From Gemmobacter serpentinus (GTDB lineage: Bacteria > Pseudomonadota > Alphaproteobacteria > Rhodobacterales > Rhodobacteraceae), in the NCBI RefSeq assembly GCF_008973825.1, contig NZ_WCHR01000007.1, positions 124,001 to 188,000 of the forward strand: a stretch of DNA of 64,000 bases, in the 5' to 3' direction. Both the position numbers and the translations under genes were made by a program. Below, piece by piece: positions 1 to 64,000 of the stretch. Every line of letters starts with the position of its first letter. The stretch's first letter is position 1. The notes beneath the pieces were generated by a model. That model saw nothing but the letters and a program-made list of their open reading frames with translations, was not told the origin of the DNA and made no database searches.

Positions 1-486
1 GAATGTCGAAAGGGGGCGGCACGCGCCTTCACGCTGCACGGTCTTTGGCCGCAATATGAAGAGGGTTGGCCCTCTTACTGCCGCACGGTGGAGCGCGATC
101 CCTCGCGTCAGGAAAGCGAAGGCATGGCTGATATCATGGGGGCATCCGGCCTTGCCTGGTATCAGTGGAAGAAGCACGGGCGTTGCGCCGGCTTGCCTGC
201 GCGGACCTATTACCAGACCATGCGCGAGGCCTTTGCGGGCGTGAAGATCCCTGCCGTATTCCCCAGGGTGAACAAACAGCTGAAAGTGCCCGCCGAAGTG
301 ATCGAGGGGGCCTTCCTGGAGGCCAATCCGCAGCTCAAACGCGATCAGGTGACCATCACCTGCGCCTCGGGCATGATCCAGGAGGTGCGGATCTGTCTGA
401 CCAAGGATCTGGAGCCACGCCGTTGCGGACGCGACGTGATCCGCGACTGCACGCTGAAGGATGCGGTGCTGGACCCCGTCCGCTAA
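1..486 (+). CDS. Ribonuclease T2 family protein, 5' end cut by window
   Basis: C-terminal part of a secreted RNase T2-type endoribonuclease, which cleaves RNA through a 2',3'-cyclic phosphate. The frame is open from base 1, so the N-terminus and any signal peptide lie outside the window. Both family active-site blocks are visible: HGLWP at bases 37-51 (CAS I) and a degenerate second block WYQWKKHGRC at bases 157-186 that keeps the catalytic KHG core. Several cysteines are spread through the C-terminal half, consistent with a disulfide-bonded periplasmic or extracellular enzyme. No operon partner is visible; the next gene converges. Family assignment is firm from the two motifs; the physiological role (RNA scavenging) is inferred. 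Confidence 0.88.
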   Translation, partial: ECRKGAARAFTLHGLWPQYEEGWPSYCRTVERDPSRQESEGMADIMGASGLAWYQWKKHGRCAGLPARTYYQTMREAFAGVKIPAVFPRVNKQLKVPAEVIEGAFLEANPQLKRDQVTITCASGMIQEVRICLTKDLEPRRCGRDVIRDCTLKDAVLDPVR

Positions 487-494
487 GCGGACCG

Positions 495-515
495 CGATTT
501 TTCGCCGAAAAATCG
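495..515. terminator. Hairpin between convergent RNase T2 and kinase genes
   Basis: Perfect 8-bp stem CGATTTTT / AAAAATCG around a 5-base loop, placed 9 bases after the RNase stop codon and 20 bases before the end of the opposing kinase gene. The A/T-rich stem could end transcription from both sides. A similar palindrome occurs at 60964-60984. Confidence 0.55.
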
Positions 516-535
516 AGGCCCCCCTGCGGTCAGGT

Positions 536-1519
536 TCAGATCAGGCCTTCCTTGCGGAACAGGGCCTTCAGATCAGCCTCGGGACGCGCGCCGAAATGGC
601 TGATCACTTCGGCGGCCGCCACACAGCCCATGCGGCCCGACACTTCAAGGCTTTGGCCGGTGGCCATGCCGTAGATAAAGCCTGCGGCGAACTGATCGCC
701 CGCCCCGGTCGCATCCACCGGCACCACACGGCGCACCGGCACCACGGCACGCTCGTCCCCGCGCAGCACGATCACCTCTTCGCCCGAGCGCGTGCAGGCC
801 ACCAGCCCGGCATCCTGCGCCGCCTGTTTCAGCGCGCTATCGAGATCGGTCTGATACAGGCTTTCCCATTCGTGCTGGTTGCCGATCACATAATCCAGAT
901 CGCGCACCAGACGGCGGAAATGATCGCGGTGACGGTTCACGCAGAAGGGGTCCGACAGCGCGATGCCCGCGCGCCCGCCCGATTGACGGCAGAGTTTCGC
1001 CGCGCGTTCAAACGCCTCCATTCCCTTGGGCTTGTCATACAGATAGCCCTCAAGGAACAGCACTTCGGTATCGCCCGCCACCTCGTCGCTCACATCCTCC
1101 GGCCCCAGTTCCGAGGAAATGCCGAGATAGGTGTTCATCGACCGCTCGCCATCGGGGGCCACGAAGATCATCGACCGCGAAGTCGGCAACTCGCCACCCG
1201 GCACCGGCGGGTTCACGAAGGCCGTGCCCTCATCGCCCATGGCCTTGGCATAGAACCGCCCCAAAGCGTCGTCATGCACACGGCCAATAAAGGCCGCGTT
1301 CAGCCCCAGCATCCCCAGCCCTGCCAGCGTATTGGCGACCGATCCGCCCGGGGCCTGCACCCGGTCCTTCATCGCAGCGTAAAGCAGTTCGCCCCGCTCG
1401 CGCTCCACCAGTTGCATGATGCCTTTCTCGATGCCCATCAGCTCCAGAAAGCTGTCATCGGCCTGCGCAAACACATCGACGATGGCATTGCCGATGCCGA
1501 CAACCTGATATTTCTTCAT
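536..1519 (-). CDS. PfkB-family carbohydrate/adenosine kinase
   Basis: A 327-residue ribokinase-fold kinase that phosphorylates a sugar or nucleoside with ATP in the cytoplasm. It has the N-terminal GIGNAIVD strand, a substrate-binding GG motif (APGGSVANT, about residues 57-65) and the PfkB signature 2 with anion hole and catalytic aspartate, DATGAGDQFAAGF. Alphaproteobacterial proteins with this sequence are commonly called adenosine kinase; the substrate cannot be fixed from sequence. Its ATG overlaps the stop codon of the upstream endonuclease III gene by 4 bp, so the two are translationally coupled. The pairing with a DNA repair enzyme looks positional rather than functional. Confidence 0.85.
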   Translation of the reverse strand: MKKYQVVGIGNAIVDVFAQADDSFLELMGIEKGIMQLVERERGELLYAAMKDRVQAPGGSVANTLAGLGMLGLNAAFIGRVHDDALGRFYAKAMGDEGTAFVNPPVPGGELPTSRSMIFVAPDGERSMNTYLGISSELGPEDVSDEVAGDTEVLFLEGYLYDKPKGMEAFERAAKLCRQSGGRAGIALSDPFCVNRHRDHFRRLVRDLDYVIGNQHEWESLYQTDLDSALKQAAQDAGLVACTRSGEEVIVLRGDERAVVPVRRVVPVDATGAGDQFAAGFIYGMATGQSLEVSGRMGCVAAAEVISHFGARPEADLKALFRKEGLI

Positions 1520-2160
1520 GCGGTTTTTTCCTCAAAATGACAAAGGTCCTGGATCAGACAATCCGGGCAACGGGGTTTGCGGGCGGTGCAGATGTAGCGC
1601 CCATGCAAAATCATCCAGTGATGGGCGTGTTGCTGGAACTCGGCCGGGATGTGATCTTCGATGGCGCGCTCCACCACATCGACATCCTTGCCGGGGCAAA
1701 TGCCGGTGCGATTGCCAAGGCGGAAGATATGGGTATCCACGGCCTGGGTCGGCACATGCCACCACATGTTCAACACGACATTGGCAGTCTTGCGCCCGAC
1801 ACCGGGCAGGGATTGCAGGGCGGCCCGGCTGCTTGGCACCTCGCCACCATAGTCATTGACCAGAATTTCCGACAGCCGGATCACGTTCTTGGCCTTCTGG
1901 CGGAACAGGCCGATGGTCTTGATCGCCTCTGTCACGCCCTCGATCCCGAGGTCGAGCATCTTCTGCGGTGTGTCCACGCGCGCAAAAAGAGGGCGCGTTG
2001 CCTTGTTCACCCCTGCATCGGTCGCCTGTGCCGACAAGGCCACCGCCACCAGCAGCGTATAGGCATTGGTGTGATACAGTTCACCCTGCGGTTCCGCCTC
2101 TTGCGTACGGAACCGGGTAAAAATCTCGCGGATGCTATGGTAATCCAACTGTCGAGCCAT
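1516..2160 (-). CDS. nth: Endonuclease III
   Basis: A 214-residue bifunctional DNA glycosylase/AP lyase that removes oxidised pyrimidines. The helix-hairpin-helix LPGVGRKTANVV carries the catalytic lysine, VDTHIFRLGNR the catalytic aspartate, and the C-terminal CTARKPRCPDCLIQDLC gives the C-X6-C-X2-C-X5-C [4Fe-4S] site. Length matches the family. The ATG is preceded by AGGA at good spacing. It is the first gene of a two-gene unit with the PfkB kinase downstream. Confidence 0.97.
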   Translation of the reverse strand: MARQLDYHSIREIFTRFRTQEAEPQGELYHTNAYTLLVAVALSAQATDAGVNKATRPLFARVDTPQKMLDLGIEGVTEAIKTIGLFRQKAKNVIRLSEILVNDYGGEVPSSRAALQSLPGVGRKTANVVLNMWWHVPTQAVDTHIFRLGNRTGICPGKDVDVVERAIEDHIPAEFQQHAHHWMILHGRYICTARKPRCPDCLIQDLCHFEEKTA

Positions 2161-2270
2161 GGCGCTTCCTAGCCCGCGGACGCGCCGCTGCCAAGCAAAG
2201 CCGCAGGTTCCGGGTCGCTGCCCGCATTTTTACCGCCTATTGTGACAGCAAGAACCAGTTGAGACCGATC

Positions 2271-3134
2271 ATGACCGACCAATCCAGCCCCTATCATTAC
2301 CGCGTCATCGCCCGCGCCCTGGCCGAAATCGACGCGGGCGGGCCGTCCTTGACGCTGGACGGGCTGGCCGGCCGCATGGGCATGAGCCCCGCGCATTTCC
2401 AGCGCATCTTCTCGCAATGGGTAGGGGTCAGCCCGAAACGCTACCAGCAATATCTGACGCTGGACCATGCAAGGCGCCTGCTGGCCGAGCGGCATTCGGT
2501 GCTGGAAACCTCACACGCGACCGGGTTGTCTGGCGGTGGGCGACTGCATGATCTGTTCCTGCGGTGGGAGGCCATGACACCGGGCGAGTTTGCCCGGGCT
2601 GGCGCGGGTCTGACCATTCGCTATGGCTGGTTTGACAGCCCCTTCGGCCCGGCGCTTGTCATGGCCACCGATCGCGGCATCTGCGGTGTGGGTTTTGCCG
2701 CCGAGCAAGGCGAGGCTCAGGTGCTGGCCGATCTCAGCGCCCGCTGGCCTGGTGCGCGGGTCCTCGAAGATGCCCCTGCCCTGCGGGTTTGGGCGGATGC
2801 GGCCTTTGGCGGAGGGACGCAGGCACCGCTGCATCTGATCGGTGCGCCCTTCCAGATCAAGGTCTGGGAGGCGCTGCTGGCCGTGCCATCCGGCCATGTC
2901 ACCACCTATTCCGATCTCGCCCGCGTGATCGGCCATCCGGCGGCTGTGCGCGCCGTCGGCACCGCCGTGGGGCGCAACCCGATCAGCTTCCTGATCCCCT
3001 GCCACCGCGCCTTGCGCAAATCAGGTGGCCTTGGCGGTTACCATTGGGGTCTGCCGGTCAAACGCGCGATGCTGGCATGGGAATCCGCGCGCAGCGAAAC
3101 CGAAGCCGACCCCCATACCGCGCCCGCCGCCTGA
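2271..3134 (+). CDS. AraC-type HTH fused to methylated-DNA--cysteine methyltransferase (Ada-like)
   Basis: A 287-residue fusion: an AraC-type helix-turn-helix domain (about residues 15-100, ending in the MTPGEF motif) followed by an O6-alkylguanine-DNA alkyltransferase domain with the active-site motif IPCHR and the HTH region GHVTTYSDLARVIG. It would repair O6-alkylguanine by irreversible transfer to the PCHR cysteine and probably regulate genes. Unlike E. coli Ada it lacks the N-terminal zinc/methylphosphotriester sensor domain with its four cysteines. The ATG at 2271 is preferred over an upstream TTG at 2259. It is monocistronic by appearance. Confidence 0.92.
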   Translation: MTDQSSPYHYRVIARALAEIDAGGPSLTLDGLAGRMGMSPAHFQRIFSQWVGVSPKRYQQYLTLDHARRLLAERHSVLETSHATGLSGGGRLHDLFLRWEAMTPGEFARAGAGLTIRYGWFDSPFGPALVMATDRGICGVGFAAEQGEAQVLADLSARWPGARVLEDAPALRVWADAAFGGGTQAPLHLIGAPFQIKVWEALLAVPSGHVTTYSDLARVIGHPAAVRAVGTAVGRNPISFLIPCHRALRKSGGLGGYHWGLPVKRAMLAWESARSETEADPHTAPAA

Positions 3135-3268
3135 CGCGAAACCGTGAACGCGCTGAAATGTGATGGGCAATTTTTTGCTGCACATCATGCAACGAATTCC
3201 GCTTTGCCACGTTAATGGGCTAAGCTGGGGGCAAGGCCCGGCTGGGCTGACCATAACGAGGCATGACC

Positions 3269-3922
3269 ATGACCATCAAAACCTCCCTGATTTGCGGCCT
3301 GCTGGGCGCAAGCCTGCTCGCAGGCTGTGTGCAGGACCCCTATCGTTACGAGGACCCCAATGCGCGCGCCAAGGGCGGCGCATTGGCAGGCGGGTTGATC
3401 GGCGCCGTGGCAGGCGCCAAGTCGGGCGGTGATGACCGTCTGGCCAAGGCCGTGATCGGCGGCGCCATCGGCGCGGCGGCCGGCGGGGCCATCGGCAGCG
3501 CGCTGGATAACCAGGCGGCAGAACTGCGCCAGCAACTCGGCGGCAATGCCAATGTGGTGAACACCGGCAATGGCATCAATGTCACCATGGGCCAGGACGT
3601 GCTGTTCGCCACCGACAGCTTCACCGTGCGTCCTGATCAGGCCTATAACCTGAACGCCATCGCTCAGAACCTGTTGCGCTATCCCAATAGCCGCGTGGAA
3701 ATTGTCGGCCATACCGACAGCGACGGCGACGCCGCCTATAACCAGACCCTGTCGGAACGCCGCGCGGCAGCCGTCAGCAATGTCATCGCCGCCAATGGCG
3801 TGCCGGCCAGCCGCCTTTCGGCCTATGGCCGCGGCGAAAGCCAGCCGATTGCCTCGAACCTGACCGCGCAGGGCAAGCAACAGAACCGCCGGGTCGAGAT
3901 CAGCATCATCCCGCTGCGCTGA
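3269..3922 (+). CDS. OmpA-family outer-membrane lipoprotein with glycine zipper
   Basis: A 217-residue lipoprotein anchored in the outer membrane with a C-terminal peptidoglycan-binding OmpA domain. The N-terminus is a lipoprotein signal peptide ending in the lipobox LLAGC (Cys about residue 20). A glycine-zipper stretch (GGALAGGLIGAVAGA and GGAIGAAAGGAIGSA) follows, then the OmpA domain with VEIVGHTDSDG and the NRRVEI end motif. Two in-frame ATGs lie six bases apart (3263 and 3269); GAGG ends one base before the first and sits 7 bases from the second, so 3269 is chosen. It resembles YiaD/Pal-like proteins and probably tethers the envelope. Confidence 0.92.
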   Translation: MTIKTSLICGLLGASLLAGCVQDPYRYEDPNARAKGGALAGGLIGAVAGAKSGGDDRLAKAVIGGAIGAAAGGAIGSALDNQAAELRQQLGGNANVVNTGNGINVTMGQDVLFATDSFTVRPDQAYNLNAIAQNLLRYPNSRVEIVGHTDSDGDAAYNQTLSERRAAAVSNVIAANGVPASRLSAYGRGESQPIASNLTAQGKQQNRRVEISIIPLR

Positions 3923-3943
3923 TCCTCCTGGACATCGATCTTG

Positions 3944-3968
3944 GGGCGCGGTTCTGCCGCGCCCTTTT
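3944..3968 (+). terminator. Rho-independent terminator after OmpA lipoprotein
   Basis: Perfect 8-bp GC stem GGGCGCGG / CCGCGCCC with loop TTCTG, followed by TTTT, 21 bases after the OmpA stop codon. Confidence 0.8.
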
Positions 3969-4058
3969 CCATTGCCGTTTCGCCTGATCGGTCATATTTT
4001 TTAACCAGCACCTGTGCCTTTATGCAAAGCCACGTTCTTGGCCCCCGCCGGAGACCCC

Positions 4059-4826
4059 ATGCCCTTCGAGAAGATCGCCGCCGAAAAACTTTCGCAGTCC
4101 GTCTCGCGTCAGATCGAATTGTTGATCCTGCGCGGCATCCTGCGCCCCGGTGAGCGGCTTCCGGCTGAGCGCGATCTGGCCGAACGCATGGGCGTGTCGC
4201 GCCCCTCGCTGCGCGAGGCGCTGGAGGCGCTGGAACTGAAGGGCTTGCTGGTCACCCGCCCAGGTGCCGGTTGTTTCGTGGCCGAAGTGCTGGGCAATGC
4301 CTTCGCGCCTGCGCTGGTGGAACTGTTCTCGGCGCATGACGATGCGGTGCAGGATTACATCGCCTTCCGCCGTGATCTGGAATCCCTGGCGGCCGACCGC
4401 GCCGCCCGGCTTGGCTCGGCCACCGACCTGGAGGTGATCGCGACGATCTTCACCAAGATGGAGGCCGCGCATCTGAAGCGCGACCCCTCGGATGAAGCTG
4501 CGCTGGATGCCGAATTTCACATGGCCATCATCGAGGCCAGCCATAACATCATCATGCTGCATATGATGCGGTCGATGTTTGATCTGTTGAAACAGGGTGT
4601 GTTCTACAATCGCCAGATGATGTTCCGCAATCGGATCACCCGCGACAACCTGCTGGACCAGCACCGCGCCATCAATGCGGCCATTCAGGCGCGCGATCCG
4701 TCAGCAGCCCGGGCGGCGGCGGCATTGCATATGGATTATGTTGAACAGGCTTTGGCCGAACATGCCAAGGCCGAACGCAATGAGGCAATTGCCCGCCAAC
4801 GCATCGAACACGAGCGCAGTCGCTGA
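4059..4826 (+). CDS. GntR-family regulator, FCD subfamily
   Basis: A 255-residue transcription factor. The N-terminal winged helix includes LPAERDLAERMGVSRPSLREAL (recognition region, split here only for description) and is followed by an all-helical FCD ligand-binding domain with the metal-site pattern LDAEFHMAI...ASHN and LDQHRAI. It belongs to the FadR/PdhR/LldR group, which usually senses small organic acids and binds TNGTnnnACNA-like operators. The ATG at 4059 has GGAG at ideal spacing and is preferred to a GTG 45 bases upstream. No metabolic gene is adjacent, so the regulon is unknown. It faces the ATP synthase operon tail to tail. Confidence 0.9.
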   Translation: MPFEKIAAEKLSQSVSRQIELLILRGILRPGERLPAERDLAERMGVSRPSLREALEALELKGLLVTRPGAGCFVAEVLGNAFAPALVELFSAHDDAVQDYIAFRRDLESLAADRAARLGSATDLEVIATIFTKMEAAHLKRDPSDEAALDAEFHMAIIEASHNIIMLHMMRSMFDLLKQGVFYNRQMMFRNRITRDNLLDQHRAINAAIQARDPSAARAAAALHMDYVEQALAEHAKAERNEAIARQRIEHERSR

Positions 4827-4851
4827 TTCACGGACACTGGAAAGGCCAAAG

Positions 4852-4880
4852 AAAAACCCGGCCACAAGGACCGGGTTTTT
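4852..4880. terminator. Bidirectional terminator between FCD regulator and atpF
   Basis: Perfect 10-bp stem AAAAACCCGG / CCGGGTTTTT with a 9-base loop. The A and T tracts flank it on both strands, so it can end both the regulator transcript and the atp operon. Confidence 0.9.
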
Positions 4881-4905
4881 CAGATCGTATCGGGCGCGTC
4901 GAAGA

Positions 4906-5463
4906 TCAGTGCAGCTTGGCTGCAACCTGATCGATGGCCTCATCGATGGTGGCCGCAGCGCCTTCGGTCGAAAGCTGCTTCGACAGCACGCTGGAGGCTG
5001 CGGCAATCGCCACATCCACGGCGCGCTCGCGCACTTCACGGATGGCACCAGCCTCGGCCGAAGCAATCCGTTCTTCTGCGGCAGCCAGACGACGGGTGAT
5101 CGAGGCCTTCAGATCCTCTTTCGCTTGCGCCGCAGCGGATTGGGCTTCGGCTTTCGCCGCAGCCACGATCCGCTCCGACTGTTCCATCATCTCTTTCGAC
5201 TTGCGCTCGTAAGATGCGAGAATGGCTTTCGCCTCTTCACGCAGCGCCTTGGCCTCTTCCAGCTCGGCCTTGATGGTCTGCGCACGCGCATCCAGCAAAC
5301 CGCCCAGCTTGGCCGGGACCTTCATCAACAGCAGGAAGCCGACAAAGACGATGAACGCGATCAACACGATGAAATCGGTGTTTCGCAGCGAGAAGAACGG
5401 GCCACTTGCGGCAAATGCCGGGCTTGCCATCAGCGCGAACAGAACGGGGGTCAGCTTTTTCAT
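4906..5463 (-). CDS. atpF: ATP synthase F0 subunit b
   Basis: A 185-residue peripheral-stalk subunit of the F0F1 ATP synthase. It has an N-terminal hydrophobic segment (about residues 31-50, DFIVLIAFIVFVGFLLLM) preceded by a signal-like stretch, then a long charged, Ala/Glu-rich coiled coil running almost to the C-terminus. In alphaproteobacteria the last gene of the atpI-B-E-X-F operon is the canonical b, and the longer N-terminal extension fits that. It starts 4 bp after the stop of the b' gene. The F1 operon is not in the window, as is usual for this group. Confidence 0.94.
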   Translation of the reverse strand: MKKLTPVLFALMASPAFAASGPFFSLRNTDFIVLIAFIVFVGFLLLMKVPAKLGGLLDARAQTIKAELEEAKALREEAKAILASYERKSKEMMEQSERIVAAAKAEAQSAAAQAKEDLKASITRRLAAAEERIASAEAGAIREVRERAVDVAIAAASSVLSKQLSTEGAAATIDEAIDQVAAKLH

Positions 5464-5467
5464 GGGC

Positions 5468-6001
5468 TTACCCTTTCAGTTTCGCAGTGACAGCAGCCGT
5501 GATGCTGCGCGCGTCCGCCTTGCCACCCAGAGCTGCGACCAGCTCTTTCGCGGTGTCTTTGGCCACTTCCGTGACGCTTTCCAGCGCACCGGCGCGGATC
5601 TCGCCGATCCGGCTCTCCGATTCCGCAACCTTGGCTGCGATTTCGGCATCGGCCTTGGCCGTTGCCTTGTCGAGATCAGCCTGGATTTCGGCCTTGGCGG
5701 CAGCGACGATGGCAGCCGCATCCGCACGCGCCTTGTCCAGCGCGGCGTTATAGGCCTTCTCGGCGGCGAGCGCCTTTTGCTTCAGCTCTTCAGCTGCGGC
5801 AAGATCATTGGTGATGGTGCTGCTGCGGTCAGCCAGAACCGCCCCGATGCGGGGCAGCGCCACGAGGCGCAGCACGAAATAGATCACGACAAGCGCGACC
5901 ACCAGCCAGAAGATCTGGTTCTGCCAGGTCGAGACGTCGAGTTGCGGCATACCGACGGATTGCCCCGCCGCGCCTGCCGCGTCATGCGCTTCGGTCGCCA
6001 T
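5468..6001 (-). CDS. atpX: ATP synthase F0 subunit b'
   Basis: A 177-residue second stalk subunit. In photosynthetic and many other alphaproteobacteria b and b' form a heterodimer in place of the b homodimer. It has a short polar Ala/Gly-rich N-terminus, one transmembrane helix (about residues 28-47, [20 protein letters not shown]) and a coiled-coil domain rich in Ala, Asp and Glu. It is placed between atpE and atpF and is sometimes called atpG or atpF2. Confidence 0.93.
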
Positions 6002-6079
6002 GTGATTTCCTCACGTTCGTCAAAAACCTGGCCGGGGGGCGCAAAGCCCACCCGGCCGAGATGCCTGGACGCGTCAGGA

Positions 6080-6316
6080 TCAGACGGCGAACATCAGCAG
6101 CAGGGCGATCAGGAACGAGAAGATGCCCAGAGCTTCGGCAAACGCGATGCCGACGAAGAGGTTAGCGGTCTGGCCGGCAGCAGCGGACGGATTGCGCAGG
6201 GCGCCTTCCAGGAACTTGCCGACGATGTTACCGACGCCGAGGCCAGCACCGGCCAGGCCGAAAGCTGCGAGGCCAGCACCGATGTATTTGCCGAGCAGAG
6301 CGAGTTCGCCTTCCAT
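6080..6316 (-). CDS. atpE: ATP synthase F0 subunit c
   Basis: The 78-residue proteolipid that forms the proton-translocating rotor ring. Two transmembrane helices flank the polar loop RNP (residues 41-43). Helix 1 holds the Gly/Ala repeats [18 protein letters not shown]; helix 2 has the essential carboxylate Glu61 in [13 protein letters not shown]. No sodium-binding Gln/Ser pattern is obvious, so it is probably proton-coupled. Located between atpB and atpX. Confidence 0.97.
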
Positions 6317-6362
6317 GTCGTAGACTCCTATGGTTGGAATGGCTGGATATTAAGTTCGGACC

Positions 6363-7133
6363 TTAGTGATGGGCGTCGCCCACCGCGTCCTTCAGATAGA
6401 CGCAGGTCAGAATGGTGAAGACATAGGCCTGAACACAGGCCACGAGAACCTCAAGCGCATAGATGCCGACGGCACCCAGCACAGCGACCGGCATGATGAC
6501 GGTCATCGAGGCAAAGCCCGCGAACACTTTCAGCACCGCGTGACCGGCCAGCAGGTTGCCGGCAAGACGGATGGAGTGCGAGACGGGGCGCATCATGTAG
6601 GAGATGACCTCGATCACGGCGAGGACCGGACGCAGCGCCAGCGGTGCCGAAGTGATCCAGAACATCGCGAGGAAGCCCGGGCCCTTGCGAACCAGACCCA
6701 GCAGGGTGATGCCGAAGAAGACCAGCAGCGCCAGCGTCACGGTGACCGCGACATGGCTGGTGGTGGTGAAGCTCATCGGCAGCAGGCCAAGCAGGTTGGC
6801 GAACAGGATGAACAGGAACAGCGTCATGATGTAGGGGAAATACTTCACCCCTTCATGGCCGGTCACGTCTTCAACCGTCTTGTAGACAAAGCCGTAAAGC
6901 AGCTCACCGATCGACTGCACCCGCGACGGGATGATGGCGCGGCCACGCGAGCCGAACACCATCAGCGCGATGATGACGATCACCGTCATTGCCATCCAGA
7001 AGGTGACATTGGTGATCTCATACCATTTGATATCAGTGGTGCAATCGGCGTGGGCGGCATCACAGAAGAACCGCTTCACAATGAACTGGTCCATCGGGTG
7101 AATTGCAAAACCGGTCTCAGCCAAGTTCGTCAT
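6363..7133 (-). CDS. atpB: ATP synthase F0 subunit a
   Basis: The 256-residue membrane subunit that forms the proton half-channels against the c ring. It has about five to six hydrophobic helices; the essential arginine is in [14 protein letters not shown] and the following conserved helix contains the polar [13 protein letters not shown]. The start codon lies 17 bp inside the end of atpI, so the two are probably translationally coupled. Confidence 0.97.
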
Positions 7134-7479
7134 CCTTCGGTTCCGGCGGTGGCTCCGCCTTTGTCTGCGCGTTCATGGCCCGCATCTGGCGCTCCTGCAG
7201 GTCACGGGCGGTGCCGATGACGACGCGGATGCCGGCGACGAAGCCGAACAGAAGGAAAATCACCAGCAGGATGGGCTTGGTGCCGAACATATGGTCCAGC
7301 CCGTATCCGATACCGCCCCCGACCACGATGCCGGATATCAGTTCGATCACCATCCGCCAGGCCATTTCCGCCTGCGAAAAATTCTGCCCCATTCCGGCTG
7401 GCTTGGCCTTGGCACCTTTCACCGCACCGATCCGCGCCTCAAGTCTGCGCAGCCGCTCGGCATCGGGTTCTTGCGCCAT
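7117..7479 (-). CDS. atpI: ATP synthase assembly protein AtpI/AtpZ-like
   Basis: A 120-residue small membrane protein, first gene of the F0 operon. It has a charged N-terminal region, two hydrophobic segments (about residues 43-65 and 72-92 with the conserved [10 protein letters not shown] pattern) and a polar Pro/Glu-rich tail. AtpI proteins help c-ring assembly or ion supply. The ATG at 7479 is preferred over a GTG six bases upstream. A good promoter lies just upstream. Confidence 0.9.
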
Positions 7480-7506
7480 GCTCACGCCCCCAGAACAGTC
7501 TCGGGG

Positions 7507-7535
7507 AACCTAGACAGGGCAAGGATATGAGTCAA
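7507..7535 (-). promoter_or_regulatory. Predicted sigma-70 promoter of the F0 atp operon
   Basis: On the minus strand TTGACT (7535-7530) and TAGGTT (7512-7507) are separated by exactly 17 bp, about 28 bp upstream of the atpI start. The -35 box matches five of six consensus bases. Confidence 0.6.
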
Positions 7536-7635
7536 GCAGAACAACCCGACGCAAGGCATTGATAAATAATGATTTTGCAAATTCAACCTTGCCCCGCAAC
7601 ACCTGTTTGCGCTGTCACGGTGACGTGAGGCATAT

Positions 7636-7651
7636 TCAACCTTCCGGTTGA
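7636..7651. promoter_or_regulatory. Candidate ArsR operator
   Basis: Perfect inverted repeat TCAACC-TTCC-GGTTGA, 33 bp upstream of the ArsR gene. A second ATTCAACCTT copy lies at 7579-7588. The position suggests autoregulation by the product of the following gene, which is inference. Confidence 0.45.
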
Positions 7652-7684
7652 CGATCCAGGCACCGCCCGTCAAAGCTGGACCCC

Positions 7685-8047
7685 ATGTCGCACTCCGGAT
7701 CCCCGCCTCCCGACCGTCTCAGCCCGATCTTCGCGGCGCTTGCCGATCCGACCCGACGCGCCATCCTCGCGATGCTGCTGGAAGATGACATGGCGGTGAC
7801 CGATGTGGCAGAGCCCTTCCAGATGTCACTCGCCGCGATTTCCAAACATCTGCAGGTGCTGTCCGAGGCCGGGCTGATCAGCCGCGAAAAGCGCGGCAGG
7901 GTGATCTGGTGCAAGCTGGAGCCCGACGCGCTGAAAGCCGCATCGGTCTGGATGCAGGGATTCGGCCAGTTCGAGCCGGTGGACCTCGACGCGCTGGAAC
8001 GCTTCCTCGCGGTCGAATTGCAGGATCCCGACACGACCGGGGAATGA
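7685..8047 (+). CDS. ArsR-family winged-helix regulator
   Basis: A 120-residue ArsR/SmtB-type repressor. The opening RLSPIFAALADPTRRAILAML and the recognition helix region MSLAAISKHLQVLSEAGLI are typical. It has one cysteine (VIWCKLE) and none of the paired CxC metal-sensing motifs, so it is probably not a classical metal sensor. Members of this branch often sit next to an SRPBCC (AHSA1) gene; here no such partner follows, though an AHSA1-type gene lies 3 kb away at 11172-11585. A palindrome upstream may be its own operator. Confidence 0.88.
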   Translation: MSHSGSPPPDRLSPIFAALADPTRRAILAMLLEDDMAVTDVAEPFQMSLAAISKHLQVLSEAGLISREKRGRVIWCKLEPDALKAASVWMQGFGQFEPVDLDALERFLAVELQDPDTTGE

Positions 8048-8077
8048 CCTGCCATCTGCATTGCTCACAGGAAGATT

Positions 8078-8193
8078 GAGTATTTGGGCAAGCAGCACAG
8101 GGCATAGATCTGCACGACACGCCCAAACCGGGTATCCTTCCTAGATGACCCACAGGTGCGCTACCCCTGTCTTTGCTGCTTGCCCAAATACTC
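8078..8193. repeat. 19-nt perfect inverted repeat pair (dispersed element)
   Basis: The sequence GAGTATTTGGGCAAGCAGC at 8078-8096 recurs as its exact reverse complement at 8175-8193, 78 bases apart, in the gene-free stretch between the ArsR gene and the 3' end of the malonyl-CoA synthetase gene. It resembles the elements at 40761-40783 and 43105-43180. Confidence 0.85.
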
Positions 8194-8307
8194 ATCCTGC
8201 CTTCAGGGCCAGCTTTGCAGTCGTAACACCATCGACCGGCCTGCAACTGCGATGGCAATGCCGTCGGGCGAGGGCCCCGGCGGGGCCTGAGCCCGGCGGC
8301 GCCCGGC

Positions 8308-9813
8308 TCAGAGAAACCAGTCCCTGAACTGGTCGCGCAGCAGGTTCTTTTGCACCTTGCCCATCGTATTCCGCGGCAGCTCTGCCAGGATCACCGCGCC
8401 TTTGGGCTGCTTGAACCGCGCGACCCGGTCCTGCAACGCCGCCAGCACATTTTCTGGCTGTAGCTCGGCACCCTTTTGCGGGACCAGCACAGCAAAGACT
8501 GCCTCGCCGAAATCGGGATGCGGCAGGCCGATCACCGCGCTTTCCAAGACACCCGGCACCTCGTCCAGCAGCAGCTCCAGCTCCTTGGGGTAGATGTTGA
8601 ACCCGCCAGAAATCACCAGGTCCTTGGCGCGCCCGACGATGGTCACATAGCCTTTCGCATCGACCTGCCCCAGATCGCCAGTGATGAACCAGCCATCGGC
8701 GCGCAACTCCTCGCGGGTTTTATCGGGCATCTGCCAATAGCCCTTGAAGACATTGGGGCCGCGCACTTCGATCACGCCGACATCGCCGGGCGCAACCTCT
8801 GCCTCGCCCTTCATCACGCGCAGCTCCACCCCCGGCAGGGGCTGCCCGACGGTGCCCGCCCGGCGGTCGCCATCATAGGGGTTGGAGGTGTTCATATTGG
8901 TCTCGGTCATGCCATAGCGTTCCAGAATGCGCTGTCCGGTTCGCGCTTCGAAATCGCGATGGGTCTCGGCCAGAAGCGGTGCCGAGCCAGAGATGAACAA
9001 CCGCATATGCCCGACCAGATCGCGGTCCAGCCGGGGATCATCCAGCAGCCTTGTGTAGAAGGTCGGCACGCCCATCATCGTGGTGGCCTGCGGCAACAGC
9101 CGCAGCACCGCTTCCAGATCGAAGCCCGGCAGGAAGATCATCCGCCCGCCCGTCAGCAGGCAAAGGTTGCTGGCGACAAACAGCCCATGGGTGTGGAAGA
9201 TTGGCAGGGCGTGCAGCAGCACATCGCGCCTCGTGAAGCGCCAGGCCGAGCGCAACACCTCGGCATTGGACAGCAGATTGCCATGGGTCAGCATCGCACC
9301 CTTGGATCGCCCCGTCGTGCCCGATGTATACAGGAGGGCCGCAAGATCATCCGGCCCGCATTTGGCGGGCGTGATGGTATCCGGCTGGCTTCGTGCAGCG
9401 ACCGCCAGACTGCCGCTGCCATCGCTGTTCAGCGTCAGCAGTTGCGCCCCATGGCGCGCCGCAACCGGGGCCAGCGCATCAGCCTTGGCTCCATCACAGA
9501 GAAAGACCTTGGGGGTCGCATTGCCTAGAAAATAATCGACCTCATCTGCCGTATAGGCGGTGTTCAGCGGCAGGAAGACCGCACCAAGCGCCAATGCCGC
9601 CCCATATGTCGCCAGCGCCTCGGGGCTTTTGGCAATCTGAACCGCGATGCGATCGCCCTGCCCCAGCCCCGCCGCGCGCAGCGCATGGGCCTGCCGTGCC
9701 ACCATGCCCAGGAAATCACGGCCGGATATCTCGCGCCCATCTGCCAGGATCAGCAAGGTATCCTTTCGCTTGGCAAGCGGCGCAAACAGGGAATCGAACA
9801 GGGTATTGGCCAT
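8308..9813 (-). CDS. matB: Malonyl-CoA synthetase-type acyl-CoA ligase
   Basis: A 501-residue ANL-superfamily enzyme that activates a carboxylate with ATP and CoA; overall sequence is closest to malonyl/methylmalonyl-CoA synthetase (MatB). Motifs in order: the P-loop YTSGTTGRSKGAMLTH, ERYGMTETNM, the hinge region WFITGDLGQVDAKGY, VISGGFNIYPKELE, and the C-terminal catalytic lysine in PRNTMGKVQKN. The ATG at 9813 has GGAGG five bases upstream, so a longer in-frame extension is rejected. No decarboxylase or transporter (matA/matC) is adjacent. Malonate as substrate is likely but not proven. Confidence 0.85.
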   Translation of the reverse strand: MANTLFDSLFAPLAKRKDTLLILADGREISGRDFLGMVARQAHALRAAGLGQGDRIAVQIAKSPEALATYGAALALGAVFLPLNTAYTADEVDYFLGNATPKVFLCDGAKADALAPVAARHGAQLLTLNSDGSGSLAVAARSQPDTITPAKCGPDDLAALLYTSGTTGRSKGAMLTHGNLLSNAEVLRSAWRFTRRDVLLHALPIFHTHGLFVASNLCLLTGGRMIFLPGFDLEAVLRLLPQATTMMGVPTFYTRLLDDPRLDRDLVGHMRLFISGSAPLLAETHRDFEARTGQRILERYGMTETNMNTSNPYDGDRRAGTVGQPLPGVELRVMKGEAEVAPGDVGVIEVRGPNVFKGYWQMPDKTREELRADGWFITGDLGQVDAKGYVTIVGRAKDLVISGGFNIYPKELELLLDEVPGVLESAVIGLPHPDFGEAVFAVLVPQKGAELQPENVLAALQDRVARFKQPKGAVILAELPRNTMGKVQKNLLRDQFRDWFL

Positions 9814-10121
9814 GGCAACCTCCGCTATTGCCCCTTCCTGACACGCGCCCGGCCCTGCCTCAAGGCTATGGTCCCAAGAAGTCTCTGCCCCAAGAGGACC
9901 CTGCACCAAGGGCCGGTCCGCAGGCGCTGGCCCCAGAGCCTCGCCCAAGATCCCGGCCTATGTCCAGATCCGGGCCCGCGAATGCAATTGCCTAAAATCG
10001 CCGCGAAACCATCCAGATGCTTGCACCGCATTGCCGCAATTTTGCCGCGCTTCACCGCCAGCCTCAGATTACATATCCGAGGGCAAGACTATCCGCCCCC
10101 GGCCATTCAGGGAGAAGCCCA
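9814..10121. other. 308-bp gene-free stretch
   Basis: Upstream region shared by the malonyl-CoA synthetase gene (minus) and the small gene at 10122 (plus). It must hold both promoters; I see no clear palindrome, RNA gene or convincing promoter boxes. GC-rich at the left and noticeably more A/T-rich from 9990 to 10090. Confidence 0.5.
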
Positions 10122-10289
10122 ATGACCTTCGTGACCCGCCTGCTGGCAAAATTCCGCAAGACTGCTGCAGTTGAACCCCTGTCCGAAGATGACATCTTTG
10201 CGCTGCGTCTCAGCAAGATGCAGGGCCGCGCCCGTCTGGCGCAACAGGGCTCGCCGTTCAAAAACCACCGGACACAGCCGGCAGCCTGA
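10122..10289 (+). CDS. Small conserved-looking protein, 55 residues
   Basis: Function not recognised. The ATG has GGGAGA eight bases upstream. The product is basic and soluble, beginning MTFVTRLLAKFRK (amphipathic, basic) and containing LSEDDIFALRLSKMQGRARLAQQG. Its 3' end overlaps the 3' end of the opposing mipZ gene by 32 bp. Good ribosome site and codon use support a real gene; the amphipathic N-terminus could associate with membrane. Confidence 0.6.
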   Translation: MTFVTRLLAKFRKTAAVEPLSEDDIFALRLSKMQGRARLAQQGSPFKNHRTQPAA

Positions 10290-11067
10290 GTTCCGCCATC
10301 AGGTCGCGCAACTCTTGCCGCGCGGCGATATTGGACAGGTTCAGCTGCTCGACGCCTGTATCCTTGAGATCCAGCAGCGTCAGCCCGCGCGGGAACAATT
10401 CGCGGAAGATCACGCGCTCGGTAAAGCCGGGCGCGACACGAAAGCCGATCCGCCGCGACAGATCTTCCAGCGCCGCCCCCACCTTCTTCTTGTTGTGCAT
10501 CTGCTGCGCGCCCAGACGGTTGCGCAGCACGATCCAGTCGATCGGCTTCAACCCGGCCTGCGCCCGCGCCTGACGCGCCGCCCAGACCATTTCCGAATAG
10601 ATCGACGGACCCTGCACCTTGTTGGTTTCCGGATCGATCCGCGCCAGCAGATCAAAATCCACAAAACTGTCATTCAGCGGCGTGATCAGCGTATCCGCCA
10701 GACTATGCGCCACCTGGCTGAGCCGGGTATGCGAGCCGGGGCAGTCGATCACGATGAAATCGCTTTGCTTTTCCAGTGTCGAAATCGCGGCTGACAAGCG
10801 ATGGTCGAACAGGTTTTCGCCCGCTGGAATGCTGGCCGGGTCCAGTTCCGGCAATTCGCGGTAATCGGGGCTGGGCAGCTCGCGCCCGTTGCGCGCCATC
10901 CAGGCCCGACGATTTTCCACATAGCGGCCAAAGCTGCGTTGGCGCAGATCAAGGTCCAGCGCGCCGACGGAATGGCCCATCCGCACCAGCGCCGTCGCAA
11001 CATGCATACAGGTGGTCGATTTGCCCGACCCGCCCTTTTCGTTGCCGACAACGATGATATGCGCCAT
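10258..11067 (-). CDS. mipZ: Division-plane positioning ATPase MipZ
   Basis: A 269-residue ParA-superfamily ATPase. The deviant Walker A VVGNEKGGSGKSTT at the N-terminus, LDLDLRQRSFGRYVENR (typical of MipZ rather than ParA) and the Walker B-like FIVIDCPG are visible. In Caulobacter MipZ forms a bipolar gradient from ParB and blocks FtsZ near the poles; the same is inferred here. It is not next to parAB, which is usual. Confidence 0.92.
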   Translation of the reverse strand: MAHIIVVGNEKGGSGKSTTCMHVATALVRMGHSVGALDLDLRQRSFGRYVENRRAWMARNGRELPSPDYRELPELDPASIPAGENLFDHRLSAAISTLEKQSDFIVIDCPGSHTRLSQVAHSLADTLITPLNDSFVDFDLLARIDPETNKVQGPSIYSEMVWAARQARAQAGLKPIDWIVLRNRLGAQQMHNKKKVGAALEDLSRRIGFRVAPGFTERVIFRELFPRGLTLLDLKDTGVEQLNLSNIAARQELRDLMAELRLPAVSGGF

Positions 11068-11171
11068 GTGAGCCGCCCCTGTCTTTCCGTCTGGCCTGCT
11101 TCATAAGCGGCGATCCGCCCGGAGGAAAGAGATTCCCCGCGCGCAGATCCCGCCGCGCATGGAATGCCGCT

Positions 11172-11585
11172 TTAGCGCGCGGCTTTTGCCTCCGTATGGG
11201 CCTTGAAGCGGTCAAGAATGGCCTGCCAGCCCTGACGCTGCATATCTTCAGGATATTCACCATCAGAATCAAAGGCTTCGCGGATGCGCACGCCCTCAGC
11301 GGTCTGGATGAACTCTACGATCATCTCGCGATCTCCAAAGCGCGCCTCCAATCGCGACAGGGGCGCGACCACGGTATAGACCCCGGTAAAGTCGAACCCC
11401 ATGCTGCCGTCGCGGGCCTCCATCCGCGACGAAAATTCTCCGCCCTCGCGCAGATCGACCCGTGCAGCGGTGGTGTGCCAGTCGTCCGAAGCCGCGTTCC
11501 AGGCCATGATATCCTCAGGCGTGGTCCAGCTGTCCCAGACGGTCTGCAAAGGCGCGGCAACAAGGGTTTCAACGGTGATCTTCAT
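11172..11585 (-). CDS. SRPBCC / AHSA1-domain protein
   Basis: A 137-residue helix-grip protein of the START/AHSA1 type. The N-terminal MKITVETLVAAPLQTVWDSWTTPEDIMAWN is the family signature, and the C-terminal WQAILDRFKAHTEA is the long closing helix. Such proteins bind hydrophobic ligands; no enzymatic function can be assigned. The ATG at 11585 is supported by the start of homology. It may be regulated by an ArsR protein of the kind at 7685. Confidence 0.85.
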   Translation of the reverse strand: MKITVETLVAAPLQTVWDSWTTPEDIMAWNAASDDWHTTAARVDLREGGEFSSRMEARDGSMGFDFTGVYTVVAPLSRLEARFGDREMIVEFIQTAEGVRIREAFDSDGEYPEDMQRQGWQAILDRFKAHTEAKAAR

Positions 11586-11806
11586 GACATGCTCCACTGC
11601 GATGCAAAGCAGAGTGCCGCAAGGCCTGCGCCTTGCCAAGCCTCGCCGCGACGGCGGGGCCAGGATCGCCTTCGGCATGGATAACCTAGGTCGCCCGCGG
11701 CTTTGGCAACAAGGGTCGCTTAAGTCTTTGGCGAAACGCGCGGCAGTCTTGCTTGCGCGCAAATGTTCGCCTAATGTTCCAATTCATCATCGAAGGAGCA
11801 TGACAG

Positions 11807-12196
11807 ATGTATGCAGCAAGTTGTTGTTCTGGTGCGGTGGCGTTCACCGCGTCAGGCCCCCCGACGATGATGGGCACCTGCCACTGTTCGCGCTGCCGGA
11901 AGCTGGGGGCAAGCACCATCGCGTTCGTGCGCCGCGACGACCTGCATTGGCAGCGCGGTCAAGAGCATGTCGCGCAATACCAGCCCGAAGCGCCCTACAC
12001 CTATGCCCGCTGTTTCTGCAGGCTTTGTGGCACCGCGCTTGGCGAAATTCTGTCACAGGCAGACAGTTTCCCAATCCCCGCCAATGTCTTCGATGGCGAC
12101 ATCGGGCTGCCCAACCAGTTTCACGTCTATGTATCCGAAAAACCGGAATGGTCGGTGATCTGTGATGGCGCACCGCAATATGCGACGGCCCCGTGA
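11807..12196 (+). CDS. GFA/Mss4-fold zinc protein
   Basis: A 129-residue member of the glutathione-dependent formaldehyde-activating enzyme (Gfa)-like family. Zinc ligands are visible as CHCSRC (about residues 25-30) and CFCRLCG (about residues 69-75). The usual N-terminal structural CxCG is altered to CCSG. AAGGAG lies 8 bases before the ATG. Family members are often of unknown function, and no formaldehyde oxidation genes are near, so only the fold is claimed. Confidence 0.82.
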   Translation: MYAASCCSGAVAFTASGPPTMMGTCHCSRCRKLGASTIAFVRRDDLHWQRGQEHVAQYQPEAPYTYARCFCRLCGTALGEILSQADSFPIPANVFDGDIGLPNQFHVYVSEKPEWSVICDGAPQYATAP

Positions 12197-12215
12197 TCGT
12201 CCGCCCATACATGAA

Positions 12216-12241
12216 AAAGCCCCGCGCGATGGCGGGGCTTT
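12216..12241. terminator. Bidirectional terminator after GFA gene and rpmE
   Basis: Perfect 10-bp stem AAAGCCCCGC / GCGGGGCTTT with a 6-base loop between two convergent genes, with A/T runs on both sides. Confidence 0.88.
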
Positions 12242-12261
12242 CTCGAACAGGTCGGTCAGGA

Positions 12262-12483
12262 TCAGAAGCCCAGACCGGCGTATTTGTTCTTGAACTTCGA
12301 CACGCGGCCGCCGGTATCCATCAGCTTGGCGGTCTGGCCGGTCCATGCCGGGTGCGACAGCGGATCGATGTCGAGCGACATGGTATCGCCTTCCTTGCCC
12401 CAGGTGGTGCGGGTCTTGAAGGTCGAGCCGTCGGTCATCTTCACTTCGATGAAGTGGTAGTCGGGGTGGATGCCATCTCTCAT
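12262..12483 (-). CDS. rpmE: 50S ribosomal protein L31
   Basis: A 73-residue ribosomal protein. It begins [10 protein letters not shown] and contains [23 protein letters not shown] and GGRVSKF, the alphaproteobacterial L31 pattern. It has no cysteine at all, so it is a zinc-independent form. The ATG at 12483 is chosen over a position 15 bases upstream. It starts 12 bases after the rplS stop and is cotranscribed. Confidence 0.96.
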
Positions 12484-12494
12484 AGCGCCGCTCC

Positions 12495-12869
12495 TCACTC
12501 AGCTTTTTCTTTGTAGTTCGTGACTTCGGCGATACGGGCCGATTTGCCACGACGCGCGCGGAGGTAATAGAGCTTCGCACGGCGCACACGGCCACGACGG
12601 ACCACTTCGATCGAGTCGATATTGGTCGAATAGAGCGGGAACACGCGTTCCACGCCTTCACCGAACGAGATCTTGCGCACGGTGAACGAGGCGGAGATGG
12701 TCATGCCGCCCTTGCGGCCGATGACGACACCTTCGTAGTTCTGCACGCGCGAACGGGTGCCTTCGGTCACTTTGAAACCGACGCGAACGGTGTCACCGGC
12801 CTTGAAATCCGGGATTTTCTTGCCGAGGGCGGCGATTTGCTCGGCCTCGATTTGTGCGATCAGATTCAT
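12495..12869 (-). CDS. rplS: 50S ribosomal protein L19
   Basis: A 124-residue large-subunit protein at the 30S interface. It has [42 protein letters not shown] and [19 protein letters not shown] lies just upstream of the ATG at 12869. First gene of an rplS-rpmE unit; trmD and rpsP, often upstream of rplS, are not here. Confidence 0.97.
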
Positions 12870-13117
12870 CGCTGTCTCCTGTCTGCCTGCGGTTTTCCCA
12901 CAGCGGTGATGCCATCCCAGAGCTCCCGGTCTTCGATCGGATCCCCGCATGATGCGAGTCCGCCGGAGATTGGATCGGCGCGTTTTTCGTTCCATCCCCC
13001 AAGACAGGCCGCCCATCGAAGCATCTGGACGCAGGTCATAGGGAATCGAATCCGGCGGGCCCTTTGACCCCGGACTGCGCGCGTATAGGGGGGCGCAAGC
13101 CTTGGGTCAAGGCCGGA

Positions 13118-13921
13118 TCAGTCCTGCGTCTCCAGCCAGTCGCGGAAGGCATCCACCACCTCGGCCTCGCTGTCCACCAGATATTGCGGTGCGGGATAAA
13201 GGCCTTCATGCACGTCGTCGACAAAATGGCGCATGGCCGCGATCCGCATTTGCTGCAGCCGGGCGTGCTCGGCCGCAAAATCGGCATAGACCTTGGCATG
13301 GCGCGGCACATGGCCGGTGTTCTGGCCCAGCACGTCATCGCTGAACAGATATTGTGCGTGCCCCGCAGCCCCTGCCCCCATGGAAATCAGAAACAGCCCT
13401 GTGCGTTCGGCAATCAGCCGGGTGATGGATTGCGGCACCACCTCGATCTCCACCGCGAATGCCCCGGCCTGTTCCAGCGCGCGGCATTGCTGCCAGACCA
13501 GCTGCGCGGTCTCCAGCGTCTTGCCGACGGCCTTGAAGCCGCCGGTCCAGGTGCGCTTGGACGGGATCAGCCCGACATGGCCGCAGACCGGAATGCCATG
13601 ATCGGCCAGCGCCCGCACCGTGCCCAGCGAGCCGGAACAGTAAACGGCATCCGCGCCCACCTTCATCAGCGGAAAGGCCCAGCTCAGAAAGACCGCTGTA
13701 TCGCCGATCTCGTAGTAGTTTTCGCCTGGCATGGCGAAGGCTGTGGGCGCAACCTCGCGAAAGCGCGGATCACAGATCAGCGCGGGCGGAACCGACAGCA
13801 GCTCCACCCCTGCTCGCTCGGCCGCCTCGGCCTCGGCCAAGGTTTCGACCCGCAACATGGCGAAGCTGTGCTTGCCCCGCGCGTCCAGCAGATCGCGGAC
13901 GGTCAGACGTTTGCCCATCAT
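13118..13921 (-). CDS. PanB-like (ketopantoate hydroxymethyltransferase superfamily) protein, divergent
   Basis: A 267-residue TIM-barrel protein of the PanB/isocitrate-lyase superfamily. Segments GIPVCGHVGLIPSK, GGFKAVGKT and AVEIEVVPQSIT match PanB well, and the glutamate of EIEVVP (catalytic in PanB) is present. But the metal-binding positions are altered: the VGDS block reads SVPP and the K-x-E-GG block reads MKVGADAVY. So it probably does not make ketopantoate. Its ATG overlaps the ferredoxin stop by 4 bp, making it the third gene of desaturase-ferredoxin-PanB-like. A role in the same catabolic pathway is inferred. Confidence 0.75.
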   Translation of the reverse strand: MMGKRLTVRDLLDARGKHSFAMLRVETLAEAEAAERAGVELLSVPPALICDPRFREVAPTAFAMPGENYYEIGDTAVFLSWAFPLMKVGADAVYCSGSLGTVRALADHGIPVCGHVGLIPSKRTWTGGFKAVGKTLETAQLVWQQCRALEQAGAFAVEIEVVPQSITRLIAERTGLFLISMGAGAAGHAQYLFSDDVLGQNTGHVPRHAKVYADFAAEHARLQQMRIAAMRHFVDDVHEGLYPAPQYLVDSEAEVVDAFRDWLETQD

Positions 13922-14232
13922 GGCACCTCGATGAAGACCGCGCCCGCCTCGACCCGGATCGGATAGGTGCGCAGGTTGACACAGACCGGCGCGCGCTTCG
14001 CCTCGCCGGTGCGATAATCGAACTGGCCGTTATGCTTGGGGCATTCGACCAGATGACCCATCACCAGCCCGTCGCAGAGATGCACATCCTCATGGGTGCA
14101 TTTGCCGGCGGTGGCGAAGAAATCGCCTTCTGGGGAATGATAGATGGCATAGGTCTCCCCGGCATGATCGAAGCGGATCAGATCCTCTTCATCGACATCA
14201 TCGGTGGCGCAGGCGCGAATCCATTGGCTCAT
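13918..14232 (-). CDS. Rieske-type [2Fe-2S] ferredoxin, MocE-like
   Basis: A 104-residue soluble Rieske protein. Cluster ligands are visible as CTH (residues about 43-45) and CPKH (about 64-67), in the context GKCTHEDVHLCDG and VECPKHNGQFDYRTGEAKRAP. It would pass electrons to the adjacent membrane desaturase/oxygenase. This pair corresponds to MocE and MocD of Sinorhizobium rhizopine catabolism. The separate reductase (MocF) is not in the window. Confidence 0.88.
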   Translation of the reverse strand: MSQWIRACATDDVDEEDLIRFDHAGETYAIYHSPEGDFFATAGKCTHEDVHLCDGLVMGHLVECPKHNGQFDYRTGEAKRAPVCVNLRTYPIRVEAGAVFIEVP

Positions 14233-14241
14233 TTTTCGTCC

Positions 14242-15336
14242 TCATTCGGCTGGGATTGCGGTCTCGGGCAGATCACCCAAAGCGGCGCGGTGGAAATCCT
14301 CGCGATAGGGCTTGGCCCCTTCGGGCAGTTCGCGGCGCAGGAAGTAATCCTCGTAGCGCAGCTGGCGGCGTAGGGCGGGCCACATCTCGGCAAAGCCTGC
14401 GGCGATCGATGGGTTGGGCGCGGGCAGATCGTGCTTGATCGCATCATGCAGGCGCGGCAGCGCGTGATAGGGCACCATCGGGAACATGTGATGCTCCACA
14501 TGGTAATTCATGTTCCAATACACGAAGCGGCTGATCGGGTTCATATAGACGGTGCGCGAGTTCAGCCGATGGTCGATCACATTATCGGCCAGCCCCCCGT
14601 GTTGCAGCAGGCCGGTCATCACATGATGCCAGGCACCGTAGAGCCGGGGCAGACCGATCACCATCAAGGGCAGGATGGAGCCAAGCCAGATCGCCAGCGC
14701 CAAGGTGGCCAGATAGATCGCCATATGGATGCGGGCCACGCGGGCAACCTTGCCCCATTCGCTTTGCGGCACGAAGGTCTTCTCTTCCGTGGTGGGGCCA
14801 AGCACCGCGTTATAGGCCAGACGCGGCAGGGCGGCGGCGACATCGAAGACGCCAAAGAAGTTCAGGATCAGCTTGAAGAAGGCCGGGGGCCGCATCACCG
14901 CAATTTCGGGGTCACGCCCGACGATATAGGTGTCGGTATGGTGGCGGGCATGGCTCCAGCGCCAGGTGGCAGAGTTGCGCATGATCATGAAGGACGCGAT
15001 CTCGTAGACCGCGTTGTTCATCCAGGCGGTGCGAAAGGCCGTGCCATGGCCGCATTCGTGCCAACGCGAATCCGAGGCCGAGCCATACAGCACGCCATAA
15101 GCGAGCCATGCCGGGATCGTCCAGAACGAGGGCCAGAAGGCGATGCCAATGCCAGCCAGAACCACCATCGACCCCAGCCAGATCACCGTATCGCGGATCG
15201 CAGGCTGGTCGCTGCGCTGCATCAACTCCTTCATCACCTTGCGCGGCACTTCGGTGTGATACCACTCTGCCGCCGCAAGGCCGGTCTCGACAGCGCGTGC
15301 CCCATCCGGCCCCAACAGACTGTAATCGCGTTTCAT
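14242..15336 (-). CDS. Fatty-acid-desaturase-fold membrane oxygenase, MocD-like
   Basis: A 364-residue integral membrane di-iron enzyme. Three histidine boxes are present: HECGH, HARHH and the C-terminal NYHVEHH, with an additional HHVMTG between. Two hydrophobic stretches precede box 1 (residues about 50-90). The fold covers fatty-acyl desaturases and alkane/methyl hydroxylases. With the Rieske ferredoxin it matches the MocDE demethylase pair. It is the first gene of a three-gene minus-strand unit, divergent from a LacI regulator. The substrate is inferred from context only. Confidence 0.85.
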   Translation of the reverse strand: MKRDYSLLGPDGARAVETGLAAAEWYHTEVPRKVMKELMQRSDQPAIRDTVIWLGSMVVLAGIGIAFWPSFWTIPAWLAYGVLYGSASDSRWHECGHGTAFRTAWMNNAVYEIASFMIMRNSATWRWSHARHHTDTYIVGRDPEIAVMRPPAFFKLILNFFGVFDVAAALPRLAYNAVLGPTTEEKTFVPQSEWGKVARVARIHMAIYLATLALAIWLGSILPLMVIGLPRLYGAWHHVMTGLLQHGGLADNVIDHRLNSRTVYMNPISRFVYWNMNYHVEHHMFPMVPYHALPRLHDAIKHDLPAPNPSIAAGFAEMWPALRRQLRYEDYFLRRELPEGAKPYREDFHRAALGDLPETAIPAE

Positions 15337-15381
15337 ATCCGGCCCTTTCCGTCTTGCATCCCGTCCTGTTCAGATCGGGGC

Positions 15382-15456
15382 TTGACGAAAATAGAACATC
15401 CTTTCCATTTCTCGTGTAGACAGGGGGCGCGAGGTTTTCGTCAAATCTCGTCAAAT
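15382..15456. promoter_or_regulatory. Operator-like repeats in divergent promoter region
   Basis: Between the desaturase and LacI starts, TTGACGAAAA (15382-15391) is matched by its perfect inverse TTTTCGTCAA (15435-15444), and the half-site CGTCAAAT repeats directly at 15439-15446 and 15449-15456, one helical turn apart. On the minus strand a TTGACG...TCTACA pair with 18-bp spacing could be the desaturase promoter. Likely target of the LacI regulator. Confidence 0.5.
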
Positions 15457-15472
15457 TCAACGGGAGGGCAGC

Positions 15473-16519
15473 ATGGCACGGCGGGCAGGCATGGCAGAAT
15501 TGGCAGCGGCTGCGGGGGTTTCTGTCGCGACCGTCGACAGGGCGCTGAACGGGCGCGAGGCGGTGGCGGGCGACACCCGCGCCCGCATCGCCGAGGCGGC
15601 GCAACGCATCGGCCACCCTGCCGCCTGGCGGCTGTCGGGCCATGCCCCGGGGCCCGCCCTGCGAGAGCTGTGCTTTGGTGTGGTGCTGCACAAGCAGGGG
15701 CAGGATTTCTACAAGGCCTTTGCCGAAGAACTGCACCGCGCGGTCACGCTTGTGCCGGGGGTGAAGGCACGCCTGATGCTGGAATTTTCCAGTTCGCAAT
15801 CCCCGTCCGAGATGGCCGCCGCACTCCGCGCCATGGCCGGGCGCTGCGACGTGCTGGCGGCAACGGCAGTCAACCACCCCGAAGTGACCGCCGCAGTTGA
15901 GGAATTGCGCGGCCGGGGCCTGCGGATCATCTCGTTGCTGTCGGAATTTGGACAGGGCTTTCGCGCCGGTTACGTTGGCCTGAACAACCTGAAAATCGGT
16001 CGCAGCGCCGGCTGGATCACCGCGCTTTCGGCGCGGGGGCCCGGCAAGGTCATGCTGTTTGTCGGCGGCCATCGCTGGCATGGGCATGAGCTGCGCGAGA
16101 CTGGTTTTCGCAGCTATCTGCGCGAGACCGCGCCGCAGCTCGAGGTGATGGAAACCTGCGTCAACCTGGAGACGCGGCAACTGACCTATGATGCCGCCCG
16201 CACGGCACTGGCGCGTCATCCCGATTTGCGCGGCATCTATGTCGCGGGCGGCGGAATGGAGGGAGCGATTGCCGCGCTGCGTGAAGCCCGCCCGCCCGGT
16301 GCCGTGGTGCTGACAGTTTCCGCGCTCACGCCCGAATCGCGGCGCGGCTTGGCTGAGGGCGTGGTGACACTGGTCACCGACACGCCGCTGGAAAAGCTGT
16401 GCCGCACGCTTTTCGATCAGATGGTGATGCTCTGCACCCCGCGCCCCGGCATCGCGGCGTCAGAGGATATCGGCCAGATCTTCCTGCCCCCCGATCTGCA
16501 TATCGCGGAATCGATCTGA
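15473..16519 (+). CDS. LacI-family transcriptional regulator
   Basis: A 348-residue repressor. The N-terminal HTH MAELAAAAGVSVATVDRALNG and RIAEAAQRIGH is LacI-type; the rest is a periplasmic-binding-protein-like ligand domain (about residues 65-340) that would bind a sugar or cyclitol. The GGGAGG before the ATG is strong. It is divergent from the desaturase unit and is followed 100 bp later by an IolI-like isomerase on the same strand, so it probably controls both. Confidence 0.9.
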   Translation: MARRAGMAELAAAAGVSVATVDRALNGREAVAGDTRARIAEAAQRIGHPAAWRLSGHAPGPALRELCFGVVLHKQGQDFYKAFAEELHRAVTLVPGVKARLMLEFSSSQSPSEMAAALRAMAGRCDVLAATAVNHPEVTAAVEELRGRGLRIISLLSEFGQGFRAGYVGLNNLKIGRSAGWITALSARGPGKVMLFVGGHRWHGHELRETGFRSYLRETAPQLEVMETCVNLETRQLTYDAARTALARHPDLRGIYVAGGGMEGAIAALREARPPGAVVLTVSALTPESRRGLAEGVVTLVTDTPLEKLCRTLFDQMVMLCTPRPGIAASEDIGQIFLPPDLHIAESI

Positions 16520-16618
16520 CGAGATTCCATCAACGCCGTGACATAGATATTGCGCCAGGCGCGCAATGGAATAAACATTCCAAATCTCTTCTGCCCAAAT
16601 CATCCCGCAAGGATTCCC

Positions 16619-17425
16619 ATGCCGCCCTTCGCCCTGAACCACATGACCGCGCCCGGCACCGACTGGCGCGCCTTCGCCGATCTGGCCGCAGGGCTTGGCT
16701 GCGTCGGCGTTGAATACCGCAATGACCTGAACGGCCCGCTGTTCGGTGGCGATGCGCCCGAGGATGTGGGGGCGGCTTTGCGCGCCAGGGGCCTGCGTTT
16801 CCTCGCCTTGGCCGAGGTCAAGATGTTCAATGACTGGTCCGATACCAAGGCGGCAGAGGCTGAGGCGCTGATGCAGATCGCGTCCCGCGCAGGTGCCGAG
16901 GCCGTCAGCCTGATCCCGCGCAATGATGGTGTGGCCACCGACCGCGCGGGCAGCCGCCGTGTGACCGAAACCGCGCTGCGCGAGGTGCTGCCGATGCTGA
17001 AGGCCCATGGCCTGAACGCCATGGTAGAACCCTTGGGCTTTGCCGTCTGTTCGCTGCGCTACAAGGATGTGCTGGCTGATTGCATCGATGCCGTGGGCGG
17101 CGAAGGCACGCTTTTCATGGTGCATGACACCTTCCACCACCATCTGGCGGGCGGCGGCGCGATCTTCCCCGATCTGACCGGCATCGTGCATGTGTCGGGC
17201 GTGACCGCCCCGGTCCATGTCGATGACATGCGCGATCCGCATCGGGTGCTGGTCGATGCCGATGACCAGCTGGGCAATGTGGCGCAGATCCGCGCGCTGC
17301 GCCGGGGCGGCTATCGCGGCCCGATCAGCTATGAGCCCTTCGCGCCCGAGGTCCACGCCCTGTGCGACCATGCGCCTGCGCTGCAAGCCTCGATGCAGTT
17401 CATCGCGGCCGGGGTGGCCGGTTAA
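16619..17425 (+). CDS. IolI/MocC-like sugar-phosphate or inosose isomerase (TIM barrel)
   Basis: A 268-residue xylose-isomerase-like TIM barrel. Metal-site residues fit the IolI pattern: the glutamate in MVEPLGF, the HDTFHHH motif, and the C-terminal SYEPFAPEV. The order HDTFHHH ... VHVSGV ... PISYEPF parallels 2-keto-myo-inositol isomerase (IolI) and MocC. AAGGA precedes the ATG at 16619. It lies 100 bp after the LacI gene. Hydroxypyruvate isomerase is the alternative, but context favours a cyclitol. Confidence 0.78.
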   Translation: MPPFALNHMTAPGTDWRAFADLAAGLGCVGVEYRNDLNGPLFGGDAPEDVGAALRARGLRFLALAEVKMFNDWSDTKAAEAEALMQIASRAGAEAVSLIPRNDGVATDRAGSRRVTETALREVLPMLKAHGLNAMVEPLGFAVCSLRYKDVLADCIDAVGGEGTLFMVHDTFHHHLAGGGAIFPDLTGIVHVSGVTAPVHVDDMRDPHRVLVDADDQLGNVAQIRALRRGGYRGPISYEPFAPEVHALCDHAPALQASMQFIAAGVAG

Positions 17426-17497
17426 GGCCACACCCCCTTATCGCAACAGCTGTCGCAGCTTGGAGCCACAACCTCCGATCACGGCAGATGTGGCGAC

Positions 17498-19210
17498 TTA
17501 GGGCATCACCTCGAACCGGTCGACATCGACCATGCCATGATCGGTGATCTTCAGATGCGGGATCACCGGCAGGGCCAGAAAAGCCAACTGGAGGAAGGGC
17601 TCCTCCAGCACCACGTCCAGCGATTTTGCGGCGGCGCGCAGCTTGATCAGATCATCGCGCACCACCTCGAAGGGCTGCAGGCTCATCAACCCCGCCACCG
17701 GCAGCGCCAGTTCGGCCAGAACCTTGCCGCCCTCCACCACCACGAAACCGCCTTCGATCTCGGACAGGCGGTTCGCGGCCAGTGCCATATCGGCATAATC
17801 AGCCCCCACCACCGCGATATTGTGGTGATCGTGACAGACGGTGGAGGCGATGGCCCCGCGCTTCAGCCCGAATCCCTGCACAAAGCCGGTGGCGCGGTTG
17901 CCGTTCTTGCCATGCCGTTCGATCACCGCGATCTTCACCAGATCGCGGGCCAGATCCGGGCGCTTGTCGCCATTTTCCGGCGCGATGTCATAGGTCAGAT
18001 GCTGGGTGATGATCTTGCCGGGCAGGATACCGATCACCGGGGTCTCGGTCCGGTTGCCGCCGGTGCGGAAATCCTCGGCCGCGACCTTCGGCGCCTTCAC
18101 CGAATGGCGGGCAACCGGGGCGATGATTTCGCGGGCGGCAAAGGCCGCATCGCCCACGCGGGTGCCGCCGATAAACACCATCTCGGGTCGGCAGGTCGCC
18201 AGATCATCGATCACCACGATATCCGCGCGCTTGCCCGGTGCGATCTGGCCGCGATCCTTCAGCCCGAACGCCTCTGCCGCCGATAGCGAGGCCGCGCGAT
18301 AGACCGCAAGCGGCGGGCATCCAAGGCGGATCGCGGTGCGGATCAGATAGTCCAGATGGCCTTGCTCCGAAATATCCAGCGGATTGCGGTCATCGGTGCA
18401 GAAGCAGCAATAGGCCGAGGTCCGCTCGGACAGCACTTCTGCCAAGGCGTGCAGGTCTTTCGAGACCGAGCCTTCACGGATCAGGATCCGCATCCCCTTG
18501 CGCAGCTTCTCGCGTGCCTCCGCGGCGGTCGTCGCCTCGTGTTCGGTGCGGATGCCCGCGGCGATATAGCCGTTCAGGTCGCGCCCCGACAGCAGCGGCG
18601 CATGGCCGTCGATATGGCGGGTGCGAAACGCATCCAGCTTGGCCATACAGCCCGGATCCTGATGCAAGACGCCGGGATAATTCATGAATTCCGCCAGCCC
18701 GATGACGCGCGGATGATCCATCAGCGGCGCGATATCAGCCGCCTCCAGCCGGGCGCCCGTCGTCTCCATATGGGTCGAGGGCACGCAGGAGGAAAGCTGC
18801 ACCCGGATATCCATCACCGTATGCTTTGACGCCTCAAGGAAATATCCGATCCCCTCCAGCCCGCAGACATTGGCGATCTCGTGCGGGTCACAGATCGCGG
18901 TGGTCACACCATAAGGGGCCACGCAACGATCAAACTCGTAGGGTGTGACCAGCGAGCTTTCGATATGCAGATGGGTGTCGATGAAGCCAGGCACCAGGAT
19001 CTTGCCCGTCACATCGACCACCTCGCGCCCGTCATAGCTGGCGCAGATACCAACGATCACCCCACCGCAAATCGCGACATCGCCCTCAAGCAGATCACCT
19101 GTGACGACATCCAGCACACGCCCGCCACGCAAGACCAGATCGGCGGGCACCAGGCCCCTGCCCTGCGCAATCAGGTCTGCCAGTGGCGGCTGTGGGTCGG
19201 GGCGGGTCAT
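17498..19210 (-). CDS. ade: Adenine deaminase
   Basis: A 570-residue amidohydrolase that converts adenine to hypoxanthine and ammonia. Motifs: [13 protein letters not shown] (metal HxH), [36 protein letters not shown] and the C-terminal [12 protein letters not shown], all typical of the bacterial Ade family. Length fits. The ATG at 19210 has AGGAG at good spacing, better than a TTG 15 bases upstream. It is convergent with the isomerase gene and has no visible purine-salvage partner. Confidence 0.94.
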
Positions 19211-19565
19211 CGGCGTCTCCTGCAAGGCATATTGCCGACTGAACCCGATCCTGCGCGCCGGGTCCAGCCCTCGTCACGGGTGAGCACTCCCACAAGAAAC
19301 GCCATTCCCGAAACGCCGCTGGCCCGAGACTCGGCAGATCCGAAACCCGGCAGGCCCGCAACGCCGCAAGAATGTGCCGCGCGCCCAATGGCCCCGCTCA
19401 CGCGCTCCATACGACCTAAGCCGCTGGAAAGGCCCCCCGGCAACACTCCCCGTCCAAAGGTCTCGATCAAGGGCGGCGACCAGGACGACAGGGTCGAAGG
19501 ATTTGGTCAGGCTTGCACCCCGCCGCTGTCAGTGCTTTTCATGGGCCACGCGAAAAGGAAGCCCG
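19211..19565. other. 355-bp gene-free stretch
   Basis: Divergent upstream region of the adenine deaminase (minus) and EamA transporter (plus). No RNA gene, riboswitch-like fold or clear promoter pair is evident to me; open frames here are GC-driven and lack ribosome sites. Confidence 0.45.
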
Positions 19566-20498
19566 ATGCCCCCCACCGAGACCCAGCAGCGCCCCTTGCG
19601 GGGCATTGCGCTGAAAATCTGCTCCGTCCTCGTGTTCATCGCCATGTCCTCTGCGATCAAGGCCGTATCGGACCGCATCCCACCGGGTGAGGCGGTGTTC
19701 TTCCGCTCGTTCTTCGCCATGCCCGTGATCTTTGTCTGGTTGGCGATGCGGCACGAATTGTCGACCGGGCTGCGCACCGTCAATCCGTTCGGCCATGTCT
19801 GGCGCGGGCTGATGGGCACCTGCGCCATGGGCTTGGGTTTTGCGGGGCTGGCCTTCCTGCCGCTGCCAGAGGTCACCGCGATCGGCTATGCCGCGCCGCT
19901 TCTGACCGTCATCTTCGCCGCGATGTTTCTGGGCGAAGAGGTTCGGGCCTTTCGTGTCTCCGCCGTGGCGCTTGGGCTGGTCGGGGTGCTGATCGTGATC
20001 TGGCCGCGTCTGACCCTGATCGAAGGGGCCGATCAAGCGGGGGCCTTCGGGGCAATCCTGGTGCTGGGCGGTGCGGTCTTTGCGGCCCTGGCACAGGTAT
20101 TCGTCCGCAAACTGGTGAATACGGAACGCACCTCTGCCATCGTCTTCTGGTTCTCGATGACGGCCTCGGTGCTGTCACTGATCACCCTGCCCTTCGGTTG
20201 GGTCTGGCCCACACCGTTTGAGGCATTCCTGCTGGTCATGGCGGGGCTTCTCGGCGGGGTCGGGCAGATCCTGCTGACCTCCAGCTATCGCGAGGCCGAT
20301 GCCTCGCTGATCGCGCCTTTCGAATATGCCTCGATGCTGTTTGCGCTGCTGATCGGCTATTTCGTCTTTGCCGAAGTGCCAACCGGAACAATGCTGGCGG
20401 GGGCCGCACTGGTGGTGACCGCCGGCATCCTCATCATCTGGCGCGAGCGGCAACTGGGCCTGAGGCGCGCGCGACAGCGCAAGGCGATGACACCCTGA
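19566..20498 (+). CDS. EamA-family (DMT) transporter
   Basis: A 310-residue inner-membrane permease of the drug/metabolite superfamily with two EamA repeats and about ten transmembrane helices; repeat ends are marked by FLGEEVRAFRVSAVALGLVGVL and VFAEVPTGTMLAGAALVVTAGIL (each shortened here to a recognisable core). The ATG at 19566 has AAGGA upstream. Members export amino acids, nucleobases or other metabolites; the substrate is unknown. Neighbouring adenine deaminase is divergent, which is only weak context. Confidence 0.88.
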   Translation: MPPTETQQRPLRGIALKICSVLVFIAMSSAIKAVSDRIPPGEAVFFRSFFAMPVIFVWLAMRHELSTGLRTVNPFGHVWRGLMGTCAMGLGFAGLAFLPLPEVTAIGYAAPLLTVIFAAMFLGEEVRAFRVSAVALGLVGVLIVIWPRLTLIEGADQAGAFGAILVLGGAVFAALAQVFVRKLVNTERTSAIVFWFSMTASVLSLITLPFGWVWPTPFEAFLLVMAGLLGGVGQILLTSSYREADASLIAPFEYASMLFALLIGYFVFAEVPTGTMLAGAALVVTAGILIIWRERQLGLRRARQRKAMTP

Positions 20499-20516
20499 AC
20501 CATCGCCTTGCCCGGC

Positions 20517-21866
20517 TTAAAGCCGGGCGCCGCTGGTATAGATCGGCGAAAGATTGCCCTTCCACGGGCCTTCATAGGCCGCGAGATAACGGTCGGCCTG
20601 CACATTGCCGGTGGCAAGGCTTTCCAGCAGCGGCGCAAGATGCACCTCTTCGCCATGGCCGCGCGCAGCCAAACCCGCCTGCGACAGCGCCACAACCTCG
20701 CGCGCCAGATCCAGCAGCTTCACGCCGCCCGCCTCGCCGCGCAGCGCCGAGACCGAGGCCGCGACCCGCAGCCCCTCACGCGTGGCGGTGTCAAAGCCCT
20801 TCACCAGATCCCAGGCCGCATCCAGCGCGGATTGGTCATAGGTCAGGCCGGTCCAGAACGCGGGCAGCGCCACGATATGCGCCGCATCGCCCACATCAGC
20901 GCCGCGCATCTCGATATATTTCTTCACCCGTGCCTCAGGGAAGACGGTCGTCATATGATCGGCCCAGTCCGACAGCGTCGGCTTTTCACCCGGCAGCGCG
21001 GGCAGCGCGCCCTTCAGGAAATCACGGAAGCTCTGGCCCAGCGCGTTGATGTAATGACCATCGCGATAGACGAAATACATCGGCACATCGAGCACCCAGT
21101 CGACATAGCGCTGGAACCCCATGCCATCCTCAAAGGCGAAGGGCAGCATCCCGGTGCGGCTGTTGTCGAGGCCGCGCCAGATGCGCGAGCGCCAGCTGCG
21201 ATGGCCGTTGGGCTTGCCCTCGAAGAACGGGCTGGAGGCAAACAGCGCGGTCGCGACCGGCTGCAAAGCCAGCGCCACACGCAGCTTGTGGACCATATCG
21301 GCCTCGGACGCGTAGTCCAGATTAACCTGCACGGTCGAAGTGCGATACATCATCTGCGTGCCATGGGTGCCGACGCGCCCCATGTAATCGGTCATCAGCC
21401 GGTAACGGCCCTTCGGCATCACCGGCATCTCGTCATGATGCCATTCCGGTGCCGCCCCCACGCCAAGGAAGCCCACGCCCCAACCCTCGGTCACAGCGCG
21501 CACCTCGGCCAGATGCTCGTCCAGCTCGGCCTTGACCTGATGGATGGTTTCCAGCGGCGCGCCCGACAGCTCGAACTGGCCACCCGGCTCCAGGCTGATA
21601 TTGGCGCCCTTGCGGCTCAGGCCGATGATCTTGCCCTGTTCCAGCACCTCGGACCAGCCGAAGCGGTCGCGCAGGCCCTCCATCAGTGCCTTAATCGAGC
21701 GGGTGCCCTCATAGGGCAAGGGCGCGTGGCTGCCTTCCAGAAAGCCGAATTTCTCATGCTCGGTGCCGATGCGCCAATCGGCGCGCGGCTTGCAGCCGTC
21801 CTCCATCATCCCGGCAAGCTGATCGAAATTTTCGATCTGACCGCCGCCGCTTTGGGGAATGGACAT
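20517..21866 (-). CDS. gshA: Glutamate--cysteine ligase, GCS2/plant type
   Basis: A 449-residue enzyme for the first step of glutathione synthesis. It matches the plant/alphaproteobacterial GCS2 group: WRIGTEHEKFGF near the N-terminus (ATP/metal site), EPGGQFELSGAP, YRLMTDYMGRVG, QVNLDYASE and IEMRGADVGD. Length fits that group rather than E. coli GshA. The ATG at 21866 is chosen because homology starts there. A 7-bp hairpin (20510-20528) overlaps its stop codon, facing the EamA gene. Confidence 0.95.
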   Translation of the reverse strand: MSIPQSGGGQIENFDQLAGMMEDGCKPRADWRIGTEHEKFGFLEGSHAPLPYEGTRSIKALMEGLRDRFGWSEVLEQGKIIGLSRKGANISLEPGGQFELSGAPLETIHQVKAELDEHLAEVRAVTEGWGVGFLGVGAAPEWHHDEMPVMPKGRYRLMTDYMGRVGTHGTQMMYRTSTVQVNLDYASEADMVHKLRVALALQPVATALFASSPFFEGKPNGHRSWRSRIWRGLDNSRTGMLPFAFEDGMGFQRYVDWVLDVPMYFVYRDGHYINALGQSFRDFLKGALPALPGEKPTLSDWADHMTTVFPEARVKKYIEMRGADVGDAAHIVALPAFWTGLTYDQSALDAAWDLVKGFDTATREGLRVAASVSALRGEAGGVKLLDLAREVVALSQAGLAARGHGEEVHLAPLLESLATGNVQADRYLAAYEGPWKGNLSPIYTSGARL

Positions 21867-21925
21867 GGGAGACCTCCGTTTGCCTCTGGCCAGGCGCCCA
21901 CTGGTGGCGCGACGCCGCGTCCGAG

Positions 21926-22459
21926 TCAAGCAGGTCCAAGACGCCTTGTGGCACCGTTGCGACGCCAGACCACCGGACCGAGTGTATCTTCGGGGCCAGC
22001 CGCCTGCGCGTGCAGCGCCGCAACCAGTGCCTCGCTGTCCATGCCGGGCAGGCTGGTAAAGGCATCAAACAGCCGCTCCGCCCCGGCCGCATCGACCGGG
22101 ATCAACAGCGCCTGCCCATCGTCCTGCTTCACCCGCCAATAGCGATGCGACCCGCGTGTCAGCAGCCGCAGTTCAGACATTTCACGAAGCGAGACAAACC
22201 CGCCGCCCTCTGGTCCGAAGACCGCAATCTGCGCCTCGTCCAGTTCCACCACACCTGCGCCCTGCCCACCTTGGGCAAAGCGCAAGCGGCGAAAGCCGAT
22301 CAGCGCCAGGGCCCCGGCCAGTGCCAGTGCGGCAAGGCCCAGCGGGATGAAGACCCAGCCACCAAGGCGCAGCCACCACAGGCCCAGCAGGGCAACCCCT
22401 GCGGCGACCGCAATATCGCGCCAGCGCGCCAGCATGGCCAAAGCCTCGGGCCGGATCAT
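21926..22459 (-). CDS. Uncharacterised membrane protein, 177 residues
   Basis: Not assigned to a named family. The N-terminus has two closely spaced hydrophobic helices (about residues 17-55), followed by a soluble domain with EAQIAVFGPEGGGFVSLREMSEL and YWRVKQDDGQALLIPVDAAGAERLFDAF, resembling a small PH-like sandwich. Its ATG overlaps the rsmE stop by 4 bp, and gshA follows 59 bases later, so it probably forms an rsmE-orf-gshA unit. Function unknown. Confidence 0.8.
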   Translation of the reverse strand: MIRPEALAMLARWRDIAVAAGVALLGLWWLRLGGWVFIPLGLAALALAGALALIGFRRLRFAQGGQGAGVVELDEAQIAVFGPEGGGFVSLREMSELRLLTRGSHRYWRVKQDDGQALLIPVDAAGAERLFDAFTSLPGMDSEALVAALHAQAAGPEDTLGPVVWRRNGATRRLGPA

Positions 22460-23181
22460 GCCCAATCCCCCAGGGTTGATTGCCACAGTGTCAGTGCCGC
22501 GACTGCAGCCGTTTCCGCCCGCAGGATACGCGGCCCAAGGCTTGCCTGCACGACATCCGGCCTTGCCGCCAGACGCGCGCGTTCCCGATCCGAAAACCCG
22601 CCTTCCGGTCCGATCAGGATGGCCCATGGCCCGGATGGCTGCCCGGCAAGCCGCGTCGCCACGCCCGCCTCGGCCTCGTTGCACCACAAGATACGACGCC
22701 CCTCGGGCCAGCCCGCCAACATCCTGTCCAGCGGTTGCAGCGCGTCGACCTCGGGCACCAGCGTGGCGCCGCATTGCTCCGCCGCCTCGCGAGCATTGGC
22801 CTGCATCCGGTCGCGATTCAGCCGGTCAGAATTGGTAAAATCGGTCTGCACCGGACACAGCCGCGCCACGCCCAGCTCCACCGCCTTTTCAACGATGAAC
22901 ACGGTCTCCGCCTTTTTTACCGGCGCGAAGCACAACCAAAGGTCAGGCGGCACCTGCAAGGGCCGGGTCTGCGCGCGACAGACCAGCACGCCCCGGCGTT
23001 TGGACGCCTCGACCACCTCGGCGCGCCATTCGCCATCGCGCCCGTTGAACAGCAAGACGGCATCCCCCACGGCCCGGCGCATCACCGCGAACAGATAAAG
23101 CGCCTGATCCTCAGACATCGCCACCGATTGCCCCGGGCCAAGGGGCTGGTCTACATAGAGCCTGATCTTTGCATCTGCCAT
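22456..23181 (-). CDS. rsmE: 16S rRNA (uracil-1498-N3)-methyltransferase
   Basis: A 241-residue SPOUT-fold methyltransferase that modifies U1498 of 16S rRNA with S-adenosylmethionine. It has an N-terminal PUA-like domain and the C-terminal knot region ILIGPEGGFSDRE and LGPRILRAETA. Its start lies only 14 bp from the divergent ubiA start. First gene of a probable unit with the membrane protein and gshA. Confidence 0.95.
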   Translation of the reverse strand: MADAKIRLYVDQPLGPGQSVAMSEDQALYLFAVMRRAVGDAVLLFNGRDGEWRAEVVEASKRRGVLVCRAQTRPLQVPPDLWLCFAPVKKAETVFIVEKAVELGVARLCPVQTDFTNSDRLNRDRMQANAREAAEQCGATLVPEVDALQPLDRMLAGWPEGRRILWCNEAEAGVATRLAGQPSGPWAILIGPEGGFSDRERARLAARPDVVQASLGPRILRAETAAVAALTLWQSTLGDWA

Positions 23182-23195
23182 GATGGACCGAACCT

Positions 23196-24197
23196 ATGTC
23201 TGAGCGCGCCGGAAATCCAGAGCCCGACCTGCGGGTCCCAGACCAGCAGGTGCCATACCAGCAGGTTGTTGATGCGCCCAAGGACAATTGGGTGGATCGC
23301 TACGCACCCGCCGCGACCCGCCCCTATCTGCGGCTCAGCCGGGCCGACCGGCCGATTGGCACCTGGCTTTTGCTGATCCCCTGCTGGTGGGGATTGGCGC
23401 TGGCGGTCGCGGCAGATCCCGCCGGACCGGGCTGGTTTGATCTCTGGATCGCATTGGGCTGCGGCGTCGGGGCCTTTGTGATGCGCGGCGCGGGCTGCAC
23501 ATGGAATGACATCACCGACCGCGATATCGATGCGCAGGTTGCGCGCACCCGCTCGCGCCCGCTGCCATCGGGGCAGGTTTCGGTCCGGCAGGCACTGGTC
23601 TGGATGGTGCTGCAGGCGCTGATCGGGGCCGCGATCCTGCTGACCTTCCCGCCCATGGCGATCCTGTTGGGCGTGGCCTCGCTGGTGCCGGTCGCGATCT
23701 ATCCCTTTGCCAAGCGCTTTACCTGGTGGCCGCAGGCCTTTCTGGGCATCGCCTTCAACTGGGGCGCGCTGGTGGCATGGGCCGCACAGAGCAATGACCT
23801 GAGCCTGCCGGCGGTGCTGCTATGGCTGGCAGGTCTGATCTGGACGCTGTTCTACGACACGATCTATGCCCATCAGGACAAGGAAGATGACGAACTGATC
23901 GGGGTGAAATCCACCGCGCGCCTGTTTGGCGATGCGGATACCCCGCTTTGGCTGCGGCGTTTTCTGGTCGGCACGCTGGTTTTTCTGGCGCTGGCGGTGG
24001 TCAAGGCGCTGATCGACGGGCCGGTGCTACCGCTGGTCATCGCGCTTGCCGGGATCTGGGCCTTTGGCTGGCATCTGCGCTGGCAACTGATGCGGCTGGA
24101 TACCACCGACACTACGAACTGCCTGAAACTGTTTCGTTCCAACCGCGATGCCGGGCTGATTCTTGCGCTGTTTCTTGCCGGTGCGGCAATGGTCTGA
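23196..24197 (+). CDS. ubiA: 4-hydroxybenzoate polyprenyltransferase
   Basis: A 333-residue integral membrane prenyltransferase of ubiquinone synthesis. Both aspartate-rich motifs are present: NDITDRDID (about residues 109-117) and DTIYAHQDKEDD (about 224-235), which bind magnesium-diphosphate. Around eight hydrophobic helices follow. The soluble N-terminal 45 residues are longer than in E. coli. The ribosome site is weak, and the upstream region to rsmE is only 14 bp, so the promoter must lie inside rsmE. Confidence 0.95.
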   Translation: MSERAGNPEPDLRVPDQQVPYQQVVDAPKDNWVDRYAPAATRPYLRLSRADRPIGTWLLLIPCWWGLALAVAADPAGPGWFDLWIALGCGVGAFVMRGAGCTWNDITDRDIDAQVARTRSRPLPSGQVSVRQALVWMVLQALIGAAILLTFPPMAILLGVASLVPVAIYPFAKRFTWWPQAFLGIAFNWGALVAWAAQSNDLSLPAVLLWLAGLIWTLFYDTIYAHQDKEDDELIGVKSTARLFGDADTPLWLRRFLVGTLVFLALAVVKALIDGPVLPLVIALAGIWAFGWHLRWQLMRLDTTDTTNCLKLFRSNRDAGLILALFLAGAAMV

Positions 24198-24262
24198 TTG
24201 ATCCGGGCGCGCCGGGGCCGTAAGGAACCCGAGACATTCCGGTTCCGAAAGGCGCTCCGACG

Positions 24263-26605
24263 ATGCGAATCCCGCCCCCGCTGATGACGACCACCGCCTT
24301 CGTAGGCGCGGGGCTGGTGTCGATCATCACCGCATGGACCGGGGCCGCACTGATCGAAAGCCGCTCGGTCTCGCTGGTGCGGTCGCAGCTTTTGACCCAG
24401 GGCATGACCTGGGTCGAGGTCAAGGCATCCGGCCTGCAGGTGCGCTTGCTGGGCACTGCCCCGAACGAGGCTGCGCGCTTTCGCGCCGTGAACCTTGCCG
24501 GGGCTGTGGTCGACAGCGCGCGCGTGCGCGACAGGCTGGATGTGACGCCGGTGCGCGCCATTGAGGCCCCGCGATTCTCGGTCGAGATGCTGCGCAATAC
24601 CGACGGGTTTTCGATCATCGGCCTGTTGCCCGCGACGCCGCCTTCTGTCACGCCCGAACCCGCATCCGGCGAGGAGGCCCCCAGCCCCGACAAGTTGCTG
24701 CTGGACGAGATCGCAACTTTCTCCGGCGGGCTGCCGGTCTCGGACATGCTGGAAACCGCGGCCTTCCCCGCGCCGGAGGGCTGGGCTGCCGCACTTGAGT
24801 TCGGGACCGAGGCGCTGCGCCTGTTGCCGCGCTCCAAGATCTCCATCGCCGCCGACCGGGTAGCAATCACCGCGATCTCCGACAGTGATGCGCAGAAGCG
24901 CCGCTTCGAGACCGAACTTGCCCGGATGAAACCCGCGGGTCTGCAGGTCTCGACCGAGATTTCCGCGCCGCGCCCGGTGCTGACTCCCTTTACCCTGCGC
25001 TTCATCAAGGATGCCGAAGGTGCGCGCTTTGATGCCTGCTCCGCCGATACCGATGCGGCGCGTGAGCGCATCCTGACCGCCGCGCGTGAGGCCGGGATGG
25101 AAGGCGGCACGATCTGCACCCTGGGCCTCGGCGTGCCAAGCCCAAGCTGGTCGCAGGCAACCGCCGCCGGGATCAAGGCGGTGGCCGATCTGGGCACCGG
25201 CACCATCACCTTCTCGGATGCCGATGTGACGCTTCTGGCGGAACCCGGCACCGATCAGGCACTGTTTGACCGGGTCGTCGGCGAATTGCAGGCTGCCCTT
25301 CCGGCGGTGTTCTCGCTGAAATCGACGCTGCCGCCACGCCCCGATGGCGCCTTGGCAGGCCCTGCCGAATTCACCGCCAGCCTGTCGGAACAGGGGCAGG
25401 TCCAGTTGCGCGGACGATTGACCGACGATCTGCTGAAATCGGCGGTCGACAGCTATGCCCGTGCCCGCTTTGGTGCCGACCGGGTCTATACCGCCACGCG
25501 CTTTGACGAGGCGCTACCCGATGGCTGGCCGGTGCGGGTTCTGGCCGGGCTTGAGGCATTGGCGGTGCTGCATCATGGCAGCCTGACCGTGCGTGCAGAT
25601 ACCGTTATCGTGACGGGCGTCAGCGGCCGCCAGGACGGGCGCGCCCGGGTGTCGCAGATCCTGTCGGACAAGCTGGGACAGGGCAATCCGTTCCGCGTCG
25701 ATGTGCGCTATGACGAGGCCTTTGATCCTTTCGCGGCCCTGCCCACCCCGCAGGAATGCGCGGCACAGCTGAACGATGTGGTGGTGCGCCAGAAGATCAC
25801 CTTCGCGCCGGGATCAGCCGAGATTTCCGACACCGCGAATGGCACGATGGATGCGCTGAGCAAGATCCTTCTGGGCTGCCCTGCCCTGCAGCTGGAGATC
25901 GCGGGCCATACCGATGCGCAGGGCTCTACCGAAGGCAATCTGGCGCTCAGCCAGGCGCGGGCCGAAGCGGTGCTGCTGGCCTTGCAAGGGCGGCGCGTCA
26001 ATATCAGCGGCATGACCGCCAAAGGCTATGGCGAGGGCGTGCCGATTGCCGACAACGGCACCGAGGAAGGCCGAGAGGCCAATCGTCGGATCGAATTCAA
26101 CCTGCCGCAAGTAGCCCCGGCCTCTGCCGCGCCTGAGGCCAATGCAGAGGCAGGGCCGGAGGTGCCGGTCGCCGAGGCCGCCACCGAAGAGCCGGCCGCC
26201 GAAGCCGCCATCCCCGAGGCCCCCATCCCTGACGCCCTGCCGATCCCCGAAGGCGAGATGGGCGATATGCCGGAGGGCAGCGGCGATGGCCCGATGGACG
26301 CGCCGATGGAGGACGATGCGCCGATGGATGGGGTAACGTCGGACGGGGCAACGGCGGACGGGGCATCGGTGGGTGCGTTGCCCGCCGATCAGGCCCCTGC
26401 GGCTGTTTCCCCGGCTGAAACCGCACCCGATGTGCAACCGGCTGCGGGACAAGCCGCCCCGGATCAGGCTGCCCCCGCGCAACCCGCACCCGATCAACCT
26501 GCATCGGAAACCGAGAGCGGCCCGGATTTCTCCGGCGATACCAGCCCCTCTATTGCACCGACCGAAATGACCCTGCGCCCGCTGCCGCGCCCGGCCCGCG
26601 ATTGA
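24263..26605 (+). CDS. Large OmpA-domain protein with BON-like repeats and acidic Ala/Pro tail
   Basis: A 780-residue envelope protein. A single N-terminal hydrophobic segment (residues about 8-30) acts as signal or anchor. Residues about 45-510 contain several BON/SpoIID-like alpha-beta repeats with recurrent pattern of D-V-T-hydrophobic strands. The OmpA peptidoglycan-binding domain spans about 512-617 (EIAGHTDAQGSTEGN, ANRRIEFNLP). The last 160 residues are low-complexity Ala/Pro/Glu/Asp, probably disordered. It is followed by a small membrane coiled-coil gene 13 bp downstream. Role in envelope linkage is inferred. Confidence 0.85.
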   Translation: MRIPPPLMTTTAFVGAGLVSIITAWTGAALIESRSVSLVRSQLLTQGMTWVEVKASGLQVRLLGTAPNEAARFRAVNLAGAVVDSARVRDRLDVTPVRAIEAPRFSVEMLRNTDGFSIIGLLPATPPSVTPEPASGEEAPSPDKLLLDEIATFSGGLPVSDMLETAAFPAPEGWAAALEFGTEALRLLPRSKISIAADRVAITAISDSDAQKRRFETELARMKPAGLQVSTEISAPRPVLTPFTLRFIKDAEGARFDACSADTDAARERILTAAREAGMEGGTICTLGLGVPSPSWSQATAAGIKAVADLGTGTITFSDADVTLLAEPGTDQALFDRVVGELQAALPAVFSLKSTLPPRPDGALAGPAEFTASLSEQGQVQLRGRLTDDLLKSAVDSYARARFGADRVYTATRFDEALPDGWPVRVLAGLEALAVLHHGSLTVRADTVIVTGVSGRQDGRARVSQILSDKLGQGNPFRVDVRYDEAFDPFAALPTPQECAAQLNDVVVRQKITFAPGSAEISDTANGTMDALSKILLGCPALQLEIAGHTDAQGSTEGNLALSQARAEAVLLALQGRRVNISGMTAKGYGEGVPIADNGTEEGREANRRIEFNLPQVAPASAAPEANAEAGPEVPVAEAATEEPAAEAAIPEAPIPDALPIPEGEMGDMPEGSGDGPMDAPMEDDAPMDGVTSDGATADGASVGALPADQAPAAVSPAETAPDVQPAAGQAAPDQAAPAQPAPDQPASETESGPDFSGDTSPSIAPTEMTLRPLPRPARD

Positions 26606-26618
26606 TAGGAAGCCCTGC

Positions 26619-26948
26619 ATGAACCGCAACGAATTCGTCATCGCCACGGCCATTGTCCTGATGCTGGCCTTTACGCTGGGGTGGTTTGCCCATCTGGTGG
26701 TGCAACGCTTCCGCCGGGTCTCTGCCGCCGATATGGGCGAGCTGGAAAAGCTGGCGCAATCGCTGCACGAGGCCGAGGAAACCCGCGATCAGGCGATCAT
26801 CTATCTGGAACATCGCGAAAGCGAGTTGCAGAACCAGATCGCCCAGACCGAGGCCGAATTGCGCGCCGCGATGGAAGGCCTGCGTGATGCGCGGCACGAG
26901 GCCGAGGAAATGCGCGCCTATATCGAGCGGATGCATTCCAACGGCTGA
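26619..26948 (+). CDS. Small membrane-anchored coiled-coil protein
   Basis: A 109-residue protein of unknown function. One N-terminal transmembrane helix (about residues 7-28) is followed by a continuous charged coiled coil (about 38-105) rich in Glu, Arg, Ala and Gln. It begins 13 bp after the OmpA protein and has GGAAG in front of the ATG, so the two are cotranscribed and may act together in the envelope. Confidence 0.82.
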   Translation: MNRNEFVIATAIVLMLAFTLGWFAHLVVQRFRRVSAADMGELEKLAQSLHEAEETRDQAIIYLEHRESELQNQIAQTEAELRAAMEGLRDARHEAEEMRAYIERMHSNG

Positions 26949-27092
26949 CCCGGTGGCAGGCTGAATGGCTGAGCCCGGTCGCTGGTTGCACAATCGCCCC
27001 GGCGGATGACGGGATGACAGACCGGGTGGATCACTATGTGCCGCTCTGAAAGGGCTGACGGGGCGGCAGATCACTCCGCTCCCGTGAAAATC

Positions 27093-27112
27093 AAAATTTT
27101 GATCAAAATTTT
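27093..27112. promoter_or_regulatory. 20-bp perfect A/T palindrome upstream of gabD
   Basis: AAAATTTTGATCAAAATTTT is an exact self-complementary 20-mer, 76 bp upstream of the dehydrogenase start, in a GC-rich setting. It may be an operator; a terminator for the preceding unit is less likely because the stem is A/T only. Confidence 0.5.
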
Positions 27113-27188
27113 ACTGCCCTGCCCTGCATCAACTGGACAGGCGCGGGCCTAAGTGCTTTGACTTTGGCAACCCATGCCGGAGGCCCCC

Positions 27189-28667
27189 ATGCTTGATTCC
27201 GTGACCGATCTGCGTTCGCTGCTGAAAGACCCCTCGCTTTTGACCGACAAGGCCTATGTCGCGGGCGAGTGGATCGAGGCTGATGACGGCACCTCGTTCG
27301 AAGTGACAAACCCCGCGCGCGGCGATGTCATCGCCCGTGTGCCCAATCTGGGCCGGGCCGAGACCGCCCGCGCCATTGCCGCCGCCGCCGTCGCGCAAAA
27401 CGAATGGGCTGCCCGCACCGGCAAGGAACGCTCCGCCGTCCTGCGCAAATGGTTCGAACTGATGATGGCCAATCAGGATGATCTGGGCACCATCCTTTGC
27501 GCCGAAATGGGCAAGCCGCTGGCCGAGGCCAAGGGCGAGATCGCCTATGGTGCCAGCTTCATCGAATGGTTCGGCGAGGAAGCCAAACGGGTTTACGGCG
27601 AAACCATCCCCGGCCATCAGCGTGACAAGCGTATCACGGTCATCAAGCAGCCGATCGGGGTTGTCGCCTCGATCACGCCCTGGAACTTCCCCAATGCGAT
27701 GATCACCCGCAAATGCGGCCCGGCGCTGGCCGTGGGCTGTGGCTTTGTCGCCCGCCCCGCCTCGGAAACCCCGCTTTCGGCGCTGGCGCTGGCGGTTCTG
27801 GCCGAACGCGCAGGGCTTCCGGGCGGGATCTTCTCGGTCATCACCTCCGAACGCGCCTCGGCCATCGGCAAGGAATTCTGCGAGAACCCGATCGTGCGCA
27901 AGCTGACCTTCACCGGCTCCACCGAAGTGGGGCGAATCCTGCTGCGTCAGGCGGCGGATCAGGTGATGAAATGCTCGATGGAACTGGGCGGCAACGCGCC
28001 CTTCATCGTGTTCGACGATGCCGATCTCGACAAGGCGGTCGAAGGCGCGATGGTGTCGAAGTTCCGCAACAACGGCCAGACCTGCGTCTGTGCCAACCGG
28101 ATCTATGTGCAGGCGGGCGTTTATGACGCCTTTGCCGAAAAGCTGAAGGCGGCGGTCGAGAAAACGGCCGTCGGCGACGGTCTGCGCGATGCGGTGCAAT
28201 TCGGGCCGCTGATCAATCTGGACGCTGTGGAAAAGGTCGAGGAACATATCGCCGACGCCACGGCCAAGGGTGCCAAGGTGGCGCTTGGCGGCAAGCGTCA
28301 CGCGCTTGGCGGCACATTCTTCCAGCCGACCGTCCTGACCGGCGTTACCGACGAAATGGCGGTGACCAATGAAGAAACCTTCGGGCCTGTCGCGCCGCTG
28401 TTCAAGTTCGACACCGAGGAAGAGGTGATCGAGAAGGCCAATGCCACGATCTTTGGCCTGGCCTCCTACTTCTACGCCCGTGACATTGGCCGCATCACCC
28501 GTGTGCAAGAGGCGCTGGAATACGGCATGGTCGGCGTGAATACCGGCCTGATCTCGACCGAGGTGGCACCGTTTGGCGGCGTCAAGCAATCCGGCCTTGG
28601 CCGCGAAGGCAGCCATCACGGGATGGAGGACTATCTGGAAATGAAGTATATCTGCCTCAGCGTCTGA
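27189..28667 (+). CDS. gabD: NAD(P)-dependent succinate-semialdehyde dehydrogenase
   Basis: A 492-residue aldehyde dehydrogenase. It has the Rossmann motif FTGSTEVGRIL, the catalytic glutamate in MELGGNAPFIV, the catalytic cysteine in GQTCVCANRIYV and the C-terminal PFGGVKQSGLGREGS, the GabD signature. The usual KP(A/S)E lysine that binds the cofactor ribose is Arg (FVARPASETP). The ATG at 27189 has GGAGG six bases upstream, so a start 15 bases earlier is rejected. It would oxidise succinate semialdehyde from GABA breakdown; no GABA transaminase is adjacent. Confidence 0.9.
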   Translation: MLDSVTDLRSLLKDPSLLTDKAYVAGEWIEADDGTSFEVTNPARGDVIARVPNLGRAETARAIAAAAVAQNEWAARTGKERSAVLRKWFELMMANQDDLGTILCAEMGKPLAEAKGEIAYGASFIEWFGEEAKRVYGETIPGHQRDKRITVIKQPIGVVASITPWNFPNAMITRKCGPALAVGCGFVARPASETPLSALALAVLAERAGLPGGIFSVITSERASAIGKEFCENPIVRKLTFTGSTEVGRILLRQAADQVMKCSMELGGNAPFIVFDDADLDKAVEGAMVSKFRNNGQTCVCANRIYVQAGVYDAFAEKLKAAVEKTAVGDGLRDAVQFGPLINLDAVEKVEEHIADATAKGAKVALGGKRHALGGTFFQPTVLTGVTDEMAVTNEETFGPVAPLFKFDTEEEVIEKANATIFGLASYFYARDIGRITRVQEALEYGMVGVNTGLISTEVAPFGGVKQSGLGREGSHHGMEDYLEMKYICLSV

Positions 28668-28672
28668 GACAG

Positions 28673-28696
28673 AAAAGGGGCCGCAAGGCCCCTTTT
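28673..28696. terminator. Bidirectional terminator between gabD and plsY
   Basis: Perfect 10-bp stem AAAAGGGGCC / GGCCCCTTTT with tetraloop GCAA, 6 bases after the gabD stop and facing the plsY end. Confidence 0.92.
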
Positions 28697-28719
28697 TCTT
28701 TGCCGGCGCGGCCCCTGTG

Positions 28720-29334
28720 TCAGGCCTTTTTGCGACCGATCTTGGGTTCGGTCCCGGCAAGGATGCGCTGGATATTGTCCTTGTGGCGCCAGATCACCAG
28801 CACCGCCAGCACAAGACCAAGCGCAATCATCTGCCCCTGCCCCATCAGCAGCAGCCAAAGGGGAACGCTTGCTGCAGCGACCAGCGCCGACAGAGATGAG
28901 ATCCGGCTGATCGCCGCCGTCACCAGCCATGTGCCGCAGACGGCAAGCCCCACCGGCCAGGCCAGTGCCAGCAGCGTGCCGAGGAAGGTCGCAACCCCCT
29001 TGCCACCGCGAAAGCCGATCCAGACCGGGAACAGATGCCCCAGAAACGAGGCAAGCGCCGCAAGCTGTGCCGCATCCTGCGCCCCGGTCCAGGCCCAGGC
29101 CAGCAGCACCGCAATGCCGCCCTTGCCCGCATCCAGCAGCAGCGTGGCCAGTGCCGCGCCCTTGTTGCCGGTGCGCAGCACATTGGTCGCGCCGATATTG
29201 CCCGACCCGATCTGGCGCAGATCGCCCAGGCCCAACAGGCGGGTAATCACGATGCCGAATGGCACCGAGCCCAGCAGATAGGCAAGGACAGCAACAAGGC
29301 CGAGGATCATCGGGTCCGTGGTGACGGGCGGCAT
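28720..29334 (-). CDS. plsY: Glycerol-3-phosphate acyltransferase PlsY
   Basis: A 204-residue polytopic membrane enzyme that acylates glycerol-3-phosphate from acyl-phosphate, first step of phospholipid synthesis. Signature loops: GSVPFGIV, GSGNIGATNVLR and GHLFPVWIGFRGGKGVAT. About five to six helices. It is the last gene of the pyrB unit, 21 bp after the dihydroorotase-like gene, a linkage seen widely in this group. Confidence 0.95.
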   Translation of the reverse strand: MPPVTTDPMILGLVAVLAYLLGSVPFGIVITRLLGLGDLRQIGSGNIGATNVLRTGNKGAALATLLLDAGKGGIAVLLAWAWTGAQDAAQLAALASFLGHLFPVWIGFRGGKGVATFLGTLLALAWPVGLAVCGTWLVTAAISRISSLSALVAAASVPLWLLLMGQGQMIALGLVLAVLVIWRHKDNIQRILAGTEPKIGRKKA

Positions 29335-29355
29335 GGTTTGAAACTCTCCGATGCT

Positions 29356-30624
29356 TCAGGCTTCAAAGACGGGCTTGCCGCCGACATAGGTCGCAAGGAC
29401 CCTACCCTCCATCCGGCTGCCGTCAAAGGGCGTGTTCTTCGATTTCGACCGCAGCGTGAATCGATCCATCACGAAGGGCGCATCCGGGTCGAACAGCACC
29501 AGATCGGCAGGCGCGCCGACCGCAAGCCGCCCCTGCGGCAGACCCAGCCGTCTGGCCGGGTTCAGCGACAGCGCGCGCCATAGCGTCGGCAGATCCAGAT
29601 GGCCCGCATGATAAAGCCGCATGGCGGCGGGCAGCAGGGTTTCGAGACCCACCGCCCCCGAGGCCGCCTCTTCATAGGGCAGGCGCTTGCTTTCCTCATC
29701 GGCGGGGGTGTGCATCGAACAGATCACATCGATCAGGCCCGATCCCACGGCCTCGACCATGGCCAGCCGGTCCTCCTCCGACCGCAGCGGCGGCGTCAGC
29801 TTGAAGAAGGTGCGGTAATCGCCCACGTCGATCTCGTTCAGCGTCAGGTGATGGATCGAGATCCCGGCGCTGACGTCAAAGCCATTGGCCTTGGCGCGTT
29901 CCAGCGCGGGCAGGCTGCGGGCACTGGTGATCTGATCGGCATGGTAGCGGACGCCGGTCATCTCGACCAGGGCGATATCGCGGTCCAGCCCCATGCGTTC
30001 GGCCATCGGATGCACGCCGGGAAGCCCGCGCAGCGAGGCGAACTTGCCAGAGGTCACCGCGCCCCCCTTCGACAGACCCGGCTCTTGCGGATGGCCGATC
30101 ACCAGCGCACCAAGGCTGCGGGCATAGGTGAAGGCGCGGCTCAGGGCCTTGGTGTCGGTTGCCACCGCATCGGCATCGGTGAAGGCGATGGCGCCTGCAT
30201 CCAGCAGAAAGCCGATCTCGGTCATTTCGCGGCCCTGCCGCCCCTTGGTCAGCGCCGCCATATGGCGGATGCGCACCGGGCTTGCCTCGGCCGCGCGGCG
30301 CGTCACAAACTCCAGCACCTCGGGCGTGTCGATGGCGGGTGCGGTGTCGGGACGCGCGATGATCGTGGTCACACCGCCTGCCGCCGCCGCCAATCCGGCA
30401 GAGCGGAAACTCTCGCGGTGGCGCTCGCCCGGCTCGCCGATCTTCACGCCCAGATCGACGATGCCCGGCGCAAGACAGGCACCATTGCAATCACGGATCG
30501 TGACCCCTTCGGGCGCGGGTGTATTGACCCCGGCAATCAGGCCGTCTTCCAGCGTCAGGCTGCCAAGGGCATCGGTGCCGGCCTCCGGGTCGATCAGACG
30601 GGCATTGGTAAAGTGCAGGCGCAT
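29356..30624 (-). CDS. pyrC: Dihydroorotase-like protein, probably noncatalytic
   Basis: A 422-residue amidohydrolase of the PyrC class I family by overall sequence (EDGLIAGV, TPPLRSEEDR, GLETLLPAAM, LGLPQGRLAVGAPADLVLFD). The metal ligands are lost: the DxHxH motif reads DLGVKIGEPG, and the region that should read TDHAPH reads CSMHTP. So it should not bind two zinc ions or hydrolyse dihydroorotate. This matches the noncatalytic PyrC' partner that supports aspartate carbamoyltransferase assembly in Pseudomonas. It lies in the pyrB operon. An active PyrC would be elsewhere. Confidence 0.82.
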   Translation of the reverse strand: MRLHFTNARLIDPEAGTDALGSLTLEDGLIAGVNTPAPEGVTIRDCNGACLAPGIVDLGVKIGEPGERHRESFRSAGLAAAAGGVTTIIARPDTAPAIDTPEVLEFVTRRAAEASPVRIRHMAALTKGRQGREMTEIGFLLDAGAIAFTDADAVATDTKALSRAFTYARSLGALVIGHPQEPGLSKGGAVTSGKFASLRGLPGVHPMAERMGLDRDIALVEMTGVRYHADQITSARSLPALERAKANGFDVSAGISIHHLTLNEIDVGDYRTFFKLTPPLRSEEDRLAMVEAVGSGLIDVICSMHTPADEESKRLPYEEAASGAVGLETLLPAAMRLYHAGHLDLPTLWRALSLNPARRLGLPQGRLAVGAPADLVLFDPDAPFVMDRFTLRSKSKNTPFDGSRMEGRVLATYVGGKPVFEA

Positions 30625-30678
30625 ATCAGGCCCTCCACGAAAGGCAGGTCGGGGGAAGCAGAGACTGGCTTTGGCGCA

Positions 30679-30801
30679 TCAGCCGCCACCCAGAATGAAG
30701 ATCGCGGTCAGGATACCCAGCACCACAAGGGCCGCCAATGCCACCATGCCACCGGCGCGCATCTCGGCCTTTGTCGGCTTGCGGTTGGGATCGGGTTTCA
30801 T
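30679..30801 (-). CDS. 40-residue small membrane protein in the pyr operon
   Basis: A complete short frame from ATG at 30801 to TGA at 30679. The product starts MKPDPNRKPTKAEMRAGG (basic, polar) and ends in one hydrophobic helix LAALVVLGILTAIFILGGG. A GGGAGAG sequence lies about ten bases upstream. It sits between the two PH-like genes and the dihydroorotase-like gene, all same strand. Function unknown; the position suggests it is cotranscribed. Confidence 0.7.
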   Translation of the reverse strand: MKPDPNRKPTKAEMRAGGMVALAALVVLGILTAIFILGGG

Positions 30802-30822
30802 CGGCGCGTCTCTCCCAAAGGT

Positions 30823-31317
30823 TCAGGCGGCATTGCGCTGCATCTGGCGGATCAGCGCCATGACGTGATCGGCCTCGTCCAGACGCAGCAGGGTCAGGCT
30901 TTCGGTTGCGTTGCCGCGCGGCCCCGCCACCTGATGGCGCAGGGTAATCGTGGCCGGACCGCCCGAACGTTCTACAATCGTCGAAGGGCCGGGCGACATG
31001 ACCGCGCTGCGCGTGCCGATCAAGGGCCAGACCAGATCAACCAGCACGCGGGTCTCGGTCAGACGGTAAACCGCTACCTTGGCCCGCAGGCGCGGTGCCC
31101 ATGCCTGCCAGACCGACAGCTTCAACCCGATGAACAGGAAGGGCAGACCGCCCAGCCAGATCGGTCCGCTGGCCATCGCCTTGTCCATCCAGAACAGCGA
31201 GAAGGCGACGAAGGCAAAGCCAAACAGCAGCCGCCCCGGATTGGACAGATCGGCGGGCACCCCACCTCCGGGCCGCCCCTGCCACAGCACCTGTTCCCCG
31301 GGCAAAAGCGGCGTCAT
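30823..31317 (-). CDS. Membrane protein with bacterial PH-like domain
   Basis: A 164-residue protein starting [16 protein letters not shown], which resembles the opening of bPH-domain membrane proteins (E-x-hydrophobic-W). Two hydrophobic helices (about residues 28-68) are followed by a beta-rich domain with YRLTETRVLVDLVWPL. Its start overlaps the stop of the preceding PH-like gene by 4 bp. Function unknown; likely partner of that protein. Confidence 0.8.
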   Translation of the reverse strand: MTPLLPGEQVLWQGRPGGGVPADLSNPGRLLFGFAFVAFSLFWMDKAMASGPIWLGGLPFLFIGLKLSVWQAWAPRLRAKVAVYRLTETRVLVDLVWPLIGTRSAVMSPGPSTIVERSGGPATITLRHQVAGPRGNATESLTLLRLDEADHVMALIRQMQRNAA

Positions 31318-31769
31318 GGCCGCCCCCCGGTCGAAGCGGCGGTCAGGGCGGCAATCACACCCTTTGGATAGGGATGAAACCGGATCACGGCGGGCTTGGC
31401 GCCCTTCTGCATCACCAGCACGGTGCCAAGGATATTGCGCACCGCTGAAATCTCGGCCAGCGGGATGACCCGCCCCCCCGGGCCGATCAGGCGCCGGTCG
31501 GTCAGTTGCCATTCAAGCGACATAGCAAGACCTGCCATATGCCACGCCCGCAGGCCAATCATGCAGATGGCAAAGGCCGGGATTGCCCAAGGATAGGCCG
31601 CGCCCCGCAGGGTTTCAGCCAGGGCCAAAACCGCACCAGCGACCAACATGACAATCATCATATTGCGGATATAGACAGCATGGTCAGCGCGAAAGCTGGT
31701 CACCAGCCGCTCACCCGGTTCAAGGGCGGCGGGGCCAGTCAGCAGACTGTCGCGCGTGACGCGGCTCAC
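31314..31769 (-). CDS. Membrane protein with bPH2-like domain
   Basis: A 151-residue protein: N-terminal [21 protein letters not shown], two transmembrane helices (about residues 36-80), then a PH-like half with [26 protein letters not shown], the typical bPH2 core (TDRRLI...PLxEI). Start overlaps the pyrB stop by 4 bp, so it is translationally coupled to pyrB. Such proteins are of unknown function, probably membrane-associated sensors or scaffolds. Confidence 0.82.
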
Positions 31770-32728
31770 ACCATGGACCCTACGGCTTTGGCGCCGCGTT
31801 CGGCGCGCAGGTTGCGGGCCAGCAGTTCCATACAGGCCATGCGGACCGCAACGCCCATCTCGACCTGATCCTGAATGACGCTGCGGTTGATGTCATCGGC
31901 GATCTCGCCATCGATCTCGACACCCCGGTTCATCGGGCCGGGATGCATCACGATGGCCTCGGGGCTCGCCACCGCCAGCTTGTCGGCATCAAGGCCGTAA
32001 CGGTGGTAATATTCGCGCTCGGACGGGATGAAGCCGCCATCCATGCGTTCTTTCTGAAGGCGCAGCATCATCACCACATCCGCGCCCTTCAGCCCCTCGC
32101 GCATATCGTCATAGACCTCGCAGCCAAACTCGGCGACGCCCGAGGGCATCAGGGTCGGCGGCCCGATCAGGCGGATGCGGTTTTCCATCTTGCCCAGCAA
32201 GATCAGGTTCGACCGCGCGACCCGGCTATGGGCGATGTCGCCGCAGATCGCGATGGTCAGCCGCTGGATGCGCCCCTTGGCCCGGCGGATGGTCAGCGCA
32301 TCCAGCAGGGCCTGTGTCGGGTGTTCATGCTTGCCATCGCCCGCATTCAGCACCGCGCAATTCACCTTTGAGGCCAGCAGGTTCACCGCCCCCGAATTGG
32401 GGTGCCGCACCACCAGAAGGTCGGGATGCATCGCGTTCAGGGTCAGCGCCGTATCAATCAGCGTCTCGCCCTTTTTCACCGAGGATTGCGCGACCGACAT
32501 GTTCATCACATCGGCCCCCAGCCGCTTGCCTGCCAGTTCAAAACTGGCCTGCGTGCGGGTGGAGTTTTCGAAGAACATATTGATCTGCGTCATGCCTGCC
32601 AGCACGTCAGAGCTTTTGACCGTGCGGCGGTTCAGATCGACATAGCGTTCGGCCAGATCCAGAACGGCGCGGATCTCATCCTGTGCCAGATGTTCGATGC
32701 CAAGCAGGTGACGGGCGCGGAATGACAT
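31766..32728 (-). CDS. pyrB: Aspartate carbamoyltransferase catalytic subunit
   Basis: A 320-residue enzyme that makes carbamoyl-aspartate in pyrimidine synthesis. Motifs: [15 protein letters not shown] (carbamoyl phosphate site STRT), [30 protein letters not shown], and [12 protein letters not shown]. No regulatory PyrI subunit is adjacent. The ATG at 32728 fits family length. First gene of a long operon with two PH-like proteins, the small membrane protein, the PyrC-like protein and plsY. Confidence 0.96.
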
Positions 32729-32893
32729 GGGGCCTCCCTCAAGGCGGCGCGTGCGGGGAAACGCATCGCCCGCAGGCATCGTCTGGCCGCGTTATAGGCA
32801 GGCCACCGGGGCGGATCAATCCGGGAATCGCCCAACAGCCCTTTCCACGCAGCCCCCTTTCCTCGGGCGCGGGCGGGCTTTAGGGTCGGGCAC

Positions 32894-33715
32894 ATGGGAA
32901 TCGACGCAGACAGTCTTGGTCAACAGATCCTCGGCGACTGGCAGGCCTCGCTGGCAGCCCTTGAATGGCTGCAAGAGCTTGGCGCGCTGGATCCGATGCT
33001 GGATGCGCCCCTGAACCGCTATGATCTGGCGGAGCGGGAGGTGGCAGCCGCCCGTCCGCAGGCACAGGCCGCGGCCAAAGCCGCGCCCATAGTAACCCCG
33101 CCTGCGCCAAAAATCGATCCTGTCGCCGTCGCACAGGATGCCGCAAGCCGCTCCCAGACGCTTGAGGCGCTGCGCGAGGCACTGACCACCTATCCGCATT
33201 GCGATCTGAAGAAGGGCGCGCGCAACACGGTCTTTGCCGATGGCAACCCGAAAGCGCGGGTGATGATCGTGGGCGAGGCCCCGGGCCGCGACGAGGATCT
33301 GCAGGGCCTGCCCTTTGTCGGGCGCGCCGGGCAGCTCCTGGACCGGATGTTTGCGGCCATCGGTCTGGGCCGCGCCAGCCCCGATGCCGAACGCGCGCTC
33401 TACATCAGCAATGTGATGCCTTGGCGCCCGCCCTCGAACCGTGAACCCACACCCGAAGAAATGGCGATGATGGGGCCGTTCCTGCAACGCCATGTCGAAC
33501 TGGCCGACCCTGAGGTGATCGTGGTCATGGGCAATACGCCCGCGCAGGCGGTGCTGCGCCAGAAGGGTATCACTAGGCTGCGGGGCCAATGGACCCAAGC
33601 CTGGGGCAAGCCGGTGCTGCCCATGCTGCACCCGGCCTATCTGCTGCGCAACCCCATCGCCAAACGCGAGGCATGGGCCGATCTTCTGTCGTTGCAGACG
33701 CATCTGCGCGGCTGA
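32894..33715 (+). CDS. Uracil-DNA glycosylase, family 4-like without Fe-S cysteines
   Basis: A 273-residue protein that would remove uracil from DNA. The family 4/5 blocks are clear: VMIVGEAPGRDEDLQGLPFVGRAG (catalytic motif A), YISNVMPWRPPSNREPTPEE, and LPMLHPAYLLRNP (motif B). The first 80 residues are an Ala/Pro-rich extension. The protein has only one cysteine (YPHCDLKKG), so the four-cysteine [4Fe-4S] cluster of family 4 enzymes cannot form. This variant is probably a distinct alphaproteobacterial subgroup. It is divergent from pyrB. Confidence 0.85.
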   Translation: MGIDADSLGQQILGDWQASLAALEWLQELGALDPMLDAPLNRYDLAEREVAAARPQAQAAAKAAPIVTPPAPKIDPVAVAQDAASRSQTLEALREALTTYPHCDLKKGARNTVFADGNPKARVMIVGEAPGRDEDLQGLPFVGRAGQLLDRMFAAIGLGRASPDAERALYISNVMPWRPPSNREPTPEEMAMMGPFLQRHVELADPEVIVVMGNTPAQAVLRQKGITRLRGQWTQAWGKPVLPMLHPAYLLRNPIAKREAWADLLSLQTHLRG

Positions 33716-33801
33716 TCGCGGAAAACTCTGGGGCCGCGCGCCCCAAAAATTTTCGCGGACCGCGCCAAGGATTGCGCCTGCCCGCGCGTCCCAATAGCGT
33801 C

Positions 33802-34344
33802 ATGCGCATGGAAACCACGGATGAGAACCTGGCTTTGGCTGCTGCGGGCGGCGACCGTGCGGCCTTCGCCGCATTGGTCACCCGCCATTATGACCGCATC
33901 CATGGCCTTGCCTGGCGTCTGACCGGATCGGCGGCGGATGCGCAGGATCTGACGCAAGAGATTTGCGCGGCCCTGCCCGCCAAAATGTCCGGCTGGCGGG
34001 GAGACGCGCGCTTTACCACCTGGCTTTACCGCGTGGTGGTCAATGCCTGCGCCGATCTGCGCCGCCGCCACATGACCCGCGCCCGCGCCGCAGATGGCTG
34101 GGGCGATTGGGAGCTTGCGCGTCAGGCCGAGATTGCCGAGGCACGCGCGGCCCAGGACTGGCTGGAAGCCGCTATGGCGCGACTTAGCCCGGAACTGCGC
34201 GAGACCGTGGCGCTGGTGTTGGGGGAAGAGCTGACCCAGGCCGAGGCCGGTCAGGTATTGGGCGTCTCCGAGGGCACGATTGCCTGGCGGATGTCCGAGG
34301 TGAAGAAGCGGCTGCGCCGCATGGCAGAGGAGGAGGGGCTGTGA
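33802..34344 (+). CDS. ECF-type RNA polymerase sigma factor
   Basis: A 180-residue sigma factor. Region 2 is seen in YDRIHGLAWRLTGSAADAQDLTQEI and FTTWLYRVVVNACADLRRR; region 4 in LSPELRETVALVLGEELTQAEAGQVLGVSEGTIAWRMSEVKKRLRR (motif split for description). ATGs at 33802 and 33808 are both possible and neither has a strong ribosome site. The stop TGA overlaps the GTG start of the following VWA gene by 4 bp. The coupled membrane protein is probably its anti-sigma factor. Confidence 0.9.
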   Translation: MRMETTDENLALAAAGGDRAAFAALVTRHYDRIHGLAWRLTGSAADAQDLTQEICAALPAKMSGWRGDARFTTWLYRVVVNACADLRRRHMTRARAADGWGDWELARQAEIAEARAAQDWLEAAMARLSPELRETVALVLGEELTQAEAGQVLGVSEGTIAWRMSEVKKRLRRMAEEEGL

Positions 34345-36536
34345 CCGATGAGCTTGACCGTCTGAAGGCGGGTCTGCGCAAGGCACCCCCTGCCCCGGAT
34401 CGCGCCGCGCGCGAGGCCGCCCTTTCCGCCGCCTTGCAATCTTTCGACAAAATCCACGACGCCCCCCAAGGATCGGCCGATGCGCCGCGTCCTATGCCTG
34501 AACGCCCGAAGAAATCGGGCGGGATTGCAGGAGTGCTGGACATGCTGAAATCGCTTTCCCCCGCCAGGGTTCTGGCGGGAACGACCTCTGTCGTCGCGCT
34601 GACCGTGGCGGTGATTGCCATCGCCCCCGGCCTGCGCGAAGGCCCGCCCAAGCCGCAGATGCCCGAAACGCTTGGCGTCTCGTCAACCGATCCCGCCATG
34701 GTGCCCCCGTCCGATGCACCGGGGGAACAGGCGGATGCGCAGGCCAACGCGACAACCGCGGATGCAACCGCGGCGGATGCGGCAAGGGCGGATGCACAAA
34801 ACAGCCCGATGCAGAAGGCCGCCGAGGCCGCCCCGGCGGGGGCAGCGGTTGACCAAGATGGCGGCTCCGTGGCCCCGCGTGTGGCGCAGGAACAGGCCGC
34901 ACCGGTGGCCCCCGCCAAAGACATGGCGGCAGCCGAACCAATGGCCGAAAGCTATGGCGCCGCCGCCGATATGACGATTGCGGAAAACGAAGCGCCACCG
35001 CTTGCGGCACCCGCCCCCTCCGGCGCGCGTCTGCGCAAGGAGCTTGGCGGCGCGCGCAACGGCGTGGCCATGGGCAATCAAGCCGCGCCAGCAGCCTCTG
35101 AGGCCGTCGCGCCGGACGCCTATCGTGCCCCGATGCAATCCCCCTCGACCGAGGCATTTGCCAATGCCGATGCCAATCCGGTGAAAGCGGTTGATGCAGC
35201 GCCGGTCTCGACCTTCTCGGTCGATGTCGATACCGCCTCTTATGCGATGGTGCGGCAAAGCCTTGAATCCGGGTATCCGCCGGTCAAGGAGTCGATCCGC
35301 ATCGAGGAAATGGTGAACTATTTCCCCTATGCCTATCCCCAGCCCGAGGGCGACCAGCCCTTCCGCCCCGATGTGACCGTGTTCCAGACCCCATGGAACC
35401 CCGGCACAAGGCTCGTGCGCATCGGGCTTCAGGGTCGCTCTGCCGAGGTGGCGCAGCGCCCGCCCCTGAACCTTGTCTTCCTGGTCGACACATCCGGCAG
35501 CATGGATCAGCCCAACAAGTTGCCACTGTTGCAACAGGCGCTGCGGCTGGTGCTGCCGCAACTGACCGCAGAAGATCAGGTGGCGATTGTCAGCTATGCC
35601 GGATCGGCGGGCGTGGCGCTGCCGCCCACCAAGGCGACCGAGGTGGCAAAAATTGGGGCCGCACTCGATAACCTGCGCGCAGGCGGTGGCACCGCGGGCG
35701 AGGAAGGGTTGCAGGCGGCCTATCGTCTGGCGGCTGAGATGCGGAAAGATGGTGAGGTCAGCCGTGTGCTTCTGGCGACCGATGGCGATTTCAACCTTGG
35801 GCTTTCCGACCCCGAGGCGTTGACGGATTACATCGCGACACAGCGCAAATCCGGCACCTACCTGTCGGTGCTGGGCTTCGGACGCGGCAATCTGGATGAT
35901 GCGGTGATGCAGGCGCTGGCGCAGAACGGCAATGGGCTGGCCGCCTATATCGACACCGCGCAAGAGGCCCGCAAGGTGCTGGTCGATCAACTGTCGGGGG
36001 CACTGTTCCCACTGGCCGATGATGTGAAGGTGCAGGTCGAATGGAACCCGGCCGAGGTCGCCGAATACCGGCTGATCGGCTATGAGACCCGGGCGCTTGC
36101 GCGGGAGGATTTCAACAATGACCGCGTGGATGCAGGCGAGATCGGATCAGGCCTGCAGGTGACCGCGCTTTACGAGGTGACGGCCCCCGACAGCGCCGCC
36201 CGCCTGACCGAGCCCCTGCGCTATGGCGCAGCCCCGGTTGCGGGCGAGACGGGCGAGCTGGGTTTCCTGCGGTTGCGCTGGAAGGCACCGGGTGCCAGCG
36301 AAAGCCAGTTGATCGAGGCACCGATTCCGGCCGCCGAGACCGCGCCGGACAGCGAGGCCCGCTTTGCCTCCGCGATTGCAGGTTTCGGGCAGTTGCTGAC
36401 CGGATCGACCTATCTCGGCGACTGGGGCTGGGATGAGGCGATCAAGCTGGCAGAGGGCGCGCGCGGCGAAGATCCCTTCGGCTACCGGATCGAGGCGGTG
36501 AACCTGATGCGTCTGGCCAAGGTGATGCAGCCCTAA
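34341..36536 (+). CDS. Membrane VWA-domain protein (YfbK type), probable anti-sigma partner
   Basis: A 731-residue protein starting with GTG. Residues 1-40 (DELDRLKAGLRKAP) look like a short cytoplasmic domain that could hold the sigma factor; a transmembrane helix spans about 78-97; 100-290 is Ala/Pro-rich linker. Then the VWA N-terminal domain (FSVDVDTASYAMVR), the VWA domain with MIDAS DTSGSM (Asp383), and a C-terminal DUF3520-like domain. The topology (inside N-terminus, periplasmic VWA) fits an anti-sigma sensor. Its coupling to the ECF gene is the main support; function in signalling is inference. Confidence 0.85.
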   Translation: MTDELDRLKAGLRKAPPAPDRAAREAALSAALQSFDKIHDAPQGSADAPRPMPERPKKSGGIAGVLDMLKSLSPARVLAGTTSVVALTVAVIAIAPGLREGPPKPQMPETLGVSSTDPAMVPPSDAPGEQADAQANATTADATAADAARADAQNSPMQKAAEAAPAGAAVDQDGGSVAPRVAQEQAAPVAPAKDMAAAEPMAESYGAAADMTIAENEAPPLAAPAPSGARLRKELGGARNGVAMGNQAAPAASEAVAPDAYRAPMQSPSTEAFANADANPVKAVDAAPVSTFSVDVDTASYAMVRQSLESGYPPVKESIRIEEMVNYFPYAYPQPEGDQPFRPDVTVFQTPWNPGTRLVRIGLQGRSAEVAQRPPLNLVFLVDTSGSMDQPNKLPLLQQALRLVLPQLTAEDQVAIVSYAGSAGVALPPTKATEVAKIGAALDNLRAGGGTAGEEGLQAAYRLAAEMRKDGEVSRVLLATDGDFNLGLSDPEALTDYIATQRKSGTYLSVLGFGRGNLDDAVMQALAQNGNGLAAYIDTAQEARKVLVDQLSGALFPLADDVKVQVEWNPAEVAEYRLIGYETRALAREDFNNDRVDAGEIGSGLQVTALYEVTAPDSAARLTEPLRYGAAPVAGETGELGFLRLRWKAPGASESQLIEAPIPAAETAPDSEARFASAIAGFGQLLTGSTYLGDWGWDEAIKLAEGARGEDPFGYRIEAVNLMRLAKVMQP

Positions 36537-36564
36537 GGTCCGGCGACTGCGGCCTGAAAACAAC

Positions 36565-36593
36565 AAAGGCCCGGGAGATCATCCCGGACCTTT
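36565..36593. terminator. Terminator between VWA gene and hsp20
   Basis: Twelve-base stem (AAAGGCCCGGGA with TCCCGGACCTTT, one mismatch) around a 5-base loop, 28 bases after the VWA stop; hsp20 converges on it. Confidence 0.75.
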
Positions 36594-36616
36594 GCGTCAC
36601 AGCCTATCAGCCGCGA

Positions 36617-37072
36617 TCAGTTCACCTTGGCATCCACCACTTCGCTGCCGGCACGGCCGATCTCGATCCGACGGGGTTTCAGCGCCTCGGGCGTTTCGCG
36701 GACCAGATCGATATGAAGCATCCCATTCTCATGGCTGGCCCCCGTCACGCGGACATGATCGGCAAGGGCAAAGCGGCGCTCGAAGGCGCGGGTGGCGATG
36801 CCGCGATGCAGATAGCTGCGTTCGGCTTCTTCGGGGGCCTTGCGGGCGGTCACGAACAGCGCGCCGTCCTTCACCTCCACGTTCAGCTCTTCAGGGGTGA
36901 AGCCCGCGACCGCGATCGAGATACGATAGGCGTTCTCATCGGTCTTTTCGATATTATAGGGCGGATAGGTCGGCTGGGCGACATCGCTTGCCAGCACGCG
37001 GTCCATCAGATCGGCGATGCGGTCAAAGCCAACGGTGGCACGATAGAGCGGGGCAAGATCAAAATTGCGCAT
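36617..37072 (-). CDS. Hsp20/IbpA-family small heat-shock protein
   Basis: A 152-residue alpha-crystallin-domain chaperone that holds unfolded proteins. It starts MRNFDLAPLYRATVGFDR, typical of the IbpA group, and has the crystallin core YRISIAVAGFTPEELNVEVKDG and GIATRAFERRFALADHV. The C-terminal IEI anchor (RRIEIG) is present. The second of two close ATGs (37072) has AGAGG at better spacing. Confidence 0.93.
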   Translation of the reverse strand: MRNFDLAPLYRATVGFDRIADLMDRVLASDVAQPTYPPYNIEKTDENAYRISIAVAGFTPEELNVEVKDGALFVTARKAPEEAERSYLHRGIATRAFERRFALADHVRVTGASHENGMLHIDLVRETPEALKPRRIEIGRAGSEVVDAKVN

Positions 37073-37216
37073 GGTCATCCTCTTTGAGCGATGCAGATGG
37101 CGGCCCCCCGTCTGCCGGGCAGGCCGTCTGGATTGTCCCGGGCCCGTCATGGCACCCGGTCACCTTCATCTGGGATGGCAAAAGCCCGCTTTCAAGGGGG
37201 CAGGACGGGTCGGGGA

Positions 37217-38035
37217 TTATTCGCCCGGACGCACGAATTTCGCGCTGCCCGAGCCACCGCGCAACACGCGCGGCTTGCCGGGGCGCGGGGCCCCTTCGGC
37301 GCGGAGCAGCTCCGCCTTCAGATCGGCAAGCGGCCCTTCCAGCGCAGTGCCAAGGGCGACCTTGCGCCCCTCGACCTCGGCCTTGGCAGAGACGACCGAG
37401 ACGACGCGCGCGACGCCCCCTGCCAGCGCAAAGACCGGCGCGCCCGAGGATCCGAAATCGACATCGCAGGTCAGCATCAACATATCATCGCGCTGCGCCA
37501 GCACCTCGCAGACCTCTTGCAGCGATGGTGCCTCGGACCGATCCCGGGCATAGGACACGATGCCCACCTGATCGCCGCGCTGTGGCTGATTGGCCGTGGC
37601 AAAGGGCGTGACCGAAGGCAGGCGGATCGCCTGATCCAACTGCAAGAGCGCCACATCATTGGGGACGCGCGCGATGCTGTCGCCGCCGCCATAGACATAA
37701 TCGGGATGGGCCAGCGCCCGGCGCACCCCGCGATAGGCCACCGCCCGACCATTGCGCCAACCCGCCAGAAACTCGATCTGCGCCGGATCTATCCGGGCAC
37801 CGGTTTCGCGGTCAAACAGGCAATGCCCGGCGGTCAGCACCAGATCGGGCGCGATCAAAGCCCCGGTGCAAAAGCCCTTGGTGCCAAGGTTCAGCCGCCC
37901 GACCGCATCCCAGCCGCGTCCCATATCCGAGGTTTCAAGACTTTTCAGCCCTGCATCATCGGCCCGCAGCCCCGCAACGCCGCCCAAAAGGGCGACAAGG
38001 GCAAGACCGAAAAGAAGGGGCAACCTGCGCATCAT
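37217..38035 (-). CDS. Secreted trypsin-like serine protease
   Basis: A 272-residue chymotrypsin-fold protease. An N-terminal signal peptide (MMRRLPLLFGLALVALLGGVAG) precedes the catalytic triad: His in LTAGHCL, Asp in VPNDVALLQL and Ser in DFGSSGAPVF. Two cysteine pairs (FCTGAL...GHC and EVCEV...LTCD) suggest disulfides. No PDZ domain, so not DegP. Resembles V8/Glu-specific peptidases of this group. It is 50 bp after glcF in the same direction, but probably separate. Confidence 0.88.
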   Translation of the reverse strand: MMRRLPLLFGLALVALLGGVAGLRADDAGLKSLETSDMGRGWDAVGRLNLGTKGFCTGALIAPDLVLTAGHCLFDRETGARIDPAQIEFLAGWRNGRAVAYRGVRRALAHPDYVYGGGDSIARVPNDVALLQLDQAIRLPSVTPFATANQPQRGDQVGIVSYARDRSEAPSLQEVCEVLAQRDDMLMLTCDVDFGSSGAPVFALAGGVARVVSVVSAKAEVEGRKVALGTALEGPLADLKAELLRAEGAPRPGKPRVLRGGSGSAKFVRPGE

Positions 38036-38084
38036 TCCCGCGACCTAACAAGCCGGTTCGGCAGGAATGTGGCAAATTCCGGCC

Positions 38085-39383
38085 TCACGCAAGCCCTGCC
38101 GCCACCAGCGCGCGCGGTTTCGGCCCGCCTGTGGCCCAATCGAGCAATTCGACCGTATGCACCACCGGCACCTGGGTGCCCGATCCGATCTGCATCATGC
38201 AGCCGATATTGCCTGCGGCAATCAGTTGCGGGGCCTTGGCCTCCAGCGTGGCAACCTTGCGGCGCTTCAACTCGCCCGAGATCTCCGGCTGAAGCAGGTT
38301 GTAGGTGCCCGCCGATCCACAGCACAGATGCGGGTCGGCGGGCTCCACCACCTCAAAGCCTGCGCGTTTCAGCAAATCCTTGGGTGCCGATTTCACCTGC
38401 TGGCCATGTTGCAGCGAACAGGCCGCGTGATAGGCGACGCGCAGCCCTTTCGATGCGCCTTCGGGCAGGCCAAGCCGTTGCACCAGCTCGGATATATCCA
38501 CCGCAAGCCCCGCCACCTCGGCCGCGTCGGCCGCCTTCGGGTCACCCCGGAACATATGGCCGTAATCCTTCACCGTGGTGCCGCAGCCCGAAGTGTTGAT
38601 GACGATGGCATCAAGCCCGTCTGCCCGCTTTTCCGCCATCCAGGCCGCGATATTGGCCCCGGCCTGGGCATGGCTTTCGTCAACCCGCCCCATGTGATGG
38701 GTCAGAGCACCACAGCACCCCATGCCGCGGGCCACCACCACCTCGCAGCCAAGGCGACGCAACAGGCGGATCGTCGCATCGTTGATATCGGTGTTCAGCG
38801 CCTTTTGCGCGCAGCCGGTCAGCAGCGCCACCCGCACCCGGCGCACCCCCTGCGCCGGAAAGACCTGCGGATCGTCATTGCGGCTGACGGGCGGGATCTC
38901 GCGCGGGGCCATGGCGATCATCGCCCGCAGCCGCGCATCCGGCAGCAGCCGGGCCATGGGCCGCGCCAGCCGCGCGCCCGCAAGCGCAAGCCGGAACCGC
39001 ATCGGATGCGGGATCACCTTGGCCAGCACCCATCGCAACGCGCGGTCCTGCCAGGGCCGCTTGTAGGTCGCCTCGACATGGGCGCGGGCATGGTCGATCA
39101 GATGCATGTAATGCACGCCCGAGGGGCAGGTGCTCATGCAACTCAGGCAACTCAGGCAGCGGTCAATATGCTTGACCGTCTTCTCATCGGCGGCGCGACC
39201 GCTTTCCAGCATATCCTTGATGAGATAGATCCGCCCACGCGGGCTGTCCAACTCGTCTCCCAGCACCTGATAGGTCGGGCAGGTTGCTGTGCAAAAGCCG
39301 CAATGCACGCAGGATCGCAGGATCTGGTTGGCGCGTGCGGTCCCGGGGTCCTGCAACTGATCGGGGGTGAAGAAGGTCTGCAT
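38085..39383 (-). CDS. glcF: Glycolate oxidase iron-sulfur subunit
   Basis: A 432-residue subunit that passes electrons from the flavin subunits to quinone. Two [4Fe-4S] motifs CVHCGFCTATCP and CLSCLSCMSTCP lie near the N-terminus, followed by two CCG domains (GMGCCGALTHH and HLCCGSAGTYN). The ATG at 39383 is one base after the stop of the membrane protein gene. Last gene of the glcD-glcE-orf-glcF unit. Confidence 0.95.
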   Translation of the reverse strand: MQTFFTPDQLQDPGTARANQILRSCVHCGFCTATCPTYQVLGDELDSPRGRIYLIKDMLESGRAADEKTVKHIDRCLSCLSCMSTCPSGVHYMHLIDHARAHVEATYKRPWQDRALRWVLAKVIPHPMRFRLALAGARLARPMARLLPDARLRAMIAMAPREIPPVSRNDDPQVFPAQGVRRVRVALLTGCAQKALNTDINDATIRLLRRLGCEVVVARGMGCCGALTHHMGRVDESHAQAGANIAAWMAEKRADGLDAIVINTSGCGTTVKDYGHMFRGDPKAADAAEVAGLAVDISELVQRLGLPEGASKGLRVAYHAACSLQHGQQVKSAPKDLLKRAGFEVVEPADPHLCCGSAGTYNLLQPEISGELKRRKVATLEAKAPQLIAAGNIGCMMQIGSGTQVPVVHTVELLDWATGGPKPRALVAAGLA

Positions 39384-39384
39384 C

Positions 39385-39702
39385 CTAGCGGCCCACCATG
39401 TAGAGAATAGCCATTGAAGCCCCGGCCAGCAGGGCCAGCACCAGCGCGACATAGGCCCATCCGGGCAGATAGGGCCGCGACACCTGCGCCAGCGCTGCAA
39501 GCAGGGCCATGACGGCGGCGAACACCGTCAGAACCTGACCCCATGGGTCGCCCTGCGCGTCGAACCACCACCAGATTCCGATCAGCAGCGCGGCGGTCAG
39601 GCCAAAGCTGATGCGGAACACCCGCCCGCGCGGCAAGACGACAAGCCCAAGATACAGCGCATAGGGAATACCGGCGAAGACCGCGAGGAAATGCCAGTTC
39701 AT
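39385..39702 (-). CDS. Small membrane protein within the glc operon
   Basis: A 105-residue protein with three to four hydrophobic helices (about residues 5-23, 30-46, 55-73, 80-102) and no recognised domain. It overlaps the glcE stop by 4 bp and ends one base before glcF, so it is tightly coupled to the glycolate oxidase subunits. It could be a membrane anchor for the complex, which is inference; the E. coli complex has no such gene. Confidence 0.85.
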   Translation of the reverse strand: MNWHFLAVFAGIPYALYLGLVVLPRGRVFRISFGLTAALLIGIWWWFDAQGDPWGQVLTVFAAVMALLAALAQVSRPYLPGWAYVALVLALLAGASMAILYMVGR

Positions 39703-40751
39703 GCAAAGATCCCCTTCGGGTCGAATTGGTGCCGCAAGCCTGCGGTCAGGGCGGCAAGGGCCGGGGCCTCCGGTGCCTCTGGCGCATCGCCGATCAGACA
39801 GCGCGCATGGCCCCGATATGCCCCGGCAAGGGACCGCACATCGGTTCCTGGTGCCACGCGCAGCCAGGCCAGCGCCCCGCCCCAGTCATAGACCACGGCC
39901 CTGGCCCCGATCCGCGCCACCACCTCGGCCGCCTCGGACGGCACCAGATGCAGCCGCCACAGATCGCCCGGCAGATCCGCCAAGGCCATGACATCGCGGA
40001 TCGCCGCCCATGGCGACGGCACTTCTTCCACCACCCCGAAGGGTGCGAGCAGATCCTGCAACCGGCGCAGACGATAGCGCACCGAATCCGCAAATCCCTC
40101 GATCCGCAGATAACTGCCCTGCCCCGGCAGATGTGCGGCCCCCGTCACCTCATAGGGCGACCCCAATGCCGCAGACAGCGCCGCAATCGCCTGCGTATCG
40201 CTCAAGCCCGGCAGACAGAGCGTGGCCTCCCCCTCCGGGCGCGGCAGCACCTTCAGCGCCACCTCGGTGATGATGCCCAACTGCCCCCGGCTGCCCGCCA
40301 GCAGTTTCACCAGATCATAGCCGGTGACATTCTTCATCACGCGCCCGCCATTGCGGATCACCCGCCCGGTGCCATCGACAAACCGCAGGCCCAGACAGAA
40401 GTCGCGACAGGCCCCGACCGATACCCGGCGCGGGCCAGAGGCATTCTCGGCCACCACGCCGCCAAGCGTTGATGCCCCTTGCCGCCCCAGAAGCCGCCGC
40501 AAATCCGGCACCTCAAAGGCCAGCCGCTGTCCCTCGACCGCCAAGGCCGCCTCGATCTCCTCGACCGCAGTTCCCGCCCCCGCCACCATCGTCAGCGCGC
40601 CCGGCTCGTAAAGCCGGATCCCGGCCAAGCCGCCGGTCGCCAGCACCGCAGCCGGCGCCATCCGCCCGCGCGTGCCGCCCCCCCGCACCGCAACGGGACC
40701 AGAGGCCGCCCGGATCAGTTCGCTCAACTCAACTTCAGTGCCTGGTCGCAT
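39699..40751 (-). CDS. glcE: Glycolate oxidase FAD-binding subunit
   Basis: A 350-residue FAD-linked subunit. The PCMH-type FAD domain is seen in VAVRGGGTRGRM and LGRQGASTLGGVVAENASGPRRVSVG; GSRGQLGIITEVALKVLP follows. The start is uncertain: homology begins at MRPGTEVE (40751), with another ATG at 40760. A dispersed repeat lies directly upstream (40761-40783). No clear ribosome site is seen, so coupling to glcD is possible. Confidence 0.9.
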   Translation of the reverse strand: MRPGTEVELSELIRAASGPVAVRGGGTRGRMAPAAVLATGGLAGIRLYEPGALTMVAGAGTAVEEIEAALAVEGQRLAFEVPDLRRLLGRQGASTLGGVVAENASGPRRVSVGACRDFCLGLRFVDGTGRVIRNGGRVMKNVTGYDLVKLLAGSRGQLGIITEVALKVLPRPEGEATLCLPGLSDTQAIAALSAALGSPYEVTGAAHLPGQGSYLRIEGFADSVRYRLRRLQDLLAPFGVVEEVPSPWAAIRDVMALADLPGDLWRLHLVPSEAAEVVARIGARAVVYDWGGALAWLRVAPGTDVRSLAGAYRGHARCLIGDAPEAPEAPALAALTAGLRHQFDPKGIFA

Positions 40752-40760
40752 GACATTCAT

Positions 40761-40783
40761 CTGTTCAAAAATATCCTCGGGGG
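40761..40783 (-). repeat. Dispersed element at the glcD-glcE junction
   Basis: On the minus strand reads CCCCCGAGGATATTTTTGAA then CAG, immediately before ATGAATG. It is almost identical to the two arms at 43105-43129 and 43156-43180 and lies across the glcE translation start region. Confidence 0.85.
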
Positions 40784-40809
40784 TCCGGGGGCCGACAGCC
40801 CCCGGGTCA

Positions 40810-42273
40810 TCAACCAGCACGGTGCCCGGCCATTGAGGCACCACCCTCGCGGCGACCGGCCGTCACATGCAGCGGAAACACCTTGGCCGGGTTCAGCAAC
40901 CAGCCAGGGTCGAAGACATCCTTCACCTGCATCTGCGCCTCCAGATCGGCGGCGGCATATTGCACCTCCATCAAGTCGCGCTTTTCGATGCCCACGCCAT
41001 GCTCGCCGGTCAGACAACCGCCGACCTCGACGCAAAGTCGCAAGATATCGGCCCCGAAGGCCTCGCATAGCGCCTGCTGGCCCGGCTGATTGGCATTATA
41101 GAGGATCAGCGGGTGCATATTGCCGTCGCCCGCGTGAAAGACATTGGCGACATCCAGCCCGTAATGGCGACTCAACTCGCCGATGCGGCGCAGCACCAAA
41201 GGCAGGCTGGAGACCGGGATCGTGCCATCGAGGCACATGTAATCATTGATTTGCCCCATGGCCCCAAAGGCAGATTTGCGCCCGAGCCAGATGCGCTTGG
41301 CCTGATCGGCATCGGCCGCCTCGCGCAGCGCGCAGGGATTGTGGCGGCGGGCAATCTCGGTGATCAGCGCAAGCTGATGCCGGATCTCGGCCTCCGCCCC
41401 CTCGACCTCAACGATCAGCAGCGCCTCGCAATCGGGGTAGCCCGCCTTGGCGAAGGCCTCGCAGGCCTTGATGCAGGGGCCGTCCATGAACTCGATCGCG
41501 ACCGGCAGGACGCCCGCCTTGATGATATCCGAGACGCAGGCCCCGGCCACCTCTGATGCCTCAAAGCCGATCAGCACCGGCAGCGCGCCTTCGGGTTTGG
41601 GCAGGATCCGCAAGGTCGCCTCGGTCACCACGCCCAGCTGGCCCTCGGATCCACAGATCACCCCCAGAAGATCAAGCCCAGGCGCATCCATCCAGGGCCC
41701 GCCGACCTCCACCACCGTGCCATCCATCTGCACCATGGTGACCCCCAACAGGTTGTTGGTGGTGACGCCGTATTTCAGGCAATGCGCGCCGCCGGAATTC
41801 ATCGCCACATTGCCGGCAATCGCACAGGCCAGCTGGCTGGACGGATCCGGGGCATAGAAGAAGCCTGCCTCCTCCACCGCGCCCGAGACGCTCAGATTGG
41901 TGCGCCCCGATTGCACCCGGATGAAGCGGTCAGGATAGCTGACCTCCAGCACCGCATTCATCCGCGCAACGCCCAGGATCACGCTATCCGCCGTGGGCAG
42001 CGCCCCGCCCGCAAGCGAGGTGCCTGCGCCGCGCGGCACCACAGGCACCCCCGCCGCATGACAGACCCGCAGTGCCGCCGCCACTTCCGCGGTGCTGCGC
42101 GGCAGGATCGCGGCCAAAGGCGCGCAGCGATAAGCCGATAGCGCATCGCATTCATAAGCCCGCAGCTCCACCTGATCCGAGATCACCGCGTCAGAGGGCA
42201 GAACCGCCTGCAAGGCGGCCAGGATTTGCCCCCGGCGCGACAGGATCTCGGGGCTGGGAACGGGCATATCCAT
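40810..42273 (-). CDS. glcD: Glycolate oxidase subunit GlcD
   Basis: A 487-residue flavin subunit of glycolate dehydrogenase. FAD-binding elements VPVVPRGAGTSLAGGALP, CAIAGNVAMNSGGAHCLKYG and GSEGQLGVVTEATLRILP are present, and FHAGDGNMHPLIL and TGEHGVGIEKRDLM form the C-terminal substrate domain. AAGGAGG lies 5 bases before the ATG at 42273, so upstream GTG is rejected. First gene of the glc operon. The operon would oxidise glycolate to glyoxylate. Confidence 0.95.
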   Translation of the reverse strand: MDMPVPSPEILSRRGQILAALQAVLPSDAVISDQVELRAYECDALSAYRCAPLAAILPRSTAEVAAALRVCHAAGVPVVPRGAGTSLAGGALPTADSVILGVARMNAVLEVSYPDRFIRVQSGRTNLSVSGAVEEAGFFYAPDPSSQLACAIAGNVAMNSGGAHCLKYGVTTNNLLGVTMVQMDGTVVEVGGPWMDAPGLDLLGVICGSEGQLGVVTEATLRILPKPEGALPVLIGFEASEVAGACVSDIIKAGVLPVAIEFMDGPCIKACEAFAKAGYPDCEALLIVEVEGAEAEIRHQLALITEIARRHNPCALREAADADQAKRIWLGRKSAFGAMGQINDYMCLDGTIPVSSLPLVLRRIGELSRHYGLDVANVFHAGDGNMHPLILYNANQPGQQALCEAFGADILRLCVEVGGCLTGEHGVGIEKRDLMEVQYAAADLEAQMQVKDVFDPGWLLNPAKVFPLHVTAGRREGGASMAGHRAG

Positions 42274-42288
42274 CGGCACCTCCTTGCT

Positions 42289-42311
42289 ATTGGTAAATCA
42301 ATATAACCAAT
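42289..42311. promoter_or_regulatory. Candidate operator upstream of glcD
   Basis: Inverted repeat ATTGGT-N11-ACCAAT, 15 bp before the glcD start, in an A/T-rich patch. TTGGT/ACCAA half-sites are typical of GntR/FCD regulators such as GlcC and LldR, though the 11-bp spacer is longer than usual. No regulator gene is adjacent. Confidence 0.4.
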
Positions 42312-42348
42312 TTCAGCATTTGGCAAGCAGGTCTGGTCAGGCTATGCC

Positions 42349-43062
42349 ATGGGAATGGACACATTCACCCTGCTTCGCATGTTCTCGCTGCCCGATCTCG
42401 CCGCGCTCGGCTACACGCTGGCGGGGGGTGCAGCCCTGCAATGGGCGTTCGAGCGCGGGGGGCCGTTCCGCCCTTCTGTGGCGCGGATCATGGAGCTTTA
42501 CCGCCGCGACTGGATGCGCGAGATGGTGACGCGCCAGCCCCGCATCTTCGATGCCGCCATCCTTGACGGGCTGCGGCAGGGGATCACCTTCTATGCGTCT
42601 TCCTGCCTGCTGGGTCTGGGTGCCGGGCTTGCCCTTCTGGCCGATACCACGCCGCTGCAGGGCCTGGCCTCAAGCTTTGATCTGCACAGCGATCCAAGCC
42701 TGATGATCAAGGCCAAGATCCTGCTGGTCCTTGGCTTTCTGATCAATGCCTTCCTGAAATTCGTCTGGTCACACCGGCTGTTCGGCTATTGCTCGGTGCT
42801 GATGGCCTCGGTCCCCAATGACCCGACCCACCCTCACGCCTACACCCGGGCTGCCCAGGCCGCCGAGGTGAACATCACCGCCGCGCGCAATTACAATCGC
42901 GGCCTGCGCTCGGTCTATTGCGCGCTTGGCGCGCTTGGCTGGCTGCTGGGGCCGTGGATGCTGATGCTGACCATGACGGTCACATTCGCCACGCTGATCC
43001 GGCGCGAATTCGCCTCGCAAAGCCGCGCGGCCATCGTGGCGCGCCTGCACGAAGACGCGTGA
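42349..43062 (+). CDS. DUF599 membrane protein
   Basis: A 237-residue polytopic protein of the DUF599 family. It has a conserved mid-region (RRDWMREMVTRQPRIFDAAIL), about four hydrophobic helices, and FLKFVWSHRLFGYCSVLMASVPN, typical of the family. Function unknown. It is divergent from glcD and followed by the inverted dispersed elements. Start at 42349 or at the ATG 6 bases later. Confidence 0.88.
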   Translation: MGMDTFTLLRMFSLPDLAALGYTLAGGAALQWAFERGGPFRPSVARIMELYRRDWMREMVTRQPRIFDAAILDGLRQGITFYASSCLLGLGAGLALLADTTPLQGLASSFDLHSDPSLMIKAKILLVLGFLINAFLKFVWSHRLFGYCSVLMASVPNDPTHPHAYTRAAQAAEVNITAARNYNRGLRSVYCALGALGWLLGPWMLMLTMTVTFATLIRREFASQSRAAIVARLHEDA

Positions 43063-43104
43063 TCGCGGTTTTGGCCACGGCCCGCGGGGGTGCGTCGCCC
43101 CCCG

Positions 43105-43180
43105 CCCCCCTGAAGATATTTTTGAACAGATGAAGCGGGATCGCTCCCCATTCAGCTGTTCAAAAATATCCTCGGGGGGA
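43105..43180. repeat. Inverted pair of dispersed 25-nt elements
   Basis: Arm 1 (43105-43129, plus) reads CCCCCCTGAAGATATTTTTG then AACAG; arm 2 (43156-43180, minus) reads CCCCCCGAGGATATTTTTGA then ACAG. They are separated by 26 bp and lie between two convergent genes, so they can form a long hairpin acting as a transcription terminator. Confidence 0.85.
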
Positions 43181-43225
43181 GGAGCCGCAGGCTCCGTGGG
43201 GGGCAGACAGCCCCCCATCTGTCGA

Positions 43226-45301
43226 TCAGGCCCGGCGCTGCCCCATGCGGCCTTCGCGCAGCCAGCCGGTCAGCACCAGCGCGGTCGCAATCAAGAGCCA
43301 GGCCCAGGCGGGCAGGATCTCCGCCACGCGAACATCCTGCGCCACATAGGCCTCGCGCGGGGTGATGCCGATCCAGCCACGCCCCGCGGCGGTGCGGCCA
43401 ATGCCGACCGCCCGCAGATCGGGCAGCCCGTCCTCGATGCGCAAGGTGCCACCGCCGGTCGCGGCGATGTAGTCGCCCAAGGGGGCGGCGCTTGCAAGGG
43501 TGGTCTCAAATTCACGCGGCGCGGGCGGGCCCATGGCCACGACCGTTGCCAGATCGTCCTGTTTCAGCCGGTAAAGCCCGACCAGCGGCGCGGGAATCGT
43601 GGCGCTGTAAAGGCCAGGGCCGCGCTCGGCCAGTTGCAACTGCGTCACGGTGCCATCGGGCGCGGTGATCTCGACCGCCTTTGGCGGGACCGAGGCCAGG
43701 GTGCGGCGGGTGATGCGCAGGGCCTGATCCTCGGGGATCGCCGACAGCGTCTCCTCTTCCAGATCGGGTTCCTTCAGCATCCAATGCGCGAGGCGCCGCA
43801 GCAGTTCCAGTTGCGGCCCGCCGCCCTCATAGCCGCGCCCCCAGAGCCAGGCGTGATCCGAGGCCAGCACCGCCACCCGCCCCTTGCCCTCACGCGATAG
43901 AACCAGAAGCGGCTTGTCCTCCAGCCCCTGCATCACCACCTGGCCTTGCCCGCGCGCCGCGATCTCGATCTGGCGGAACCAGCGGCCCCAGCCGCCCTCG
44001 GGTGCCTGTTTCTCAAGCCCCTGGGTCACCGGATGGCGTTGACCAAGATCGGTCAGCGCCGGGCGGAAGCCGCCTTCCAGCACCCGACTGGTGGTCGTGA
44101 CCGGCAGGATATCGGCCAGAGGTGAGCGCCAGAGGCTGTCGGCGGTGCCAAATTCCGGCCCTGCCGCCACCAGAACCGTTCCACCGTTGAAGACGTAATC
44201 GCGCACGTTTTCAAGGTATTGCGTGGGCAGGATGCCGCGCAGGCGGTAGCGGTCAAAGATGATCAGATCGAATTCGTCGATCTTTTCGACAAACAGTTCG
44301 CGCGTTGGGAAAGCAATCAACGACAGCTCGTCGACCGGGATGCCATCCTGCTTCTCCGGCGGACGCAGGATGGTAAAATGCACAAGATCGACCGAAGGGT
44401 CGGATTTCAGCAGGTTGCGCCAGACCCGCTCGCCTGCATGTGGCTCGCCCGAGACCAGCAACACGCGCAGACGGTCGCGCACCCCGTTGATCGCGGTGAC
44501 AGAGGCGTTGTTGCGGGTGGTCAGCTCTCCCTCGGCCTCGGCCACCTCGAATTGCAGCACATTCTGGCCGCCATGTGACAGCGTGACCGGCAATTCCAGA
44601 TCCTCGCCCACCGGGACCGAATACCATTCGGGCTCCGCGCCATCCACCGCAATGGACAGATCGGCAACACCGGCCAGACCGGGGGGCACATCGCCCTGAT
44701 CCTCGACCCGCAGGGTCAGCATGACCGGCTCACCCAGAATGGCGAAGGCGGGCGCGTTCTTCACGATCAACCGGCGGTCCCAGTCGCGGTCGCGCCCGGT
44801 CAACAACAGATGCACCGGGGCCGGGCTGTCAGGTGTCAGCGCGGTATCATGCGCCTGCCCGTCCGACAGGATCACCGCGCCCGCGATCCGGTCACGGGGT
44901 TCGGCGGCGATCGCCTCGGCCAAGGTCGCCATCACCGGCGATCCGGCATCGCCGGGGGCATCGCGCACCGTGACTTCGCGCAGTTCGGCATTGGGTTCTG
45001 CCGCAACCTCGGCCCGCAGGGCCGCCAGCGCCGATTGCACCTGTACGCCGCGATCGCCCACCGACTGGCTGGAGGTTTCATCGACCACCGCGATCACGAT
45101 ATCGGATAGCGGTTTGCGGTCCTCTTCCTGCAAGGACGGGTTGGCAAGGGCCGCCAACAGCACCAGCGCCGCAAGTCCGCGCCACGGCCAGCCCGCCAGC
45201 CCGCGCCACAGCGCAACCACAACCAGCACCAGCGCCAGCACGCCGATGCCCGCCAGCAATGGCAGCGGCAAAAGCGGGTTCAGGATCAGGGTTCCGCTCA
45301 T
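43226..45301 (-). CDS. Membrane protein with glutamine-amidotransferase-like fold
   Basis: A 691-residue protein. N-terminal two helices (about residues 12-60), a VWA-like sandwich region (SDIVIAVVDETSSQSVGDRG) without an intact MIDAS, a class I amidotransferase-like domain (LLVSGEPHAGERVWRNLLKSD; DYVFNGGTVLVAAGPEFG) with no catalytic cysteine, and one C-terminal helix (AWAWLLIATALVLTGW). It overlaps the upstream BatA/DUF4159 gene by 4 bp. Part of the MoxR operon; likely a structural envelope component. Confidence 0.8.
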   Translation of the reverse strand: MSGTLILNPLLPLPLLAGIGVLALVLVVVALWRGLAGWPWRGLAALVLLAALANPSLQEEDRKPLSDIVIAVVDETSSQSVGDRGVQVQSALAALRAEVAAEPNAELREVTVRDAPGDAGSPVMATLAEAIAAEPRDRIAGAVILSDGQAHDTALTPDSPAPVHLLLTGRDRDWDRRLIVKNAPAFAILGEPVMLTLRVEDQGDVPPGLAGVADLSIAVDGAEPEWYSVPVGEDLELPVTLSHGGQNVLQFEVAEAEGELTTRNNASVTAINGVRDRLRVLLVSGEPHAGERVWRNLLKSDPSVDLVHFTILRPPEKQDGIPVDELSLIAFPTRELFVEKIDEFDLIIFDRYRLRGILPTQYLENVRDYVFNGGTVLVAAGPEFGTADSLWRSPLADILPVTTTSRVLEGGFRPALTDLGQRHPVTQGLEKQAPEGGWGRWFRQIEIAARGQGQVVMQGLEDKPLLVLSREGKGRVAVLASDHAWLWGRGYEGGGPQLELLRRLAHWMLKEPDLEEETLSAIPEDQALRITRRTLASVPPKAVEITAPDGTVTQLQLAERGPGLYSATIPAPLVGLYRLKQDDLATVVAMGPPAPREFETTLASAAPLGDYIAATGGGTLRIEDGLPDLRAVGIGRTAAGRGWIGITPREAYVAQDVRVAEILPAWAWLLIATALVLTGWLREGRMGQRRA

Positions 45302-48093
45302 TGTCCCAGCCTTTCCAGCAGGGCCGGCACATGGACCTGATCGGATTTGTAATTGCCGGTGAAGACATGCATGATCAGGTTGATGCCAAAGCGATAGGCG
45401 ATCTCCCGCTGCCGCTCGCCCGCGTCACCACGCCCGACCGGATAGGACGGCATCCCTTGCGCATCCACCGCCCAGGCGGCGGCCCAGTCATTGCCGCCGA
45501 TCACCACCGGCGTCACCCCGTCATTGAGGGTGCGGAAGGGCATTCCCTCCTCTGCCTCGGCATCGGGGGGCGGGGCCTCGACCCAGATCGGGCCATTCTG
45601 GCGGCCCGGAAAATCCTGCAACAGATAGAAAGTTCGGGTCAGCACATGATCCCCCGAGATCTGCTGCAGCGGCGGCACATCCAGCGCCGCCGCGATCAGT
45701 TGCAAGCGCCGCGCCTCGGGTGAGGTGCCGCCCGCGATCCCGGCATCGCGGGTGTCGAACAGGATCATGCCGCCGGTGCGCAGGAACTGGTTCAGCTTCT
45801 GATAGGCCGCAACCGAAGGCAGCGGCTGATCCGCCGTCACCGGCCAGTAAAGGAAGGGAAAGAAGGCCAGTTCATCACGCTCGATATCCACCGCCATCGG
45901 CTCGGCCGGTTCAATCGTGGTGCGGGCATAAAGCTGTTGGCCAAGGCCGCGCAAGCCGTCGCGGGACAGATCATCGGTGCGGCTGTCGCCGGTCACCACA
46001 TAGGCCAGCCGCAATTCCGTCGTGGCCTCCAGCGCGAAGGCGTCCTGTGCCCCGCCCTGCGATCCGGCCCCTGTCCCGGCCCGCGCCTCATTCGGCGCCA
46101 TCGTCTGCGCCTGCGCCTGCGGGACAGGCAGCAAAAGCACAAGGCAGATAAGGGCGGCGATCCGGCCCACCAGCCGCCCCGAAAGCCAGAGCGCGGCAAG
46201 GATATCGGCAGAGAGCAGCAACAACGCCCCGGCAAGGAAGGCGCCCTTCAAGGGCTGCTCACGCGGGCCCTCGATCCCTTCCACGGGCACAGAGGTCGGC
46301 CATACCGCCGCGCGCAACACGGTCTCCGGTCCGATCACGTTCAGCGCCACCCGCCGGTCTTCCCCTGCATAAAGCCCGGGCGGATGCTCCGGCCCCGGCA
46401 TGGCGCCCGCCAGATCCTCGCCCCGGATGCCGGGCAGACCTTGGGGGGCTTGCAATTGGCCAAAGGCATCAAGCACCTTTTCCGGCGTGAAGACCTGCCC
46501 GCGCAGATCGGCGGCATCCGCCAATGCGGGCCGGGTGGAGACGGTCAGCCGTTCCAGCATGTTCACGAACAGACCCGACAGCGGCAGCGATGACCATTCC
46601 GCATTGGCGGTGACATGAAACAGCACGACCTGCCCCTGCCCCAGCACCTTGCGGGTGACTAGCGGCGTGCCATCGGCCAGCATGGCAATGCTGCGCTCGG
46701 ACAAATCCGGATCGGGCTGCGCCAGAACCTGCGCCCGGATCGCGACTTCGGCAGGCACATCCAGCCCGAAGAACGGGCTGTCCTTCGGGAAGGGGGCCAG
46801 TGTCTTCGGGTCGCCCCAGCTCATGGCCCCGCCAAGGCTGCGCCCGCCTTCGCGCAATCGCACCGGCAAAAGCGGGTCTTCGTCGCTGCGCGCAACCTCG
46901 GAGGCCGCAAGTTTCGGCCCGGCAAAACGCAGCAAAAGCCCGCCCGCCTCGACCCATTTCACAAGGCCATTGCTTTCTTCCTGCGTCAGCCGCGCCACAT
47001 CGGTCAGCACGATGACATCGGGATTGGCGCGCAGCACGTCGATCAGCGCGCCGTCGATCAGCTCTGCCACGGGGGCCAATGCCTGCCGCAGATAATGCGT
47101 GGGCGAGAGCAGGATCAGCCCCTCGCGATCCGCGCCACCGCCAATCAGCGCAACCTTGCGCCGCTTCAGGCTGTCATCGCTGAGCGTGACAGAGCCTGCG
47201 GTGCGGCTGCCCGCAATCTCGAACCGCGTCAGGCGGTTGCGCAATTCGGGCGGCAGGTTCAGCGCGGTTTCGCCAGAGGTGGCCCCGGTTGCGAATGTCA
47301 GCGTCGCGCGGGTCAGCTCGCGCTCGATCCCGGCAGGGTCAAGGCCGCGGGCAGAGACCTCAATCTCGGTCTGGGTGCCTGCCGGCAGGCGCTGCGCCGC
47401 GATCTGCACCGCGCCATCACGAAAGGTCACTGGATTCAACGCCAGAACCGGGCGCGGCGTCTCAAACACCCGCACCGCGCCACGCACCTGCAGGGCGGCC
47501 AGCAATGCGGCGCGCCCGTCATGGTCGATCCCGTCGGAAATCCAGTAACTGTCAAAATCTCCCTCTGGCAGCGCCGCCTGCCAATCGGCCAGTGCTTGCG
47601 GTGCCCATGGTTGCGGCTGCAACGCGATGAGGCGCGATGTCACCGCCTGTGCGGCCTGAAACACCGGGGCCTGCGGCATATCGGTCAGGCGCAAGAGCGC
47701 AAGCGGGCGTCCTGCCCGCTCGGCGGCCTCGGCCACGCGGCTGGCCTGATCGATGCGGCGGGGCCAGTCGCGGGCATCGGCCCAACCTGCATCCATCACG
47801 ATCAGCAAAGGCGCGTCCGAGGATGCCTCTTGCCGCGCCGGGTTCAACACCGGCCCGGCAAAGGCCAGAATCGCCGCGGCCACCGCCAATGCGCGCAGGA
47901 TCAGCAGCCAAAGCGGCGTGCGATCCGTCTCGCTATCCGCGTCCTTAAGGCCAAGCAGCAGCGCCACGCCGGGAAAGCGCCGCCGGATCGGCGCGGGCGG
48001 CACCGCCCGCAGCAGGATCCACAGGAGCGGCAGACCGATCAGCGCAGTCAGGATCAGCGGCGTGGTAAAGCCAAGGGGACCAAGCATCCACAT
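45298..48093 (-). CDS. BatA-like membrane protein with DUF4159 domain
   Basis: A 931-residue protein. The N-terminus is BatA-like: two helices and the FPGVALLLGL...RTPLWLLILRALAVAAAILAFAGPVLNP block. A degenerate VWA domain follows (LLIVMDAGWADARDW; DAGWA in place of DxSxS). A helix around residue 670 precedes the C-terminal DUF4159 domain (LRLAYVVTGDSRTDDLSR; FLRTGGMILFDTRDAGI). Start ATG at 48093 overlaps the DUF58 stop by one base. Typical alphaproteobacterial aerotolerance-type operon member; biochemical function unknown. Confidence 0.85.
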   Translation of the reverse strand: MWMLGPLGFTTPLILTALIGLPLLWILLRAVPPAPIRRRFPGVALLLGLKDADSETDRTPLWLLILRALAVAAAILAFAGPVLNPARQEASSDAPLLIVMDAGWADARDWPRRIDQASRVAEAAERAGRPLALLRLTDMPQAPVFQAAQAVTSRLIALQPQPWAPQALADWQAALPEGDFDSYWISDGIDHDGRAALLAALQVRGAVRVFETPRPVLALNPVTFRDGAVQIAAQRLPAGTQTEIEVSARGLDPAGIERELTRATLTFATGATSGETALNLPPELRNRLTRFEIAGSRTAGSVTLSDDSLKRRKVALIGGGADREGLILLSPTHYLRQALAPVAELIDGALIDVLRANPDVIVLTDVARLTQEESNGLVKWVEAGGLLLRFAGPKLAASEVARSDEDPLLPVRLREGGRSLGGAMSWGDPKTLAPFPKDSPFFGLDVPAEVAIRAQVLAQPDPDLSERSIAMLADGTPLVTRKVLGQGQVVLFHVTANAEWSSLPLSGLFVNMLERLTVSTRPALADAADLRGQVFTPEKVLDAFGQLQAPQGLPGIRGEDLAGAMPGPEHPPGLYAGEDRRVALNVIGPETVLRAAVWPTSVPVEGIEGPREQPLKGAFLAGALLLLSADILAALWLSGRLVGRIAALICLVLLLPVPQAQAQTMAPNEARAGTGAGSQGGAQDAFALEATTELRLAYVVTGDSRTDDLSRDGLRGLGQQLYARTTIEPAEPMAVDIERDELAFFPFLYWPVTADQPLPSVAAYQKLNQFLRTGGMILFDTRDAGIAGGTSPEARRLQLIAAALDVPPLQQISGDHVLTRTFYLLQDFPGRQNGPIWVEAPPPDAEAEEGMPFRTLNDGVTPVVIGGNDWAAAWAVDAQGMPSYPVGRGDAGERQREIAYRFGINLIMHVFTGNYKSDQVHVPALLERLGQ

Positions 48094-48977
48094 CAGAGCG
48101 CGGCCTCCAGCGCACGATAAAGCCAAAGCAGCGCGGGCTGCGCGGCATCGCCCGTATGATGGCTGGACAGATGCCAGCCCGAGGCACGGGCAAGGTCTGA
48201 TAGCCGGGCGCGGCGCTCCTCCAGCCGGGCCAGGTAGCGCGCCCGCAGATCGCCCGCGCGCAATGTCTCGAACCGCAGGCTGCCGCCCATCGATTCAAAG
48301 ATGGTGCGCCCGTCAAAGGGGAAGGTTTCTTCTGCCGGGTCAAGCACTTGCAGGATGACGCCGCGCGCACCACGGTCGCTGGCGGCCCCCATGGCAGCCT
48401 CAACCCCGGACAGATCGCCCAGAAAATCCGAGATCAACACCACCCGGCCATGCGGCAGAATGCCGGTCGCATCGGGTTTGCCGAAATCGGCCGTGCCATC
48501 CTCGGACAGCGCCAGTGCCAGCCGTTCCGCCTGCGCCCGGCCCGAGCGCGGCGGGGTCAGCCCTCCGGTCAGCCCGACACGCTCGCCTCCGCGCAGCAAC
48601 AGGACCGACAAGGCGAGTGCCAGCAGCCGCGCCCGATCTGCCTTCGGCGCGCGCATCTTGTCGCCGCTGAACCGCATCGAGGCGCTGGTATCAACCCAAA
48701 GCGAGACGCTTTGCGCCGCCTGCCATTCGCGTTCGCGCACATATTGCACATCGCCCCGCGCCGAGCGGCGCCAGTCGATCATCCGCGCAGCATCGCCCGT
48801 ATGCGCCTGACGGTATTGCCAGAATTCATCGCCCATGCCTGCCCGTCTGCGCCCGTGATCGCCCAGCGTCACGGCAGAGGCCAGATGATCCGCCGCCGCA
48901 AGCAAAGGCGGTAGCGCGGCCCCCAAGGTGCCCGCCCGCGCCCGCAGATCGGCGGCCAAATCTGGCGCGTTGCTCAC
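48093..48977 (-). CDS. DUF58-domain protein
   Basis: A 294-residue cytoplasmic protein with a DUF58/VWA-like fold. Motifs GDEFWQYRQAHTGDAARMIDWRRSAR and VSLWVDTSASM are characteristic; the MIDAS-like DTSAS is intact. Its start overlaps the moxR stop by 4 bp. MoxR-DUF58 pairs are thought to act as chaperone/adaptor for metal-centre or envelope protein maturation. Confidence 0.93.
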   Translation of the reverse strand: MSNAPDLAADLRARAGTLGAALPPLLAAADHLASAVTLGDHGRRRAGMGDEFWQYRQAHTGDAARMIDWRRSARGDVQYVREREWQAAQSVSLWVDTSASMRFSGDKMRAPKADRARLLALALSVLLLRGGERVGLTGGLTPPRSGRAQAERLALALSEDGTADFGKPDATGILPHGRVVLISDFLGDLSGVEAAMGAASDRGARGVILQVLDPAEETFPFDGRTIFESMGGSLRFETLRAGDLRARYLARLEERRARLSDLARASGWHLSSHHTGDAAQPALLWLYRALEAAL

Positions 48978-49972
48978 GCCGCAGCCTCAAGCCGCAGGCT
49001 GCGCGCAGCCACCCGGTCAATGACCGCAGCCAGGCTTTCGCCCCGGGCCCGCGCGGCAAAGTTCAGCGCCATACGATGGGTCAGGACCGGACGCGCCAGT
49101 GCCGCCACATCGGCAACCGAAGGGGCCAGCCGGCCATCCAGCAGCGCCCGCGCGCGGCAAGTCAGCATCAAGGCCTGCGCGGCGCGTGGCCCCGGCCCCC
49201 AGGACAGCGTGTCGGCCAGCGCGGCGCCTTCGGCCTCGGCCGGACGACAGGCGCGCACCAGATCAAGGATCGCCTCCACCACCGTTTCGCCAACCGGCAT
49301 CCGGCGGATCACCTCTTGCGCGTCCAGCAGCTCGGCTGCGGTAAAGACCTGATGCGCCGCAGCCTCTTCGGCACCGGTGGTGGCCAGCAGGATCTCGCGC
49401 TCGGCCTTGCGGTCAGGATATTCAACGTCGATCTGCACAAGGAAGCGGTCCAGTTGCGCCTCGGGCAGCGGATAGGTGCCTTCCTGTTCGATCGGGTTCT
49501 GCGTCGCCAGGACATGGAAGGGGCGGCCCAGCGGGCGATGCTGGCCCGCGATGGTCACCTCGCGTTCCTGCATGGCCTGCAGCAGCGCCGATTGGGTGCG
49601 TGGGCTGGCGCGGTTGATCTCATCCGCCATCAGAAGCTGGCAGAAGATCGGCCCTTCGATGAAGCGGAAGGCGCGGCTGCCATCGGTGGCGGTTTCCAAC
49701 ACCTCGGAACCCAGGATATCGGCGGGCATCAGATCGGGGGTGAACTGGATGCGGCTGCCCTTCAGCCCCATCACGGTCGAAAGCGTATCGACCAGACGCG
49801 TCTTGCCAAGCCCGGGCAGGCCGACCAGCAGCGCGTGCCCCCCGCAAAGCATGGAGGCCAGAACCAGCTCCACCACGCGTTCCTGTCCGATGAAGCGGCG
49901 GTTGATCGAGGCCTTGGCACCTGACAGCTTTTCGCCCAAAGCCTCAATCCGCTGCACCAGTTCTTCCGCCAT
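48974..49972 (-). CDS. MoxR-family AAA+ ATPase
   Basis: A 332-residue AAA+ chaperone. Walker A GLPGLGKT, Walker B LLMADEINRASPRTQSALLQAMQE and the sensor/finger region LATQNPIEQEGTYPLPEAQLDRF are all typical MoxR motifs. The ATG at 49972 is where homology begins; the ribosome site is weak. First gene of the four-gene minus-strand unit MoxR-DUF58-BatA/DUF4159-membrane protein. Confidence 0.95.
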   Translation of the reverse strand: MAEELVQRIEALGEKLSGAKASINRRFIGQERVVELVLASMLCGGHALLVGLPGLGKTRLVDTLSTVMGLKGSRIQFTPDLMPADILGSEVLETATDGSRAFRFIEGPIFCQLLMADEINRASPRTQSALLQAMQEREVTIAGQHRPLGRPFHVLATQNPIEQEGTYPLPEAQLDRFLVQIDVEYPDRKAEREILLATTGAEEAAAHQVFTAAELLDAQEVIRRMPVGETVVEAILDLVRACRPAEAEGAALADTLSWGPGPRAAQALMLTCRARALLDGRLAPSVADVAALARPVLTHRMALNFAARARGESLAAVIDRVAARSLRLEAAA

Positions 49973-50057
49973 GACTTTACCCTTCGAGGCCCTATAATCG
50001 CCCATTAGAGCGGATCGTGACGCCGGGCACAAATGACAAAAGCGAAAGGGCCGCAAC

Positions 50058-50606
50058 ATGGTTGAAAACACGCCGATGCTGGAAGCCGTGCAGCGCGAAA
50101 GCAGGAAGGGGCCGCCGCCCGTCCATCTTTGGAACCCGCCCTATTGCGGCGAGATGGACATGCGGATCGCGCGCGATGGCACCTGGTTCCACGAGGGCAC
50201 GCCGATCGGGCGCGCGCCACTGGTGCGGCTGTTCGCCTCGATCCTGAAACTGGAAGAGGGGCGGTTCTATCTGGTGACCCCGGTGGAAAAGCTGGGCATC
50301 ACGGTGGAGGATGCCCCCTTCATCGCGGTGGATTTCACCGCAAGCGGTGAAGGGCCTGCACAGACCATCACCTTCACCACCAATGTCGAGGATCAGGTGG
50401 CGCTTGGCCCGGATCATCCGCTGCGAATGCAGGATGGCGCGCCCTATCTCATGGTGCGGCGCGGGCTTGAGGCACGGGTGGATCGCAAGAGCTTTTACCG
50501 GCTGATGGAGATCGGGGCGGTTGAGACTGCGAATGGAGAAGAGTGGTTCGGCATCCAGTCGCAGGGCACGTTTTTTCCGGTGATCCGGGCGGCGGAACTG
50601 ACCTGA
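50058..50606 (+). CDS. DUF1285-domain protein
   Basis: A 182-residue protein matching DUF1285: PPVHLWNPPYCGEMDMRIARDGTWFHEGTPIGR, LVRLFASIL, FYLVTPVEKLGITVEDAPF and SFYRLMEIG. It is divergent from moxR with 85 bp between starts. Function unknown; the fold is soluble and cytoplasmic. Confidence 0.9.
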   Translation: MVENTPMLEAVQRESRKGPPPVHLWNPPYCGEMDMRIARDGTWFHEGTPIGRAPLVRLFASILKLEEGRFYLVTPVEKLGITVEDAPFIAVDFTASGEGPAQTITFTTNVEDQVALGPDHPLRMQDGAPYLMVRRGLEARVDRKSFYRLMEIGAVETANGEEWFGIQSQGTFFPVIRAAELT

Positions 50607-50993
50607 TCCCGCATCCTGTGCCCAAGCCGGCCTGCAATCGACACGACGCCCCGGGGGAATTTCCCCCCCCTCTCTGCCCGGCCAGATGCTGACGGGGTTT
50701 AAGCCCGGTCTTCTCAACGGGATCACCACCTTGCGGATTCCGGGCATCGCACCGCCCTGCTGCCATCCTGATTCCCGTTGACACCCCGATTTGCCCGCGG
50801 GGCAACCGTTCGGGCCCTGACCTTCCTGATCATGCCGTCACGCACGCAGCTCACCCGGCACTTCATGGCACGGCTGGCACCCCGACCTATATCCACAAGC
50901 TGGCCTTCGGCCTTGCCCAAGCCAGCCTTGCCTCATAAAATACGCGGCAAAGGCGCAACCAAGCCAAAGCCAGATCACGCAAGGAATGCATCC
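50607..50993. other. 387-bp gene-free stretch
   Basis: Between the DUF1285 gene and the zinc-finger gene. It holds a short hairpin GGGGGA-ATT-TCCCCC at 50653-50667 without a T tract and a TTGACA at 50776-50781 that could be a -35 box. No RNA gene is recognised, and short frames here lack ribosome sites. Confidence 0.45.
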
Positions 50994-51179
50994 ATGTCCA
51001 TCGAAGCCCCGGAAACCCAGGTCGTCACCTCGTGGAAAGTGGCCTGTGACGGCGGCGAGGGCGCGCTTGGCCATCCGCGCGTCTGGCTGACCATCCCGCA
51101 TGACACCGGCTTTGTCGAATGCGGCTATTGCGACAAGCGCTATGTGATCGACCGCGATCACGCGCATGACGATCACTGA
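50994..51179 (+). CDS. Small zinc-finger (zf-CHCC, NDUFS6-like) protein
   Basis: A 61-residue protein. Zinc ligands are visible as VACDGG, the histidine in LGHPRVWL, and [11 protein letters not shown], the CHCC pattern shared with complex I accessory subunit NDUFS6. AAGGA precedes the ATG at 50994. In alphaproteobacteria such proteins may bind complex I or act alone. Cotranscribed with the DUF2459 gene 12 bp later. Confidence 0.9.
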
Positions 51180-51191
51180 GACCATCAGACT

Positions 51192-51872
51192 ATGAGGATT
51201 ACTGGGCGCGGGCTGGCTTTGACGCTGGCCGCGCCCTTTGTCATTGCGCTGCTGTGGTTTCTGGCAGGCTTTGCGGGCGCATTGCTGCCCGGCACAGTGA
51301 CGCCGCGCCCCGGCCCTGAAGCAGTCGAGATCCGGCTGATCGGCACCGCAATCCATTACGACATCGCCCTGCCCCTGACGCCCGAGACCCGTGCGCGCTT
51401 CGGCTTTGCCGCAAGCGATGGGGTCTTGGTGCAGGCGCCGGATGCTGAATGGCTGCTGGTCGGCTGGGGCGCGCGCGGCTTTTACGCGACCGCCGGCAGT
51501 TTCGCCGATGTGCCCTGGCCCGAGGTCGCCCGTGCGGTCATCGGCGACAGTTCGGTGATCCGGCTGGAGGCATGGCGTGATTTCCCGCTGGACGCCCTGC
51601 CGGATGCGCGGCGGATCCATCTGTCAGAGGCAGGCTTTACCGCCCTGCTGGACCGTATCGGGGACGAACTTGGCCCGCGGCCTGCGCTGGATTCGGCCCG
51701 TGACAGCTATGCTTTTTACCGCGCCCGCAGCCGGTTTTCCGCCCTGCACACCTGCAATACTTGGGTGGGCGCGGCGTTGCGCGATGCGGGTGTGCCACTG
51801 GGGGCTTGGACGCCGACCACGCAGGCCCTGCGCCTGTCGCTTTGGGCACAGGGCCCGAAAGCGGCGCATTGA
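51192..51872 (+). CDS. DUF2459 (TIGR02117-type) protein
   Basis: A 226-residue protein with an N-terminal hydrophobic segment (residues about 8-33) and the family blocks HYDIALP, LLVGWGARGFYATAG and HTCNTWVGAALRDAGVPLGAWTP. The conserved His and Cys suggest a papain-like or amidase fold, but no activity is established to my knowledge. Cotranscribed with the zinc-finger gene upstream. Confidence 0.87.
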   Translation: MRITGRGLALTLAAPFVIALLWFLAGFAGALLPGTVTPRPGPEAVEIRLIGTAIHYDIALPLTPETRARFGFAASDGVLVQAPDAEWLLVGWGARGFYATAGSFADVPWPEVARAVIGDSSVIRLEAWRDFPLDALPDARRIHLSEAGFTALLDRIGDELGPRPALDSARDSYAFYRARSRFSALHTCNTWVGAALRDAGVPLGAWTPTTQALRLSLWAQGPKAAH

Positions 51873-51925
51873 AGGCCCGGAAAGGCGCAGACAGGTGGGA
51901 ACCGTGTCGCGCGCCGGGAAAGGCC

Positions 51926-52165
51926 TCAGAACGCCTTGAATGTCATCGTGGTCAGGGTGCGCACGATGCCGGGAATGTCAAACAGCCGTTCCGACAGGTA
52001 ATGGCCGACATCCTGATCTTCAGGGATATAGATCTTGGCGATCAGGTCATATTCCCCGGAGGTGGAGTAAAGCTCGCTCACCACCTCGCGGTCATAGATC
52101 GCATCGGCCACCTTGTAGGTCTGGCCGGGGGTGCAGCGGAACTGGACGAAAACGCAGATCGACAT
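51926..52165 (-). CDS. Stand-alone RAM (Lrp/AsnC ligand-binding) domain protein
   Basis: A 79-residue protein consisting only of the ligand-binding RAM domain of Lrp/AsnC regulators, without a DNA-binding domain. The sequence ends IPGIVRTLTTMTFKAF and has SGEYDLIAKIYIPE, the usual ferredoxin-like fold. It could bind amino acids and modulate a partner Lrp protein. Convergent with the DUF2459 gene. Confidence 0.9.
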   Translation of the reverse strand: MSICVFVQFRCTPGQTYKVADAIYDREVVSELYSTSGEYDLIAKIYIPEDQDVGHYLSERLFDIPGIVRTLTTMTFKAF

Positions 52166-52211
52166 GGGATGGCTCCTTTGCGGGCACCATAGCCCGCAGA
52201 CGGGGCGGCGA

Positions 52212-53735
52212 TCAATCGCCGGTCAGGGTCAGCTGCGGCGTGCCCTGCATCTTCAGATCATCCACCCCAAGCACCTCATGCGGGCGGCCGAGACGGTTGC
52301 GGATCACCCAATGCAGCCGCTTTTCGGCGCGGGTGATCGCGACATAGGCCAGGCGCTTCCACAGCGCGATCCCGGCCTCGGATCGGCCGGCGCGGGCAGC
52401 CGCGTAAAGATCGGGGGCAAAAAGCTGCACCTCGGGCCATTGCGAGCCCTGCGCCTTGTGGATGGTCACCGCCGCACCATGCAGGAAGGTCGCGCCCATG
52501 GTGGCGGCCTGCGGGATGAAGGGTTCTTCCTCATCCGGCTTTTCGATCTTGATGATCGAGGCCGCCGAAAGCTGCGGCTCCTCCGATCCGATGACATGCA
52601 GCTTGGCAAAGCCCGGACGGGTGCCCGGGCCAAGATAAATCACCTGCGCGCCCTTGATGAGCCCCCGCGCCTCCAGGTCGATGCGCTTCTTGCGGTGTTT
52701 CAGCGGCAGTTCGATCCCGTCGCAAATCAGCGGCTCGCCGGGCAACAGCATGTCGGGCGGGCAATCATGCACGGCGCGGAAGGCGTTGATCAGCCGGATC
52801 CGCGTGGCATTGCGCCAGACCAGAACCGGGCTGCGCGCCATCAGCGTGCTGTCGACGCGTTCGGCCATCACCACGCGGTCATCGCGGCGCGCGGCCTCGG
52901 CCACCATATTCTCGAACTGGTCAAACCCCAGATCCGGGTCGGCCAGCGCATGGGCCAGATCAAGGATCGGGTTGCCCTCGACCTGCCGGTGGATGCGCGA
53001 CAGATGCAGTTGCAGCGGCGCGCCCAGTTTTTCGAAAACCATCTGGCCGGACTGGTTCACCGGGGCAAGCTGCGCCGGATCGCCGAAGAGGACCAGCGTC
53101 GGAAAGATCTCGCGCAGGTCATCGAACTGCCGATCATCCAGCATGGAGCTTTCATCGATAAAGCCGATATCCAGCGGCTCTTCGCGCCGTTTCCAGCCCT
53201 GGATGAAATCAGATCCCCGCAACCCCGCCGCTGCCAGCGCGCCGGGGATCGAGGCGTTCTGGTCGTAAAACGCCTTGGCCCGATCCAGCGCCAGTTCGGT
53301 GAGCCCCTCCACCTCGGGGCGCGGGGCATTGCCCGTCAGCCATTCGGCGATCTTCTCATATTGCGGATCATAGACCGGCGTATAGAGAATGCGGTGGATC
53401 GTGGTCGCGGGCACGCCGCGCATCCGCAGAACCGAGGCCGCCTTGTTGGTGGGGGCCAGAATGGCCAGCGTGCGCCGCCCGCGGCCCTTCTTGCCCTCGT
53501 AATCGCCCGAGACGATCTCGACCCCAGCCGCCTGCAAAGCCTTGTAAAGCGAGGCAAGCAGCATGGTCTTGCCCGATCCCGCCTTGCCCATCACGGCCAG
53601 AACGGTGCTTTTGCCCTCGGCCGCGGGCACCAATGTGCCGTCATCGATATCGACACCCATGCCGCGCAGCTGGTCGGCCACGCGATCCCAGGCTTCGGCC
53701 TGATCGTCGGAAAAGGTCAGCGCTTGGCTCTGCAT
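52212..53735 (-). CDS. RecD-like ATP-dependent DNA helicase
   Basis: A 507-residue superfamily 1 helicase. Motifs in order: LAVMGKAGSGKTMLL (Walker A), ILAPTNKAASVLR, IGFIDESSMLDD (Walker B), VLFGDPAQLAPV, and the C-terminal GAAVTIHKAQGSQWPEV and AYVAITRAEKRLHWV (UvrD_C_2). It lacks the N-terminal domain of RecD, and no recBC genes are near. Similar alphaproteobacterial proteins are annotated as ATP-dependent RecD-like helicases. Start 53735 is where homology begins. Confidence 0.9.
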   Translation of the reverse strand: MQSQALTFSDDQAEAWDRVADQLRGMGVDIDDGTLVPAAEGKSTVLAVMGKAGSGKTMLLASLYKALQAAGVEIVSGDYEGKKGRGRRTLAILAPTNKAASVLRMRGVPATTIHRILYTPVYDPQYEKIAEWLTGNAPRPEVEGLTELALDRAKAFYDQNASIPGALAAAGLRGSDFIQGWKRREEPLDIGFIDESSMLDDRQFDDLREIFPTLVLFGDPAQLAPVNQSGQMVFEKLGAPLQLHLSRIHRQVEGNPILDLAHALADPDLGFDQFENMVAEAARRDDRVVMAERVDSTLMARSPVLVWRNATRIRLINAFRAVHDCPPDMLLPGEPLICDGIELPLKHRKKRIDLEARGLIKGAQVIYLGPGTRPGFAKLHVIGSEEPQLSAASIIKIEKPDEEEPFIPQAATMGATFLHGAAVTIHKAQGSQWPEVQLFAPDLYAAARAGRSEAGIALWKRLAYVAITRAEKRLHWVIRNRLGRPHEVLGVDDLKMQGTPQLTLTGD

Positions 53736-53802
53736 CGCGCGCACCATAGGCGAGGGCCGCGGGAATGGCGAGAGGCGGAGCGCCCGCCCCCGACGCGCCG
53801 GC

Positions 53803-53979
53803 TCAGCGCGGACGAAGCCCCTGCCCTGCCCCACCACCGGGACCATCGCGCAGCGCGGCAAGTTCCACCCGCGCGACCTGTTCGGTAACCTCGATCTGCG
53901 CAGCCAGTGCGGGCAGGCCATTGGCGCGCGCAAATCGCCGCAGATCGGCCAGAAGATTGAAGATCCAGTCATCCACCAT
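53803..53979 (-). CDS. Small protein, 58 residues, upstream of the helicase
   Basis: A complete frame from ATG at 53979 to TGA at 53803. The product starts MVDDWIFNLLADLRRFARAN and continues GLPALAAQIEVTEQVARVEL, a helical pattern I recognise from small uncharacterised alphaproteobacterial proteins. A GAAGG sequence lies about ten bases upstream. It is on the same strand as the helicase and may be cotranscribed. Function unknown. Confidence 0.6.
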   Translation of the reverse strand: MVDDWIFNLLADLRRFARANGLPALAAQIEVTEQVARVELAALRDGPGGGAGQGLRPR

Positions 53980-54079
53980 GCAAAGGAAACCTTCCGATAT
54001 GTCCGGGCCAGACGAAACCCGCCCAGGCCAAACCTATCGGCGGATTGGTCAACACATCGTCACCAGCACCCGGAAATGC

Positions 54080-54109
54080 AAAACCGCCCGGGCGAACCCG
54101 GGCGGTTTT
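54080..54109 (-). terminator. Terminator after ccr
   Basis: Perfect 13-bp stem with loop TTCG on the minus strand (arms AAAACCGCCCGGG and CCCGGGCGGTTTT), 20 bases after the ccr stop, ending in TTTTGC. Confidence 0.93.
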
Positions 54110-54128
54110 CTGCCACATCACACGGCGA

Positions 54129-55421
54129 TCAGCGGTTCGGGCCGGCCTCCAGCGCGTCTTCAAAGGTGCGCAGCCCCGTGCGCGGAGATTGCACCAGCAC
54201 CGCCATATTGCCCGGCTTGTGCTGGTTGCGCAGCATCAAGGTATGGGCCTGCGGGATCTGATCCCAGGGGAAGACCTCGGACATGCAGGGGTCAAGGCGA
54301 CGTTCGCACATCAGCTTGTTGGCGGCAGCCGCCTGTTTCAGATGGGCGAAGTGGCTGCCCTGCAGGCGCTTCTGGTGCATCCACATATAGCGCACGTCAA
54401 AGGTGCAGTTGAAGCCGCTGGTGCCCGCGCAGATCACCACCATACCGCCCTTCTTGCAGACAAGGGTCGAGACCGGGAAGGTCGCCTCGCCGGGGTGTTC
54501 GAACACCATGTCGACACTGACACCCTTGCCCAGAATATCCCAGATCGCCTTGCCGAACTTGCGGGCCTCTTTCAGCCATTCATTATATTCGGGGCTGTTG
54601 ACCTTGGGCAGTTGGCCCCAGCATTTGAACTCGTTGCGATTGATGACGCCCTTGGCCCCAAGGCTCAGGACGAAATCGCGCTTGGTCTCATCCGAGATCA
54701 CACCGATCGCATTGGCCCCGGCCGCCGCCGCAAGCTGGATCGCATAGGAGCCGAGGCCGCCGGACGCGCCCCAGACCAGCACATTCTGACCCGGCTTCAG
54801 ATCATGCGGCGCATGGCCGAACAGCATCCGATAGGCCGTGGCCAAGGTCAGCGTGTAGCAGGCGCTTTCCTCCCAGGTCAGATGCTTGGGGCGCGGCATC
54901 AACTGCTGTGCCTGCACCCGGGTGAACTGGCTGAATGACCCGTCATGGGTTTCATAGCCCCAGATCCGCTGCGTCGGCGAGAACATCGGATCGCCGCCAT
55001 TGCATTCCTCGTCGTCGCCATCGTCCTGGTTGCAATGCACCACGACCTCATCGCCGACCTTCCAGCGCTTCACCGCCGAGCCCACCGCCCAGACGATGCC
55101 CGAGGCATCCGACCCCGCGATGTGATAGGGCTGCTTGTGGCTGTCAAAGGGGCTGATCGGCACGCCAAGGCCCGCCCAGACCCCGTTATAGTTCACCCCG
55201 GCCGCCATCACGAGCACCAGCACCTCGTGGCTGTCCAGCTCCCATGTCGGCACGACCTCCATCTGCATGGCCTGTTCAGGCTCACCATGACGCTCGCGCC
55301 GGATCGCCCAAGCATACATGTTCTTCGGAACATGGCCGAGCGGCGGCATCTCACCGATCTCGTAAAGGTCCTTGATGGGTGCGTCATACGGCGCAATTGC
55401 GGGCTGCTGGTCCAGTGCCAT
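54129..55421 (-). CDS. ccr: Crotonyl-CoA carboxylase/reductase
   Basis: A 430-residue medium-chain dehydrogenase-fold enzyme that reductively carboxylates crotonyl-CoA to ethylmalonyl-CoA with NADPH, key step of the ethylmalonyl-CoA pathway for acetate growth. NADPH-binding VLVWGASGGLGSYAIQLA, the NYNGVWAGLG and IWGYETHDGS blocks, and the GSHFAH motif (His in the CO2 pocket) are present. AAAGGAG precedes the ATG at 55421. It stands alone here; a candidate regulatory site is upstream and a strong terminator downstream. Confidence 0.96.
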   Translation of the reverse strand: MALDQQPAIAPYDAPIKDLYEIGEMPPLGHVPKNMYAWAIRRERHGEPEQAMQMEVVPTWELDSHEVLVLVMAAGVNYNGVWAGLGVPISPFDSHKQPYHIAGSDASGIVWAVGSAVKRWKVGDEVVVHCNQDDGDDEECNGGDPMFSPTQRIWGYETHDGSFSQFTRVQAQQLMPRPKHLTWEESACYTLTLATAYRMLFGHAPHDLKPGQNVLVWGASGGLGSYAIQLAAAAGANAIGVISDETKRDFVLSLGAKGVINRNEFKCWGQLPKVNSPEYNEWLKEARKFGKAIWDILGKGVSVDMVFEHPGEATFPVSTLVCKKGGMVVICAGTSGFNCTFDVRYMWMHQKRLQGSHFAHLKQAAAANKLMCERRLDPCMSEVFPWDQIPQAHTLMLRNQHKPGNMAVLVQSPRTGLRTFEDALEAGPNR

Positions 55422-55498
55422 GGATCGCTCCTTTCCGGGAATGCCGCGCCGCAGAATCGGCGCGTTCTCTGGAGGTAGGGATACATCGGCTGCGCAAC

Positions 55499-55518
55499 TT
55501 TGCAACTAAATTTGCATT
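55499..55518. promoter_or_regulatory. Candidate ScfR/RamB-type site upstream of ccr
   Basis: TTTGCAAC-TAAA-TTTGCATT: two near-copies of TTTGCAAA separated by 4 bp, 78 bp before the ccr start. This matches the motif I recall for the short-chain acyl-CoA regulator PccR of Rhodobacter sphaeroides. Confidence 0.5.
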
Positions 55519-55700
55519 CATGTTGTAATTTTATGTCCGCCGCATTGCAGAATATCCGCAGCTTTCCCACAGAATGCCGCAAGCGCCATGCTGCAAGGCA
55601 ATATGATGGGCGCAGGGAATGCGAATGCGCGACAGCCGCGCCTGCGGAAATCCCGGCGCGGGAAGCAATGAAGGGCAAGGGCGGAGGCGTGGCCTGCGGG

Positions 55701-55820
55701 TCAGAACCCGTCGCGACCGTAGCGGATCAGCAGCACCAGAAGGGACAGCCCGAAAATGATCGACCAACGCACGGGGTGCGGTCTCGGCCTGTCCTTGGGA
55801 ATCTGCAACCATTCATCCAT
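55701..55820 (-). CDS. 39-residue small membrane protein
   Basis: A complete frame from ATG at 55820 to TGA at 55701. It starts MDEWLQIPKDRPRPHPVRW and has one hydrophobic helix SIIFGLSLLVLLI, ending RYGRDGF. It lies between ccr (same strand, downstream) and pheT (divergent). The ribosome site is not clear. Function unknown; the polar-helix-basic layout supports a real small membrane protein. Confidence 0.55.
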   Translation of the reverse strand: MDEWLQIPKDRPRPHPVRWSIIFGLSLLVLLIRYGRDGF

Positions 55821-55989
55821 GGGCCATGTTTAGACCATAATTCTGCCACGTTTCTGCTTTTTGGGGCTGCCACACGGCAACAACCCGTTTCCGGCGCGGA
55901 AACCGGATGGCGGCTTTGCCGCGTGCCGCCTTCCCCTCGCCCCGCCAATGCGCTAAGGCCCTTTGCAACGAATTCCGCAGAGGCGTGCC

Positions 55990-58407
55990 ATGAAATTCAC
56001 CCTGTCCTGGCTGAAGGATCATCTGGAAACCCAAGCCACGCTTGACGAGATCCTGACCGCGCTGACCGATCTTGGCCATGAGGTCGAGGAGGTCCAGAAC
56101 CCCGAAGATCGCCTGGGGGCCTTCCGCATCTGCCGGGTGATCGAGGCGGTTCAGCACCCCAATGCCGACCGTCTGCGCGTCTGCCGTGTCGCCACCTGGC
56201 CCAATGGCCCGGAAGGCGCAATGGAAGAGGTGCAGGTGGTCTGCGGCGCGCCCAATGCCCGCACCGGCCTTGTCGGCGTCTTCGCCCCCACCGGCACCCA
56301 TGTGCCGGGCACCGGGGTGGACCTCAAGCCCGGCAATATCCGTGGCGTCGACAGCAACGGGATGCTGTGCTCCGAGCGCGAGCTGGAACTGTCGGATGAC
56401 CATAACGGCATCATCGACCTGCCCGAAGATGCGCCGGTCGGCCTGCGCTTCATCGATTACAAGGGTCTGAACGACCCGATGATCTATGTGAAGATTACGC
56501 CGAACCGCCCCGACGGGCTGGGCGTACGGGGCCTTGCCCGCGATCTGGCGGCGCGCGGCCTTGGAACATTGAAGGCGCTGGAAATCCCGGCGATCAAGGG
56601 CGGCTTTGCCTCACCCATCGGCGTGAAGATCGAGGACGGGCTGAAGGCCAAAGCCTGCCCGCTCTTTGCAGGCCGCACCATTCGCGGCGTGAAGAACGGC
56701 CCCTCGCCAGACTGGATGCAGGCCCGGCTGAAGGCGATCGGGCTGCGCCCGATCTCGGCGCTGGTCGATATCACCAATTACTTCACCTTCGGCCTGAACC
56801 GCCCGCTGCACGTCTTTGACGCAGCCAAGGTCCAGGGCGATCTGCGCATCCATGCGGCCAAGGGCGGCGAAGAGCTGCTGGCGCTGGATGGCAAGACCTA
56901 CACCCTGCGCGCAGGGCAGATGCTGATTTCTGACGATGCCCAACCCGAAAGTCTGGCGGGCATCATGGGCGGCGAGCTGTCGGGCTGCACCGAGGAGACC
57001 ACCGATGTCTTCCTGGAAAGCGCCTATTGGGATCCGATCACCATCGCGACCACCGGCCGCGCGCTGAAGATCAACTCGGACGCCCGCTATCGGTTTGAAC
57101 GCGGGGTGGACCCGGCCTTCACCGTGCCGGGGCTGGAACTTGCCACGCAGATGATCCTGGATCTGTGCGGCGGTGAGGCCTCGGATGTCGTGATTGATGG
57201 CGCAGTGCCCGATACCGCCCGCAGCTACCGTTTTGACCCGGCCCGTGTGGTGCGTCTGGTCGGCATGGAAATTGCCGAGGCCGATCAGCGCGCAACGCTG
57301 GCGGCGCTTGGCTTCACCCTGACCGGCGATCAGGCCGCCCCGCCCAGCTGGCGCCCCGATGTGCAGGGCGAGGCCGATCTGGTGGAAGAGGTCGCGCGCG
57401 TGGCCTCACTGTCGAAACTGGTAGGCAAGCCGATGGCACGGCGCGAGGCGGGCGTGCCGAAACCCATCCTGACGCCCTTGCAGATCCGCGAAAAGGCCGC
57501 CCGTCGCACCATTGCGGCACTGGGTTACAATGAATGCGTCACCTACAGCTTCATCGATCAAAGCGCCGCCGAGGCCTTCGGCGGTGGTGCGGATGCGGTG
57601 CGTGTCGACAATCCGATCTCGTCGGAAATGTCGCATCTGCGCCCCGATCTGCTGCCGGGCCTGTTGCGTGCCGCCGCCCGCAATCAGGCGCGCGGCTTCG
57701 CGGATCTTGCGCTGTTCGAGGTGGGCCCCGTCTTTGCGGGCGGTGAGCCGGGCGAACAGGTGACGATTGCCACCGGCCTGCTGATCGGTGCATCGGCACC
57801 GCGCGACGCCTATGCCTCGCGCCGCCCTGTCGATGTCTTCGACGTGAAGGCCGATGCCGAAGCGGTGCTCGCCGCGATCGGCGCCCCGGCCAAGGTGCAG
57901 ATCAGCCGCAAGGCCGCTGCCTGGTGGCATCCGGGTCGTTCCGGCGTGATCGGCCTTGGGCCGAACACCCTTGCCACCTTCGGCGAGGTGCATCCGCGCA
58001 TCCTGCAAGCCTTTGGCGTGAAAGGCCCGGCCGTGGCCTTTACCGTGCAGATCGCCAATGTGCCGCTGCCCAAGGTCAAGACACCGACCAAGCCTGCGCT
58101 GGCGATCTCGGACCTGCAAGCGGTCGAGCGCGACTTCGCCTTCGTGGTCGACGCCAGGGTCGAGGCGCTGACGCTGGTCAATGCCGCAGCAGGCTCTGAC
58201 AAGGCACTGATCGACAGCGTCCGCGTCTTTGACCAGTTCACCGGCGAGAAGGCTGAGGCCCAGATGGGCGCAGGCAAGAAATCCATCGCGATCACCGTGC
58301 GCCTGCAACCTCAGGAAACCACGCTGACCGACAAGGATATCGAAGCCGTCTCGGCCAAGATCGTGGAAAAGGTCGGCAAGGCCACCGGCGGCACGCTGCG
58401 CAAGTAA
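55990..58407 (+). CDS. pheT: Phenylalanine--tRNA ligase beta subunit
   Basis: An 805-residue subunit of the tetrameric synthetase. MKFTLSWLKDHLET begins the protein; the tRNA-binding EMAP-like domain (VVCGAPNAR), B3/B4 editing domain, B5 domain and C-terminal FDX-ACB anticodon-binding domain are present by length and motifs (LVDITNYFTFGLNRPLHVFD). The ATG at 55990 is chosen. pheS, normally just upstream, is not in the window: the 5' neighbours are a small protein and ccr on the opposite strand. Confidence 0.97.
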   Translation: MKFTLSWLKDHLETQATLDEILTALTDLGHEVEEVQNPEDRLGAFRICRVIEAVQHPNADRLRVCRVATWPNGPEGAMEEVQVVCGAPNARTGLVGVFAPTGTHVPGTGVDLKPGNIRGVDSNGMLCSERELELSDDHNGIIDLPEDAPVGLRFIDYKGLNDPMIYVKITPNRPDGLGVRGLARDLAARGLGTLKALEIPAIKGGFASPIGVKIEDGLKAKACPLFAGRTIRGVKNGPSPDWMQARLKAIGLRPISALVDITNYFTFGLNRPLHVFDAAKVQGDLRIHAAKGGEELLALDGKTYTLRAGQMLISDDAQPESLAGIMGGELSGCTEETTDVFLESAYWDPITIATTGRALKINSDARYRFERGVDPAFTVPGLELATQMILDLCGGEASDVVIDGAVPDTARSYRFDPARVVRLVGMEIAEADQRATLAALGFTLTGDQAAPPSWRPDVQGEADLVEEVARVASLSKLVGKPMARREAGVPKPILTPLQIREKAARRTIAALGYNECVTYSFIDQSAAEAFGGGADAVRVDNPISSEMSHLRPDLLPGLLRAAARNQARGFADLALFEVGPVFAGGEPGEQVTIATGLLIGASAPRDAYASRRPVDVFDVKADAEAVLAAIGAPAKVQISRKAAAWWHPGRSGVIGLGPNTLATFGEVHPRILQAFGVKGPAVAFTVQIANVPLPKVKTPTKPALAISDLQAVERDFAFVVDARVEALTLVNAAAGSDKALIDSVRVFDQFTGEKAEAQMGAGKKSIAITVRLQPQETTLTDKDIEAVSAKIVEKVGKATGGTLRK

Positions 58408-58440
58408 GCGCGCCCCGCCACAGAACCTGCCAAAAATCAG

Positions 58441-58462
58441 AAAGGGGCCGCGAGGCCCCTTT
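58441..58462. terminator. Bidirectional terminator between pheT and rnpA
   Basis: Perfect 9-bp stem AAAGGGGCC / GGCCCCTTT with loop GCGA, 34 bases after pheT, between convergent genes. Confidence 0.92.
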
Positions 58463-58499
58463 TCTCATGCCGTATCCTATGGCTGCTGCCAGCGGCCAC

Positions 58500-58913
58500 T
58501 TACTTGCGATGCACTTGCCGCATGGCGGTGGCCAGATCGCCCTTCAACAGTGCGAAATCGCGATCAATGGTGACGCCCGGGCGGCCGACCAGCACATAAT
58601 CCCATCCCGGCTCGGCCAGCGCGGGCAACACGGCGCGCACCACCTCGCGCAAGCGGCGCTTGGCCCGGTTGCGCATCACCGCATTGCCGATCTTCTTGGA
58701 ACAGGTGAAACCCACCCGCACGGCGTCCGACCCGTCATCGCGACGGCGGGCCTGCAACAGAAAGCCCTGTGCGCCCTGCCGGCGGGCCGAAGCCGCGCGG
58801 AGGAAATCGGCGCGCTGCGCCAGAATGCGATAGGGCAGGCATGATAAAACCGCCGCGAGGCTTTCGGAAGCCTCCGCGCTGCGGTCTGCTTCCTGTGCCA
58901 GCGGCGGTGTCAT
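58500..58913 (-). CDS. rnpA: Ribonuclease P protein component
   Basis: A 137-residue basic protein that binds the RNase P RNA and helps process tRNA 5' ends. The RNR motif KKIGNAVMRNRAKRRLREV is intact, followed by DYVLVGRPGV. The N-terminal 25 residues (MTPPLAQEADRSAEASES) are acidic and longer than usual; a later start is possible. It is 59 bp downstream of rpmH on the same strand. yidD and yidC, which usually follow, are absent here. Confidence 0.95.
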   Translation of the reverse strand: MTPPLAQEADRSAEASESLAAVLSCLPYRILAQRADFLRAASARRQGAQGFLLQARRRDDGSDAVRVGFTCSKKIGNAVMRNRAKRRLREVVRAVLPALAEPGWDYVLVGRPGVTIDRDFALLKGDLATAMRQVHRK

Positions 58914-58972
58914 GTCGCAGCTCCGTTTCTGGTTCTGCTACCTGTCTGGCCCGATGAAGGGCCAGCCAGAAA

Positions 58973-59107
58973 TCAAGCCGACAGCTTGGCCCGGCCGATG
59001 CGGCGGCGGGCAGCCAGCACCAGACGGCCGCCTTTGGTGGCCATACGGGCGCGGAAACCATGGCGGCGCTTGCGCACCAGGTTCGACGGTTGGTAAGTGC
59101 GTTTCAT
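58973..59107 (-). CDS. rpmH: 50S ribosomal protein L34
   Basis: A 44-residue basic protein: [20 protein letters not shown], then [15 protein letters not shown] and a C-terminal [10 protein letters not shown]. The sequence is unmistakable L34. AGGAGA precedes the ATG at 59107. Cotranscribed with rnpA. Confidence 0.98.
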
Positions 59108-59501
59108 TGCAGCTCTCCTGAGACGAGCGGTGGATATGCAGCCCGAACCCCGAAAGATTCGAGGGCCGCGGCATCTGAGGCCCGTTCCTTAGAGGTGGGG
59201 GGGCACCAAGTCAACGCCAAGCGGCCCCTGATTGCGTCTTTTTCACCCTGCGCGGCGCAGTCGGCGGGCAATATGTGGCCGCACCAACGTATCCCCTGGT
59301 CTTTCATGTCCCCACGACCTCTCGTGGACGCGCGTTGCGGCCTGTCATCGACCTGAACTTCCAGCGCCGCGGTCACCCCTCGCGGACGCGCGCGCGTTGC
59401 GGCCTGTCTTTCCGCCAAACACTTTGATATTCCTTGACCAGACGCAGGGGCGGTAGCGGCATCATGCCCTGCCGGGGGTCTGCGGGCAAGGAAGGGCGGC
59501 G
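59108..59501. other. 394-bp gene-free stretch with direct repeats
   Basis: Divergent upstream region of rpmH (minus) and the histidine kinase (plus). It holds two imperfect direct repeats at 59320-59346 and 59379-59408 and must contain the strong rpmH promoter. No DnaA boxes (TTATCCACA) are visible, so an origin is not supported. Confidence 0.5.
59320..59408 (+). repeat. Imperfect direct repeat, two copies
   Basis: TCTCGTGGACGCGCG-TTGCGGCCTGTC (59320-59346) and CCTCGCGGACGCGCGCGCGT then TGCGGCCTGTC (59378-59408). The second has a CGCG insertion. Spacing about 58 bp. They lie about 100-180 bp before the histidine kinase start. Confidence 0.7.
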
Positions 59502-60938
59502 GTGTTTCGGCGATTGGCGGCGCGTATCCTGAACACGCTTTCGGGGCGGTTCCTGCTGCTGACGCTGGCCTTTGTTGTGCTGGCCGAAGTGCTGATCTTC
59601 GTGCCCTCCATCGCACGCTACCGGCTGGATTACCTGCAAGCCCGGCTGGAAAAGGCGCAGATCGCCTCGCTGGCGCTGGAGGCGGGCGGCATGGTCAGCA
59701 CCGACCTCGAGCGCGAGCTCTTGGCCAATGCGGGCGTCTTCAACGTCGTGCTGCGTCGTGACGAGGTGCGCCAGCTTGCGCTGTCCTCTCCGATTCCCGA
59801 ACCCGTCTCGGCCACCTATGATCTGCGGCTTGGCACATCCTTCGATCTGATCCATGACGCGATGTCTGTGCTGCTTGACCCCAAGGAACAGGTGATCCGC
59901 GTCATCGGCCAACCTGTGCAAGAGGCGGGGCTCTTGATCGAGGTCACGCTGCTGCAGGGCCCGATGCGGCAGGCCATGCTGGATTTCGGGCTGCGCATCC
60001 TGTTCATCTCGGCGCTGATTTCGGCGGTGACCGCGGCGCTTTTGTTCTTCGCCGTGCGGCGGCTGATGGTGGTGCCGATCCGCCGCGTGGTGCGCCATAT
60101 GCAGGCCTATACGGCGGCCCCGGAAGATGCGCGTCTTGTCATCACCCCCACCGCCCGCGTGGTGGAGTTGCGCGACGCCGAGGCGGCACTGGCGCAGATG
60201 CAGACCGAGCTGATCGCAGCCTTCCGGCAGAAAGAGCGGCTGGCACAGCTGGGTGGGGCAGTCGCCAAGATCGCGCATGATCTGCGCAACATCCTGACCT
60301 CGGCCCAGCTTTTTGCGGACCGGATCGAGCAAAGCGCCGATCCCGGCGTGGTGCGCGCAGCGCCCAAGCTGCTGAATTCGATCACCCGCGCCATCAATCT
60401 CTGCGAATCGACCCTTGCCTTTGGCAAGGCCGAGGAACACCCCCCACGCCTTGCCCGCTTTCCATTGCGCCCGCTGCTGGAAGAAGTGGTGGAGGGCGAG
60501 GGCTTGTCGGCCAGCACCGACCCCGCCTGCCTGATCGATGCGCCGCCCGGGTTAATGATCCGGGGTGATGCCGAACAACTGCACCGCGTGCTGTCCAATC
60601 TGGTGCGCAATGCCCGGCAGGCCATCGAGGCCACCGGCAAACCCGGCACGATCGAGCTGTCGGGGGGCGAGGGCGAACAGGATTGGTGGATCCGCGTCGG
60701 CGATACCGGCCCCGGCCTGCCCCCCAAGGCGCGCGAATATCTGTTCATGGCCTTTCAGGGATCGGTGCGCAAAGGTGGCTCGGGCCTGGGCCTTGCCATC
60801 GCAGCCGAACTGATCCGGGGCCATGGCGGGCGGCTGGATCTTCTGCGCAGCGATGAGGACGGCACCGCGTTCCAGATCCGCCTGCCCCGCGCCGGTGGCC
60901 TTGGGCGCGACAGCGACGACACCGCACCCGCGGCGTGA
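59502..60938 (+). CDS. Orphan sensor histidine kinase
   Basis: A 478-residue membrane histidine kinase starting with GTG (AAGGAAGGG upstream). Two transmembrane helices (about residues 16-38 and 165-187) enclose a periplasmic sensor of about 125 residues. A HAMP-like region and the HisKA box KIAHDLRNILTSAQ (His259) follow, then the ATPase domain with LVRNARQAIE (N box), DTGPGLP and GSGLGLAIAAEL. No response regulator gene is adjacent, so its partner and signal are unknown. Confidence 0.93.
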   Translation: MFRRLAARILNTLSGRFLLLTLAFVVLAEVLIFVPSIARYRLDYLQARLEKAQIASLALEAGGMVSTDLERELLANAGVFNVVLRRDEVRQLALSSPIPEPVSATYDLRLGTSFDLIHDAMSVLLDPKEQVIRVIGQPVQEAGLLIEVTLLQGPMRQAMLDFGLRILFISALISAVTAALLFFAVRRLMVVPIRRVVRHMQAYTAAPEDARLVITPTARVVELRDAEAALAQMQTELIAAFRQKERLAQLGGAVAKIAHDLRNILTSAQLFADRIEQSADPGVVRAAPKLLNSITRAINLCESTLAFGKAEEHPPRLARFPLRPLLEEVVEGEGLSASTDPACLIDAPPGLMIRGDAEQLHRVLSNLVRNARQAIEATGKPGTIELSGGEGEQDWWIRVGDTGPGLPPKAREYLFMAFQGSVRKGGSGLGLAIAAELIRGHGGRLDLLRSDEDGTAFQIRLPRAGGLGRDSDDTAPAA

Positions 60939-60963
60939 TTCCCGATCATCTACGCCGGGGCCA

Positions 60964-60984
60964 CGGATTTTCGTCGAAAATCCG
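60964..60984. terminator. Palindrome after the histidine kinase
   Basis: Perfect inverted repeat CGGATTTT-CGTCG-AAAATCCG, 26 bases after the kinase stop. It shares the TTTTCG-x-CGAAAA core with the hairpin at 495-515, so it may be a recurrent terminator type. Confidence 0.55.
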
Positions 60985-61065
60985 CAGGCAACATCGCGTC
61001 CCGCGCGCGCGCCCTTGCGGCAAAGCCTTATTCAAAAGCCCCTGCCAAAGCTCTGTCAGAAAGTT

Positions 61066-61094
61066 TTGACCTTTCTGCGTTTTGTCCCTTGCAT
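61066..61094 (+). promoter_or_regulatory. Candidate promoter of tRNA-Arg
   Basis: TTGACC (61066-61071) and TTGCAT (61089-61094) with a 17-bp spacer, about 36 bp upstream of the tRNA. The -35 is good; the -10 is weak. Confidence 0.4.
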
Positions 61095-61129
61095 CCCCCC
61101 GGTGCCGCAGCTAAACCCCGCCTCAAGAC

Positions 61130-61206
61130 GGACCCGTAGCTCAGCTGGATAGAGCATCAGACTACGAATCTGAGGGTCGGGCGTTCGAATCGCTCCGGGT
61201 CCGCCA
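61130..61206 (+). tRNA. tRNA-Arg (anticodon ACG)
   Basis: A 77-base gene that folds as a complete cloverleaf: acceptor GGACCCG/CGGGTCC, D arm GCTC...GAGC, anticodon stem TCAGA/TCTGA with loop CTACGAA (anticodon ACG at 61164-61166), T arm GGGCG-TTCGAAT-CGCTC, and encoded CCA end. It reads CGU, and with inosine at position 34 also CGC and CGA. Confidence 0.97.
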
Positions 61207-61293
61207 CTTCCCCTCATCACAACAGATACTGCATGGCCTGCGTTTCGGACGCTGCGATCTGGCGCGCGATGATGCCAGAGCAGTTGCCTCGAC

Positions 61294-61890
61294 CTAGGGG
61301 TCTTGCAGCTTTGGCAGGTCCAGCACCATTGTCGCCGCCGCGTCGAAGCCGAAGGCGTAGCGCAAGATCCCCAGACGTTCCTGCTTGATCACGCGGAACC
61401 CGATCCGCTCATAAAGCGCCCTTGCGCGCGGATTGCTGTCAATGACCTCAAGCCGCAACGCGGCATAACCGCGTGCGCGGGCCTCAGCACAAAGCGCCTC
61501 GATCAGCGCCCGCCCGATGCCGCGCCCGCGCGCGCCCTCGGCCACGCAGATGCCATCGATCAGGAACCGTTCATTGTCTACCTCGCGCATCAGCGCCATC
61601 AACAGCGCCAGCCGCCAGGCCGCACCAAACCAGCCATAGATCGCCCGCAGATCGGACCAACTGCCATCGGCAAAGGCACCTTGCGGGCTTTTGAACCCGG
61701 CAAGCCCCAGCAGTCGCCCACCATGCATGGCCACAATCACATGATCGGGGCGGATGATCCGCTCCAGATAGGCCAGGGCGCGCGCATCCGGCCCCATGAC
61801 CCGGCCCAGCTTGCCGCCGAAGGCCTGCCAGTAAAGCCGCGCGGCCTCGGATCGCAGCGCCTCGGGCAGCCCCGGCTGCAAGACTGTCAT
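61294..61890 (-). CDS. GNAT-family N-acetyltransferase
   Basis: A 198-residue acetyltransferase. The acetyl-CoA loop is GARGRGIGRALIEALCAEAR and the C-terminal strand is LEVIDSNPRARALYERIGF, both typical GNAT motifs. Substrate unknown. Its start overlaps the mobA stop by 4 bp, so it is the second gene of a mobA-GNAT unit. Confidence 0.9.
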   Translation of the reverse strand: MTVLQPGLPEALRSEAARLYWQAFGGKLGRVMGPDARALAYLERIIRPDHVIVAMHGGRLLGLAGFKSPQGAFADGSWSDLRAIYGWFGAAWRLALLMALMREVDNERFLIDGICVAEGARGRGIGRALIEALCAEARARGYAALRLEVIDSNPRARALYERIGFRVIKQERLGILRYAFGFDAAATMVLDLPKLQDP

Positions 61891-62468
61891 GGCACCTCCC
61901 CACTCAGCCAGACCTCAGCCTGCGCCAGATCCTCAGGCGTGTTCAGGTTCATGAAGGGGTCGGGCACCTCCGTGGCAAATTCGGCGACCACAGCCCCGCT
62001 GCAAGCCTCCATCAGCCGCGCACCGCCAGATGCCAGATAGGAGCGCAGACCCGCCGCCGCCGAAACCGGCCAAAGCGCGCAAGTCGGATGCAGCCGCCCG
62101 CCAGAGGACGCGACCGCAAGCGCGCCATCGCCCGCAAGCCAAAGACGCGGCACCAGATCACAGGGCAGGAAAGGCGTATCTACCGATGCCGTAACCAGTG
62201 CCTCCGCCCCGGCGCGCGCCGCCCAATCCAGCCCCGCCAACACGCCCGACAGAGGCCCCTGCCCTTCCTGATCCGGCAGCACCGGCAGGCCAGTAAAGGC
62301 CAGCCTTGCGGGATCGCCATTGGCGGATAGCGCCAGATCCTCGACCTGCGGCGCAAGGCGGTCCTGCACATGGCTTGCCAGCGGCAACCCCGCCAGCGAC
62401 AGCAACGCCTTGTCGGCCCCCATCCGGCGCCCGGCCCCGCCCGCAAGTATCACCCCGAAGATCCGCAT
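61887..62468 (-). CDS. mobA: Molybdenum cofactor guanylyltransferase
   Basis: A 193-residue enzyme that adds GMP to molybdopterin to form the MGD cofactor. The nucleotide-binding opening VILAGGAGRRMGADKALL and the metal site TASVDTPFLPCDLV fit MobA. The C-terminal block PFMNLNTPEDLAQAE is typical. ATG at 62468. No mobB or molybdoenzyme genes adjacent. Confidence 0.95.
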   Translation of the reverse strand: MRIFGVILAGGAGRRMGADKALLSLAGLPLASHVQDRLAPQVEDLALSANGDPARLAFTGLPVLPDQEGQGPLSGVLAGLDWAARAGAEALVTASVDTPFLPCDLVPRLWLAGDGALAVASSGGRLHPTCALWPVSAAAGLRSYLASGGARLMEACSGAVVAEFATEVPDPFMNLNTPEDLAQAEVWLSGEVP

Positions 62469-62541
62469 GTCCCTGCCCCGGTTGCATCCGCTGCCGCCAA
62501 GGCCTAAGCCTTCCATCAACATCCGTAAAGCGGCCAAGGCC

Positions 62542-63279
62542 ATGCATCCCGACACCCCTGCCGACCCCTCCTTCGCCTCCACGGGTGCCATCTTCCGTCG
62601 CGGCCTGCTGGCCTCGCTGCCCTTTACCGTGATGATCCTGCCCTTTGGTGCGCTGTTTGGCGTGCTGGCCACCGCGCAGGGCATGTCCGTGGCCGAGGCC
62701 ATGGCCTTTTCCATCGTCGTCATCGCCGGTGCCTCGCAATTCGCGGCCCTGCAACTGATGCAGGAGGGCGCGCCGATCGCGCTGATCATCCTGACCGCCA
62801 CGGCGGTCAATCTGCGGATGGCCATGTATTCGGTGGCACTGACGCCGCATCTGGGGCAGGCCAAGCTCTGGCAGCGGGCGCTGATCGCCTATTTCCTGGT
62901 CGATCAAAGCTATGTGCTGGGGGCCGCCGAATATGCGCGCCAGCCGCTATGGGGACTGTCGGAAAAGCTCGCCTGGTATTTCGGTGTCATCAGCCCGGTT
63001 TGTGGGCTGTGGTATGTGGCCACCTGGGCCGGGGCCACCTTTGGCCGCGCCCTGCCTGCCGGGCTGCCGCTTGATTTCATCGTGCCTGTCAGCTTCCTCG
63101 CCATGGTCTCGCCGCTGCTCCGGACATGGGCGCATCGGGCGGCGGCAGCCGTGTCGGTCGGCGGCACCCTGGCGCTGTGGTGGATGCCTTATTCAAGTGG
63201 GCTGCTGGTCGCGGCCCTCGCCGCGATGATCGTGGGTGCCCTGGTCGAAATTCACGAGGAGAAGCGCCGTGGTGCCTGA
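62542..63279 (+). CDS. azlC: AzlC-family branched-chain amino acid permease subunit
   Basis: A 245-residue membrane protein. Family motifs: LPFGALFGVLA, IVVIAGASQFAALQLMQEG (about residues 58-76), LTATAVNLRMAMYSVAL and ALIAYFLVDQSYVL. About seven to eight helices. It pairs with the AzlD gene that overlaps its end, forming a branched-chain amino acid exporter (AzlCD/YgaZH). No regulator is adjacent. Confidence 0.93.
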   Translation: MHPDTPADPSFASTGAIFRRGLLASLPFTVMILPFGALFGVLATAQGMSVAEAMAFSIVVIAGASQFAALQLMQEGAPIALIILTATAVNLRMAMYSVALTPHLGQAKLWQRALIAYFLVDQSYVLGAAEYARQPLWGLSEKLAWYFGVISPVCGLWYVATWAGATFGRALPAGLPLDFIVPVSFLAMVSPLLRTWAHRAAAAVSVGGTLALWWMPYSSGLLVAALAAMIVGALVEIHEEKRRGA

Positions 63280-63610
63280 GATCATCGCCAACAAGACCCA
63301 GCTCTGGACCGTGATCCTCGGCCTTGGCATCGGCACCTATCTGCTGCGCTTCTCGTTTCTGGGATTGATCGGCAATCGCGCCCTGCCCCCCATGGCACAA
63401 CGTATGCTGCGCTATACGCCGATGGCAGTGATCCCAGGCTTGGTCGCGCCCGCAATTGCCTGGCCCACGGCCACAGGCGGCGAGGCCGACCCTGCCCGGC
63501 TGCTTGCCGCATTGGTGACTGTGGCTGTGGGGATAGGCAGCCGCAACACGCTGGCGGCGATGCTGGCAGGTGTCGTGACACTGGCCGCTGGGCTTTGGCT
63601 GCAAGCCTGA
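63269..63610 (+). CDS. azlD: AzlD-family exporter subunit
   Basis: A 113-residue small membrane protein with three to four helices and the conserved TYLLRFSFLGLIGNRALPPMAQRML block. Start is a GTG at 63269 with GAGGAG seven bases upstream (a second GTG at 63272 is possible); it overlaps the azlC 3' end by 11 bp. Acts with AzlC. Confidence 0.88.
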   Translation: MVPEIIANKTQLWTVILGLGIGTYLLRFSFLGLIGNRALPPMAQRMLRYTPMAVIPGLVAPAIAWPTATGGEADPARLLAALVTVAVGIGSRNTLAAMLAGVVTLAAGLWLQA

Positions 63611-63631
63611 TCCCGCGCGGATTGCGGGATC
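63609..63631. terminator. Hairpin between azlD and the last gene
   Basis: Perfect 8-bp stem GATCCCGC / GCGGGATC with a 7-base loop overlapping the azlD stop, between convergent genes. No T tract follows. Confidence 0.45.
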
Positions 63632-63646
63632 ATGCCATGCGCCAGA

Positions 63647-64000
63647 TCAGGGCTTGGCCGGATCGGCCTCGGTGGGCCCGGCTTCTGCCGCCTCGGCACC
63701 GGGCAGCAGCAGAACCGGGGGCGCGGCCTCCGGCGCGGCTATGGCCGTCTCTGAAGCCGCAATGGGTGCTGCATCCGTTGCGGAAACTTCAGTTGCAGCC
63801 GTCTCGGCAGGTTTGGCCTCGGTGGATACAGCCTCGGGTTTGGCCGCATCCGTCTCCGGGGTCTCCGGCTTCAGCGTCTCCGGCTTCAGCGTCTCAACCC
63901 CGACGGTCTCGGCCTTGCCGGCCTTGACCGCCTGCTCTTTCTTCACCGCAGCCTCGACGCGCTGCCGCTCTGCGGTTTCGGCAAAGCGCGGGTCATTGCG
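63647..64000 (-). CDS. Ala/Glu/Pro-rich protein, C-terminal part
   Basis: The frame is open from the right window edge to the TGA at 63647; the true start is outside. The visible 117 residues begin RNDPRFAETAERQRVEAAVK and then become a low-complexity acidic Ala/Glu/Pro/Thr tail with short repeats (ETLKPETLKPETPET). This is probably a disordered C-terminal region of a larger protein. No family can be named from this part. Confidence 0.65.
   Translation of the reverse strand, partial: RNDPRFAETAERQRVEAAVKKEQAVKAGKAETVGVETLKPETLKPETPETDAAKPEAVSTEAKPAETAATEVSATDAAPIAASETAIAAPEAAPPVLLLPGAEAAEAGPTEADPAKP

Follow-up and report, generated by a model that had tools for sequence, protein, structure and literature searches.

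The window analysed here, a 64,000-nucleotide stretch of Gemmobacter serpentinus DNA, holds a divergent cluster of five genes, each an open frame lying where an earlier note had placed it. The minus strand encodes a MocD-like membrane di-iron oxygenase of the FA_desaturase family, a proposed O-demethylase (14242..15336; PF00487 and His boxes), a MocE-family Rieske [2Fe-2S] ferredoxin, the proposed electron donor of the oxygenase (13918..14232; TIGR02377 and Rieske ligands), and a PanB-like protein of 267 amino acids, here called PanBL (13118..13921; partial PF02548 match). On the plus strand lie a LacI/GalR regulator with a sugar-binding-protein-like ligand domain in a FixV-like position (15473..16519; PF00356 and PF13407, LacI plus Peripla_BP_4) and a xylose-isomerase-like TIM barrel, proposed to carry out an inosose isomerase or epimerase step (16619..17425; PF01261), whose start at ATG 16619 is our choice, a longer TTG frame beginning at 16550. 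Only 9 bp separate the desaturase and ferredoxin frames, and the ferredoxin and PanBL frames overlap by 4 bp, which leaves no room for a MocF gene inside this unit. The desaturase and LacI genes are separated by a 136-bp intergenic region (15337..15472, assigned to neither strand), the proposed operator and promoter region for both units. Around the cluster lie rplS, ade and a gene for an EamA transporter; the cluster itself includes no transporter, inositol dehydrogenase or MocF, has no adjoining MocA, MocB or MocC, and lacks purU and folD.

The oxygenase and ferredoxin carry the motifs that the earlier note had read in them. The His boxes of the desaturase (H93/H97, H129/H132/H133 and H279/H282/H283) show no variation across 18 aligned rows, the window included, and the Rieske ligands of the ferredoxin are C45/H47 and C64/H67. 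MocD and MocE homologues stand in tandem, as in the rhizopine moc system: the ferredoxin scores 164.6 bits against TIGR02377, 'MocE family' (cut-off 136), and the desaturase is 70–75% identical, over two tblastn pieces, to that of the Sinorhizobium meliloti moc locus (L113), with 63% identity for the ferredoxin and 56% for PanBL. The predicted desaturase model, poor at pLDDT 71.5, gave no fold match under E 0.001; its third match, AlkB–AlkG (8f6t), came at E 0.03 and is not used as evidence. A MocF reductase gene lies between MocE and the PanB-like gene in 11 of 12 Hyphomicrobiales loci and in the single Burkholderiales locus, and in 0 of 64 Rhodobacterales loci. Its absence from the cluster, pointed out in the earlier note, is borne out: the best MocF-like reductase of the source genome is on another contig and is 41% identical.

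The gene order is conserved among relatives, contrary to the first refuting outcome named in the earlier note. Of 80 related genome-contig loci, 64 carry all five genes with orientations matching the window's; where the left flank reaches 4.2 kb or more, the figure is 62 of 68. These loci are the best 80 of 513 relatives, so they are not an unbiased sample and their rows are not independent. Cultured relatives with the cluster include Rhodobacter amnigenus and Tabrizicola aquatica. The grouping is not due to chance: the block recurs, while the window's flanking genes rplS and ade were each found in 0 of the 80. The counts rest on blast probes, automatic gene calling being prone to error in such high-GC DNA. 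The distribution is patchy: PanBL matches at E ≤ 1e-100 occur in 12 of 295 Rhodobacteraceae genomes, the source genome among them.

The regulator and the TIM barrel point towards rhizobial clusters. The LacI protein is 45–47% identical to its counterparts in three of these (L114–L116), and the TIM barrel 44–51% identical to those of L115 and L116. The only solved relatives of the TIM barrel at E ≤ 0.001 are 2q02 and 4hgx (E 3e-24), and it has no NCBIfam match, TIGR04379/IolE included. An IolE-type protein occupies the expected mocC place in moc loci, and MocC is presumably IolE-like. The earlier assignment of an IolI/MocC-like isomerase is corrected in this detail: the TIM barrel of the cluster is not of the IolE type. 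TGACGA-type half-sites or repeats can be seen by eye in the divergent spacer of the window and its relatives, a candidate operator only, and a conserved ATGGAA-N6-TTCTAT stretch, likewise seen by eye, precedes the desaturase start. Paired moc boxes with up to four mismatches are absent from the 64-kb window.

Judged by its sequence, PanBL is not PanB. The PF02548 match (125 bits, above the Pfam cut-off) covers only residues 79–244, the C-terminal half, and the protein falls short, by a wide margin, of the panB equivalog cut-off (TIGR00222, 90.8 against 207.55 bits) and of the PRK00311 cut-off, as well as of that of NF001452 (112.7 against 272 bits). Foldseek matches 1–28 to its AF2 model (pLDDT 85.8) are all ketopantoate hydroxymethyltransferases, followed by petal death protein and 2-methylisocitrate lyases. 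PanB and PanBL have in common the fold, the C-terminal half of the sequence, and H136 and E181, whereas D45, S46, D84, K112 and E114 of PanB are all replaced. In E. coli numbering we take D45, D84 and E114 to be the Mg ligands of PanB and K112 to be an active-site residue; the window protein carries P, G, S and Y at these respective positions. Across 187 non-PanB rows, E114 is absent from all and D84 from 186, K112 is retained in 9 and D45 in 18, and E181 and H136 are kept in 187 and 186. In the alignment one Y112 row (L204) still has D84, and position 112 is something other than K, Y or F in five rows; a separate 172-row residue table defines PanBL by Y or F at K112 and leaves L204 out, while the 187-row count takes all non-PanB rows. 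Residues Y94, H115, E158, E160 and H208 (window numbering) are invariant among close relatives, and of these Y94, E158 and H208 are near-invariant PanBL residues that PanB lacks. We propose that PanBL is a PanB fold rebuilt without the Mg and ketoacid site. Relatives of the protein are automatically annotated as 3-methyl-2-oxobutanoate hydroxymethyltransferase.

The earlier note held that the PanB-like protein has no counterpart in the moc set, and this proved wrong. The rhizopine locus mocCABRDEF is described for Sinorhizobium and Rhizobium (PMC10107442 and PMC6668481, citing Bahar 1998 and Rossbach 1994), and the MocR box motif with its 13-bp spacing is published, as is the rhizopine inducibility of the mocD promoter (PMC10107442). 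Two perfect MocR boxes at the published spacing precede mocD in L113, and three further moc loci have a box pair with one or two mismatches. In all four of these moc-box-bearing loci, from four species in three genera, mocD, mocE, mocF, PanBL and purU are colinear, with PanBL directly after mocF and before purU. The open-licence paper text, that is, excluding figures and Bahar 1998, yielded no mention of this PanB-like protein. The 'rhizopine' binding protein family NF052284 was rejected as a way to recognise true moc loci and replaced by the published boxes, since in the moc-box-bearing L113 the binding protein reaches only 45 bits where the cut-off is 420; seven 20-kb stretches around the best NF052284 matches contained no MocD, MocE or PanBL. 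PurU also occurs in the rhizobial clusters L114–L116, as does folD.

Paralogues of PanBL adjoin oxygenases of differing families, namely FA_desaturase, FA_hydroxylase, ring-hydroxylating Rieske and vanillate O-demethylase types; this variety of partners, one type being VanA O-demethylase-like, points to the C1 product that they have in common. Among the orthologues, 73 of 76 rows have an oxygenase of a probed family no more than 4 kb from the PanB-like gene; among the paralogues, 47 of 68 do, and none is so near in the other 21 or in 4 of 9 K-bearing rows. Identical rows and fragments below 140 aligned residues were dropped for these counts (80 loci giving 76 rows), and the paralogues were hand-picked from the match list, 92 loci giving 78 rows (68 PanBL, 9 K-bearing and 1 true PanB). 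Eight of the 21 true-PanB rows in the distance count stem from loci of 2 kb, which offer little flanking sequence; in the better control, tblastn probes for the oxygenases, MocE, MocF, PurU and FolD found nothing in 357 kb around 20 true panB genes and seven unrelated loci. When mapped on the tree, the oxygenase label (seven states, 'none' and true PanB included) changes 24 times, against a least possible 6 and a shuffled mean of 58; the labels cluster on the tree, so the 24 changes do not represent 24 free recruitments. Among the 80 orthologue loci PurU is found in 10 and FolD in 1; among the 68 paralogue rows each is found in one. The paralogous Rhodobacteraceae modules differ in their regulators, transporters and dehydrogenases.

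From these genes, synteny, residue losses and contexts we infer a pathway, with its catalytic steps, ligand and substrate, and we lean, if only slightly, toward the whole reading that the cluster is a peripheral module that breaks down an O-methylated inositol and in which PanBL loads a one-carbon unit on tetrahydrofolate. The LacI protein would sense a cyclitol or derivative and control both divergent units. MocDE most likely O-demethylates a methyl-inositol, perhaps of the pinitol/ononitol class, and both homology and gene context give this step good support. The MocD-like oxygenase, served by the MocE ferredoxin and by a reductase whose gene lies elsewhere, would hydroxylate the O-methyl group and so produce a hemiacetal. 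Of what the earlier note suggested, oxidative demethylation of a methylated cyclitol is still the best reading. Genomic context suggests that PanBL most likely moves the one-carbon unit onto tetrahydrofolate, taking the hydroxymethyl or formaldehyde unit to give 5,10-methylene-THF, which FolD- and PurU-type enzymes would oxidise to formate, the known product released by PurU. The TIM barrel would isomerise or epimerise the demethylated inositol or inosose for entry into the iol pathway. Elsewhere in the source genome are a PurU (75% identical) and IolG and IolE proteins above their cut-offs.

The tetrahydrofolate role draws on purU and folD neighbours, which seldom occur beyond the rhizobial form and which the window lacks, and no folate-binding site could be shown in PanBL. 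It is conceivable, if rather unlikely, that in the same demethylase module PanBL is a folate-free aldolase, lyase or hydrolase acting on the carbon skeleton, for example by retro-aldol cleavage of an inosose or ring-opened product, with formaldehyde passing to ordinary glutathione or folate pools. The petal death protein and 2-methylisocitrate lyases next in the Foldseek list would fit such a role, as would the lack of PurU and FolD in most Rhodobacterales loci, but the near-universal loss of the metal-site residues D84 and E114, the rhizobial purU/folD neighbours and the sharing of a C1 product, not a skeleton, by partner oxygenases of four Pfam families all speak against it. Similarly improbable is a substrate other than inositol, such as a sugar, amino-cyclitol or osmolyte, with PanBL still handling the C1 unit: the variety of the paralogous modules indicates that the kit probably serves several substrates, and no transporter adjoins the window cluster, yet iolG adjoins the clusters of relatives at L115 and L103, a MocB-like sugar ABC gene resembling those of moc loci is present in 65 of 80 loci, and FixV-type clusters are tied to inositol derivatives in the available text of PMC3538637. 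We reject PanBL as a second, hitch-hiking pantothenate enzyme making ketopantoate, a highly improbable role despite its PF02548 score and the annotation of its relatives, given the lost metal and substrate residues, the widely missed cut-offs and a canonical PanB elsewhere in the genome (C12). Lipid modification by a desaturase/ferredoxin pair lying beside sugar genes by chance has next to no likelihood: FA_desaturase membership and a weak DesB similarity (31 bits, cut-off 500) are outweighed by the conserved synteny and orientation with the LacI and TIM-barrel genes, the identity to the moc-locus desaturase and the rhizopine-inducible mocD promoter (PMC10107442).

More broadly, we tentatively propose, as something just short of an even chance, that the PanBL family is a dedicated transferase of demethylase-derived formaldehyde or hydroxymethyl hemiacetal to tetrahydrofolate. 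It would have been recruited repeatedly next to oxygenases of unrelated kinds, chiefly in Alphaproteobacteria, and would belong, together with purU, to the rhizopine operon, where it has been overlooked. The spontaneous condensation of formaldehyde with tetrahydrofolate was judged much too slow to be of importance in growth (PMC7073904), and the available text of that paper names no enzyme for it; if the proposal is true, PanBL would be such a dedicated enzyme. Deletion of ordinary panB in E. coli left formaldehyde assimilation unaffected (PMC7073904), but PanBL is not the same protein. With a candidate family now marked in genomes, the question of such an enzyme becomes testable, and C1 biotechnology would have a use for it; the rhizopine operon, which serves as a model for engineered plant–microbe signalling, would gain two genes, and PanBL would become a searchable marker of O-demethylation modules whose substrate lacks assignment.

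As far as the source text goes, the purU–mabO–folD operon (PMC3891541) offers a precedent in which demethylation to tetrahydrofolate is followed by FolD and PurU, as proposed here. In that type of system, however, the oxidase itself makes methylene-THF, whereas here the oxygenase and the proposed THF-loading protein are separate, and a review gives formaldehyde as the end product where we propose formate. The rhizopine moc system shares with the window the order of MocD oxygenase, MocE ferredoxin and PanBL, but the window has LacI in place of MocR, no moc box, and no adjoining MocF, MocA, MocB, MocC or purU; these differences in regulator, boxes and neighbouring genes indicate that the substrate is probably not rhizopine. 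The earlier description as a Moc/Iol-like cluster stands, with MocD- and MocE-type genes, a LacI gene and a PF01261 protein all found, but the pathway is not undescribed as a whole, as it had looked in the earlier note. Clusters of FixV, the Msi119 epimerase and mocDEF in Mesorhizobium and Rhizobium are in print, with a response to an inositol derivative proposed only, and the text of PMC3538637, figures apart, contains no occurrence of panB, hydroxymethyltransferase or folD. In these clusters, as in the window and 64 of 80 relatives, a LacI/GalR regulator and a PF01261 protein are divergent from mocD, a likeness drawn through the L114–L116 proteins and not through the FixV and Msi119 sequences. 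The window block is, on the text available, a MocF-less relative of these MocF-containing rhizobial clusters; their LacI/epimerase/mocDEF arrangement is already published, and what is new here is the finding on the PanB-like protein.

The cluster comprises two divergent units: on the minus strand a MocD-like FA_desaturase-family protein, a MocE-family Rieske ferredoxin and the PanB-like protein (PanBL), spaced by one 9-bp gap and one 4-bp overlap, and on the plus strand a LacI regulator, whose ligand domain resembles sugar-binding proteins, and a TIM barrel of family PF01261. Searching genome_contigs with PanBL returned 513 relatives, and synteny was counted in the best 80 of these 513 loci (64 Rhodobacterales, 12 Hyphomicrobiales, one Burkholderiales and three unassigned). 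The five genes, whose joint conservation the earlier note proposed to check, are kept together with the same orientations: the other four lie as expected in 64 of these 80 relatives' loci, and in 62 of the 68 whose flank there reaches 4.2 kb or more. RplS and adenine deaminase, which flank the window's cluster, are absent from all 80 loci, and sugar ABC genes lie within 8.5 kb in most (MocB-like binding protein 65/80, permease 65/80, ATPase 66/80). Twelve of the 80 have MocF lying between MocE and PanBL: 11 of the 12 Hyphomicrobiales loci and a Sphaerotilus locus. By eye, window 15337-15472 shows TGACGA repeats close to the LacI start and, close to that of the desaturase, an ATGGAA-N6-TTCTAT stretch; both are seen again in several relatives from Rhodobacteraceae, and in rhizobial relatives there are repeats resembling TGATAGA. 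The window also encodes a ParA-family ATPase (10258-11067, minus strand), MipZ-like by eye and scoring 69 bits on NF041546, under the cut-off of 180.

PanBL is not PanB. It scores under the cut-off of the panB models, and its AF2 model (mean pLDDT 85.8) has ketopantoate hydroxymethyltransferases as Foldseek hits 1-28. We aligned 22 true PanB and 187 other rows (209 in all, the loop at 45-46 being gapped) and compared seven residues that we take to have functional roles in PanB. All 22 true PanB rows retain D45, S46, D84, K112, E114, H136 and E181; the 187 others retain H136 in 186 and E181 in 187, and at the metal/substrate-site positions E114 in none, D84 in one, K112 and S46 in nine each and D45 in 18. 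Position 112 is Y in 167 of them, F in six and M, I or L in five; nine rows keep D45, S46 and K112, with Q at E114 and S, C or A at D84. Several residues, among them Y112, E179, H229, R73 and D109 (Y94, E158, H208, R55 and D91 in the window), are conserved above 95% in 172 PanBL rows but vary or differ in PanB. In a sample of 398 genomes spanning the phylum, 35 match the PanBL profile at E <= 1e-30, and all matches at E <= 1e-37 fall in the window's own class; weaker matches, inspected in part, are at the level that true PanB gives. The unit is present in one Burkholderiales MAG (L108). Within Rhodobacteraceae, 65 of 295 genomes match at E <= 1e-30, and several reach four to six, counting true PanB, at E <= 0.001.

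The earlier note held that the PanB-like protein has no moc counterpart, a claim contradicted by four moc-box-bearing rhizopine loci in which PanBL lies between mocF and purU. All four, L113 of S. meliloti, L289 of R. lentis, L290 of R. leguminosarum and L291 of Phyllobacterium, run MocR-type gene, mocD, mocE, mocF, PanBL, purU, the stretches in question being L113:10728-13739, L289:10199-13212, L290:10199-13207 and L291:10282-13297. L113 also carries iolE-like, Gfo/Idh, binding protein and PLP-dependent (MocR-type) genes; its mocD-like desaturase is unannotated and split between two reading frames (9245-9466, then 9469-10287), the other three each having one intact open frame. With the MocR box motif of PMC10107442, as given in the available part of that paper, a perfect box pair with 13-bp spacing precedes the L113 desaturase, and weaker pairs precede its binding protein (three mismatches) and iolE-like gene (two); desaturase pairs in L289, L290 and L291 have two, two and one mismatches. 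Single boxes with at most two mismatches are barely above chance (24 observed vs 19.8 expected), and the diagnostic signal is the spaced pair, not single boxes. No pair occurs in the rhizobial LacI-type loci L114, L115 and L116 at up to three mismatches, or in the window at up to four. The unit extends into purU and folD in L114 and L116, and L115 has iolG after PanBL, with purU/folD on the opposite arm. From this gene order and the purU/folD genes of L114-L116, PanBL and purU belong to the moc-type unit. The moc papers, in the text available, do not name the PanB-like gene and purU beyond mocF. Available text of PMC3538637, from which panB is absent, places FixV-type LacI regulators and a PF01261 epimerase beside mocDEF in rhizobia and proposes an inositol derivative as the regulators' ligand; that of PMC5789663 reports R. 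mesoamericanum mocDEF up 1.5-2.1-fold with exudate of Mimosa, in which pinitol had the highest concentration of all components. Loci L281-L287, found with the 'rhizopine' binding-protein model NF052284, are without mocDEF, and the L113 binding protein scores just 45 bits on it; the 'rhizopine' label may be misplaced.

The neighbours of PanBL point to its possible job. A desaturase, FA_hydroxylase, ring-hydroxylating Rieske or VanA-type oxygenase (families named from Pfam scans of chosen representatives) lies within 4 kb in 73 of 76 orthologue rows from the best 80 of 513 loci, in 47 of 68 paralogue rows (21 have no recognised oxygenase) and in five of nine K112-bearing rows, all five VanA; within 4 kb of true PanB, none of the probed oxygenases occurs in 21 rows. 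Likewise, tblastn with oxygenase, MocE, MocF, PurU and FolD probes found none in 357 kb (20 true-panB loci with flanks and seven unrelated 20-kb loci). In a FastTree of 107 rows true PanB forms one clade (support 99), as do VanA-linked rows (support 97). Oxygenase labels, with 'none' and true PanB as states, change 24 times, against a minimum of six and a shuffled mean of 58, so that partners are clustered on the tree yet repeatedly changed. Because four oxygenase kinds accompany PanBL, one a vanillate O-demethylase family, it most simply serves a product such reactions can share, formaldehyde-level carbon. A second PanB-like class, retaining D45, S46 and K112 and lacking D84 and E114, lies next to a VanA-type oxygenase and to a GcvT protein resembling DmdA (L150:5368-9016; L151:5161-8796; L222; L228). 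Both members scanned (L150, L222) pass the panB cut-offs, so databases may name this class PanB. Four of the nine K112-bearing rows have a GcvT-family gene nearby; the two of these that were scanned reach 351 and 364 bits against the model for DMSP demethylase, whose cut-off is 410. Tandem PanB-like genes adjoin oxygenase genes at L132:6212-7794 and L147:6808-8502.

We propose that the LacI regulator would control induction, MocD/MocE would oxidise an O-methyl group, PanBL would pass the C1 unit to tetrahydrofolate (THF), a predicted role, FolD and PurU would turn it into formate, and the TIM barrel with IolG/IolE would deliver the ring to the iol pathway. The main weakness of this mechanism, whose catalysis and folate binding are predicted, is that Rhodobacterales loci are mostly without purU/folD nearby. 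Among the best 80 of 513 loci PurU is nearby in ten and FolD in one; MocF occurs in just one of the 64 Rhodobacterales loci (L084), after PanBL with FolD and PurU. L084, the single Rhodobacterales locus of the 80 with all three adjoining, has a stop in the given frame of its PanB-like stretch (8001-8774). The window's 4.26-Mb genome has canonical panB, iolE, a MocF-like reductase (41% identical) and, about 94 kb off on the window's contig (C58, of which the window is 124001-188000), purU (75% identical); its iolG has an SDR and a sugar ABC transporter as neighbours, the transporter's binding protein sharing 68% identity with the one in L113. According to the available text of PMC7073904, the spontaneous formaldehyde-THF reaction is too slow and PanB was named as a possible promiscuous catalyst; panB deletion, together with ltaE, was without effect, and an uncharacterised enzyme remained possible to its authors. 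The nearest described logic to the proposed mechanism is that of the purU-mabO-folD operon, as set out in the available part of PMC3891541.
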